From Massiliimicrobium timonense (GTDB taxonomy: Bacteria; Bacillota_I; Bacilli_A; Erysipelotrichales; Coprobacillaceae), in assembly GCF_002160865.1 (NCBI RefSeq), contig NZ_NFLJ01000025.1, positions 1 through 44,023 on the forward strand: a stretch of DNA of 44,023 nt. Reading direction: 5' to 3'. A program made the position numbers and the translations under genes. The notes beneath the pieces are model-generated. The model did not search any database, was not told the DNA's origin, and saw only the letters and a program-made list of their open reading frames with translations. Shown here piece after piece: positions 1 through 44,023 of the stretch; position 1 is the first letter of the stretch, and each line of letters starts with the position of its first letter.

Positions 1-72
1 TCTTTTTTCCTATCTTTATTGACGTGTTTACTGTTCAGTTTTCAATGTCCCTGTCGCCCTCTCTCGAGTGCT
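1..72 (-). promoter_or_regulatory. Leader of an rRNA operon (16S lies beyond the left edge)
   Basis: Read on the minus strand, the 70 bases after the promoter contain TTGAAAACTGAACAG (31-45), close to the boxA-like TTGAAAACT sequence of Bacillota rRNA leaders. A GC-richer segment (46-70, ACTCGAGAGAGGGCGACAGG) precedes it. No rRNA body is inside the window. That it leads into 16S rRNA is inferred from promoter strength and this motif. Confidence 0.7.
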
Positions 73-77
73 CATCT

Positions 78-106
78 ATAATACCATCTATCCCTTACCT
101 TTGCAA
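78..106 (-). promoter_or_regulatory. Strong sigma-A promoter, probably rRNA operon
   Basis: On the minus strand -35 TTGCAA (101-106) and -10 TATTAT (78-83) are separated by exactly 17 bp. An A/T tract upstream (107-130) resembles an UP element. Transcription would start near position 71 and leave the window leftward. Confidence 0.75.
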
Positions 107-189
107 GTCTTTTTTTCATTTTTTTTCGTTTTTTTATCCCTCTTTTTTCAAAAATTCTATTTTTTATTGATTTTATCAATGTTTTTTTG

Positions 190-233
190 TTATTTTTTTA
201 AAAAAGGATATCTATTTCAAACAAATATCCTTT
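190..233 (-). terminator. Intrinsic terminator after proC
   Basis: Perfect 9-bp stem AAAGGATAT/ATATCCTTT (arms 225-233 and 203-211, 13-nt loop) followed on the minus strand by TTTTTT. It lies 15 bp past the proC stop and separates that unit from the rRNA promoter. Confidence 0.8.
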
Positions 234-247
234 ACAAATAGATTCTT

Positions 248-1033
248 TTACTTTTTATAATGAACAGCTGCACTTATTGCAGATATTAATGTTGCACGTA
301 ATTGTCCTTTTTCTAAAGCTTCAACACCACAGATTGTTGAACCACCAGGCGAACAAACTTGATCTTTTAAAACACCGGGATGCTGTTGTGTTTTTTGTTG
401 CATTATCGCTGCCCCTGCCAAAGTCTGTGATGCCAACTGATAAGCTAATGCTCTTGGCACACCCTCTTTAACTGCACCATCAGCTAATGCTTCAATCATC
501 ATATAAACAAACGCTGGTCCACAACCACTTAATGTTCCTGCTGTTGCCATCAAATGTGACGGTACAACTTCAACACAGCCAATTGCTTCAAACATTTTTC
601 TTACGAATTCAAATTCTTCTTTTTTAAGTGAATGAGGTTCTTCAATCAACGACATCCCTTGCTCTACTTGTACCGGCGTATTTGGCATAACAAAAATATG
701 TCTTGTTGAATCATCCAATAATTGCTGATATTTTTCAAAATCATAACCTAAAACAATGGAAATCAGTGCTTTTTCCTTCAACTGTTCCTTATAAGGAATT
801 AAAATCGATTCAACAACCTGTGGTTTAACACCTACAAATACAAACGCACTTTGATTGATAATCTGAGCGATATCCCTAGCCGTTTCAATACCCATCATAT
901 TCATTTTTTGAACCATCTTTATATCAATATCATATCCTATACAATCATATGGTTTTAAAAAACCAGATTGAATGATACCTTGTGCAATAGCTCCTGCCAT
1001 ATTACCAAAACCAATAAAACCTATTTTTTTCAT
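248..1033 (-). CDS. proC: Pyrroline-5-carboxylate reductase
   Basis: It reduces 1-pyrroline-5-carboxylate to proline with NAD(P)H, the last step of proline synthesis, in the cytosol. The 261-aa protein has an N-terminal Rossmann fold with GFGNMA (8-13) and the C-terminal family signature HPGVLKDQVCSPGGST (about 218-233), at normal length. The start at 1033 is chosen because GGAGG sits just upstream (1037-1043 region); a reading start 10 codons earlier has no ribosome site. It lies 40 bp downstream of ftsZ on the same strand, so it is probably the last gene of the ftsA-ftsZ transcript, followed by a terminator. The function assignment is firm. Confidence 0.95.
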   Translation of the reverse strand: MKKIGFIGFGNMAGAIAQGIIQSGFLKPYDCIGYDIDIKMVQKMNMMGIETARDIAQIINQSAFVFVGVKPQVVESILIPYKEQLKEKALISIVLGYDFEKYQQLLDDSTRHIFVMPNTPVQVEQGMSLIEEPHSLKKEEFEFVRKMFEAIGCVEVVPSHLMATAGTLSGCGPAFVYMMIEALADGAVKEGVPRALAYQLASQTLAGAAIMQQKTQQHPGVLKDQVCSPGGSTICGVEALEKGQLRATLISAISAAVHYKK

Positions 1034-1073
1034 CTTAACCTCCAAATAAAGAAAAGCTAACACATCTGTTAGC

Positions 1074-2138
1074 TTATAATTTTCTATTTCTTAAAAATGC
1101 TGGTACATCATCATCGTCATCATCTTCATACATTGATGGTTTCACAACGGATTCAAATGAAGATGTCTGTTTAACTGGTGCAGGTTCTTCTTCATCTTCA
1201 AATCCAGTCGCAATAACAGTTACAATAACTTGATCATCTAATTGTTCATTAATAGCAACACCTAAAACAGTATTGACATCATTACCTACCGCTTCTCTAA
1301 TTGTTGCAAGAGCCGTATTTGCATCATATAAAGTAATATTTGTTCCACCAGTAACATTAACAATTGCGTCTTTTGCACCTGCAATAGACACATCTAATAA
1401 TGGTGATGAAATAGCACGCATAGCAGCTTCTTCTGCTTTATTTTCACCATCACTCATACCAATACCAATAAGTGCAGAACCACGATCTTTCATAACTGAT
1501 GAAACATCAGCAAAGTCAAGATTAATAAAAGCAGGAATAGCAATCAAATCAGTAATTGTCTGTACCCCTTGTCTTAATACATTGTCTGCTTCTCTAAATG
1601 CTTCACCCATTGGTTTACGACCAATAGCTTCTAATAAACGATCATTAGAAACAACAATAATAGAATCCACATTTTCTCTTAATTCAGCCAAACCACTTTT
1701 AGCCTGTCTTAAAACTTTAGGTCCCTCAAAAGTAAAAGGCGATGTAACAACTCCAACCGTTAAAGCACCTAATTCACGTGAAATTTTCGCAACAACAGGT
1801 GCCGCTCCCGTTCCTGTTCCGCCTCCCATTCCAGCAGCAATGAAAACCATATTAGCTCCAGATAAAGCTGTTTTAATTTCTTCTTCCGTTTCTAAAGCAG
1901 CCTTACGTCCAACTTCTGGATTACCACCTGCCCCTAAACCATGAGTCAATTCTTTACCTAAAACAATCTTATTTTCAATATCAATCCCTTTTAAAATTTG
2001 AGCATCAGTATTAGCTACATAGAAATCAACACCTTTGACTCCATCTTTTGCCATTCTTGCAACTGCATTGCAGCCACCACCACCAACACCAATGACTTTA
2101 ATTTTCGCAACTTGAACAAAATCTAAATTCCCATCCAT
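1074..2138 (-). CDS. ftsZ: Cell division protein FtsZ
   Basis: This is the tubulin-like GTPase that assembles the Z ring at midcell. The 354-aa protein has GGGGCNAV near residue 19, the tubulin signature GGGTGTG at 105-111, and the T7 loop NLDFADV at 206-212 with the catalytic aspartates. A short acidic linker (six Asp in a row) leads to the C-terminal peptide VPAFLRNRKL, which binds FtsA and other partners. The linker is short compared with many FtsZ proteins. The start has a GAGGAT ribosome site. ftsA ends 21 bp upstream, so the two are cotranscribed. Confidence 0.98.
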   Translation of the reverse strand: MDGNLDFVQVAKIKVIGVGGGGCNAVARMAKDGVKGVDFYVANTDAQILKGIDIENKIVLGKELTHGLGAGGNPEVGRKAALETEEEIKTALSGANMVFIAAGMGGGTGTGAAPVVAKISRELGALTVGVVTSPFTFEGPKVLRQAKSGLAELRENVDSIIVVSNDRLLEAIGRKPMGEAFREADNVLRQGVQTITDLIAIPAFINLDFADVSSVMKDRGSALIGIGMSDGENKAEEAAMRAISSPLLDVSIAGAKDAIVNVTGGTNITLYDANTALATIREAVGNDVNTVLGVAINEQLDDQVIVTVIATGFEDEEEPAPVKQTSSFESVVKPSMYEDDDDDDVPAFLRNRKL

Positions 2139-2159
2139 ATTTCTATCCTCACTTTTATA

Positions 2160-3437
2160 TTAATCTTCTTCACTAAATAAATTTTCAATTACTTTCGTCA
2201 ATTTTCCCTTTTTCTTTGTATCTGAACTATAAGCAGTCTTTGTTTTCGTTAATCCTTTAAAACGAATACTCATCGTATTAGAAATATCTGGCAAAACGAG
2301 TGACGAATCTATTTGTCCAAAAATTTTCAAACGATCATTCAGATAATACATCATACCAAGACAAGAAACAAATGACATATCACGTGCTCCAATGGTATCA
2401 GGGCGATAGGTTCTGACAGCACTATTTAAAACTTGTGTTGCAACCTCATCAATAGCCGGTAATTCTCCCCCGCCACCAACAATCACTGTTTCATAACTTC
2501 TACCGTCATTAATGACTTCTATTTTTGTCTTAATGACTTCCATAATCTCCTGAACACCTTCAGATAAGACATGCGCCAAATCTTTTTGAGTAAAATGCTT
2601 TTCCACATCATTTTGACTTGTTGTATGTATAACATCTTCATCTCCAATACGAAGATCACATGTTCCATATTTCACTTTATATAACTCCGCCTTATCCATA
2701 GGAATTTGCCATGATGTTGCTATTTTTCTTGTCAAATCATAACCACCCACATGAGCCTGTGCAATATATTTTAAATAACCATCTTCAAAAAAAGCAATCG
2801 TTGAATTACGATATCCAACATCAATTAAAATTGCCCCTTCTTGAAGATAAACATCATCAAATGCTTCCTTTGCACAAGCATAAGCATTAATTGTAATATC
2901 TAAAACTTCCACCCCAGCTTTTTCAACAGCGTTAATATAACCATATAATAACTTCTTTCTTGAAGTAATAACTAATGATTCCACTTTCAATGATGCTGAT
3001 TTTTCACCAATTGGAATATCTTTCATTGATTTCGTATCCAAATAAAACATTGCTGGAATGACAGAAATAATTTCCTCATCTTCTTTTAAAGCAAAACGTT
3101 TGGAAAGTTTTAAAGCACGAACAATGTCCTCACTTGTAATTTGATCCAAAGGAGAATTAACTTTTGTAATCCCATCACTTTGATAGATATGGGCATGAAA
3201 AGACGGTATACATAAAGCCACTTTTGAAATCATTGCTCCCAGAGATTTTGATGCTTCATCAATAAGCTGTTTAATTTCACTGACAACAACAGGCATGTTT
3301 TCAATTTGACCTTTACGAATTCCATGACTAGTGATTTTCTTGGCAAAAAGCACATTAATATTTGCACTTACAACCTCACCAACAAGCAATTTAACCGTTG
3401 CACTTCCTATATCTAATACAGCATAGATATTCTTCAT
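2160..3437 (-). CDS. ftsA: Cell division protein FtsA
   Basis: This is the actin-like ATPase that tethers FtsZ filaments to the membrane. The 425-aa protein begins with the phosphate-1 motif VLDIGSATVKLLVGE, carries the SHS2-type 1C region at about 85-165 and the adenosine motif VIVGGGGELP near 320. The extreme C-terminus (KGKLTKVIENLF) can form the amphipathic membrane-targeting helix. The ATG has GAAGGAG upstream. A 121-bp gap with a terminator and an extended -10 promoter separates it from ftsQ, so ftsA-ftsZ-proC can be expressed apart from the upstream wall genes. Confidence 0.96.
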   Translation of the reverse strand: MKNIYAVLDIGSATVKLLVGEVVSANINVLFAKKITSHGIRKGQIENMPVVVSEIKQLIDEASKSLGAMISKVALCIPSFHAHIYQSDGITKVNSPLDQITSEDIVRALKLSKRFALKEDEEIISVIPAMFYLDTKSMKDIPIGEKSASLKVESLVITSRKKLLYGYINAVEKAGVEVLDITINAYACAKEAFDDVYLQEGAILIDVGYRNSTIAFFEDGYLKYIAQAHVGGYDLTRKIATSWQIPMDKAELYKVKYGTCDLRIGDEDVIHTTSQNDVEKHFTQKDLAHVLSEGVQEIMEVIKTKIEVINDGRSYETVIVGGGGELPAIDEVATQVLNSAVRTYRPDTIGARDMSFVSCLGMMYYLNDRLKIFGQIDSSLVLPDISNTMSIRFKGLTKTKTAYSSDTKKKGKLTKVIENLFSEED

Positions 3438-3471
3438 ATACGCTTCTCCTTCAAAAAAATACTTCTTTACT

Positions 3472-3480
3472 ATTGTAGCA
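3472..3480 (-). promoter_or_regulatory. Extended -10 promoter for ftsA-ftsZ-proC
   Basis: TGCTACAAT on the minus strand is an extended -10 element (TGnTACAAT). The -35 region is weak. The start point would be near 3465, giving a leader of about 28 nt before ftsA. Confidence 0.5.
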
Positions 3481-3530
3481 TAATTTTAATCATAAGAAAA
3501 TATATAAATGACGAAAAAGAACTCATCAAG

Positions 3531-3562
3531 ACAAAAAATAATGCATTTTAAAAATGCATTAT
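3531..3562 (-). terminator. Intrinsic terminator at the end of ftsQ
   Basis: Arms 3551-3562 and 3538-3549 are a perfect 12-bp inverted repeat (ATAATGCATTTT), followed on the minus strand by TTTTTTG. The stem starts inside the ftsQ stop codon. Confidence 0.75.
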
Positions 3563-4326
3563 TCACAATCTTTCATATAAACATAATTTCCCTCAAAACT
3601 AAAGACACATTTATTTTTAAATGCTTCTTTATTTGCCACATAATCATATCTATTATTGAGTTGATCAGCCATATCCTCAATACGTAAATATAAGATTTTT
3701 CCATCATCCATAATAAATTTCAAACGCGTTTCATCAGCTTTTTGAGGATCATACAAAATATCACTCGTCTGACTTTTAACAATTTCTGGAATCTTCACAT
3801 ATTCTTTAGCAAACTGCTTTAATAATTTTAAATCTTTAAATTGCGTTATACGTGGTGTTGCCTGCAACGAGGTAATTAAATCTTGATCTTTCGTTTCACT
3901 GACATTACCCAATTCATCAATAACATATGTCTTTTTACCAATAACACAATAAGCGACCTTTTGAGCCTCCTCTATTTCAATACGGACGGACCCTAGTAAC
4001 GATTTGGTAACTCTCACCTTTTTAATAAATGGTAATTGTGAAATTTCATCTTCAACATGACCTGTATTGACAAACAAAAGCACATCTCCTTTATGAACAG
4101 AAATGGTATCCAAAATTTCTTCTTTTGAAACTTCCTGCTGTCCTTCAATCACAATAGTTTGCACACGGGAATAATCACTTATAAAATATCCTGCAACTAG
4201 CAACAACAACAAAAGAACAATAACAATTTTAATTTTACGTTTTAATTTTTTCTTCTTTCTATTTTTTCTTAAAAGCTGAGTCTGATTTTCATCATGTTCA
4301 TTAAAATAGTATTGTTCTTTAGCCAT
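3559..4326 (-). CDS. ftsQ: Cell division protein DivIB/FtsQ
   Basis: This is a bitopic divisome protein that links the FtsL/FtsB partners to septal wall synthesis. The basic cytoplasmic N-terminus (KKKKLKRKIK) is followed by one membrane helix of about 18 hydrophobic residues at 33-50. An extracellular POTRA domain begins at IVIEGQQEVSKEEIL and a beta domain follows. The 255-aa size is typical. The ATG at 4326 is preferred: the upstream in-frame GTG at 4335 lies inside the AGGTG ribosome site. It starts 9 bp after the murB stop. In Gram-positives the name divIB is used for the same gene. Confidence 0.92.
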   Translation of the reverse strand: MAKEQYYFNEHDENQTQLLRKNRKKKKLKRKIKIVIVLLLLLLVAGYFISDYSRVQTIVIEGQQEVSKEEILDTISVHKGDVLLFVNTGHVEDEISQLPFIKKVRVTKSLLGSVRIEIEEAQKVAYCVIGKKTYVIDELGNVSETKDQDLITSLQATPRITQFKDLKLLKQFAKEYVKIPEIVKSQTSDILYDPQKADETRLKFIMDDGKILYLRIEDMADQLNNRYDYVANKEAFKNKCVFSFEGNYVYMKDCE

Positions 4327-4335
4327 ATCTTTCAC

Positions 4336-5247
4336 CTACTCCCAATTAATTAAAATAACCTCTTTTTCCAGTTCCACACCGAAACGATTAAATACCGTTT
4401 TTTCAACCAATAAAATCAAATCCAATATATCTTTGGCACTGGCATAGCCATTATTCACAATAAAATTAGAATGTTTAGGTGAAACCTGTGCTCCACCAAT
4501 TTCATAGCCTCTTAACTGGCATTCATCAATATACTGCCAAGCAGGTTTTTCATCAGGATTTCTAAAAATACTTCCAGCACTGGCAAAATTCCAAGGCTGT
4601 GTTGCCATACGTTTTTCTTTACGTTTATCTAAAACCTGCATAATATCTTTAGGATCACGTGATGTCATCGTAAAAGTTGCTTCTATCAATACCCAATCTT
4701 TATGTTTTTGTAAGATGGACTGACGATAATTAAATTGCATCTGCTCACGATTTAATGTCATAAGCTCACCTTTTTCATTCAATATCAAAGCCGATGTAAA
4801 AACATCACTTATACAATACTTGTAAGCTCCAGCATTCATATAAACGCCTCCACCAATCGTTCCTGGAATACCACCCATAAATTCAAAACCTGATAGTCCC
4901 ACTTTAGCAGCTTCATATGCCAGATAAATCATACTGACTCCTGCTTGAGCTCGTATTTCCACACCATTAAAATGGACTTTATTTAAATTCTTTAATGAAA
5001 AGATAACCCCTTCATATTCTTTATCAGAAAACAACAAATCTGATCCTCTCCCAATAACCATATGTTTAACCTGGTGTTCACGGCAATATTGTATTCCTCT
5101 TTTTAACGCTTCAATATTTTCAATATAAATAAATAATCTGGCAGGACCTCCTACTTTAAATGTTGTATGTTTATATAAAGGTTCATTTTCTAAAATTTCA
5201 CCCAACTGTAAATCAACTAAATCATAAAATATATTTTCAAAATCCAT
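4336..5247 (-). CDS. murB: UDP-N-acetylenolpyruvoylglucosamine reductase MurB
   Basis: This FAD enzyme reduces UDP-GlcNAc-enolpyruvate to UDP-MurNAc with NADPH, the second committed step of peptidoglycan precursor synthesis. FAD-binding segments FKVGGPA (30-36), VIGRGSDLLF and GGIPGTIGGGVYMNAGAY are visible. SAGSIFRNP carries the catalytic serine, and the C-terminus keeps the glutamate of the proton relay. The 303-aa length and missing tyrosine loop fit type II MurB. It starts 2 bp after the murG stop with AAGGAAA as ribosome site, so it is translationally close to murG. Confidence 0.96.
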   Translation of the reverse strand: MDFENIFYDLVDLQLGEILENEPLYKHTTFKVGGPARLFIYIENIEALKRGIQYCREHQVKHMVIGRGSDLLFSDKEYEGVIFSLKNLNKVHFNGVEIRAQAGVSMIYLAYEAAKVGLSGFEFMGGIPGTIGGGVYMNAGAYKYCISDVFTSALILNEKGELMTLNREQMQFNYRQSILQKHKDWVLIEATFTMTSRDPKDIMQVLDKRKEKRMATQPWNFASAGSIFRNPDEKPAWQYIDECQLRGYEIGGAQVSPKHSNFIVNNGYASAKDILDLILLVEKTVFNRFGVELEKEVILINWE

Positions 5248-5249
5248 GC

Positions 5250-6338
5250 TTATTTCCTTTCTAGTGTTTTCAAAATTTCTTGATATATATCTTCACAAGC
5301 ATGTGGTTTTCCTAATTGACATGCATGAGCCTTGAATGATTGCAATAATGCCTGATCTTTTAATAATTCTCTAACCTCTTTTACAAATCTTTCGGCACTG
5401 AGGTCTTTTTCTAAAATCATACGTGCCGCTTTCGCATTCACTAATTCCATAGCATTATATTCCTGATGATTTTTAACGACATAAGGACTTGGAATAATAA
5501 TAGAAGCCGCACCTAAAGCCGTAATTTCAGCTAAAGTTGTTGCTCCAGCACGTGATACAATAATATCACAGCTGGAAATCAGACTAGGCATATCATCAAT
5601 ATAACTAACAAGATGAATAGAATCTTGAAGATCACCTAATTCATTTTTCATCTCATCATAATAATTTTTTCCAGTGACATAAATCACATCATAATCATCA
5701 TATTGCATTTGACGTAATGCTTCTTTCATCACACGATTAACAGATGATGATCCCAAGCTTCCCATCACAATCACAACTGTCTGACGATGAGGAGGAATCT
5801 GATAAAGATCATGAATATCTTTCAGTTTTTGATGAGCAACAACACTTGCTCGAGGATTCCCCAATAAAACAGTTTTATCACTTGGGAATTCATTATACGC
5901 TTTTTCATAACAACATACAATCTTATTCACTTTTTTTATTAAAACTTTATTTGTTAACCCAATAATTGAATTCTGTTCATGAATCATTGTTGGAATTTTA
6001 AGTTGGGATGCCGCCATGACAATGGAAGCACTTGGATAACCACCAAAACCAATCACAATATCCGGTTGAAATTCTTTTAAAATCTGTTTTGACTTTTTTA
6101 AAGATTTGATAAAAATGAAAGCATTTTTTAATTTTTGAATTGGATTTCCTACTAATCCTTTAACAGCTAATCCACGATATTCATAACCTAATTGTGGAAC
6201 AACCTGTGATTCTAAACGATCTGTTGTTCCAACAAACAAAAATTCTGCATCTTGATCTTGTGTTTTTATATATTCAACAAGGGCTAAAGCAGGATACAAA
6301 TGTCCACCTGTTCCCCCTGCACTCACAATTATTTTCAT
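5250..6338 (-). CDS. murG: Undecaprenyl-PP-MurNAc-pentapeptide GlcNAc transferase MurG
   Basis: MurG adds GlcNAc from UDP-GlcNAc to lipid I to give lipid II on the inner membrane face. The N-terminal glycine loop SAGGTGGHLYPALA (6-19), GFGGYPSASIV and HEQNSIIGLTN form the acceptor side. The C-terminal domain has the UDP-binding SRAGATTLAEITALG and PSPYVVKNHQEYNA segments of GT28. At 362 aa it is full length. AGGAG precedes the ATG. It lies between ftsW and murB in one operon. Confidence 0.97.
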   Translation of the reverse strand: MKIIVSAGGTGGHLYPALALVEYIKTQDQDAEFLFVGTTDRLESQVVPQLGYEYRGLAVKGLVGNPIQKLKNAFIFIKSLKKSKQILKEFQPDIVIGFGGYPSASIVMAASQLKIPTMIHEQNSIIGLTNKVLIKKVNKIVCCYEKAYNEFPSDKTVLLGNPRASVVAHQKLKDIHDLYQIPPHRQTVVIVMGSLGSSSVNRVMKEALRQMQYDDYDVIYVTGKNYYDEMKNELGDLQDSIHLVSYIDDMPSLISSCDIIVSRAGATTLAEITALGAASIIIPSPYVVKNHQEYNAMELVNAKAARMILEKDLSAERFVKEVRELLKDQALLQSFKAHACQLGKPHACEDIYQEILKTLERK

Positions 6339-6360
6339 CTCTCACCACTCCTAGTTCTCA

Positions 6361-7446
6361 TTATAACACATCCCGACAAGATTTCGAGATATTAATTAAA
6401 ATTCCTATACTCATTAATGTAATAACTAAACTTGTGCCACCATAGGACATTAATGGTAAGGTTACACCTGTAACAGGAAAAAGTCCGACAACTACGCCTA
6501 AATTAATGAGTGTTTGAATACCCATCATCGAAGTTATACCAATCATCAAAAAACTTCCAAATAAATCCGGAACGTTCTGACTGATTTTCAACATCGTTTT
6601 CAACAAACTCGTATAGAGTCCTATTAAAATAATACCCCCTAAAAAACCAAATTCTTCAGCAACAATTGCAAAAATAAAATCTGTCTGTGGTTCAGGTAAA
6701 TAAAAATGTTTTTGTATACTCTTATCAAAGCCAACACCTAAAAGTCCTCCCGGTCCAATTGCATATAAAGCCTGAATTGCCTGAAAACCACTTCCTAATG
6801 GATCTTGAAATGGATTTAAAAAAGAAAGAATACGCTCCATACGATAGGGAGCCGATAAAATCATCACAACAATTCCTATCACACCAATAATACCTAAACC
6901 AACAAAATAACGAAATGGAAAAGGTGACACAATCATCATCACAATAATACCACATGCCATAACAATACCACTACCAAAATCCGGCTGTAACATAATGAGT
7001 AAAAAGCCTAACCCCATTATCAATAATATCTTAAAACTATAACGAATTTTTTTCATCTGATAATAATGTTTTTCAATATATACCGCTGTATAAATAATTA
7101 TTCCTATTTTAAACAATTCACTTGGCTGTAATGCAAAAAAACCTAAATGAAACCAGCTGCGACTACCGCCTCTGACAACACCAATTCCCGGGATTAAAAC
7201 AAGAATCAATAATACAAAACAAATCATTAAAATCAAACGATAATATTTTTTATACAAATGATAATCAATACGTGATGTCACAAACATAGCTATAAACCCT
7301 AAACAGGCAAAAATAACCTGTCTTTTGATATAATAAAAAGCATCATCATACTTATAAAATGCCCAGATATGTGAAGAAGTATAAACACTTATTAAACCAA
7401 TCATAACAATGATCACAGTTAAAGCAACAATTTTCTTTGTTTTCAC
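6361..7446 (-). CDS. ftsW: Lipid II polymerase FtsW (SEDS family)
   Basis: This polytopic SEDS glycosyltransferase polymerises lipid II at the septum with a partner class B PBP. The 361-aa sequence shows about ten membrane helices and the C-terminal signature GVTLPLMSYGGTS. The conserved loop LQPDFGSGIVMA is present near 150. SpoVE and RodA are close relatives; position between murD and murG favours FtsW, or SpoVE by Bacillus naming. The start codon is GTG at 7446, with GGGGGTG as ribosome site. The partner pbpB is not in the window. Confidence 0.9.
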   Translation of the reverse strand: MKTKKIVALTVIIVMIGLISVYTSSHIWAFYKYDDAFYYIKRQVIFACLGFIAMFVTSRIDYHLYKKYYRLILMICFVLLILVLIPGIGVVRGGSRSWFHLGFFALQPSELFKIGIIIYTAVYIEKHYYQMKKIRYSFKILLIMGLGFLLIMLQPDFGSGIVMACGIIVMMIVSPFPFRYFVGLGIIGVIGIVVMILSAPYRMERILSFLNPFQDPLGSGFQAIQALYAIGPGGLLGVGFDKSIQKHFYLPEPQTDFIFAIVAEEFGFLGGIILIGLYTSLLKTMLKISQNVPDLFGSFLMIGITSMMGIQTLINLGVVVGLFPVTGVTLPLMSYGGTSLVITLMSIGILINISKSCRDVL

Positions 7447-7485
7447 GGTGACACCCCCATCATTTCACTATATGAAAAGAAGCAT

Positions 7486-7515
7486 CAAAAAAGAAGATAC
7501 ACCAACGTATCTTCT
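7486..7515 (-). terminator. Intrinsic terminator between murD and ftsW
   Basis: Perfect 9-bp stem AGAAGATAC/GTATCTTCT with a 6-nt loop, then TTTTTT on the minus strand. It lies directly after murD, inside the otherwise co-directional cluster, and should reduce read-through from mraY-murD into ftsW. Confidence 0.8.
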
Positions 7516-7518
7516 CAC

Positions 7519-8862
7519 TTACTTAAAATCATGAACAATCTCTTTAAAAACCTTTCCTCTTTCCTCATAGCCACTAAATTCATCATATGAACTTGTTGAA
7601 GGTGACAACAAAACAATATCCCCCTCTTTAGCAATTTCCTTGGCTTTCATCACAGCATCTTTCATATGATCCACAACATATGTTTGAGGACAGTGCATTT
7701 CTTTTGCAAATCTTTCCTTAGCTTCACCAAAACAAATTAATGACGAAATACAAGATTGATAAGTTGACATCTCAGATAAATCCAACCCTTTTTCATGACC
7801 ACCCATCAATAAAATCACAGGCTGATCAAAAGCCTTCAAAGCAATAATAGCAGCATCTGTATTCGTTGCTTTAGAATCATTATAATATTTCACACCTTGA
7901 TATTCTCTTACAAATTCTATGCGATGTTCAACTCCCTGAAAAGCAGCTAAACCTTGATGAATATCTTCCAGTGACACATGACTTAAAGCACAGGCAATAA
8001 TCGCAATCATCATATTTTGAATATTATGTTTTCCAACAATCTTGATTTCATTTAAATCAATCACATGCTTTCCCTGATAATAAATAGCCTGATTTTGAAT
8101 CATACAATCTGCTTCTTTGCTTAACGAAAAAGTCACTCTTTTAGCAGATACTGGATATTTTGTTAAATAAGATTGTAAAATGTCATCATCTAAATTTTCA
8201 ATAAAATAATCATCCTCTGTCTGATTCATATAAATACGTGTCTTTGATGTATAATATTCATCTAAAGAAGCCATATAATCTAAATGATCAGGTGTTAAAT
8301 TAATAATCGTAGAAATATGCGGATGAAACTTAGCAATATCTAGCAACTGAAAATTAGACATCTCCAAAACAATATCATACCCACTATGATTCATGAGCTG
8401 ATTCTTTAATACTAACGAAGAATATGGAGTTCCTACATTCCCTGCCAGACAAACCTCGTGTTTTGCCTGTCTTAAAATCGCATCAATTAATGTGACTGTT
8501 GTTGTTTTTCCATTTGTTCCTGTAACCGCAATATAATTTTGCATTTGAGCCACTTGATAAGCCAGTTCAATTTCAGTGTAAACAGGAATTCCTCTTTCTT
8601 TTAATCTCAAAACAAAAGGTTTATGATAATTAATACCCGGATTTTTGACCACAAAATCAAAATCTCTTTCAAACAATTCATCAGGGTGTCCCCCCACAAT
8701 CATTTCAATACCTCTTGCCAGATATTCATCATAACAATCAATATGATCCTTTGCTGCAAATTCATTCACTGTAATCGTGGCATGCATTGCATCAAGCAGT
8801 TCAACTGCAGCCCTGCCACTTTTAGCCAATCCTAAAACTAAGACTTTTTTCCCTTTTAACAT
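7519..8862 (-). CDS. murD: UDP-N-acetylmuramoylalanine-D-glutamate ligase MurD
   Basis: MurD adds D-glutamate to UDP-MurNAc-L-Ala using ATP in the cytosol. The ATP-binding loop VTGTNGKTTT is at 113-122. The central Mur ligase domain contains NLTPDHLDYM, and the C-terminal domain has YYNDSKATNTDA and LLSPSTSSYDEF. The 447-aa length is normal. It begins 1 bp after the mraY stop, and its ribosome site lies in the end of mraY, indicating coupling. A terminator follows. Confidence 0.97.
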   Translation of the reverse strand: MLKGKKVLVLGLAKSGRAAVELLDAMHATITVNEFAAKDHIDCYDEYLARGIEMIVGGHPDELFERDFDFVVKNPGINYHKPFVLRLKERGIPVYTEIELAYQVAQMQNYIAVTGTNGKTTTVTLIDAILRQAKHEVCLAGNVGTPYSSLVLKNQLMNHSGYDIVLEMSNFQLLDIAKFHPHISTIINLTPDHLDYMASLDEYYTSKTRIYMNQTEDDYFIENLDDDILQSYLTKYPVSAKRVTFSLSKEADCMIQNQAIYYQGKHVIDLNEIKIVGKHNIQNMMIAIIACALSHVSLEDIHQGLAAFQGVEHRIEFVREYQGVKYYNDSKATNTDAAIIALKAFDQPVILLMGGHEKGLDLSEMSTYQSCISSLICFGEAKERFAKEMHCPQTYVVDHMKDAVMKAKEIAKEGDIVLLSPSTSSYDEFSGYEERGKVFKEIVHDFK

Positions 8863-8863
8863 A

Positions 8864-9847
8864 TTACATAACTCCTAAGACAATCCCAATAATTCCACAA
8901 ATAAACCCTAAAAACCAAAAAGAAATCACAACTTGCTGTTCCGTCCATCCCAGCATTTCAAAATGATGATGAATTGGTGCCATCTTAAATACACGTTTTC
9001 CTCTTGTTTTAAAGGATACAACTTGAATGATAACAGATAGTGTTTCAACTAAGAAAACCCCACCAATTAAAATAAACAATAATTCTTGACGTGTTAAAAC
9101 AGCTAAAGCTGCTAAAAAACCACCAAGCGCTAACGATCCTGTATCACCCATAAATATACGTGCTGGATGATAATTAAAGCACATAAATCCAAGCAATGTT
9201 CCAACGACTGCCATAGCATAAATAGCAATTTCATAATCTTTATTCATAATCGCAAAAATAACAAAAACAGAGATAGCTATCATAGATAGTCCTGTTGCCA
9301 GACCATCCAACCCATCTGTTAAATTTACAGCATTGCTGCCAGCAGTAAACATAAAATACACAAGAATAGGATAAAACCATCCTATATCTACTTCAATATG
9401 TAATAAAGGAATGGAAATAGCAGTATCAAATTGAGGAATAAAGACTTTCGCCAAAATATAAAATGCGATAGCAACCACAGATTGTAAAGCATATTTATAT
9501 AATGGCTTTAAACCATCATTTGTCTTTCTCACAACAATCAAATAATCATCAATAAATCCTACTAGTCCAAATCCTAAAAAAGCAAATGTCAATAAATGAA
9601 TATACGGATTTTTTAATGAAGTCATATTCAAAATATAAACAACAATGATTGCACATAAAATAAAAACAGTTCCCCCCATTGTTGGGGTACCACCTTTGGC
9701 TTTATGTGATTGTAGTCCTTCTTCTCTTTCAACCTGTCCAAACTTCAATTTCTTCAAATAACGGATCGCTTTAGGCATCACTGCCACAACAACAATAAAG
9801 CTCACAAGAAAATTCAAAACAATTTTTAAAAAGACCATATTAAACAT
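8864..9847 (-). CDS. mraY: Phospho-N-acetylmuramoyl-pentapeptide transferase MraY
   Basis: This integral membrane enzyme transfers phospho-MurNAc-pentapeptide to undecaprenyl phosphate, forming lipid I. The 327-aa protein has about ten helices. Motifs are HKAKGGTPTMGG (48-59), FIDDYLIV with D100/D101, NLTDGLDGLA (175-184), FMGDTGSLALGG (232-243) and the MAPIHHHFE loop. The start at 9847 has AAAGGAG with good spacing. It heads this strand's cluster and faces the DUF1846 gene across a 180-bp divergent region. Confidence 0.97.
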   Translation of the reverse strand: MFNMVFLKIVLNFLVSFIVVVAVMPKAIRYLKKLKFGQVEREEGLQSHKAKGGTPTMGGTVFILCAIIVVYILNMTSLKNPYIHLLTFAFLGFGLVGFIDDYLIVVRKTNDGLKPLYKYALQSVVAIAFYILAKVFIPQFDTAISIPLLHIEVDIGWFYPILVYFMFTAGSNAVNLTDGLDGLATGLSMIAISVFVIFAIMNKDYEIAIYAMAVVGTLLGFMCFNYHPARIFMGDTGSLALGGFLAALAVLTRQELLFILIGGVFLVETLSVIIQVVSFKTRGKRVFKMAPIHHHFEMLGWTEQQVVISFWFLGFICGIIGIVLGVM

Positions 9848-9879
9848 AATAAGACTCCTTTACCTCTTTTATCTTTTAC

Positions 9880-9908
9880 AATATACCATATTTTTCATAC
9901 AATAACAA
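9880..9908 (-). promoter_or_regulatory. Promoter of mraY-murD
   Basis: On the minus strand -35 TTGTTA (9903-9908) and -10 TATATT (9880-9885) have a 17-bp spacer. The start point would be near 9873, about 26 nt before the mraY ATG. Confidence 0.6.
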
Positions 9909-10000
9909 CAATCAAAAAGAAGCCATCTTTATTTATAATTATCATTATTTATTGACTTAATATTTTTTTATTATTTTCTTTATCTTCAATCCATTTTCTA

Positions 10001-10006
10001 TATAAT
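10001..10006 (+). promoter_or_regulatory. Possible -10 element of the DUF1846 gene
   Basis: A consensus TATAAT stands 8 bp before the AGGAG ribosome site. No good -35 is seen at 16-18 bp, and the leader would be very short, so this is tentative. It overlaps the upstream in-frame ATG at 10005, which argues against that start. Confidence 0.3.
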
Positions 10007-10028
10007 GTTGTCTAGGAGTGAGAAAAAA

Positions 10029-11495
10029 ATGAAAAAAGCCTTTAGCAATGAATTATATGTAGAACTACAATCAAAACATATCCAAGAAAGAATTGAACAA
10101 TTCGACAACAAGCTTTATTTAGAGTTTGGTGGTAAACTTTTTGACGATACCCATGCTTCACGTGTTTTACCCGGTTTTGAACCCGACAGCAAACTCAAAA
10201 TGTTATTAACTTTAAAAGATAAAGTAGAAGTCATCATCGCTGTTTGTGCAAAAGATTTGGAAAGACATAAAATGAGAAGGGATTTAGGCATTTCTTATGA
10301 TGATGAAGTGATACGATTAATCAATGAATATGAACATGTCGGTTTATATGTTGGAAGTGTAACAATCACACAATATCAACATCAAAACTCAGCTGATACC
10401 TTTAAAACCAAATTAGAAAAACGTGGTATTAAAGTCTTTATGCAATACCCTATTGAAAACTATCCTCATAATGTTGATCATATTATTTCTCCAGAAGGTT
10501 TTGGTAAAAATGATTATATTATCACAACGAAACCTTTGGTCGTGGTGACAGCACCGGGTCCCGGTTCAGGAAAAATGGCAACATGTCTATCACAGTTATA
10601 TCATGAACATTTACATGGTATTCGTGCTGGATATGCAAAATTTGAAACTTTCCCAATCTGGAACTTGCCTTTAAAACATCCCGTGAACTTAGCATACGAA
10701 GCTGCTACAATTGATCTCAATGATGTCAATATGATTGATCCATTCCACCTTGAAAAATATGGTGAAACAACCGTTAACTATAATCGTGATATTGAAATCT
10801 TCCCTGTATTAAATACAATGTTTAAAAAAATCTTTGGTGAATCTCCTTATGCTTCTCCTACTGATATGGGTGTCAACATGGCAGGCTATTCCATCATTGA
10901 TAATGAAGCCGCTAAAGATGCCAGCTGCCGTGAAATTGTTCGTCGTTATTACCACGCTCAAGTAGATTATCTGATGGGAAAAATCAATGATCAGTCATTA
11001 GAAAAAATGCAAATGCTGCTCTCTCAAGCAGGGGTAGATGCAAAAAATCGTAAATGTGCCATTGTAGCTAGAGAAGTAGCACAAACACGTCAGGGTCCTG
11101 TCTGTGCAATCGAATTAAATGATGGACATTTAATCAGTGGAAAGACATCATCATTATTACGTGCATCAAGTGCTGCTATGTTGAATGCATTAAAATATCT
11201 GGCTGGAATTGAACAGGACATTGAATTGATTTCACCAACGATGTTACATTCTATTCTTTCTTTAAAAAATGATTACTTAAATATGAAAACACCTCTTTTG
11301 GATATTGATGAAGTCTTACTGACATTAACAATTGCTTCAGCTCAAGATCAAAATGCAAAAAAATGTCTGGAAGCTCTCCCTTTATTGAAAGATTGTGAAA
11401 TTCATTCAACTGTCATTTTAAGTAATAAAGATACGGAAACATTAAGAAAATTGAATATGAATTTAACTTGTGATCCTAAGCATGCAACAGCTTAG
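10029..11495 (+). CDS. DUF1846 (UPF0371) family protein
   Basis: This is a 488-aa soluble protein of the DUF1846 family, common in anaerobic Bacillota; its biochemical role is unknown to me. The start at 10029 (MKKAFSNELY) follows TAGGAGTGAG. The N-terminal part contains the conserved SRVLPGFEPDSKLKML. A glycine-rich, P-loop-like GPGSGK occurs near residue 175 followed by MATCLSQLYHEH, suggesting nucleotide binding. The C-terminal part includes KTSSLLRASSAAMLNALK. There are no signal or membrane segments. It is transcribed alone, divergent from mraY, and ends in a strong terminator. Confidence 0.85.
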   Translation: MKKAFSNELYVELQSKHIQERIEQFDNKLYLEFGGKLFDDTHASRVLPGFEPDSKLKMLLTLKDKVEVIIAVCAKDLERHKMRRDLGISYDDEVIRLINEYEHVGLYVGSVTITQYQHQNSADTFKTKLEKRGIKVFMQYPIENYPHNVDHIISPEGFGKNDYIITTKPLVVVTAPGPGSGKMATCLSQLYHEHLHGIRAGYAKFETFPIWNLPLKHPVNLAYEAATIDLNDVNMIDPFHLEKYGETTVNYNRDIEIFPVLNTMFKKIFGESPYASPTDMGVNMAGYSIIDNEAAKDASCREIVRRYYHAQVDYLMGKINDQSLEKMQMLLSQAGVDAKNRKCAIVAREVAQTRQGPVCAIELNDGHLISGKTSSLLRASSAAMLNALKYLAGIEQDIELISPTMLHSILSLKNDYLNMKTPLLDIDEVLLTLTIASAQDQNAKKCLEALPLLKDCEIHSTVILSNKDTETLRKLNMNLTCDPKHATA

Positions 11496-11504
11496 GATTT
11501 TTTT
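11473..11504 (+). terminator. Intrinsic terminator after the DUF1846 gene
   Basis: Perfect 9-bp stem ATCCTAAGC/GCTTAGGAT (11473-11481, 11490-11498) with an 8-nt loop, followed by TTTTTTT. The stem overlaps the last codons of the gene. Confidence 0.85.
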
Positions 11505-11507
11505 ATT

Positions 11508-11530
11508 AAAAAAACCTCTATTGAGGTTTT
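11508..11530 (-). terminator. Intrinsic terminator of the DUF3783 unit
   Basis: 8-bp stem AAAACCTC/GAGGTTTT with a 4-nt loop and an unbroken T run on the minus strand. It lies at the stop codon of the DUF3783 gene and back to back with the preceding plus-strand terminator. Confidence 0.75.
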
Positions 11531-11898
11531 TGAGTCATATATGAATATTCTTTTGCGACACTTTGATACAACTGAGAGAATGTATAATTGACATTATGTT
11601 GTGTTAAAACAGCTTTATAAGGAATAAAAGGAATTCCTTTCAAACGAAATAACTGCAATAATAATTCAAGTTGATTATCTTTTTGAAGGGCAAAAAATAC
11701 AAATGGTTCCTGCATCATTGTAAGAATAGATGATTGAGATTGTCTTTGATATCCCTCTAAATGTAGTAAGTATCCCATTGTCTGATGAATATCATGAGGA
11801 TCAATTTCATCTATGGCAATATCCAAATCCTTTCCAATACTTTGTATTTTTGATTTGATGTATTCTGGTAAACGATAAACTAAAATAGTATCTTTCAT
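11518..11898 (-). CDS. DUF3783 family small protein
   Basis: A 126-aa cytosolic protein with no membrane segment. The C-terminal half (LLQLFRLKGIPFIPYKAVLTQHN) matches my recollection of DUF3783 proteins, small proteins of unknown function in Bacillota. The N-terminal half shows no motif I recognise. A ribosome site AAAGGAT precedes the ATG. The LCP gene ends 16 bp upstream on the same strand, so the two are likely one transcript, but a functional link is not shown. Confidence 0.65.
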   Translation of the reverse strand: MKDTILVYRLPEYIKSKIQSIGKDLDIAIDEIDPHDIHQTMGYLLHLEGYQRQSQSSILTMMQEPFVFFALQKDNQLELLLQLFRLKGIPFIPYKAVLTQHNVNYTFSQLYQSVAKEYSYMTQKPQ

Positions 11899-11914
11899 AT
11901 AAAATCCTTTCTTT

Positions 11915-13372
11915 TTATTGTTGTAAATCTCCTAATTCTGTTTCAATTTTTTCATTAGCCATCAACTGATCAATGTAATCACTAGCCTGTTGAATAGATA
12001 ATTCATGAGGAATAATAACGGATGCATTCATACCCAGTGAATAACAAGGCATGGAAGCACTGTCTCCTGTAATTTGATAAGATTGAATATCCCAATCAGG
12101 CATATCTGATAGCTGCATAGAAACTAAAGCATTCATCTCATCACTCAGCATATTTGTTTCTATACTCTGGCTAACAGTATCTAAAACATCTGAAAAAGAA
12201 GTTAAAATAGCTGGTGAACAGACCTTTTTGACAATTGCTGAAATCATACGCTGCTGATTTCTTCCTCTAGCGAAATCTCCATCAATAAATGATTTTCTTT
12301 CTCTTACAAAAGCTAAAGCCTGTTTTGCATTCAAATGATTTTCTCCCTCTTGAATATGATACCCACCAATCTTCGTCGTAAACGCCTCTGATGAATTCAC
12401 CGTAATACCACCTAAAGCATCTACAATATCCATAAAAGACGTAAAGTTCATACGAACATAATAATTAATATCTTGATCAATGATATCGGCCAAAGTATCA
12501 ATACTCTCCTGTAAGCCATACATACCAGTATGCGTAAATTTATCATATTGACCATTACGATGTAGTGGATAATAAATATCACGAGGAATACTAATAAGTA
12601 AAATCTGTTGTGTCACAGGATTAATACCAACCAGCATATTGACATCACTACGTGAAACAGTCGTTAAATCACCATATTCGTCATTTCCACTGACATAAAC
12701 CAAAAAAGGTTTTTGCGTCACATCGACACTTTTTGCATTCACAGCTGCTTCATCACGTTTAACTTGATAAATAACACGTGTTTCTTCATTAAAATGCTCT
12801 TTTTCCTGTTCAACTAGACTTCTAAAAGCTTCATCTAAAATAATTGCATCCACATCTTTTTGATAAAGTTTTGTGACTAACTGATGGAAATCAGAGGAAT
12901 CATCCAAAGATATCTTTCCCACCTCAGCTTCAATTTGATCAACTGTATAATCCATCGTTGATTCATCTACATATGATACATGTGAAAGCAAATGATCTGG
13001 CAATTGATGTTCATTTTTAATAACAGAATCTTTTAAGACAATCACAGAAATAGCACGTGTCTGAAATTGTTCTTCAGCTAATAAATCAACAACCTGTCCT
13101 GTCTTATAAATATAAAACGAACCTACAGCCATCAAACAACTTAATAACAAACTTAAAAATTGTGTCAATAAAGAACGTTTACTTCCTTTTTTCTTATAGA
13201 AAATCAAAAAATATTCTCCAACCATTAAAATAACCAGAACAACTGCTGTGGCTATCAAATACTTCATAGGTACAAATTGAATAAAATACATTGTTGATAG
13301 TAAAACAATGGACATTAAAAACTGAATACTATATACAATACGACGTAAATATTTATTATCTATTTTTTTCAT
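11915..13372 (-). CDS. LytR-CpsA-Psr (LCP) family wall-polymer ligase
   Basis: LCP enzymes transfer teichoic acids or capsules from undecaprenyl pyrophosphate to peptidoglycan outside the cell. The 485-aa protein has three N-terminal membrane helices (about 14-31, 37-58, 68-90), then an extracellular accessory domain (about 105-205) like that in streptococcal CpsA. The LCP catalytic domain spans about 222-395. Pyrophosphate-lipid and metal residues are visible: SRSDV (D243), SIPRD (R264), FVRERKSFIDGDFARGRNQQ (R357, R359, D365, R369, R371). AAGGATG precedes the ATG. Its substrate may be the polymer made by the 29.5-44 kb cluster; that is inference. Confidence 0.92.
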   Translation of the reverse strand: MKKIDNKYLRRIVYSIQFLMSIVLLSTMYFIQFVPMKYLIATAVVLVILMVGEYFLIFYKKKGSKRSLLTQFLSLLLSCLMAVGSFYIYKTGQVVDLLAEEQFQTRAISVIVLKDSVIKNEHQLPDHLLSHVSYVDESTMDYTVDQIEAEVGKISLDDSSDFHQLVTKLYQKDVDAIILDEAFRSLVEQEKEHFNEETRVIYQVKRDEAAVNAKSVDVTQKPFLVYVSGNDEYGDLTTVSRSDVNMLVGINPVTQQILLISIPRDIYYPLHRNGQYDKFTHTGMYGLQESIDTLADIIDQDINYYVRMNFTSFMDIVDALGGITVNSSEAFTTKIGGYHIQEGENHLNAKQALAFVRERKSFIDGDFARGRNQQRMISAIVKKVCSPAILTSFSDVLDTVSQSIETNMLSDEMNALVSMQLSDMPDWDIQSYQITGDSASMPCYSLGMNASVIIPHELSIQQASDYIDQLMANEKIETELGDLQQ

Positions 13373-13502
13373 AACGACACATCCTTTTTGTTAGAGTATC
13401 ATATTTTGACATTTTTCGCAATGAGTTGTATCCATTGACATTTGCATTTATCCAAAAAATCATGTAAAATATTTCCCTATACAAATCCAAAGGGGTGATG
13501 AT

Positions 13503-14681
13503 ATGAACGTGAATACAATCTTAAATTATGTTGATCTACGTGGTGATTTACTCACGACACAATTTCCTTATAATGAAATAGATGCCTTAATTTTCAGTGA
13601 ACTGGCTTATGTCAATTTAGATCAGATTATTGAACCCTTACATCAACCTCCTTTATGGCTGGTCTATCAAAAATATGTCCAAAGGAATCAATCATTATCT
13701 GATCAGGAACTTCAAAAAATTCAGATTCCCAGTCATGAACTTTTTGAAAAAATGGCTTCCGCTCCCCGTTATCAAAACATTCGTATTCTTGATTATGTTA
13801 ATGATGTCAATAAAGAACTTGTCAAACAATTTTCAGCATTGGCTTTATTATTAGAAGACGGACGTATTGTGATTGCCTTTCGAGGAACAGATGATTCATT
13901 AATTGGATGGCATGAAGATTTTTTGATGTTATGTGAAAAAACTGTTCCTGCTCAAGAATCATCAGTGCATTTTGTAGAACATATCGCTAAACTCTCAATA
14001 CCATCTTCACTTCTTGTTGATTTAAAAAATCCTTTTATAGATGCTTCATTATGGCAACGTTTCAAAAAACATTTTCAATATCAAAAACGACGTCCACTCT
14101 GGCTGGTCGGGCATTCCAAAGGAGGAAATCTCGCTATTTACGCTGCTTGTTTTTGTCAGACAAATGCTCAAAAACGCATTTTTCAGGTTGATAACTTTGA
14201 TGGTCCGGGATTCCATGACGAGATTTTAAAATCATCTGCTTATCGTCAAATGTTGCCTTACATTCATAGTTACATTCCTCATTATTCTTTTTTTGGCATT
14301 GTTTTAGGACATGAAGAAAACTATACAGTTGTCAAGAGTCATGAAACAGGAATGATGCAGCATAATGCTTTTTCATGGCAGCTTCAGGCCCATCATTTTG
14401 AAGTCGATGAACTATCATATGAAAGTGTACAGTTTGCAATTAAAGTCATTCTCTTTTTAGAAAAATTAAGTTTAGAAGAAAAACATCAGTTTGTTGAAGC
14501 TATGTTCTCTCTTTTTGATCGTTTAAATATCTATAATTTTTCTGATTTATCACATATTTCCTACAAACATATTATGAGTGCCATCAAAGAAATCACCTTA
14601 TTAAAACCAAAAACACGCAACATGCTTTTAGAAGTCTTACATATGCTTTGGTTAGAAGCCAAAAAAATAAAGAAAGGATAG
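13503..14681 (+). CDS. Mbeg1-like (DUF2974) alpha/beta hydrolase
   Basis: A 392-aa protein of the lipase-like DUF2974/Mbeg1 family found in gut Bacillota and streptococci. The nucleophile elbow GHSKGGNLAIYAA places Ser205 as catalytic serine. FRGTDDSLIGWHEDF at about 127-140 is the conserved oxyanion-side segment, and DNFDGPGFHDE follows at about 230-240. No signal peptide is visible, so a cytosolic or membrane-associated role is likely; the substrate is unknown. Ribosome site AGGGGTG. It is divergent from the LCP gene and convergent with nrdB. Confidence 0.85.
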   Translation: MNVNTILNYVDLRGDLLTTQFPYNEIDALIFSELAYVNLDQIIEPLHQPPLWLVYQKYVQRNQSLSDQELQKIQIPSHELFEKMASAPRYQNIRILDYVNDVNKELVKQFSALALLLEDGRIVIAFRGTDDSLIGWHEDFLMLCEKTVPAQESSVHFVEHIAKLSIPSSLLVDLKNPFIDASLWQRFKKHFQYQKRRPLWLVGHSKGGNLAIYAACFCQTNAQKRIFQVDNFDGPGFHDEILKSSAYRQMLPYIHSYIPHYSFFGIVLGHEENYTVVKSHETGMMQHNAFSWQLQAHHFEVDELSYESVQFAIKVILFLEKLSLEEKHQFVEAMFSLFDRLNIYNFSDLSHISYKHIMSAIKEITLLKPKTRNMLLEVLHMLWLEAKKIKKG

Positions 14682-14695
14682 CTTCCTTTCTTTTC
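14670..14695. terminator. Bidirectional hairpin between the hydrolase gene and nrdB
   Basis: 9-bp stem AAGAAAGGA/TCCTTTCTT (14670-14678, 14684-14692) with a 5-nt loop. An A run precedes it (T run for the minus strand) and a T-rich stretch follows it. It sits in the 14-bp convergent gap. Confidence 0.55.
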
Positions 14696-15736
14696 TTATA
14701 AGTCATCTTCAATGGCCGCTGATTTTGCATAAGCTGTTGATTTTGCTTCAAAAAAATCTGTTTTAATCAGATTCGCCTGACTATATAAACTTACCCATTG
14801 CATTGATTCTGGTTCTTTATCATAACCTTCAAACAAAGGTTCAAAATTTAAAGATGTCGCACGTAAATTTCCCAAGTAATGAATATAATCACTGACCATC
14901 GTCATTGTTAAACCTTCAATACGATCACCCAATACATACTGTGCCCACGCTATTTCTTCTTCTACACCACGAAGAATCATACCACGATAAACCTCTTTTA
15001 ATTCATCTGTAAAAAGCTGTGGTTCTTCTTTCTGGAGTTCTAAAATGATATTTCTAAATAACCAGAGATGTGTATTTTCATCACGATTAATATAACGAAT
15101 TTCCTGTGTTGATCCGGGCATTTTTCCCATACGACCTAAATTATAAAAGAACATAAACCCACTATAAAAATAAATACCTTCTAAAATATAATTCGCCATT
15201 AACGTTTTCATCAGATGAAAAGAATCTGGACTATCAATAAAAGCATTGTACTGTTCACCAATAAACTGATTACGTTTGAGTAAATGCTCATCATATTTCC
15301 ATTGATAAAGAATTTCATCACGCTTTGCTGGGGAGCAAATTGTATCTAACATATAACTATAACTTTGTGAATGAACAGCTTCTTGAAATGCTTGAATCGT
15401 TAAACAGAGATTAATTTCATTTGCTGTTATATATTCACCAATATGTGGTAAGTTGGCTGTTTGTAAAGAATCCAAGAAAACAAGAAAAGATAAAATTTTA
15501 TCATAAGCTGTTCTTTCTTCATCCTTCAACAAACGATAATCTTTTATATCCTGTAAAAGATTAATTTCTTCTGGAATCCAGAAATTATTCATTGCTTGAC
15601 GATACCAGTCATGAACCCACTGATATTTCATATGATTAAAATCATTTAAATTCGTCGTATTCCCATTAATCATACGACGTTTTTGCACATCAATATCTCC
15701 CTTTTCATTAAACAATGCTTTTGTTTTTAATTCCAT
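14696..15736 (-). CDS. nrdB: Ribonucleotide reductase beta subunit, class Ia
   Basis: The R2 subunit holds the dinuclear metal centre and tyrosyl radical used by the alpha subunit to reduce NDPs. The 346-aa sequence keeps all ligands: D89, E119 and H122 (EAVHSQSY), E186 (LEGIYFYSGF), E220 and H223 (RDENTHLWLF). The radical tyrosine is Y126. C-terminal acidic IEDDL is the tail that docks on NrdA. TAAGGAGG overlaps the nrdA stop and places the start 9 bp after it. No nrdI or nrdH is adjacent, which favours class Ia over Ib; metal identity cannot be read from sequence. Confidence 0.94.
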   Translation of the reverse strand: MELKTKALFNEKGDIDVQKRRMINGNTTNLNDFNHMKYQWVHDWYRQAMNNFWIPEEINLLQDIKDYRLLKDEERTAYDKILSFLVFLDSLQTANLPHIGEYITANEINLCLTIQAFQEAVHSQSYSYMLDTICSPAKRDEILYQWKYDEHLLKRNQFIGEQYNAFIDSPDSFHLMKTLMANYILEGIYFYSGFMFFYNLGRMGKMPGSTQEIRYINRDENTHLWLFRNIILELQKEEPQLFTDELKEVYRGMILRGVEEEIAWAQYVLGDRIEGLTMTMVSDYIHYLGNLRATSLNFEPLFEGYDKEPESMQWVSLYSQANLIKTDFFEAKSTAYAKSAAIEDDL

Positions 15737-15745
15737 ATTTCCTCC

Positions 15746-18001
15746 TTATGCACTGCATGATTCACATTCTTCAATCTCTAGAGATTGACTTCTCACATAA
15801 TAAAGCGTCTTAACATGACACTCACTTGCTAAAATATATAAATCCAAAAGTTTTCTAAAAGTAAAATCCTGTGTCATATAAATATTCACAGACTGTGACT
15901 GGTCAATATGACGCTGACGAATACCTGCCGCTTGAACAATCCAGTTTTGGTCCATATAATGAGCATTTTTATAAAGCCAGAACGTTTTTGGATTCAAATC
16001 TGGAGCTACACGACGCATCATGCTACCTTTCTTTTCTTCAATAAAAAATTTCTTCATGATAGGATCAACTGCCGCCGTTGTGCCAGCAATGATAGATGTA
16101 GATGACGTTGGAGCAATTGCCAAACAATATCCATTACGTAACCCATACTGATGAATGTCCTTCTGTAATTTTTGCCACATTGAAGAATGATAATGACGCT
16201 TTTGAAAATAAAGTCCGGTATCATAATCACTCCCTTGAAAATAAGCATAACTTCCCTTTTCTCTAGCCAGTTGACAAGATGCTTCTAATGTGTAGTAATT
16301 GATTTTTTCATATAACTGATCAACAAACTGTAAATGTTGTTCACTTTCAAAGGGAATGCCTTTTAAACTCAATAAATGATGATAACCACTTGTTCCTAAA
16401 CCTATGGCTCGATATTGATGGTTCGTTATTTTGGCATAAGGCAATGGATAATAGTTTAAATCAATGACATTGTCTAAAGCTCTCACTGTTGTTTGAATAA
16501 CATGTTGTAGTTCCTGTTCATCATCTACATTGATTCTTCCTAATGTCAACGAAGCCAGATTACATACCACAAAATCACCTGGTTTTGTCTTTTCAACAAC
16601 AATACTTTCTCCATTGACTTCAACAATTTCTTTCCCTAAAAATGTCATAGCTTTCATATTTTGAGCAATTTCAGTACATAAATTACTACAATAAATCATT
16701 CCTTGATGATGATTAGGATTCATTTCATTGACTTCATCACGATTAAAAGCAAAAGGTGTTCCCGTTTCCACAAGTGAACGAATAATCAACCTCACAACTT
16801 CCTTAACACTCATAACTCTTTTAGAAATACGTGGATCTTGAACACATTCGTCATAACGTTGTTCCCATTCTTGACCATAACTATCTTCAAGGTGATAGCC
16901 CTTCACTTCATAAATTTCATGAGGGCACATCATATACCATGAAGCATCAAGATTTTCCTTAGCCAATTTCCAAAATAAACGTGGAAAACAAACTGCCGGA
17001 AAAATATCATGAGCTTTCATACGATCATCTCCATTATTTGTTCTGATCTGTAAAAATTCTGGTAAATCTTTATGCCAGACATCTAGATAAACAGCGACAG
17101 CTCCTTGTCTGACACCTAACTGATCTACAGCAATCGCTGTATCATTAACAAGCTTCAACCAGCGTACAATTCCTCCAGCAGCTCCCTTATAGCCACGAAT
17201 AGAGCTTCCATTTGCACGGACTTTTCCAAAATATAAGCCCATACCTCCACCATATTTAGAAACTTGAGCAAAATGATCTAAACTTTGATAAATACCTTCC
17301 AAAGAATCTTCCACAACATCAATAAAACATGAACTCATCTGATGGAATGGCTTTCTGGCATTCGCCATTGTTGGTGTTGCCATAGTTATTTTTAAAGTAC
17401 TTAATACATCGTAGAACTGTTTAGCCCATTGCACACGTTTTTTTTCTTTTATAGCAAGATGCATCGCTATGCCCATAAACATTTCCTGAGGTGTTTCTAA
17501 TATCTGATGATGATAATCATGAATCAGATAACGTTTATATAAAAGATCAAGCCCACTATGATTAAAGAATTCATCACGTTCATCATCAATATAGGTCTCT
17601 AATTCTTGAATATCTTGTTTATTGTAATGTTCTAAAATATAAGCTCCATAATATCCTTCTTGAGTCAAATATTTGATTTTATCATAAAAAGTCAAAAGAT
17701 GAAGCTTTTGTATATGACTTTCTACTTGTTGATGAATATCAAAAGCCAAAAATCTTCCCGCAATCATCTCCCATTGAGGTTCTTCGACACTAATCATTTC
17801 ATCACTAACTAAAATAAAGATTTCTATGGCTTCATGAAGCGTCATTGATTCATGATAATAAGCCATCCATTTGTCATAAAGACGTTTGAAATGATCATTA
17901 TCTTGAAAAAAGTCCTGATTCATTTTTTCTAAAGTAGATTGAAATTTTGAATCATGAAAAGTTTGATCAAAAAATTTAATGATTTGTTCATTTGTATTCA
18001 T
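15746..18001 (-). CDS. nrdA: Ribonucleotide reductase alpha subunit, class I
   Basis: This is the catalytic R1 subunit, converting ribonucleoside diphosphates to deoxy forms. Active-site residues are visible: C225 (QMSSCF), N440/C442/E444 (CSNLCTE), C480 (VVCNLASL), radical-path tyrosines Y734/Y735 (TLYYVRSQ) and the C-terminal redox pair C746/C749 (CESCSA). The start at 18001 is chosen over an in-frame GTG at 18010 that abuts AAGGAT. The first ~90 residues align in position with the ATP-cone of E. coli NrdA, but the usual V.KRDG signature is missing. It forms an operon with nrdB. No NrdR box was recognised upstream. Confidence 0.95.
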   Translation of the reverse strand: MNTNEQIIKFFDQTFHDSKFQSTLEKMNQDFFQDNDHFKRLYDKWMAYYHESMTLHEAIEIFILVSDEMISVEEPQWEMIAGRFLAFDIHQQVESHIQKLHLLTFYDKIKYLTQEGYYGAYILEHYNKQDIQELETYIDDERDEFFNHSGLDLLYKRYLIHDYHHQILETPQEMFMGIAMHLAIKEKKRVQWAKQFYDVLSTLKITMATPTMANARKPFHQMSSCFIDVVEDSLEGIYQSLDHFAQVSKYGGGMGLYFGKVRANGSSIRGYKGAAGGIVRWLKLVNDTAIAVDQLGVRQGAVAVYLDVWHKDLPEFLQIRTNNGDDRMKAHDIFPAVCFPRLFWKLAKENLDASWYMMCPHEIYEVKGYHLEDSYGQEWEQRYDECVQDPRISKRVMSVKEVVRLIIRSLVETGTPFAFNRDEVNEMNPNHHQGMIYCSNLCTEIAQNMKAMTFLGKEIVEVNGESIVVEKTKPGDFVVCNLASLTLGRINVDDEQELQHVIQTTVRALDNVIDLNYYPLPYAKITNHQYRAIGLGTSGYHHLLSLKGIPFESEQHLQFVDQLYEKINYYTLEASCQLAREKGSYAYFQGSDYDTGLYFQKRHYHSSMWQKLQKDIHQYGLRNGYCLAIAPTSSTSIIAGTTAAVDPIMKKFFIEEKKGSMMRRVAPDLNPKTFWLYKNAHYMDQNWIVQAAGIRQRHIDQSQSVNIYMTQDFTFRKLLDLYILASECHVKTLYYVRSQSLEIEECESCSA

Positions 18002-18022
18002 TATCTTCACATCCTTGTAGGC

Positions 18023-18031
18023 ATTCTAACA
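18023..18031 (-). promoter_or_regulatory. Extended -10 promoter candidate for nrdAB
   Basis: TGTTAGAAT on the minus strand fits TGnTAnnAT. The start point would be near 18016, just before the AAGGAT ribosome site. No convincing -35 was found. An 11-bp palindrome TGATGACATCA at 18071-18081 lies upstream and could be an operator. Confidence 0.35.
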
Positions 18032-18137
18032 TAGCGAAAAAACTTTTGACTACTGATATGCCCATAAAAATGATGACATCATATGATTAGCTTTTTTTAA
18101 AAATCTATGATAAGATAATGCTCTAATGGAGGTTAAT

Positions 18138-18977
18138 ATGTTACATATACTAGAACATTCTTTACATGATTTAATACCAATGATTCCTTTTTTATTTTTA
18201 ACTTATTTATTAATGGAATACATTGAACATAAAAATAATCAGAGATTTGAAACATTTTTAATACGTGCTCAAAAATTAGGACCTTTGATTGGAAGCTTTT
18301 TAGGCATTATTCCTCAATGTGGATTTTCAGTTATTGCCAGTGGATTATATATGAACCAAAGCATCAGCTTAGGGACATTATTAGCTGTTTTTATTGCGAC
18401 AAGCGATGATGCAATTCCCATCCTGATTGCCCAGCCCCAACAATCACAGACGCTTTTAATGATTATTATTTTAAAAATCATTGTTGCGATGATAATTGGT
18501 TATCTTGTTGATGGATTGGTTCATTCCCATCATCTACGCCAAAACCATAGTCTACATGATGTTCATGAACATTGTCATGAAGAAGAACATGGTCATGGTA
18601 TTGTCTATTTAGCATTGATTCATACTGTTAAAATTTTTATCTTTGTCTTTATTGTCAACTTTGCCTTAACATGGCTGATGGAAGAAGTTGGCAGTCAGAC
18701 ATTGAATTATTTATTTGTTCATGGTTCTTTATTCCAACCCGTTTTAACAGCCTTAGCTGGATTTATTCCTAATTGTGCCGCCAGTGTTATTCTTTCTCAG
18801 CTTTATCTTGACAATGTCTTAAGTTTTGGGGCTTTATTTGCTGGATTAATGACCAGTGCAGGATTAGGTATACTCGTTTTATGGCGCATGTATGATAATA
18901 AAAAAGATATTTTGAGAATTATGTTTATTATGCTTATCAGTGCCACACTGGTGGGTATGCTTTTACAGGTATTTTAA
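18138..18977 (+). CDS. ArsP_2-type (PF11449) putative heavy-metal or manganese exporter
   Basis: A 279-aa polytopic membrane protein with two repeated halves, each carrying a PxCG/PNCAA motif: IIPQCGFSVIASGLY near 57 and FIPNCAASVILSQLY near 210. This is typical of the family annotated as putative manganese transporter or 10-TM heavy-metal exporter. A His-rich hydrophilic loop (about 130-155, including HEHCHEEEHGHG) lies between the halves and may bind metal. The start at 18138 follows GGAGG. No yybP-ykoY manganese riboswitch is seen in the short leader. Substrate is inferred from family only. Confidence 0.8.
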   Translation: MLHILEHSLHDLIPMIPFLFLTYLLMEYIEHKNNQRFETFLIRAQKLGPLIGSFLGIIPQCGFSVIASGLYMNQSISLGTLLAVFIATSDDAIPILIAQPQQSQTLLMIIILKIIVAMIIGYLVDGLVHSHHLRQNHSLHDVHEHCHEEEHGHGIVYLALIHTVKIFIFVFIVNFALTWLMEEVGSQTLNYLFVHGSLFQPVLTALAGFIPNCAASVILSQLYLDNVLSFGALFAGLMTSAGLGILVLWRMYDNKKDILRIMFIMLISATLVGMLLQVF

Positions 18978-19010
18978 AAAACGCATCATCGTGCGTTTTT
19001 TATTTTTTAT
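18976..19010. terminator. Bidirectional terminator between the metal exporter and EF-G-like genes
   Basis: 10-bp stem AAAAAACGCA/TGCGTTTTTT (18976-18985, 18992-19001) with a 6-nt loop and a T-rich tail on the plus strand. The A tract gives a T run on the other strand. It serves two convergent genes. Confidence 0.8.
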
Positions 19011-21549
19011 ATTTATTGACATCTTCCAATAAAAATTCATGACTTTGCGGTTGTTTTCTTTGAAATTCCTGAAAACCATGTTGTGCCATTGCTTCCACTT
19101 CTAAAGCCAGTTCACGTGAAGACATACGACGAGCACCTCGTCCAATCACAATAGATTGTTCTAAAGCATCCGATGTTGCGACAACAACACGATATTCACT
19201 GGCAAGTTGATGCGTCACACGTTCAATATACATATCCGCTGTCTGGGCTTCTTTTGTATAGACGACATGAACATTATGACGTTTTTCCTGATGTCCCAGA
19301 TTTTGTTTCACTTGATAAGCATCAAACACAATAATTAATACGCATTGTTTATACCCTTGATAATTTGCTAAAATATCAATCAAACGTTCACGAGCAACTG
19401 CTAAATGCGTCTTTGCAAGTTCTTTGAGTTCAGGCCACGAATGAATCACATTATATCCATCCACAAGCAGACATTCTGGTTTCATCTGTACCTGCATAGA
19501 AGCTTCATAAGCAGGTGTTCGATAATAATCATCAGCCAGGCGACGTTTCACAGGTCCATAAGTTCGTTCAAAAATAGCATCCAGTTCTTCATCTTCATTT
19601 TGATATGATTTGAATTCTTGAGATATATTCTGACTTTTTTTGCTTTTTGTATATTGATAAGGAAGATGCATATAGTTTTCAACATCCTGCCACTTGACAT
19701 AAAAACCAGCTCCATGTTGACAAAATACAGAACCTGTTGGATATTTTTGATCTGTTTCACTATCATAATGTTTGTCTTGAATGACTTCAGTAGAATTATG
19801 ACAAGGAAAATATCCCTTTAATGAACAAGTCATACGACCTTTTCCTTTTGTCAAAGCGATGATTTCCTGTTGATAATCTTGTAGACACGCAACAGGTCCT
19901 TGCCCATATAAATCAATTCTATCTCCATTGTCTTCCATTGTCACTTTTGTCTGTTTCTTTTCCATATCATAAAGAACACGACTTAAGGCTTCTTTAGGAA
20001 TTTGAATATGAATATCATAATAAGGTTCTAAAAGAATCGATTCTCCTCGCTTTAAACCATGACGAATCGCACGATAGGTTGCTTCACGAAAATCTCCACC
20101 TTCGGTATGTTTTTGATGGGCCTTTCCAGCCAGTAAAGTGATTTTCATATCTGTTACTGGTGCTCCTGTTAAAACTCCACGATGTTCAATTTCTTGAAAA
20201 TGTGTCATAATCAAACGTTGATAATGCAAGGGCAAAGTATCCGTTGAACACTGACTTTCAAAAACAAGACCACTGCCACTCTCTAATGGTTCCAGCAAGA
20301 CATGAACTTCTGCATAATGACATAAAGGTTCAAAATGTCCCACACCTTCAATTGGCTTGGCAATCGTTTCTTTGTATAAAATCTCACCATGATCAAAATG
20401 AACATCTTCATGAAATCTCTCACGAATCATATTTTGTAAAATCTCAATCTGAATTTCTCCCATTAATTGAATATAAATATCTTGTGTTTCAGGCATATAA
20501 GAAATATGTAAAGTCGGATCTTCCTGAGCTAAAATCTGTAATTTTTGCATCATCACATGTCGATCCGTTTGTGGTGATAAGACCATACGATAATTCATAT
20601 AAGGAACCATTACTGGCTGTATCGTTGTCTGATGATTGAAAGTCATACCCGGTAAAAATGCTTTTAATCCTTTCAAAGCCACAACATCTCCAGCTTTGGC
20701 TGTCATCATTAAGGTATATTTTTCACCATTATAAAGACGAATCTGATCGACTTTTTCATTTCCAATCACTTCTTTGACATGAATGGAACCACCTGTTAAT
20801 TTAACATGTGTCAAACATTGTCCTTGTTCATGAGTGACTTTAAAAACAAAACCATCTAATGTATCAGGATAAACTTTTTCTAAAGTATATTGATCTAACA
20901 TATCAAGAAATGTTTCAACCCCTTGATTTTTAAGGGCAGAGCCAAAGAAAACAGGAAAGATTTGTCTTTGTTGAATACTTTCTTGAATATGTTGAAGTGA
21001 AATCTTTTGATTTGTCATATATTCTTCTAATAATGTATCATTGACTAACGCTATATTTTCAAAAAGCTGATTTTCTGGTAAAGAAAAATCAATACAATGA
21101 TCATGATATTTTTGCGTTAATTCTAAAAGAAGTTCTTCTTGATGATAAGTTGTCTGATCCATTTTATTGACAAAAATAAACGTTGGTACATGATAATGCG
21201 CAAGTAATTGCCAAATTGTTTCACTATGTGATTGAATTCCATCCATCCCATTCACAACAATAATAGCATAATCTAATATTTGTAATGTTCTTTCCATTTC
21301 GGCTGAAAAATCAGCGTGTCCAGGTGTATCCATCAAAAGAAATTGCGTATTCTTCCACTCGAAATAAGCCTGTTTAGAAAAAATCGTAATGCCACGATGA
21401 CGTTCTTGTGCATCATAATCTAAAAAAGTATCTTGATGATCTACACGCCCTAATTGACGAATCTGCCCTGAAAGATATAACATGCATTCACAAAGCGTTG
21501 TTTTTCCAGCATCAACATGTGCTAATATACCAATCACTGTCTTTTTCAT
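19000..21549 (-). CDS. Tet(M)/EF-G-type GTPase fused to a Rae1/YacP-like NYN endonuclease domain
   Basis: An 849-aa two-part protein. Residues 1 to about 640 are an EF-G-like translational GTPase of the ribosomal-protection type: AHVDAGKTT (10-18), RGITI with T55, DTPGH (74-78) and NKMD (128-131). After a linker with the segment CQHGAGFYVKWQDVENYMHL comes a C-terminal NYN domain (about 692-835) matching Bacillus Rae1/YacP: LLVDGYNVIHSWPELKEL, YTKEAQTADMYIE and RRMSSRELALEVE. Candidate catalytic aspartates are D697, D743, D772 and D794. Rae1 cuts mRNA in the ribosomal A site; the GTPase part should bind the same site. Strong AAAGGAGG ribosome site. Tetracycline resistance is possible but not implied. 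Confidence 0.9.
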   Translation of the reverse strand: MKKTVIGILAHVDAGKTTLCECMLYLSGQIRQLGRVDHQDTFLDYDAQERHRGITIFSKQAYFEWKNTQFLLMDTPGHADFSAEMERTLQILDYAIIVVNGMDGIQSHSETIWQLLAHYHVPTFIFVNKMDQTTYHQEELLLELTQKYHDHCIDFSLPENQLFENIALVNDTLLEEYMTNQKISLQHIQESIQQRQIFPVFFGSALKNQGVETFLDMLDQYTLEKVYPDTLDGFVFKVTHEQGQCLTHVKLTGGSIHVKEVIGNEKVDQIRLYNGEKYTLMMTAKAGDVVALKGLKAFLPGMTFNHQTTIQPVMVPYMNYRMVLSPQTDRHVMMQKLQILAQEDPTLHISYMPETQDIYIQLMGEIQIEILQNMIRERFHEDVHFDHGEILYKETIAKPIEGVGHFEPLCHYAEVHVLLEPLESGSGLVFESQCSTDTLPLHYQRLIMTHFQEIEHRGVLTGAPVTDMKITLLAGKAHQKHTEGGDFREATYRAIRHGLKRGESILLEPYYDIHIQIPKEALSRVLYDMEKKQTKVTMEDNGDRIDLYGQGPVACLQDYQQEIIALTKGKGRMTCSLKGYFPCHNSTEVIQDKHYDSETDQKYPTGSVFCQHGAGFYVKWQDVENYMHLPYQYTKSKKSQNISQEFKSYQNEDEELDAIFERTYGPVKRRLADDYYRTPAYEASMQVQMKPECLLVDGYNVIHSWPELKELAKTHLAVARERLIDILANYQGYKQCVLIIVFDAYQVKQNLGHQEKRHNVHVVYTKEAQTADMYIERVTHQLASEYRVVVATSDALEQSIVIGRGARRMSSRELALEVEAMAQHGFQEFQRKQPQSHEFLLEDVNKYKK

Positions 21550-21571
21550 ATTGACCTCCTTTTAAAGAAAT

Positions 21572-21577
21572 ATTATA
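21572..21577 (-). promoter_or_regulatory. -10 element of the EF-G/Rae1 fusion gene
   Basis: A consensus TATAAT on the minus strand, 23 bp before the fusion gene's ATG. The -35 is weak. The leader would be short and carries no visible attenuator of the kind found before tet(M). Confidence 0.45.
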
Positions 21578-21620
21578 CACTATTTTTTTCGTAAATACAT
21601 CTTTTCATGTTATCAAAATA

Positions 21621-21629
21621 TGTTAAAAT
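21621..21629 (+). promoter_or_regulatory. Extended -10 promoter candidate for the 101-aa ORF
   Basis: TGTTAAAAT fits TGnTAAAAT and lies 22 bp before the start codon of the small gene. The -35 is not recognisable. Confidence 0.35.
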
Positions 21630-21650
21630 AATGACGAAAGAAGGGATATG

Positions 21651-21953
21651 ATGTTTTTAAGATTACATGTGATTATTTCCAGTGAAAAATCAGAAGATGA
21701 AAAGCTGATTAAAGATTTACTTTATCAAATCAAACCAAATCTTTCTATCTCTCCTGCCAGAGAATATGCCGGATTAAAAGACCATAGTGAATTTTACGCA
21801 ACTGGAGATATCACAGCTTCAGAAGTTCAACCATTATTAGATCAATTGAATAACGACTGGGATGGTGAACAGGATGATTGTATCTGTTATGGTTTCAATA
21901 CAAAAATGTTTCATCCTCTTGTTTATTATCTTGGATTTACTTTATTTCAGTAA
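21651..21953 (+). CDS. Uncharacterised 100-aa protein
   Basis: I do not recognise this family. The start at 21651 is preferred over the adjacent ATG at 21648 for spacing to GAAGGG. The protein is soluble and acidic, with a predicted beta-strand start (FLRLHVIISSEK), a mid region GLKDHSEFYATGDITASEVQ, and an aromatic C-terminus (CYGFNTKMFHPLVYYLGFTLF). It has its own promoter-like element and shares a strong terminator with the GH1 gene, which supports it being real. It is divergent from the EF-G/Rae1 fusion gene. Confidence 0.7.
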   Translation: MFLRLHVIISSEKSEDEKLIKDLLYQIKPNLSISPAREYAGLKDHSEFYATGDITASEVQPLLDQLNNDWDGEQDDCICYGFNTKMFHPLVYYLGFTLFQ

Positions 21954-21983
21954 AAAAGTTTTAGGCATTCCTAAAACTTTTTT
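21952..21983. terminator. Bidirectional terminator, 14-bp perfect stem
   Basis: AAAAAAGTTTTAGG (21952-21965) and its exact complement (21970-21983) flank a 4-nt loop. Each strand ends in TTTTTT. It lies between the convergent 100-aa ORF and the GH1 gene. Confidence 0.85.
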
Positions 21984-21984
21984 G

Positions 21985-23478
<1,494 letters not shown>

Positions 23479-23540
23479 TTATAATTATTGTACTCCTTTT
23501 TTGATAGAGATGATAAAAATTTCAAAAAATGAAATATATA

Positions 23541-23563
23541 TAAAAAAGCCGATACAATCGACT
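23541..23563 (-). terminator. Intrinsic terminator after the methionine aminopeptidase gene
   Basis: 7-bp stem AGTCGAT/ATCGGCT (one G-T pair, 3-nt loop) followed by TTTTTT on the minus strand, directly after the stop codon. Confidence 0.7.
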
Positions 23564-23564
23564 T

Positions 23565-24434
23565 TTACATAGATAAAATTTCCACTCCAGTTTCTGTAAT
23601 CAGTATAGTATGTTCCCATTGTGCTGATAAAGAACCATCATCAGTATATGCACTCCAGCCATTAGGGCCAATATGAATATAACGTTTTCCGGCATTAATC
23701 ATCGGCTCAATCGTAATCACCATTCCTGGAACAAGCAGTGTTGTCGGATAGTGAGGATCAAAATGAAGAACATAAGGATCTTCATGCATGGACAACCCTA
23801 CACCATGTCCACAAAATTCTCGGACAACAGAATAACCATGTTGATGCGCATGGGTTTCAATCGCCCTTCCAATATCACTAATCGTACTTTTAAAAGGACG
23901 AATAGATTCAATCCCCTTATAAAGACATTCTCTTGTCACTTCCACAAGTTGTCTGGCTTCTTCACTGACATCTCCAATCATAAACATACGAGAGGCATCC
24001 GCATAATACCCCTTATAACAAGACGTTGCATCAACATTAATAATATCTCCCTCTTTTAAAACAACCTGAGCATCAGGAATACCATGACACACTACATCAT
24101 TAATAGAAGTACAAATACTTTTAGGATACCCTTCATAATGGAGATCAGCAGACGATGCATCATGTGCTTTTAAATATTCTACAGTCATATCATCTATCTC
24201 CTGTGTTGTCATTCCAGCTCCTATATGACTTTCTATATAATCCAGCAACCCACTATTAATCACTGCAGCCTGTTTAATTCCTTCAATTTGTTTTTCATTT
24301 TTAATCATCTTATGTTGAGGAATAACATATCCCTGTCGTTTTAAATAACGTAATCTTTCATCAAATTTCTGATGACATTTTTTATATTTTTGATGACTTC
24401 CACACCAACATTCATCATTACCTAATCTTTTCAT
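23565..24434 (-). CDS. map: Type I methionine aminopeptidase with N-terminal SEC-C zinc motif
   Basis: It removes the initiator methionine from nascent proteins. The catalytic domain has the five metal ligands D135, D146, H210, E243 and E274 and the substrate histidine H117 (VCHGIP). The first 21 residues hold a SEC-C type zinc knuckle, DECWCGS followed by KKCH (C9, C11, C20, H21), as in SecA tails, likely helping ribosome contact. 289 aa is the usual size of this extended form. The ATG has AGAAGGA upstream. It is a single-gene unit with its own promoter and terminator. Confidence 0.94.
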   Translation of the reverse strand: MKRLGNDECWCGSHQKYKKCHQKFDERLRYLKRQGYVIPQHKMIKNEKQIEGIKQAAVINSGLLDYIESHIGAGMTTQEIDDMTVEYLKAHDASSADLHYEGYPKSICTSINDVVCHGIPDAQVVLKEGDIINVDATSCYKGYYADASRMFMIGDVSEEARQLVEVTRECLYKGIESIRPFKSTISDIGRAIETHAHQHGYSVVREFCGHGVGLSMHEDPYVLHFDPHYPTTLLVPGMVITIEPMINAGKRYIHIGPNGWSAYTDDGSLSAQWEHTILITETGVEILSM

Positions 24435-24445
24435 ATAATCCTTCT

Positions 24446-24467
24446 TTCGTTAAATACTACTAACGAA
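24446..24467. repeat. Inverted repeat between the map promoter and start codon
   Basis: TTCGTTA (24446-24452) and TAACGAA (24461-24467) flank 8 nt in the 5-prime leader of the map gene. It could be an operator or leader hairpin; function unknown. Confidence 0.4.
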
Positions 24468-24468
24468 T

Positions 24469-24497
24469 AGTTTAAACCTCTTTCTATCACTTGTAAA
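24469..24497 (-). promoter_or_regulatory. Promoter of the map gene
   Basis: On the minus strand -35 TTTACA (24492-24497) and -10 TAAACT (24469-24474) with a 17-bp spacer, giving a leader of about 28 nt. Confidence 0.55.
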
Positions 24498-24503
24498 CAA
24501 AAT

Positions 24504-24540
24504 CAATAAAAAAATCAGATATCATCTGATTTTTTTATTG
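24504..24540. terminator. 17-bp perfect inverted repeat, terminator-like on both strands
   Basis: CAATAAAAAAATCAGAT and its exact complement flank a 3-nt loop (24521-24523), with T7 in each strand's 3-prime arm. It stands just upstream of the map promoter, with no gene reading into it from the right, so it insulates map or is a relic of a lost gene. Confidence 0.65.
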
Positions 24541-24847
24541 CCTTAGTGTGTTAAGAGATTGATTTAATAACATGAGATAGTGAGAATCTGTTTGAAATAA
24601 GGCACTTTTTTGAGCTATTGTCAAAAAGAACTGACAAAGGATGATTGACAATAGCCATATTTATTCTAACAAAACCTATCATAATATAAATCATTTTTCT
24701 ATAAATTTTACCTTAAGATTATGTAAAACTATTATCGAAAACTCGTACATAGTAGCCACACAATGCTTTGAATTAATAAAAACGAATTATATCAAATATG
24801 CAAAGAAGTCAATAAAATTAACAGAAAATGTAAAAAAATGAAAAGTG
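24541..24847. other. Gene-poor AT-rich stretch
   Basis: About 300 bp with no coding region I can support. It holds GCCTTA/TAAGGC (24540-24545, 24598-24603) and the 11-bp inverted repeat listed separately. A 66-codon frame starting at 24641 has no spaced ribosome site and no recognisable protein character. Confidence 0.5.
24614..24655. repeat. 11-bp perfect inverted repeat with 20-bp spacer
   Basis: GCTATTGTCAA (24614-24624) and TTGACAATAGC (24645-24655). No T run follows either arm, so it is not a simple terminator. It could be an RNA stem, an operator or a mobile-element end. Confidence 0.6.
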
Positions 24848-24932
24848 TTTACAAAAAAAACACATTTGCGGTATTATTTGAGTACGTAAGATCTCGAGTT
24901 ACCCATGCGGACTCGAGATTTTTATTTTTTAA
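24848..24932 (+). ncRNA. Orphan short transcription unit: promoter plus immediate terminator
   Basis: -35 TTTACA (24848-24853), 18-bp spacer, -10 TATTAT (24872-24877), start near 24884. The predicted RNA then enters a perfect 9-bp stem ATCTCGAGT/ACTCGAGAT (24891-24899, 24911-24919) with an 11-nt loop reading TACCCATGCGG, ending in TTTTTATTTTTT. The product would be about 45 nt with no gene after it. It could be a tiny RNA or the remains of an attenuated leader. Confidence 0.45.
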
Positions 24933-25037
24933 TCAACAGATTGATATCTAAAAAAAGATATGTACACATCTAAGGCAAAAGATTATGGAAGCTGATACAA
25001 AATTAAACAATTACATAAATAAAAAAATTAACAAGGA

Positions 25038-25070
25038 GAAGCAGCCAAAATTATTAGTTAACTGCTTTTT
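25038..25070 (+). other. Weak hairpin in the gene-poor stretch
   Basis: AGCAG and CTGCT flank an A/T-rich loop and are followed by TTTTTTG, a second weak terminator-like element on the plus strand. The rest of 24933-25141 shows nothing else I can name. Confidence 0.3.
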
Positions 25071-25141
25071 TGACCCTTTAAAATCGATAAAAAACAAAAA
25101 ATCAGCAAATTTGAATACCCATTTTGATTATTTCGTTCATA

Positions 25142-25183
25142 TAAAAAAAGCGAAAAAACACTGATAAAATCAACGTTTTTCGC
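25142..25183 (-). terminator. Terminator of the tRNA-Lys gene
   Basis: On the minus strand an 8-bp stem GCGAAAAA/TTTTTCGC (25176-25183, 25150-25157) with an inner TGAT/ATCA pair is followed by TTTTTTT. It begins 12 bp after the encoded CCA. Confidence 0.75.
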
Positions 25184-25194
25184 ATTCATTCAAA

Positions 25195-25270
25195 TGGTCT
25201 CCCCGCACGGGATCGAACCGTGGACCCTCTGATTAAGAGTCAGATGCTCTGCCAGCTGAGCTACGGAGAG
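25195..25270 (-). tRNA. tRNA-Lys (anticodon CUU)
   Basis: A 76-nt cloverleaf on the minus strand. The acceptor stem CTCTCCG pairs with CGGGGAG (one G-T), discriminator A, and CCA is encoded (25195-25197). The anticodon loop CTCTTAA gives CTT (25235-25237), reading AAG. The T loop GGTTCGATCCC is standard. It has its own promoter and terminator, so it is a single-gene unit. Confidence 0.95.
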
Positions 25271-25285
25271 ATAATCGACTTATAT

Positions 25286-25314
25286 ATAATACACTAAAGC
25301 TTATAAAAAATCAA
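25286..25314 (-). promoter_or_regulatory. Promoter of tRNA-Lys
   Basis: On the minus strand -35 TTGATT (25309-25314), 17-bp spacer, -10 TATTAT (25286-25291). The start would be about 8-10 nt upstream of the mature 5-prime end. Confidence 0.7.
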
Positions 25315-25344
25315 GATATTTAAATGGAATATTTACATAATATT

Positions 25345-25353
25345 TGATATAAT
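25345..25353 (+). promoter_or_regulatory. Extended -10 promoter for the HAD-like/PAP2 operon
   Basis: TGATATAAT, a consensus extended -10 with no clear -35, 24 bp before the ATG. The same nonamer precedes the acyltransferase-glf operon on the minus strand at 37312-37320. Confidence 0.6.
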
Positions 25354-25377
25354 GTTACACATAAAGGTGGTGAAATA

Positions 25378-26898
25378 ATGTATAAGCAATCTATTCAAGA
25401 TATTCAATTAGTAATCATTCCTTTAGATGGTACTATTTTTAACCTCAATCGATATAGATATAATTACACCCACCATTTTTGTGAAAGTCATCATCTTGAT
25501 TATTCACTCGATGATTTTTATCATCACCTTTGTAATATGTATGAAATGTATAATGATACCCCAGTTGCTAAAATTATGAACGAGGGACTTTATAATGCTA
25601 AAATAGAAAGAGAAATGATGCAGTATCTTACATATAAAGGACTCAAACCTAAAGAAGGATTTTTAGAACTGACAGAATATCTTCGTCAAAAGAATATTCC
25701 TATTGCTGTAATATCGACACATCGCTATAAAGATGCTATCAAATATTTAGAAATGGCTCATTTAAAACAAAAAGTCGATTATATCATTGGTAGTGATATG
25801 GTGAGTATGCCTTTACCCGGTAAAGAAATGCTTGAAAATGTTTTACAACATTTTCAAATCAAACCTGAAAAGACTTTAGTTATTTCTTCATTTGAAGCTT
25901 TAAATAAAGCCAGTTATCAACTTCATATGAATATCCTTTTTTGTGAAGATTTAAAAGCTGCTAGTAGCTATGAAAAAGAAACATCTTATCAGACATGTCA
26001 TAATCTTTTTGATGTGTTTAATACTTTATTATTTGATAGATACAATGAAATGGATATGTATTCATCACTTCTAGGAATGCATAAACATATGTCAAAAAAA
26101 GAATTAGATTCTGTCAAAAATAAATGGGAAGAAGATTATCCAAATGATTCACAATTAAATCAAATTGTGAATCAGACTTATGCTTATCATTTAGCTCATT
26201 TGAATGAACCTGTTGTCAAAGATGGCAGTGTCTATATGCAAAAAACACGTTCCAGAAAAACTTTTCGTTTTGATGATGAAAATGAACCTGATGATACTCC
26301 TTCTAAAGAACCAGTAGAAAACCTTATTGATCAAGAAGAAAATAAAACGCAGCCTGTACAAAAATCATTTTCTTCTTTAAATTCAAAAGAAGAAGATGAA
26401 TTAACTGCATTATTATCTCAAATTAATCATAAGAAAGATACGGATGTTTTGATTGATGAAAACAATCAAGACCATATTGAAAACGAGGATGAAGATGAAT
26501 ACGATGAAGAAACATCTTTTTCATGGATTGATTTTATTTTTAATTTTATTTATATTATTGCAACTTCATTTTTAATTATTTTTGTAGGTATTATTATTTA
26601 TATAGCATTACTTCCTCAATTTGAAAATCCAAACATGTTTTTTCAGATTATTACTGTCATCTTTCAAGGATATTATACTATGATTGAATCATGTTTTAGA
26701 GTTTTCTTTAATAGCTTACATACCCTAATTCCTATCATTCCAAATTATCAAGATTACCTCATAAATAATCAAATGTTTTCTTTAGATGGCATACAACTCT
26801 TTAATATCTTTATTTTTCAAATTATCCTCATGAGTTTTATTAAAATCATTATTTATATTTTAAGGAGAGATTCTGACAATGAAAACCATTCTTCATAA
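25378..26898 (+). CDS. Membrane-anchored HAD-fold protein with lost catalytic residues
   Basis: The 506-aa protein begins with a HAD-like domain (about 8-215) in the beta-phosphoglucomutase style. Motif I, normally DxDGT, reads PLDGT, so Pro15 replaces the nucleophilic Asp. Motif II Ser113/Thr114 (VISTHRY) and motif III Lys149 (LPGKE) remain, but motif IV, normally GDS..D, reads VISSFEAL. It is therefore predicted to be a pseudo-phosphatase. A charged, low-complexity linker (about 290-380, rich in Asp/Glu) leads to three likely membrane segments (about 383-412, 420-450, 470-495). AAAGGTGG precedes the ATG. The end overlaps the PAP2 gene by 20 bp. Function unknown. Confidence 0.8.
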   Translation: MYKQSIQDIQLVIIPLDGTIFNLNRYRYNYTHHFCESHHLDYSLDDFYHHLCNMYEMYNDTPVAKIMNEGLYNAKIEREMMQYLTYKGLKPKEGFLELTEYLRQKNIPIAVISTHRYKDAIKYLEMAHLKQKVDYIIGSDMVSMPLPGKEMLENVLQHFQIKPEKTLVISSFEALNKASYQLHMNILFCEDLKAASSYEKETSYQTCHNLFDVFNTLLFDRYNEMDMYSSLLGMHKHMSKKELDSVKNKWEEDYPNDSQLNQIVNQTYAYHLAHLNEPVVKDGSVYMQKTRSRKTFRFDDENEPDDTPSKEPVENLIDQEENKTQPVQKSFSSLNSKEEDELTALLSQINHKKDTDVLIDENNQDHIENEDEDEYDEETSFSWIDFIFNFIYIIATSFLIIFVGIIIYIALLPQFENPNMFFQIITVIFQGYYTMIESCFRVFFNSLHTLIPIIPNYQDYLINNQMFSLDGIQLFNIFIFQIILMSFIKIIIYILRRDSDNENHSS

Positions 26899-27400
26899 TA
26901 TCCATCGCTATGATCTTCGACTGTCATTTTATATGACTCAGCTTTATCATCACCATATCCTCAATCATTTCATGAAGTGGATCAGTTTTTGTGGTAATTA
27001 TGGTATGATATGGCTTTTTGTCGCTTTGATGACTTTCATCAACCCTGCTTCACGTTCAATGTCAATACATCTTCTCATTGCTTTGATTGCTTCAGCACTG
27101 ATTGGACAAATTTCTATTAAATCACTTGTTCAAAGACACCGTCCCTGCCATTTATATCCTCATATCTCATTGCTTGTTCCAACTCCTCATGATTCTTCTT
27201 TCCCTTCCAGTCATACAACTTCTGCATTTGCATGTAGTACGATTATCTTTCTTTTCTACCCATCTTGGGGTATTCTTGCTTATTTGTTTGCCTTTTTAAC
27301 AGGAATTTCAAGAATCTATCTCTTTGTTCATTTTTTAAGTGATGTTATCTGTGGTATGCTTTTAGGTATAGGTATTGGTGTTTTCATTTATTATATTTAG
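26879..27400 (+). CDS. PAP2-family membrane phosphatase
   Basis: A 173-aa integral membrane acid phosphatase of the PAP2 superfamily, likely acting on lipid phosphates such as undecaprenyl pyrophosphate or phosphatidic acid at the outer membrane face. All three motifs are present: KSLVQRHRP (81-89), PSSH (109-112) and SRIYLFVHFLSD (144-155, with H151 as nucleophile). About five helices. AAGGAGAG lies within the preceding gene, with which it overlaps by 20 bp, so translation is probably coupled. Substrate is inferred from family. Confidence 0.9.
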   Translation: MKTILHNIHRYDLRLSFYMTQLYHHHILNHFMKWISFCGNYGMIWLFVALMTFINPASRSMSIHLLIALIASALIGQISIKSLVQRHRPCHLYPHISLLVPTPHDSSFPSSHTTSAFACSTIIFLFYPSWGILAYLFAFLTGISRIYLFVHFLSDVICGMLLGIGIGVFIYYI

Positions 27401-27422
27401 AAACCTGCAGGTTTCTTTTTTT
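27399..27422 (+). terminator. Terminator after the PAP2 gene
   Basis: An 18-bp palindrome AGAAACCTGCAGGTTTCT followed by TTTTTTT, immediately after the stop codon. Confidence 0.8.
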
Positions 27423-27424
27423 AT

Positions 27425-27455
27425 AAAAAAAGGATCTTTGATCAACAAAAATCCT
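27425..27455 (-). terminator. Terminator of the mazF-DUF975-CPBP unit
   Basis: On the minus strand a two-part stem, AGGAT/ATCCT (outer) and TTTG/CAAA (inner) separated by one mismatch, is followed by TTTTTT. It lies a few bases after the CPBP stop. Confidence 0.6.
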
Positions 27456-27458
27456 CAA

Positions 27459-28184
27459 TTACAATAAAAGCATACACATAGAAATCATATTGTTCATCAT
27501 ATGAGATAAAATAGGGACATAAATATTATTGTTTTTTTCATATAAATAACTTAATACAAATCCCATAAAACAATATGAAAAAATCTGTATCCATTCCGCT
27601 GTATTTCCATTAAAGACAGCACTCATAATATGAATAAAACCAAATATAAATGATGAAATAAGATGAGCCATTTTGGGATTCCATTCATAAATCCAGCCAA
27701 AGACAATACCTCTAAATAACATTTCTTCTAAAATAGGTGCTAAAACACAAGAAACAAAAATCATTAAAGCCGGATAAGAAGTTGTAATAGATTCTATAAA
27801 CTGCTGATTTTCACTTGCCTGATTTCCACCTAAAGTCATTGTGATTAAACCACCAATGATTTGACATGCATAGATAAGCAAAACACCTATAATACAACCC
27901 TCAATAAGATACTGCTTTAAATTCTTTTTAAAATCTCGCCATTGTTCTAGCATGCTATCTTTTAATAACCAACCTGCCAATCCTAATAAAAAGACATCAA
28001 AGATCAAATTTAAATAGGCATTCAGCTGATTATAATCAAATTCCAGTTGAAACTGTATAATAACAAATTTAAATAAAGCACTTAAAATCAATGAACCACA
28101 ATAAACATAAAGAGGCAATATCACAAGCACAAACATCCACTTAGCTTGGGTTGGTACTCTCCTTGTAAAATGTTGATTAAACAT
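27459..28184 (-). CDS. CPBP-family intramembrane metalloprotease
   Basis: A 241-aa membrane protein of the CAAX protease/bacteriocin-processing (Abi) family. It has about six helices and the three conserved motifs: EEMLFR (153-158), FGFIH with H185, and HMMNN (228-232), which form the metal site. The start at 28184 is chosen because GGAG is 8 nt upstream; earlier in-frame starts would extend deep into the preceding gene. It overlaps the DUF975 gene end by 8 bp. Family members modify peptides, anchor surface proteins or confer immunity; the target here is unknown. Confidence 0.85.
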   Translation of the reverse strand: MFNQHFTRRVPTQAKWMFVLVILPLYVYCGSLILSALFKFVIIQFQLEFDYNQLNAYLNLIFDVFLLGLAGWLLKDSMLEQWRDFKKNLKQYLIEGCIIGVLLIYACQIIGGLITMTLGGNQASENQQFIESITTSYPALMIFVSCVLAPILEEMLFRGIVFGWIYEWNPKMAHLISSFIFGFIHIMSAVFNGNTAEWIQIFSYCFMGFVLSYLYEKNNNIYVPILSHMMNNMISMCMLLL

Positions 28185-29049
28185 ATTGGTCATCTCCATT
28201 ATAAGTATTTGTTTGTTCATAGCGATGATAAGCCAGTTCTTCAAAGAAAATCGCCTGTGCTAAATGAAAACGAGGTAAATAGCTATAAACACTGATAACT
28301 CCTGCAATAATTGCCGCTATTAAAGAACCTAAAACAGGTAAAAAAGACAATAGTTCTGCAATAAAACTTTGAATAATAACCATTAAAAAGATCCATCCAA
28401 AAAATGAAAGATATAATTTAAAATATTCAAAAATATGTCCTTTCATTAAAGAAAATGAAGCTTTCATAGCTTTTAAATTTTTCATATGAAATCTTTCTAA
28501 TAAATAAGGCACTGCAAAAAGATATGAAGATACAAAGAATAAAATAATCAACAATACAAAATAACAGAGTACAAACATTGATAATGTTTGTGGAGAATGT
28601 TTGAGAATATATGACAATATATAAGCATAATTTCCTGTTAAAAGCATTTCACCAGAAATTCCCTGTAACGACTGTGATAGAAATACACCTATAATCACTA
28701 ATAAAATATAAGCAACAATAAATAAAACAGCCATCATAAATATATTGATTAATATATATGTAGAAAACAATTCTTTAAAACGTTTGAATCCTACAAAAGC
28801 ATCATCATCTTTTAATGACTGAGATTGATTTCTTACCATTTTTAATGAACTCACAATATAACCATGTGAAACCGTTAAAAAAGCAATACTCATAACTAAA
28901 TAAAGTAAACGAGATAATATATCTTCTCCAATGTTAAAGATATTTGGAATTAATTCAAGTAAAACAATCATCAACAAAATACGCATATATTGAGATCTAT
29001 TCATATTTTGAATTTGACTGGCTCTTTCTTTTATCATTTTTATATTCAT
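28177..29049 (-). CDS. DUF975-family integral membrane protein
   Basis: A 290-aa polytopic protein with about six hydrophobic segments, first at about 23-40, and the DUF975 pattern (VGFKRFKELFSTYILI, FAVPYLLERFHMKNLKAMKASFSLMKGH). Members are common in gut Bacillota and have no established function. The start at 29049 follows AAGGAG; an in-frame GTG at 29058 lies within that site. It is 39 bp after mazF and overlaps the CPBP gene, suggesting one operon. Confidence 0.8.
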   Translation of the reverse strand: MNIKMIKERASQIQNMNRSQYMRILLMIVLLELIPNIFNIGEDILSRLLYLVMSIAFLTVSHGYIVSSLKMVRNQSQSLKDDDAFVGFKRFKELFSTYILINIFMMAVLFIVAYILLVIIGVFLSQSLQGISGEMLLTGNYAYILSYILKHSPQTLSMFVLCYFVLLIILFFVSSYLFAVPYLLERFHMKNLKAMKASFSLMKGHIFEYFKLYLSFFGWIFLMVIIQSFIAELLSFLPVLGSLIAAIIAGVISVYSYLPRFHLAQAIFFEELAYHRYEQTNTYNGDDQYV

Positions 29050-29088
29050 TTTTATCACTCCTTAATTTCCAACATTATATCATATCTC

Positions 29089-29421
29089 TTATTTAATGTC
29101 TAAACTTGTTTTAATCGCCTGATTTACCTTTTCCATAAAAGATTGAGATAAAACTCCTAGACGCTCATCTATTCTTTTTTTATCAATGGTACGTATTTGT
29201 TCTAGAAGAATCACAGACTTCTTTTCTAAAAAAGGTGTTTCAATGATGACATGTGTTGGTAAATCATTTTTGGTCATTCTTGAAGAAATAGGTGCGACGA
29301 TAACCGTTGTAGAATACTTATTACCTTTATTATTCTGTAAAATCAAAACCGGTCTATATCCACCTTGTTCACTACCAATGACTGGTGATAAATCTGCATA
29401 ATATATTTCTCCCCTATTCAT
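29089..29421 (-). CDS. mazF: MazF/EndoA-like mRNA endonuclease toxin
   Basis: A 110-aa PemK/MazF ribonuclease closely resembling Bacillus Endo[29 protein letters not shown] and [15 protein letters not shown] are near identical to that protein. EndoA cleaves single-stranded mRNA and is held inactive by the antitoxin MazE/NdoAI. A perfect AGGAGG precedes the ATG. No antitoxin frame exists in the 89 bp upstream or anywhere near; in Bacillus the antitoxin is directly upstream next to alr. DUF975 and CPBP genes follow it. Confidence 0.92.
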
Positions 29422-29486
29422 ATTGTCCTCCTATCATACAAATAGTATATGAATAAGATAAGAAAAATATGATGATATAAAATAAT

Positions 29487-29511
29487 AAGAATGCTCAAAA
29501 TAGGCATTCTT
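29487..29511 (-). terminator. Terminator at the end of the surface-polymer operon
   Basis: 8-bp stem AAGAATGC/GCATTCTT (arms 29504-29511, 29487-29494) with a 9-nt loop and an imperfect T-rich tail on the minus strand. It separates the polymer cluster from mazF. Confidence 0.65.
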
Positions 29512-30632
29512 TATTTCCACTGTTCCATCATAAAACGAACAATATCTTGTGTATATGTTGTTTGAGGCTTGGCAATCATCTTATGAGCAAAAGATTGAAT
29601 ATCATATCTTTGTGGATGATTCAAAGATTCTATAAGAGATTTTGGGCTTTGAAAAATAGTTCCCGGTAAATCATGTATATAATCAATATACATGCTACGT
29701 TTTCTCATATATTCTTCATAATCAAATGCATAAAAAAACAAAGGTTTGTTTAATAATGAGGCTTCAAATATAACCGCCGAATAATCTGTAATAATGTAGT
29801 TTGCAACATGGAAAAATTCTAAAGAAGTATATTGATGATCTTCGATAATTCTAGAATCATGAATATGAAATGTTGTTAATGGATGCAATTTTAATACAAG
29901 ATGATATTGATTAAAATCTATAACATCAATAAGCTCTTTAATAGCGTTATAGAGTAAGTGGTCATCTTTTCTAAAAGTAGGAGCATAAACAATGATTTTT
30001 TTATTTGACTGACATAGTTGTGGATAAGTTTCTAGTATATTCTGGCTTATAACCTGTTTATGGTTCTCATCAATTAATAAATCAGTTTTGGGTAAAGGGA
30101 AGACTTTGACTTGAGATAAGTCTACATGAAATGCATCAGCAAAGAAAGGTCTTGTATATTCACTGCTAGAAAAAACATAAGTATAATTTTTATGCATTCT
30201 CATTAAATGAGCAATCTTTGAACTTGATCCTTCTGGTTGGTCTAAAATGCTATATCCAAATTTTTTAAACGCACCTAAAGCGTGCCAAATTTGAATGACG
30301 ACTAAGTTTGAACGTTGTTTTAATATACATACAGGAATGCAATAAGTATCTAAAATAACCATTTTAGAAGTTGCTATATGATACATTTGTTTTAACATAT
30401 GAAAACAATATAAAATATGATTTTTCATTCCTTTTTTTAACATTTTTGCTAAAACAACATGTTGAATATCTGGGTTTATTTTTTTTGTTTCATCTATAAT
30501 CATTTGAAAATCCAAAGGTGTCACATCCATTTGACGTGATATATAAGTTATCTTATTTTGAACTGGTAAACATTTCATAAAAAAATACAAAATATTTAAT
30601 CCAAAAATACCAATATTAACAATAATACTCAT
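29511..30632 (-). CDS. CDP-glycerol glycerophosphotransferase-family protein (1)
   Basis: A 373-aa GT-B enzyme of the TagB/TagF family, transferring a polyol phosphate from a CDP-activated donor onto a wall polymer at the inner membrane face. Motifs: WHALGAFKKFG (116-126), YAPTFR (216-221), LKLHP (247-251) and the donor-site TDYSAVIFEAS (282-292). The N-terminal hydrophobic stretch may help membrane contact. The start overlaps the upstream gene's stop by 4 bp (ATGA), with AGGAGG upstream. Whether it adds one unit (TagB-like) or polymerises (TagF-like), and which polyol, cannot be told from sequence. Confidence 0.85.
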   Translation of the reverse strand: MSIIVNIGIFGLNILYFFMKCLPVQNKITYISRQMDVTPLDFQMIIDETKKINPDIQHVVLAKMLKKGMKNHILYCFHMLKQMYHIATSKMVILDTYCIPVCILKQRSNLVVIQIWHALGAFKKFGYSILDQPEGSSSKIAHLMRMHKNYTYVFSSSEYTRPFFADAFHVDLSQVKVFPLPKTDLLIDENHKQVISQNILETYPQLCQSNKKIIVYAPTFRKDDHLLYNAIKELIDVIDFNQYHLVLKLHPLTTFHIHDSRIIEDHQYTSLEFFHVANYIITDYSAVIFEASLLNKPLFFYAFDYEEYMRKRSMYIDYIHDLPGTIFQSPKSLIESLNHPQRYDIQSFAHKMIAKPQTTYTQDIVRFMMEQWK

Positions 30633-31756
30633 GATTTTCCTCCTAATAATTGTTCTACAAAACGCTTTGTAGATTTTCCATCACAAGATGACATAAATTT
30701 TTTCTGAAATTTTTCCTTTTTTTGAGAATAATCATTTGGATTTAAAATAGCCTTCTCTAGTTCCTTTTGATTTTTAACAACTGGACCATAAGTATATTCT
30801 TCATAAGGATAAAAGAAATCTCGTGCTTGAATATATTCTTGTAAATCATAAGCAAAGAATATAGTTTGAATATCAAGTAATGATGCTTCAAAAATAACAG
30901 ATGAATAATCCGTTATTAATATATCTGTTATAAACAATAAATCATTAATTTCACGCATTGAAGTCAAATCAATATAAAATTGAGGATCTAAAGTTTCTTG
31001 ATATTTGTTTTTAATAAATGGATGTAATTTGATAATACAAACGTAATCTTCACCTAATGATTGTTGTAAAGATGAAAAATGTATTTGACTAAAATCATAA
31101 TAAGCCTTATGAATATCGTTACCTCTAAATGTAGGAGCAAATAATATAACCTTTTTTCCTTTTAACATTGGATATTTATCATATAAATCTTTTTTGATTT
31201 GCTTTTTATAATCTTTGTCAAAAAAAATATCTGTTCTAGGAATTCCATAACTATGAACATCTTGAATATCCATACGAAAAGCTTTTGCATAATCTTTTCT
31301 AATACTTTCACTACTTACAATCGTATCTGTATAATGACGATGTGTCATAGAAAAACGATCATGATTTTGTTTTCTAGCAAAACCTACCGTTTTAAATGCC
31401 CCTACCGCATGCCAAACCTGTATCAATTTTGTCTGCTTTCTTAAAGGTATAGGATAAATAATGGGATAAAAATCATCTATGAGAATATATTGAGAAGTCG
31501 CCATATCTTTACAGATTGATTTTTTATCATGTTTCATCAAACTTGATTCATATAAATGTTTCTTGATAATATAACTTTCATCCAAAGCCTTCTCAATAAA
31601 ATTAAAATTACCAGTCATTGTATTTCGAGAATCTGATAAAAACAAAACCTGTCTTGGTGTTATTCCATACCTCATTCTATACCATATATATATAAGTATA
31701 TAATCTAAACGTCGAAGAACTTGTAAAACCATTTTTATATAACTTTTCAAAATCAT
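30629..31756 (-). CDS. CDP-glycerol glycerophosphotransferase-family protein (2)
   Basis: A 375-aa paralogue of its neighbour. WHAVGAFKTVGF (about 116-127), SYGIPRTDIFF, FAPTFRG, IKLHP and TDYSSVIFEASL mark the family. It is closest within the window to the protein at 38729-39889; both share the C-terminal pattern SCDG.STK. The start is uncertain: ATG at 31756 follows AGGTG directly, while the in-frame GTG at 31759 is part of that site. A basic N-terminus with hydrophobic patches fits peripheral membrane binding. Confidence 0.85.
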   Translation of the reverse strand: MILKSYIKMVLQVLRRLDYILIYIWYRMRYGITPRQVLFLSDSRNTMTGNFNFIEKALDESYIIKKHLYESSLMKHDKKSICKDMATSQYILIDDFYPIIYPIPLRKQTKLIQVWHAVGAFKTVGFARKQNHDRFSMTHRHYTDTIVSSESIRKDYAKAFRMDIQDVHSYGIPRTDIFFDKDYKKQIKKDLYDKYPMLKGKKVILFAPTFRGNDIHKAYYDFSQIHFSSLQQSLGEDYVCIIKLHPFIKNKYQETLDPQFYIDLTSMREINDLLFITDILITDYSSVIFEASLLDIQTIFFAYDLQEYIQARDFFYPYEEYTYGPVVKNQKELEKAILNPNDYSQKKEKFQKKFMSSCDGKSTKRFVEQLLGGKS

Positions 31757-31826
31757 CACCTGCTTTTATGCATTATAACATATCTTTTCATAAAAATAAA
31801 AAAATTATAAGTCATTTTCACATAAC

Positions 31827-32942
31827 CTATAACTTTTTGAGATTTTCTTTTAATTTCATACAAAGCTTCCATATCCTTGAATAATAAAGGGCATAATAAA
31901 TATGATATAAAAAGCCATGACCTCGTGTATATATATGACGATTAGTCATTTGATATTGTGTTAGTAAAAACTGATGTGGAGTAAGTGTCATAACATCTTT
32001 AAAGTCTTGATAATCTTTTTTGACATAGAAATAATCTTGATTTAATTGTTGTGAAATTTGAAAATCATGAATAAGACTTTGTTGTAATTTGATATATATT
32101 TTCATAAAGGATTGCACCATTGATTGTGTTTTTAAAGAATACAGCATACCATTAATAAGTCTATTGTCAAAAGACTGCTTAATTTCTGTTGTAAAATGAA
32201 TATCATTTTTTAAATCTTGATATACTTGATAATAAGCTTGATAACTACAAAAAACTGTAGAAGATGCTTTACCCGTTAAACTTTGCGTATTATTAATACG
32301 ATAATGCATTAATGGTTTATCAACAACAGTAATACACTCTGCCAAAAAATAAGACATCATGGAAAAATAAGTATCATTTGCTTGTTTAAGATTTTGAAAT
32401 CTTAAATGATGTTTTTCTATAAAAGATCTTTTCCACATCTTATTCCATGGAACATTTGTAGAAAAATTAAAGATATAACGAGGATGGGTCTTTTTAGAAA
32501 AAGGAATATGATCTGGTAACATCTCTTTTTTTAAATATGTTCCTGTCTTAATGATCGTTTGAGTCAATGAATCATATCGGTTAGCTGCGCATACACATAA
32601 ATCAGCCTGATCTTTTTCACATTTTTTATACATACATTCAAGAGCATTCTTTTCAAATAAATCATCAGCATCCCAAAACACTACATACTTCCCTCTAGCA
32701 ATATTCAACCCATTATTTCTCGCAACACCTGCATACTGATTTTGTTGTGTTAATACAATTAATCGAGAATCTTTATTTTGATAATCTTTTAATATGGATA
32801 GAGATTCATCAGATGAACCATCATCCACACAGATAATTTCAATTGATTTTAAAGATTGTCCAAGAATAGTATCTAAAGTATCCTTTAAATATTGCTGAGC
32901 ATTATAAACCGGAACAATCACACTGACTTTAATTTGATTCAC
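31827..32942 (-). CDS. GT2 family glycosyltransferase (1)
   Basis: A 371-aa GT-A glycosyltransferase. The N-terminal domain carries VSVIVPVYNAQQYL, CVDDGSSDES and the metal-binding FWDADDLFE (DxD). The acceptor-side segment FSTNVPWNKMWKRSFI is typical of capsule and wall-polymer enzymes. The C-terminal ~150 residues are helical and family-variable. A strong AAGGAGG lies 12 nt before the ATG. It resembles the enzyme at 34014-35129 in organisation. Sugar donor unknown. Confidence 0.88.
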   Translation of the reverse strand: MNQIKVSVIVPVYNAQQYLKDTLDTILGQSLKSIEIICVDDGSSDESLSILKDYQNKDSRLIVLTQQNQYAGVARNNGLNIARGKYVVFWDADDLFEKNALECMYKKCEKDQADLCVCAANRYDSLTQTIIKTGTYLKKEMLPDHIPFSKKTHPRYIFNFSTNVPWNKMWKRSFIEKHHLRFQNLKQANDTYFSMMSYFLAECITVVDKPLMHYRINNTQSLTGKASSTVFCSYQAYYQVYQDLKNDIHFTTEIKQSFDNRLINGMLYSLKTQSMVQSFMKIYIKLQQSLIHDFQISQQLNQDYFYVKKDYQDFKDVMTLTPHQFLLTQYQMTNRHIYTRGHGFLYHIYYALYYSRIWKLCMKLKENLKKL

Positions 32943-32967
32943 TGATAAATCCTCCTTTTCATCTTCT

Positions 32968-34014
32968 TTAAATATGCAATATTTTCTTTACATTTCTAAT
33001 ACGTCTTTTGATGAAATTTTTTGTTTTTCGAATACGTGCACTTGTATTCATCCATTTATAAGCAGCTTTAGGATTTTCAATAATACGTGTTATTTTTTGC
33101 CATTCTAACTTCGTAAAATCTTCTTCACGCATTTCTTTTAAGTTCATCGCTTCTTTAAATTCTTTTGAAAGTTGATATAAATATTCTAGACGGAATTCTT
33201 TTGCGATACGTCCATAATTCCAAAAATAATTTCTGACACGTTTTAAGGAATATTCATAAATAAAGTATTCTTTTAACTGTGGATTTCTATCTAAAAATTC
33301 ATGAATAAATTGATATTCTTCATTCATACAATAGACTTTTGATTTACTATTTACAGAAGAATTAGGATTATCTCGACGATTCATATAATATGGTCTATTC
33401 ACAAAATACATTCTTTCAGCCCATGCAAACGTTTGAAACCAGAATCCATTATCTTGAAACGAAGCTCCCGGTGTTGTATTATGTCTGATATGATATTTTT
33501 CAAGCATTTCTCGTTTATAAATCCCACTCCATGTATTGAGAATATATCGAAAAACTTGTGGATGCTCTTTAGGATTAACAATCTGGTTATAACCTGTTCC
33601 ATCTTTAGATAACTGATTATAAGTTGCTATAAGAGTTCCATTCTTATATACAAAACGATAAAAATCAGCTTTAATCACATCGAGATCATTTTCATGAGCA
33701 ATTTTGTATAAGTCTTCATACATATGTAAGTCTACATAATCATCTGGCTCAACAATTCCAACATATTCTCCTGTTGCCTTATCAAGACCATCATTCATTC
33801 CTTTACCATAACCTTCATTTTGCTTATCAATAATCACAATACGATTATCTTTTTGAGCATAATCTTGAATTATTTTTAATGAATTATCTGTTGAACCATC
33901 ATTAACACATATAATTTCTATATCCTTCAAAGTCTGATGAACAATACTTTCCATACATTCAACTAAATATTGTTCAACATTATAAATAGGTACAATAATT
34001 GATACTTTAGCCAT
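32968..34014 (-). CDS. GT2 family glycosyltransferase (2)
   Basis: A 348-aa GT-A enzyme with VSIIVPIYNVEQYL, CVNDGSTDNS, NEGYGKGMNDGL and EPDDYVD, and the acceptor segment ILNTWSGIYKREML. This subtype is common in Bacillota capsule loci. The start at 34014 follows AAGGAG; its A overlaps the upstream stop (TAATG). Basic C-terminal residues may aid membrane association. With glf just upstream, it is one candidate galactofuranosyltransferase, but donor specificity is not readable. Confidence 0.88.
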   Translation of the reverse strand: MAKVSIIVPIYNVEQYLVECMESIVHQTLKDIEIICVNDGSTDNSLKIIQDYAQKDNRIVIIDKQNEGYGKGMNDGLDKATGEYVGIVEPDDYVDLHMYEDLYKIAHENDLDVIKADFYRFVYKNGTLIATYNQLSKDGTGYNQIVNPKEHPQVFRYILNTWSGIYKREMLEKYHIRHNTTPGASFQDNGFWFQTFAWAERMYFVNRPYYMNRRDNPNSSVNSKSKVYCMNEEYQFIHEFLDRNPQLKEYFIYEYSLKRVRNYFWNYGRIAKEFRLEYLYQLSKEFKEAMNLKEMREEDFTKLEWQKITRIIENPKAAYKWMNTSARIRKTKNFIKRRIRNVKKILHI

Positions 34015-35129
34015 TATTTCGTTCTCCTTTTCAACCATTTCTTTATGTGCAATGGAATAAACAATACAATCTTTCCTACTTTATATGTCTTAGAATTTTT
34101 AATTCGTTTAGCTCCATCATCACTTTTTTGTTTTGCCTTTTTTCTTAATTTAAAAAATTGTTCATACACATATTCATCACAATCATAAGATTGAACATCG
34201 AAAACACGTTTTACATAATTGGTTGATAAAAAACCAGCTGGATATTGTTCAAGATGAAGTGAAGGAAGGATTTCATACTTGATCAGTTCATAGACTTTCT
34301 TATAAGCATCTCCTTCAATAGTATCAAGATTCCAAAAACTAAAATGTACATACCAATTCACAAAAGACTTTTCAACCTCATGATATTTACCGATACGTTC
34401 CAATTCTTGTTTCAAAGCATTCGCTGCCAAATAAAAACAATTCCATGATTTTTCCCTTGTTACGGAAAGCGATAAAGAATTATTGACACGATGATGAATT
34501 AAAAGTTCATTTAATGCATAAATTTTTTTTGCTTTAACAAGTGAAGAAAAAACAAAAAACAAATCATTCGATGTTCTCAAATTTTGAAAAGATAATTTCT
34601 CATCAATAATAAACTGTCTTCGATAAAGTTTATCCCATGCCCATCCTACACAAAAATGAAAAACATTGTCCGAGATATCTTTATAAGTAAATGGATTACA
34701 TGGAATTTCGTGAAAACGTAAAGCATAATCCATTGATAAATACTGGTGAGAAGAAGCATCATATTTATTTCCTCTAAAAATACATATATCAACATCATGT
34801 TTCACACTATTTATATAAGCTTTTTCTAACATTTCAGCTTCATAAAAATCATCTGCATCAAGAAAAGATACATATTCACCAGTCGCATATTCCATACCTT
34901 TATTTCTTGCAACTGCAGCTCCCTGATTATTTTGATAAACATATTGAATTCTTGAATCTTCTAAAGCAGCCTGTGATATAATTTGAGCTGATTCATCCGT
35001 TGAACCATCATCTACACAAATGATTTCTATGTCTTTTAAAGTTTGATTCATAACATCATAAAGACATTTCTTAAATGCTTGACCTCCATTATAAACCGGT
35101 ATAATCACCGAAACTTTAATATCACTCAT
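34014..35129 (-). CDS. GT2 family glycosyltransferase (3)
   Basis: A 371-aa GT-A enzyme: VSVIIPVYNGGQAF, CVDDGSTDES, SFLDADDFYE, and acceptor segment CVGWAWDKLYRRQFI. It overlaps the glf stop by 4 bp (ATGA) with GAGGTG upstream, so it is translationally coupled to glf. That coupling makes it the strongest candidate for the enzyme that uses UDP-Galf; this is inference from position only. The C-terminus is basic (HIKKWLKRRTK). Confidence 0.88.
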   Translation of the reverse strand: MSDIKVSVIIPVYNGGQAFKKCLYDVMNQTLKDIEIICVDDGSTDESAQIISQAALEDSRIQYVYQNNQGAAVARNKGMEYATGEYVSFLDADDFYEAEMLEKAYINSVKHDVDICIFRGNKYDASSHQYLSMDYALRFHEIPCNPFTYKDISDNVFHFCVGWAWDKLYRRQFIIDEKLSFQNLRTSNDLFFVFSSLVKAKKIYALNELLIHHRVNNSLSLSVTREKSWNCFYLAANALKQELERIGKYHEVEKSFVNWYVHFSFWNLDTIEGDAYKKVYELIKYEILPSLHLEQYPAGFLSTNYVKRVFDVQSYDCDEYVYEQFFKLRKKAKQKSDDGAKRIKNSKTYKVGKIVLFIPLHIKKWLKRRTK

Positions 35130-36244
35130 CCTTTACACCTCAATGATATCATTTCCTTTTTTACACATTTTAATGCTTCTTCAATAACATGATGCATATC
35201 AAAATATTTATACATACCTAATCTGCCTCCAAAGATAACCTTATCTTCCTTCTGTGCCAATGCTTTGTATTTTTCATATAAAGCATTGTTCTTTTCATCA
35301 TTCATTGGATAATAAGGTTCATCACCTTTATGCCATGAAGCTGGATATTCTTTTGTAATCACTGTTTTAGGTTGTGTTCCATATTCAAAATGCTTATGTT
35401 CTATAATTCTTGTATAAGGTACTTCATATTCGTTATAGTTGACAACGGCATTTCCTTGATAGTTATCTGTATCTAAAATTTCTTCTTCAAATCTTAAACT
35501 ACGATATTCCAGTTCTCCATAACAATAGTCATAATACTGATCGATCATTCCCGTAAAGACTATCTTATCTGCTATTTCTTCTAACTCTTTTCTATGCTCA
35601 AAGAAATCATAGTTCAGTTTAACATCTATACCTTCAAGCATTTTTTCAATAATTTGTGTATATCCTCCAATTGGTATGCCCTGATATAAATCGTTGAAAT
35701 AGTTATTATCATATGTAAATCTAACCGGTAATCTCTTGATAATAAATGAAGGCAACTCGTTACATGGTCGACCCCATTGTTTTTGTGTATAGCCTTTAAC
35801 AAGCTTTTCATAGATATCCTTTCCAACTAATGAGATAGCCTGTTCTTCAAGATTTTTAGGTTCAGTAATTCCTGATTCTTTAATCTGTTCATCAATCTTT
35901 TCCTTAGCCTGTTCAGGTGTGACAACACCCCATAACTTATTGAAAGTATTCATATTAAAAGGCATGTTGTAGATTTCACCTTTATAATTGGCAATAGGTG
36001 AATTTGTGTATCTATTAAACTGTGCAAACTGCTGAATATAATCCCAAACTTCTTTATTTGAAGTATGGAAAATATGAGCACCATATTTATGTACATGAAT
36101 GCCTTCCACTTCTTGAGTATAGATATTTCCACCAACATGACTTCTTTTATCAATAACAAGACATGTCTTTCCTTTCTTATTGGCTTCATAGGCAAAGATA
36201 CTGCCAAATAATCCACTTCCTACTATTAAATAATCGTACTTCAT
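35126..36244 (-). CDS. glf: UDP-galactopyranose mutase
   Basis: This FAD enzyme interconverts UDP-galactopyranose and UDP-galactofuranose in the cytosol. The FAD-binding GSGLFG is at 9-14, followed by DKRSHVGGN and the active-site segment KYGAHIFHTSNKEVW (53-67). QKQWGRPCNELP and RLPVRFTYDNNYF are conserved substrate-side regions. The C-terminal FGGRLGMYKYFDM closes the family signature. The start could be 36247 or 36244; AAGGA spacing favours 36244. It implies that the cluster's polymer contains Galf. It is cotranscribed with an upstream acyltransferase. Confidence 0.96.
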   Translation of the reverse strand: MKYDYLIVGSGLFGSIFAYEANKKGKTCLVIDKRSHVGGNIYTQEVEGIHVHKYGAHIFHTSNKEVWDYIQQFAQFNRYTNSPIANYKGEIYNMPFNMNTFNKLWGVVTPEQAKEKIDEQIKESGITEPKNLEEQAISLVGKDIYEKLVKGYTQKQWGRPCNELPSFIIKRLPVRFTYDNNYFNDLYQGIPIGGYTQIIEKMLEGIDVKLNYDFFEHRKELEEIADKIVFTGMIDQYYDYCYGELEYRSLRFEEEILDTDNYQGNAVVNYNEYEVPYTRIIEHKHFEYGTQPKTVITKEYPASWHKGDEPYYPMNDEKNNALYEKYKALAQKEDKVIFGGRLGMYKYFDMHHVIEEALKCVKKEMISLRCKG

Positions 36245-36261
36245 CATTCTCATCCTTTCTT

Positions 36262-37293
36262 TTATTTAGGTACGCTATTTTTAATCATTGGTATTTTTTG
36301 CATCGTTTTTATAATCATAGAACAAATAATCATAATCACAAATGGTCCTATAATACGATATATGACTTGACGTTGTGAAATGGGTAATATAGTCAAAATC
36401 ATTTGAATAATATACCAATGAATTAGATATGTTCCAAATGTCACATTTTTAAAGTAAGAACTTATTTTTTCCAAAATATTCATTATTGATTTATTTGGAA
36501 AATATTTAAAGAAAACAAAAATAGCTGAAGAATAAAGCACAGATGGTGCATTCGTATACCCTTTCCATAAACGACTGACTTCACCTATTTGATAAGAAGC
36601 ATACCACGTTCCTAACCAATGAGCTAAAAACCCTAAAATTCCTAATACATAAATCATCATTCTTTGTTTTTTAGATAATTCATAATGATCAACATAATAA
36701 CCAATTAATACAAAAATAATATGATTCATTCCAACCGGAAATTGTAAAGAACCATTATAAGGAATATCTATCAATTTAAAGACTAATGGTAATAAAGAAA
36801 CTGTCATAAAAGAAATAATAATCATATATCCAAAAATATTTTGTTGTTGATTTTCTTCAATTGAAGATAGAACAGGTATACTTAAATAAACTGCAAATAA
36901 TGGAATAAAATACCAGTAAACAGTGACTACATTGCCATTCATGAAAGTATCAACAATCATCTTTAAACTGATATCTTCCAAAGCTATTCTTCGATATGCC
37001 AACATAAATAGTATTCCTATTATTGACCATATGACATATGGAATAACAACTTTATGAATACGTTTTTGAAAATATTTTTTTGTAGAATACCTTTTTCGAT
37101 AATTTAATAATGTCGCACCTGTTATCATAAAGAAGACAGGAACAGCAAAATACATGATACTTTCAATAAAATTAGCTAATATCCAATAATCTTCATAACC
37201 AAAATCCCAAAAACAGTGATTAACATGTAAGAAAATAACAGCAAAACATGATAGAACACTTAAAACTTGAAGATACGCCTTACGTTTGAGCAT
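36262..37293 (-). CDS. Acyltransferase 3 family membrane protein (1)
   Basis: A 343-aa membrane protein of the OafA/WecH-type acyltransferase family, which move acyl groups, usually acetyl, to surface polysaccharides. About ten helices. The N-terminal helix has FAVIFLHVNHCFW with the conserved histidine, then VPVFFMITGATLL and RIHKVVIPYVIWS. The C-terminal GTYLIHWYIIQM matches the final family motif. The start at 37293 follows AAGGTG; an in-frame GTG at 37302 belongs to that site. It heads the left operon (acyltransferase, glf, GT2, GT2, GT2, GPT, GPT). Confidence 0.85.
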   Translation of the reverse strand: MLKRKAYLQVLSVLSCFAVIFLHVNHCFWDFGYEDYWILANFIESIMYFAVPVFFMITGATLLNYRKRYSTKKYFQKRIHKVVIPYVIWSIIGILFMLAYRRIALEDISLKMIVDTFMNGNVVTVYWYFIPLFAVYLSIPVLSSIEENQQQNIFGYMIIISFMTVSLLPLVFKLIDIPYNGSLQFPVGMNHIIFVLIGYYVDHYELSKKQRMMIYVLGILGFLAHWLGTWYASYQIGEVSRLWKGYTNAPSVLYSSAIFVFFKYFPNKSIMNILEKISSYFKNVTFGTYLIHWYIIQMILTILPISQRQVIYRIIGPFVIMIICSMIIKTMQKIPMIKNSVPK

Positions 37294-37311
37294 AAAATTC
37301 ACCTTCTTGAC

Positions 37312-37320
37312 ATTATATCA
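37312..37320 (-). promoter_or_regulatory. Extended -10 promoter of the acyltransferase-glf operon
   Basis: TGATATAAT on the minus strand, identical to the element at 25345-25353. The -35 is weak. The start would be near 37305, about 12 nt before the start codon. Confidence 0.55.
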
Positions 37321-37359
37321 GTAATATACTCTTTTTTACGCTTTTGAAACTATCAAATC

Positions 37360-37388
37360 AAATTAAGTTTATGTTAACGGTATGTTAA
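37360..37388 (+). promoter_or_regulatory. Operator-like repeat site A (PhoP/PhoB-type)
   Basis: AAATTAAGTTT (37360-37370) precedes two perfect TGTTAA hexamers (37372-37377 and 37383-37388) exactly 11 bp apart. TGTTAA is the complement of TTAACA, a form of the Bacillus PhoP half-site; 11-bp direct repeats are typical of OmpR-family regulators. It lies upstream of the distal ugd promoter and of the divergent glf-operon promoter. Confidence 0.5.
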
Positions 37389-37416
37389 AAACAAATCATG
37401 TTCTCTCATTTATTCT

Positions 37417-37445
37417 TTGACTATTTTAAACTTCATTTCTAGAAT
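37417..37445 (+). promoter_or_regulatory. Distal promoter P1 of ugd
   Basis: -35 TTGACT (37417-37422), 17-bp spacer, -10 TAGAAT (37440-37445), start near 37452, leader of about 95 nt. Operator site B would lie within the first 40 transcribed bases. Confidence 0.55.
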
Positions 37446-37453
37446 AAAGTATT

Positions 37454-37492
37454 AAATTAAGTTTTTGTAAAGTCATGTTAAAGTCTTGTTAA
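37454..37492 (+). promoter_or_regulatory. Operator-like repeat site B (PhoP/PhoB-type)
   Basis: The same AAATTAAGTTT (37454-37464) is followed by TTGTAA (37465), TGTTAA (37476-37481) and TGTTAA (37487-37492), all at 11-bp intervals. TTTACA at 37498, again 11 bp on, doubles as the -35 of the proximal promoter. This is a longer copy of site A. Confidence 0.55.
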
Positions 37493-37497
37493 AAGCC

Positions 37498-37525
37498 TTT
37501 ACAAAGATTTTTAATTGTTTAAACT
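37498..37525 (+). promoter_or_regulatory. Proximal promoter P2 of ugd
   Basis: -35 TTTACA (37498-37503), 16-bp spacer, -10 TAAACT (37520-37525), start near 37532, followed by GAGGT before the ATG. Site B ends 5 bp upstream of the -35, a usual position for an activator. Confidence 0.5.
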
Positions 37526-37547
37526 AAAAAAAGAAAAGAGGTAGATT

Positions 37548-38714
37548 ATGAAAATTACAGTTGCTGGATTGGGATATGTTGGTTTAAGTCTTGCTTGTCT
37601 ACTCGCTCAAAAATATAAAGTGACAGCTATAGATATTGTTCCCGAAAAAATTAAACTCATTAAAAATAAAAAATCTCCAATTAAAGATCAAGAAATTGAA
37701 GACTTTTTAGCTCATAAGGAGCTTCATTTAACGCCAACCTGTATAGGTAAAGAGGCATATCAAGATGCTGACTACGTCATTGTAGCTGCTCCAACAAATT
37801 ATGATGATGAATCTCATCAATTTGATACAAGTGCTGTAGAATCTGTCATTACAGAAATCATGAAATATAATGATTATGCAACCATCATCATTAAGTCAAC
37901 AATTCCTGTTGGTTATACAAAAAGCATTAATGAGAGATTTCATACTGATCGTATTATCTTTTCCCCTGAATTTTTAAGAGAAGGAAAAGCATTATATGAT
38001 AATTTATATCCTTCACGTATTATTGTAGGAGAAAATAGTTCACGTGCTCATGTTTTTGCATCAATGCTTAAGGAATGTGCTATGAAGCAAGATATTCCAA
38101 TATTATTTACAAATCCTACAGAAGCTGAAGCTATAAAGCTTTTTGCAAATACGTATCTTGCTTTAAGAGTCGCTTATTTTAATGAACTAGATACTTATTG
38201 TGAAATTAAGAATCTGAATACGAAACAAATTATTGAAGGTGTTTGTTTGGATCCACGTATTGGAATGCATTATAATAATCCTTCTTTTGGATATGGAGGA
38301 TATTGCTTACCTAAAGATACAAAACAATTAAAAGCAAATTATGAAGGTGTTCCAAATGATATTATCAAAGCTATTGTAGATTCTAATATGACAAGAAAAA
38401 AACATATTGTACAAATGATTTTAGACAAACATCCTCATACTGTCGGTGTTTATCGTTTAACGATGAAAGCGAATAGCGATAACTTTAGAGCAAGTGCTAT
38501 TTTAGATGTTATGAATATGATTAAAAAACAAGGAATTGAGATTATTATTTATGAACCTACTTTAAATCAAGATAGCTATGAAGATATGAAACTTGTTAAT
38601 GATTTAGAAGCATTCAAAACACAAAGTGATATTATCTTAGCAAATCGTTATACTCATGAAATTGATGAAGTCATTGAGAAAGTTTACACAAGAGATTTAT
38701 ATTTTAGAGATTAA
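37548..38714 (+). CDS. ugd: UDP-glucose 6-dehydrogenase
   Basis: It oxidises UDP-glucose to UDP-glucuronate with two NAD+, supplying uronic acid for surface polymers. The 388-aa protein resembles E. coli Ugd along its whole length: GLGYVGL (7-13), SPEFLREGKALYDNL (139-153), TEAEAIKLFANTYLA with K197 and N201, and GGYCLPKDTKQL with catalytic C253. Bacillus TuaD does the same job for teichuronic acid under phosphate limitation, and here the promoter region carries PhoP-like repeats. It is the only plus-strand gene of the cluster. A homologue oxidising another UDP-hexose cannot be excluded, but the match is strong. Confidence 0.93.
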   Translation: MKITVAGLGYVGLSLACLLAQKYKVTAIDIVPEKIKLIKNKKSPIKDQEIEDFLAHKELHLTPTCIGKEAYQDADYVIVAAPTNYDDESHQFDTSAVESVITEIMKYNDYATIIIKSTIPVGYTKSINERFHTDRIIFSPEFLREGKALYDNLYPSRIIVGENSSRAHVFASMLKECAMKQDIPILFTNPTEAEAIKLFANTYLALRVAYFNELDTYCEIKNLNTKQIIEGVCLDPRIGMHYNNPSFGYGGYCLPKDTKQLKANYEGVPNDIIKAIVDSNMTRKKHIVQMILDKHPHTVGVYRLTMKANSDNFRASAILDVMNMIKKQGIEIIIYEPTLNQDSYEDMKLVNDLEAFKTQSDIILANRYTHEIDEVIEKVYTRDLYFRD

Positions 38715-38743
38715 AAAAGGAGTCTTGCTTATGCTGACTCCTT
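38712..38743 (-). terminator. Terminator at the end of the right-hand polymer operon
   Basis: 8-bp stem AAGGAGTC/GACTCCTT (arms 38736-38743, 38717-38724) with an 11-nt loop and TTTTTT on the minus strand. The first arm encodes the last codons of the overlying gene. There is no T run on the plus strand, so ugd itself lacks an obvious terminator. Confidence 0.75.
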
Positions 38744-39889
38744 AAAAATCCATTCACATGATTTCTTTGTAGATTGCCCATCACAGGCGCTTAAAAACTT
38801 TTGATAAAAAACCTGTCGTTTTTCATCATACATTTCTCTCTTTTGAATATCTTCTATTAATTGAGAGGTCGTTGTTGCAATGGCTCCATAGACATAGTCA
38901 TAAAAATCAAAATAAAGCCCTCTGCCACCATAACCTGTATATTCATCTAAATCATAAGCAAAATAAATAATAGGTTTATGTGTAAAATAGTAATCAAAAA
39001 TAACAGATGAATAATCAGTAATTAAAATATCACTAACAATCAACAAATCATTAATATCACGATAATTAGAAAAATCTTTATAAAAATGATTGTATTGCGA
39101 TAAATCTGGTATTTCTACATATCCTCTTTGAATATTATTATACAACGCAGGATGCCATTTTAATATACATATATAGTCTTCATGGAATGTTTCATATATT
39201 TGCTGAAAATCAATTTTAGAAAAATCATAAGTTGCTTTAGAAACAGGAGCACCTCGATAAGTAGGTGCAAATAAAATGATTTTTTTCCCTTGATAACGTG
39301 GATGTCGTTGATAAAAACTTTTTTTTATATTTTCTTTATATTGATCATTAAAAAACATATCTGTGCGGGGAAAACCAGTCGCCTTTATTTTAGAGATATC
39401 CATATGAAAAGCTTCAGCATAGCAACTTCTAATATCATCACTACTGACAATAGCTTTTGTGTAAGTACGATATCCTTTATGAATGGGACCCACATCCTCT
39501 CCAGTATTTGATCTGGACCAACCAAACTTTTTAAAAGCACCTGCTCCATGCCATAATTGAACAACTTCTTGATTTTTACGAACCTTTAAATAATTACATT
39601 CTCTAGACAAATCATCTAAAAGAATATAATGTGATGTACTTAAATGATATATTAATTTAATTTTTTTTATAAATCCTCTCTTATCTCTATGATCACCTTT
39701 TAAAGCAATAATTTTTTTATACTGACAATCATCGAGATACTCGTATACACATTCCAGATTTCCACCCATGACCTTTCTGACATCTGATAAAAATGTCACT
39801 TTATTTTTTTGAAGTGGAAAAATTAAAATGAATATCCTGTTTAAGATAATGCATATTAATATTTTTATTTTTCTTTTAATTTTCTTCAT
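38729..39889 (-). CDS. CDP-glycerol glycerophosphotransferase-family protein (3)
   Basis: A 386-aa TagB/TagF-family enzyme with LWHGAGAFKKFGWSRS, TGFPRTDMFF, FAPTYRG, LKWHP and TDYSSVIFDYYFTHKP. A basic N-terminus followed by a hydrophobic segment (about 8-24) suggests membrane association. It is the closest paralogue of the protein at 30629-31756, including the terminal SACDGQSTK. The ribosome site AAAGGA is about 11 nt from the ATG. It ends the right operon. Its polyol donor (glycerol or ribitol) is not decidable. Confidence 0.85.
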   Translation of the reverse strand: MKKIKRKIKILICIILNRIFILIFPLQKNKVTFLSDVRKVMGGNLECVYEYLDDCQYKKIIALKGDHRDKRGFIKKIKLIYHLSTSHYILLDDLSRECNYLKVRKNQEVVQLWHGAGAFKKFGWSRSNTGEDVGPIHKGYRTYTKAIVSSDDIRSCYAEAFHMDISKIKATGFPRTDMFFNDQYKENIKKSFYQRHPRYQGKKIILFAPTYRGAPVSKATYDFSKIDFQQIYETFHEDYICILKWHPALYNNIQRGYVEIPDLSQYNHFYKDFSNYRDINDLLIVSDILITDYSSVIFDYYFTHKPIIYFAYDLDEYTGYGGRGLYFDFYDYVYGAIATTTSQLIEDIQKREMYDEKRQVFYQKFLSACDGQSTKKSCEWIFKESA

Positions 39890-39913
39890 ACTCTCACACT
39901 TCCTTTAACACAG

Positions 39914-40945
39914 TTATTTCCATATCTTATTTTTTAAATAACCTGAAAAAATATTAGTATAATGTGCAAAAATCACTGTAATAACAAAACACAAACTCAA
40001 ATACAGATAGGAATCATATTGTTCAATATGAAAATATTGCAATAAAATCATTGGAATTCTTTGAAGAATATATATCCAAAATAAATGATTTCCAAACCAC
40101 TTTAACAATTGGCTTTGAAAAGATATCTTAAATGATAATAAAACAATAGAAAGGCAAAATAATATTGAAACAAAATTAAACATCATTAATCTTGTGTATC
40201 TATATTGAAAGAAATAAATATACATAAATACTATTAACAAAGTTACTATATAATAGATTTTTTGATTTCTACTAAAAAAGCAATCTATCTTTTCTTTAAA
40301 ATAAGAATACCACATACCAGCAACATAACACAAATATGTACTACTCCAATAATTATCTCTCAATAAAGACATAATATATATATAGCATAAAGATAATATT
40401 GTAATAAGCAAAATAGATAAAAATCTTTTATTTTTCAACATTTTAAAACATATATATGTAACAATGTATAAAGTAAATATAGCAAACATATACCAAGCAC
40501 TATTACCAATACTTGTCCAACCAGTAAAAGATAACAAAATAGTAGAAATTGAATAATTCTTCCCTATAATAAGATCAATAATTAAAAACAATATAATAGC
40601 TAAAGCAAAATCAAAAAAAGTTTTACCTATACGATTTTTAGGCAATAAATCAATGTATTTTTGCCCCCTATACTTAATAGATTCATATATACCATAACCT
40701 GAATAAAACAAAAACAATGCTACCATCAATTGTCCAAAATAATTCAGTATTTGAATAACAAAAATATCACCAGCACCATTAAAATCTACATAAGTTCTTA
40801 CATGACTTAAAAATACAATAATAACAAAAATTCCCTTTATAGCCTGTGTATATTCTTTTGAAAGATATTTACTATCTAAATTTGGAAAACAAAATTTGCA
40901 GGAACAAATCATGATAAAACATAAAAATACTAAAAATATAATCAT
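39914..40945 (-). CDS. Acyltransferase-like membrane protein (2)
   Basis: A 343-aa polytopic protein. After one leading helix it shows QAIKGIFVIIVFLSHVRTYVDF and GQLMVALFLFYSGYGIYES, the H-containing first motif and second motif of acyltransferase-3-like proteins; WTSIGNSAWYMFAIF follows. The start at 40945 follows AAGGAG at 7 nt; frames reaching further upstream would overlap the preceding gene by about 100 bp. About ten helices. It probably O-acylates the surface polymer. The sequence is very AT-rich. Confidence 0.75.
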   Translation of the reverse strand: MIIFLVFLCFIMICSCKFCFPNLDSKYLSKEYTQAIKGIFVIIVFLSHVRTYVDFNGAGDIFVIQILNYFGQLMVALFLFYSGYGIYESIKYRGQKYIDLLPKNRIGKTFFDFALAIILFLIIDLIIGKNYSISTILLSFTGWTSIGNSAWYMFAIFTLYIVTYICFKMLKNKRFLSILLITILSLCYIYIMSLLRDNYWSSTYLCYVAGMWYSYFKEKIDCFFSRNQKIYYIVTLLIVFMYIYFFQYRYTRLMMFNFVSILFCLSIVLLSFKISFQSQLLKWFGNHLFWIYILQRIPMILLQYFHIEQYDSYLYLSLCFVITVIFAHYTNIFSGYLKNKIWK

Positions 40946-40956
40946 TTTCATTCTCC

Positions 40957-41997
40957 TTATATAATCCATTTCTTTACAATAGGTATATGTGATAAAACAA
41001 ACGCAAATAACAGACAAATAATAACTACTATCATGGATATTAGTGGTACTGATACCCATTCATTCAAAGATAAAGAATTTATTCTTAAATTATTATCTAA
41101 AAAATTTATAACAAAAGGATGAAATAAGTAAATAAATAGAGTATAACGTGATATTTTTATAATAATATTTCTTTTATGATTCAAAAAACTATCAACTTTA
41201 AATTTAAGAAAAATTATCATAAGAATTATAGCTTGAATTGCAGGAAACAATGTTTGATTATTGTATAAGAAAGAAATTGGCTCATTCGTCCACCATGAAA
41301 TTCCTAACGTTAAAATAATTCCCAATAACTCAATAAGCAAAAACACCAATAATAATATTTTCATTTTAATATGTATCCATTTCTCTCTGGTCATCTTAAT
41401 ATAGTACCCTATCAAAAAATATCCACAATAAATACTAATATTTAAAGAAAAACTAGTTAAAAATTCATTAAAAATTTCAGGTAAAAAAGGAACTGTTTCT
41501 ACTGTCATCTTCAATATTCCCATAATAAAAACTAAGTAACAAGTATATTTAAGATATTTTCCATCTTCATAATGAGCTACACACCATAATAAAGGAATCA
41601 TTATATATACACTTATAAGTGCAGGTAAATACCACAAATGAAATTCTGACTGCAGTATTTCGTATATTAATGTTTCAAATGATATATCAGTGAAATCAAC
41701 ACGAAATACTGCATATAAAAAAGACCATACAAAATACAAAATTATTATTTTCAATATATTTCTCTTATATAATTGATTGATAGAAATCATATAACCTTTA
41801 GATAAAAACAAATAACCACTAATCATAAAGAATAAAGGAACACAACTTCGAACCGCACTATCATATGCATTAAATACAAACCATTCCATACTATGTACAT
41901 CGACTAATCGCCAATTTTGTCCAGAAACATGAAGAATAATAACCATAAAACAAGAACATATTCTAAGCAAATCTATATTTATATCTCTCGAACTCAT
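40957..41997 (-). CDS. Acyltransferase 3 family membrane protein (3)
   Basis: A 346-aa membrane acyltransferase: INIDLLRICSCFMVIILHVS at the N-terminus with the conserved Arg and His, RSCVPLFFMISGYLFLS, the FHLWYLPALISVY region, and C-terminal YTLFIYLFHPFVINFL. About ten helices. No strong ribosome site is visible, so it may depend on read-through translation from the gene 12 bp upstream. Acetyl transfer to a polysaccharide is the likely role; substrate unknown. Confidence 0.85.
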   Translation of the reverse strand: MSSRDINIDLLRICSCFMVIILHVSGQNWRLVDVHSMEWFVFNAYDSAVRSCVPLFFMISGYLFLSKGYMISINQLYKRNILKIIILYFVWSFLYAVFRVDFTDISFETLIYEILQSEFHLWYLPALISVYIMIPLLWCVAHYEDGKYLKYTCYLVFIMGILKMTVETVPFLPEIFNEFLTSFSLNISIYCGYFLIGYYIKMTREKWIHIKMKILLLVFLLIELLGIILTLGISWWTNEPISFLYNNQTLFPAIQAIILMIIFLKFKVDSFLNHKRNIIIKISRYTLFIYLFHPFVINFLDNNLRINSLSLNEWVSVPLISMIVVIICLLFAFVLSHIPIVKKWII

Positions 41998-42009
41998 TTT
42001 ACTAATAAC

Positions 42010-44023
42010 CTAAATATCAATGATGCTATTATATATTGTTTCCGCCGGATTATCTGAAACAGTAAAAAATTCCTGCATACGTGTACAGTAAGGTTCTGCA
42101 ACAATATATTTATGTTCAATAATGTTCTTTATTTCTTTAATCATCTGATTACTATTAAAACAAAGTGGACCAAAAGCATTTTCATATTTCAAATCTAATG
42201 AACGATAAGAATGTAAACCTGCTTTAAATTCCTTAGAATCAGGCAAAAAGTAAACAATAGGTCTTACTAATTGAATATAGTCAAATTGATAAGAAGAAAA
42301 ATCTGTTATAAATATTTTATATTCATCTAAACTATGCTTTTCAAAATTAAAATTTACTCTTTCATTTTTATCTAAATCAAAATACTTTTGATATGGTTTA
42401 AAGATTGGATGCAATTGAAAATCTAAATACAAATCATTATCCTCTAATATTTCTTTTAGATCTTTTGAATTTAAAAATTGATAAATTTGATTATAAAAAT
42501 CAGAAGCAAGAAATTCTTGAGTCTTTAGTGCTCTACGATTATTAACTAGTTGTCCTATTAAATACTGTCTCCAAGAAGGAGCAAAAAGAATTTTGTTTTT
42601 CGTATTTCCTTGGTTAAACTTTGTCATTCTTGGCATACCTGAAATAATAAAATCATTATCCAAGTAATCATAATTCTGTTTCAAATTTTCTTTTTCAAAA
42701 TTTGATGATATAACAAATTTATCAATTTCAGTAAACTCTTTTGCATACAAATTTTGTAATGTAGCATGTAATATTCCATGTTGAAGATAAATTAATTCAT
42801 AGTGTGTAACATCACTATACCATGCAAACTCTTTAAACGGTGAATAGATAGATAATGAGCTAAAAGAAATAAATATTTTACTACTTTTTAAAAATAAATC
42901 CTTATGTTTTTTTGATTTATAACGTACTATATTTTCTTGTTGCTCTAATGTAAATTTACTCAGTAAATCACTGTTATCTCCGTCCATGATATAATAACAT
43001 TCAATTCCATCATTTTTTACAAAATCATGGATAAATTGAAAATATCCATTATCTAATACTCCTGCTGAATCATAATATAACCATATTTTTCTGTTAGTTT
43101 TGGCTTTCAATCTAAAATATTGTATAGCAAATATATGTTTTCTAGGATAAAACCACATTGTTCTTAAAATATCAAAAATATCTTTAATTAAATTTTGATG
43201 CGAAACCTTAAAACTATGATTGCTATATGACAATCTAGTTCCATTGATTGTTATAGCATTTCTATGGAATTTCTTAACAAATCCAGAGAACTTAATATAA
43301 ATCGGTTTAAAAGTCAAATCATATCCATTAATATGAATGTAGAAAGAGAATTTTTTTACTTTTGTAGGATCAAATGTATATGTAAAAGGGAAAGTATGTG
43401 CAGTTTTCATTTTTGTATTTCTAAAAGGAACATTTGACACATCTAATGAATATCTTTCTTCAAATTTTTCTCCATTTTTATAGATACCACGAACTATATA
43501 TTCATTAACGGGAGTTAATTCTAAAAGTGGTGATTCAAACGATGCAAATATAGATATTTCATGATTACAAGGTCTTACTTTATAAAGATAGCAATCAATT
43601 GTTTGATCTTCATACATAGTAATATCTTGACAAAAAATCTTATATCCATCATTGTTAATATTATAAGAAACAAATTCACCCTTCTGCGTTAAAAAATATA
43701 ATTTTACATATTTATCACAATTTGAATGATTGATAATAACATCATTGTCAATTTGCTTTAAAATATTTTTAATTCTTTCTTTTGCACTATCAAACAACTC
43801 ACTTTCATAATGATATGGCAATAACATATCACTTTTGACACGCCAATTAAAAGTATTAATAATGAGAGTTTGAACATACTTTGGAACAACTCCATTTTTA
43901 CTATATCGTGATAATAAGCATTCATTATATGTCATAATATCTTCAAAGCAATAATAAGGATTATTTCGAGTCTGAGAAACACTGGCTCCATGTCTTCTAT
44001 AGAAATACTTTGCTTTCTCTACA
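42010..44023 (-). CDS. CDP-glycerol glycerophosphotransferase-family protein (4), 5-prime partial, probably GT2-GPT fusion
   Basis: The reading frame is open to the right edge: the 29 codons before the ATG at 43935 have no stop, and that ATG has no good ribosome site. They encode KYFYRRHGASVSQTRN, the type of segment that ends a GT2 domain in bifunctional teichoic-acid polymerases. A central region (about 100-260 from the ATG) is beta-rich, and the C-terminal GT-B domain (from about 290) has IYLQHGILHATL, FAPSWRQ, DFQLHP and TDFSSYQFDYIQLVRP. So this is likely a long polymerase whose N-terminal glycosyltransferase lies outside. It begins the right operon as seen here. Confidence 0.8.
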   Translation of the reverse strand, partial: VEKAKYFYRRHGASVSQTRNNPYYCFEDIMTYNECLLSRYSKNGVVPKYVQTLIINTFNWRVKSDMLLPYHYESELFDSAKERIKNILKQIDNDVIINHSNCDKYVKLYFLTQKGEFVSYNINNDGYKIFCQDITMYEDQTIDCYLYKVRPCNHEISIFASFESPLLELTPVNEYIVRGIYKNGEKFEERYSLDVSNVPFRNTKMKTAHTFPFTYTFDPTKVKKFSFYIHINGYDLTFKPIYIKFSGFVKKFHRNAITINGTRLSYSNHSFKVSHQNLIKDIFDILRTMWFYPRKHIFAIQYFRLKAKTNRKIWLYYDSAGVLDNGYFQFIHDFVKNDGIECYYIMDGDNSDLLSKFTLEQQENIVRYKSKKHKDLFLKSSKIFISFSSLSIYSPFKEFAWYSDVTHYELIYLQHGILHATLQNLYAKEFTEIDKFVISSNFEKENLKQNYDYLDNDFIISGMPRMTKFNQGNTKNKILFAPSWRQYLIGQLVNNRRALKTQEFLASDFYNQIYQFLNSKDLKEILEDNDLYLDFQLHPIFKPYQKYFDLDKNERVNFNFEKHSLDEYKIFITDFSSYQFDYIQLVRPIVYFLPDSKEFKAGLHSYRSLDLKYENAFGPLCFNSNQMIKEIKNIIEHKYIVAEPYCTRMQEFFTVSDNPAETIYNSIIDI

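Follow-up and report, generated by a model that had tools for sequence, protein, structure and literature searches.

A translational GTPase fused to a Rae1-family nuclease replaces free Rae1 in many Clostridia and Erysipelotrichia

Introduction

A locus of Massiliimicrobium timonense bears on how the nuclease Rae1 is recruited and admitted into paused ribosomes: in the window, the whole stretch of 44,023 nucleotides of contig NZ_NFLJ01000025.1 that was analyzed, a single gene joins a translational GTPase to a domain resembling Rae1. What is this protein, and does it stand in for the free nuclease? The original prediction, made from the DNA letters alone, was that the protein may enter the ribosomal A site by GTP-driven binding and cut the mRNA there, as a rescue factor for stalled or drug-bound ribosomes, and it named no reported function for such fusions.

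The architecture itself was published in 2015: Atkinson (PMC4342817) described Tet-subfamily proteins with a C-terminal YacP-like NYN domain in ten Clostridiales. A role in resistance was suggested there. The protein studied here has the same order, a Tet/EF-G-like GTPase followed by a YacP-like NYN domain in one chain. That work made no link to Rae1 or to A-site cleavage, whereas the present analysis reaches Erysipelotrichales and many more Clostridia, establishes the replacement of Rae1 and separates the group from Tet proteins by loops and score. What the present analysis adds is the pattern of replacement, a motif conserved in the linker and naturally occurring variants that have lost domains. 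No functional study of the fusion was found in the literature searched, a search without the main Rae1 papers (Leroy 2017, Condon 2018 and Deves 2023), of which Condon 2018 treats the distribution of Rae1 and may mention the fusion.

Results

Domain architecture of the fusion

The gene lies on the minus strand as an uninterrupted frame of 849 codons with an ATG start (Table 1). Its length was kept across more than 100 homologues, so the frame is no sequencing artefact, and the single GTPase–NYN frame that had been predicted was borne out. The GTP_EFTU, III, IV, V and NYN domains all scored above the curated Pfam cut-offs, with domain II a weak match, and residues 1–586 form a five-domain, EF-G/Tet-like GTPase. 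The conserved C-terminal extension that follows is common to unfused relatives, as seen by alignment with the L. salivarius protein and four other unfused GTPases. Cys and His residues in this region were retained at high frequency in 106 fused homologues (C583 in 93, C610 in 99, H612 in 90 and H628 in 101, none strictly invariant) and are a possible metal site. In the full-length model (pTM 0.64), the linker was mostly disordered, and the model does not fix how the two halves sit relative to each other.

Table 1 Features of the fusion gene, in window coordinates
Feature	Position	Strand	Residues and sequence	Basis
Fusion gene: translational GTPase, C-terminal extension, linker and Rae1/YacP NYN nuclease	19000..21549	-	849 aa	Single ORF, Pfam
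Ribosome-binding site	21553-21560		AGGAGGTC	Upstream of fusion ATG
GTP-binding domain	20884..21537	-	5-222; G motifs AHVDAGKT, DTPGH with His78, NKMD	Pfam GTP_EFTU 1.5e-52
EF-G domain III	20395..20574	-	326-385	Pfam EFG_III 1.3e-10
EF-G domain IV	20044..20385	-	389-502	Pfam EFG_IV 7.8e-21
EF-G domain V	19792..20034	-	506-586	Pfam EFG_C 7.9e-14
GTPase C-terminal extension	19666..19791	-	587-628; PCHN...SVFCQHGAGF...MH	Alignment with unfused GTPases
Linker, variable	19474..19665	-	629-692	pLDDT, mostly low confidence
Linker motif, conserved	19540..19593	-	653-670; DEELDAIFERTYGPVKRR	Pattern count, DSSP helix
Rae1/YacP NYN endonuclease domain	19027..19470	-	694-841	Pfam NYN_YacP 1.3e-50

The nuclease half belongs to the Rae1 family

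The C-terminal domain matched the Pfam NYN_YacP profile with 172 bits (cut-off 24.6) and aligned with Bacillus subtilis Rae1 (5mq8) at an E value of 6.7e-27. An AlphaFold2 model of the domain, for which 60 fused and stand-alone sequences were supplied, reached a pLDDT of 91 and a pTM of 0.83, and its three top PDB matches were Rae1 (5mq9/5mq8; E 2e-12 to 4e-11, TM 0.74–0.77). D697, G698, Y699, N700, D743, T765, D772, S793, D794 and Q798 were invariant in 106 fused proteins, and the acidic, catalytic-type D697, D743, D772 and D794 were also invariant across the 60 fused and stand-alone domains. Because fused homologues diverge down to 33% identity with the window protein, this invariance shows the active site to be under strong purifying selection. 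Judged by sequence and predicted fold, this half is a genuine member of the Rae1 family that keeps every catalytic-type Asp, in agreement with the original assignment. It shares with B. subtilis Rae1/YacP the NYN fold, these Asp residues and 38–40% identity over the domain (structural alignment); the B. subtilis nuclease is a free protein of ~170 aa, whereas the one studied here forms the C-terminal part of a GTPase chain that carries a linker motif. Rae1 is an accepted mRNA endonuclease of the A site (PMC12320835, PMC6613710).

The GTPase half forms its own subfamily

The fusion carries the G motifs, catalytic His and domains III–V of a translational GTPase of the EF-G superfamily. The G motifs and His78, predicted to be intact, indeed showed little or no variation across 106 fused homologues. 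The best structural matches of the GTPase fold were EF-G, with Z scores of about 40, compared to 31–32 for Tet(M). The five-domain fold is common to EF-G and EF-G2, but the fusion is without the EF-G domain IV tip sequence, and EF-G and EF-G2 are encoded separately in the same genome. With Tet(M) and Tet(O) it shares the domain order I–V, the C-terminal extension and the G motifs with catalytic His, although identity in structural alignment is only 20–27%. The best NCBIfam family, tet_protect, was matched with 384.5 bits, far below its cut-off of 775.

The two domain IV tip loops of the fusion, GHFEPLCHYAEVH and KAHQKHTEGGDFR, are unlike those of Tet(M) and EF-G, as judged against the organism's own EF-G, EF-G2 and Tet-type ribosomal protection protein. 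They are strongly conserved among fused relatives, in the forms GHFEPL(C/R)HYAEVH and KAHxKHTEGGDFR, and the domain IV residues H405, E407, H411, Y412, H416 and D486 were invariant in 106 fused homologues. Loop III, which in Tet proteins serves to displace tetracycline (PMC4750697), reads YSPVST...DFR in the organism's own Tet-type protein and is replaced in the fusion by HQKHTEGGDFR; the other tip loop reads HFEPLCHYAEVH. The Tet-type protein, of 640 aa and with the canonical YSPVST loop III, is encoded at G000:C26:54-1976 (L089 54-1976, minus strand), at a locus that also contains a large gene with repeated segments resembling one for a surface protein; the Tet-type gene may be part of a mobile element.

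With EF-G, EF-G2 and a Tet-type protein encoded separately and its loops distinct from theirs, the fusion GTPase constitutes its own subfamily and is probably no resistance protein. The score below the NCBIfam cut-off, the absent loop III and the separate Tet-type gene all speak against its assignment as a Tet resistance protein. The original label 'Tet(M)/EF-G-like' holds for the domain order, without making the protein a member of the Tet group.

A motif is conserved within a variable linker

Between the two halves, pLDDT fell below 50 at residues 637–652 and 665–687, and DSSP on the model gave a predicted helix at 652–664, in the region of the linker motif. The span from residue 628 to residue 694 ranged from 61 to 156 aa among 106 fused proteins. 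The motif reads D-[EK]-E-L-x-x-I-F-x-R-T-Y-G; a loose pattern of it occurred in 76 of the 106 linkers, whereas shuffled linkers would be expected to yield 0.3. All linkers descend from one fusion, so the weight of this count lies in the motif having stayed while the remaining linker changed.

The fusion replaces free Rae1

In the organism's own assembly (2.78 Mb, 99.6% complete), the fusion was the only NYN_YacP protein; tmRNA is also encoded. A DNA scan of 84,980 genomes gave at least 589 sites that encode the GTPase subfamily. Each of the best 80 sites included an NYN domain, in the same frame in 76 and in an adjacent frame in four, which may be split genes or errors. The closest named relative among the matches listed was an uncultured Massilimicrobiota (Erysipelotrichaceae).

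Whether stand-alone yacP is missing from genomes with the fusion had been posed as a check, and it proved to be missing: in every one of 49 further genomes that carry the fusion and were searched in full, the fusion was the sole NYN_YacP over the cut-off, one of them (G415) having a second match below it. Every one of the 38 over-cut-off NYN_YacP matches in a sample of the organism's own phylum belonged to a fused protein, to the split pair of G262 or to the short form of G095, with no plain stand-alone NYN_YacP among the 38. Around a further genome, G452, 229 of 398 genomes had an NYN_YacP match; among the matches listed, 21 lay in frames of 877–953 aa, while the rest had frames of 169–302 aa. 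Three of these neighbours had two matches, attributable to a duplicated free gene or to contig-end or weak fragments. A GTPase search of 199 genomes around G452 returned 13 fused proteins, each in a genome with one NYN, and two unfused proteins, in genomes (G624 and G644) that possess free Rae1. Free Rae1 and the fusion are mutually exclusive in every genome checked, and in many members of the Clostridia and Erysipelotrichia the fusion takes the place of the free protein. In two complete-looking genomes of the own phylum (G082 and G251), an unfused GTPase was found and NYN_YacP was not detected, which indicates that the GTPase can have a nuclease-independent role.

Origin of the fusion and domain-loss variants

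In a tree of 91 NYN domains, one branch divided fused from free domains (SH-aLRT 99), a topology compatible with a single fusion event. In the GTPase tree, four unfused proteins formed one clade and the L. salivarius protein fell inside the fused clade, so its NYN domain was most likely lost. Both trees were quick searches without bootstraps. The fusion appears to be ancient, to have arisen once and to have been inherited in a largely vertical manner. Full-length matches among plasmids were limited to two large replicons, leaving a viral or mobile origin unsupported. On the L. salivarius megaplasmid (L004 5529-7920), the unfused GTPase gene adjoins rpsN (S14) and a putative metal homeostasis gene, in divergent orientation.

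Natural variants have lost parts of the protein. A short form of ~600 aa occurs in two species of one genus, G095 (L072 7843-9627) and G871 (L261 3752-5563), the two proteins being 64% identical. It consists of the G domain, domains II and III, and then the linker motif and NYN; domains IV–V are missing, and domain IV is therefore not always needed. Two incomplete genomes of the same genus encode a free NYN protein with a linker-motif-like N terminus and no GTPase beside it (G876, 218 aa, L262 4426-5082; G872, 201 aa, L263 1588-2193), apparently a product of GTPase loss. Where the GTPase erodes in this genus, the nuclease and linker motif persist. In G262, the GTPase (L071 6027-8081) and NYN (8078-8518) are two genes with a 4-base overlap (GTG/TGA); either the gene has truly been split and translation of its parts is coupled, or one base was misread in sequencing.

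Gene surroundings

Clustering of the genes around 117 fusion loci revealed no conserved neighbours beyond close genera, and hence no pathway is indicated. Only 98 bp separate the fusion from a divergent ORF, and a promoter scan gave no convincing promoter and no evidence of an attenuator. Elsewhere in the window, at 14696-18010, two adjacent minus-strand genes resemble by eye the small and large subunits of ribonucleotide reductase.

Discussion

The domain make-up, the conserved active-site residues, the Rae1 fold and the replacement of free Rae1 were computed here, as was the single, old fusion. Since the fusion stands in for stand-alone Rae1, its activity is best taken to be ribosome-dependent cutting of mRNA in the manner of Rae1. 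The fusion is probably the organism's Rae1, acting on ribosomes and tethered covalently to a specialized EF-G/Tet-like GTPase that would deliver or gate it. The findings that could have told against a GTPase-borne Rae1 went the other way: the NYN fold was found, the frame was unbroken, no second NYN_YacP was present and the catalytic Asp residues were invariant.

When EF-G and Tet(M) are bound to the ribosome, their domain IV occupies the A site, where Rae1 is modelled. As both would be expected in the same place, simultaneous sharing is unlikely, which favors action in sequence or by tethering. The proposal of A-site entry followed by mRNA cutting thus gains from the two intact halves and from the replacement of Rae1, and it needs a hand-over, as domain IV fills the site. 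We infer ribosome binding, GTP dependence, A-site cutting and an order of events in which the GTP-bound GTPase half would bind paused ribosomes with a vacant A site, and the tip of domain IV, with its unique conserved His loops, would contact the decoding center. Upon GTP hydrolysis domain IV would let go, and the NYN domain, on its linker of ~65 residues, could then enter the A site or reach adjacent mRNA and cut, leaving the truncated mRNA to be cleared by tmRNA. This specific order of hand-over from GTPase to nuclease is tentative. Equally to be held as a conjecture is the fuller picture of a GTP-gated A-site nuclease, in which domain IV inspects paused ribosomes, GTP hydrolysis hands the A site to the tethered Rae1 and the linker motif serves as a docking element.

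A simpler arrangement would have the GTPase act as an independent translation factor, for instance in translocation or as a helper of paused ribosomes, with the fusion merely raising the concentration of an ordinary Rae1 at ribosomes and the two activities uncoupled. Unfused GTPases do exist, including those in the two genomes without any NYN_YacP; the megaplasmid-borne protein of L. salivarius has apparently lost its NYN from within the fused clade; and linkers can be as short as 61 or as long as 156 aa. Such uncoupling is nevertheless rather unlikely given that each of the best 80 among at least 589 sites keeps the fusion, that the fusion takes the place of stand-alone Rae1 in every one of the 49 genomes checked, and that the linker motif is conserved.

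Two other functions appear far less plausible than tethered Rae1 activity. A ribosomal protection protein against tetracycline or another antibiotic with an added RNase, as PMC4342817 suggests, would explain why tet_protect is the top NCBIfam match, why the order of domains and the EF-G/Tet fold agree and why some relatives carry a TetM-type annotation. We consider it very improbable: the score of 384.5 bits falls well short of 775, HQKHTEGGDFR stands where Tet loop III would be and the other tip loop reads HFEPLCHYAEVH, a canonical Tet-type protein is encoded in the same genome, the distribution is chromosomal and largely vertical, and the 98 bp to the divergent ORF leave little space for a tet(M)-type leader. 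For the same reasons of loop and separate Tet-type gene, the predicted role on drug-bound ribosomes is weak. Maturation or trimming of rRNA or tRNA, with the GTPase working in ribosome assembly, has in its favor that NYN/PIN nucleases cleave structured RNAs in other systems and that EF-G-like GTPases may work on subunits. It too is hardly to be expected, as the closest characterized relative, Rae1, is an A-site mRNA endonuclease with which the fusion has catalytic residues and fold in common. RNA maturation was first proposed for YacP-like NYN domains by Anantharaman and Aravind in 2006, as cited in PMC4342817.

A probable tethered Rae1 has consequences for annotation and for the biology of translation. 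Members of the group that bear a TetM-type tetracycline resistance label in gut bacteria are probably no resistance genes. That a natural covalent fusion has taken over from free Rae1 in many Clostridia and Erysipelotrichia suggests that a translational GTPase recruits the nuclease, and a single protein here would allow the predicted GTP dependence, ribosome binding and mRNA cutting to be studied together. We know of no earlier translation factor with a built-in mRNA-cutting activity; if the GTP-gated mechanism is true, the fusion would be the first such factor and the default Rae1 of many Clostridia and Erysipelotrichia.
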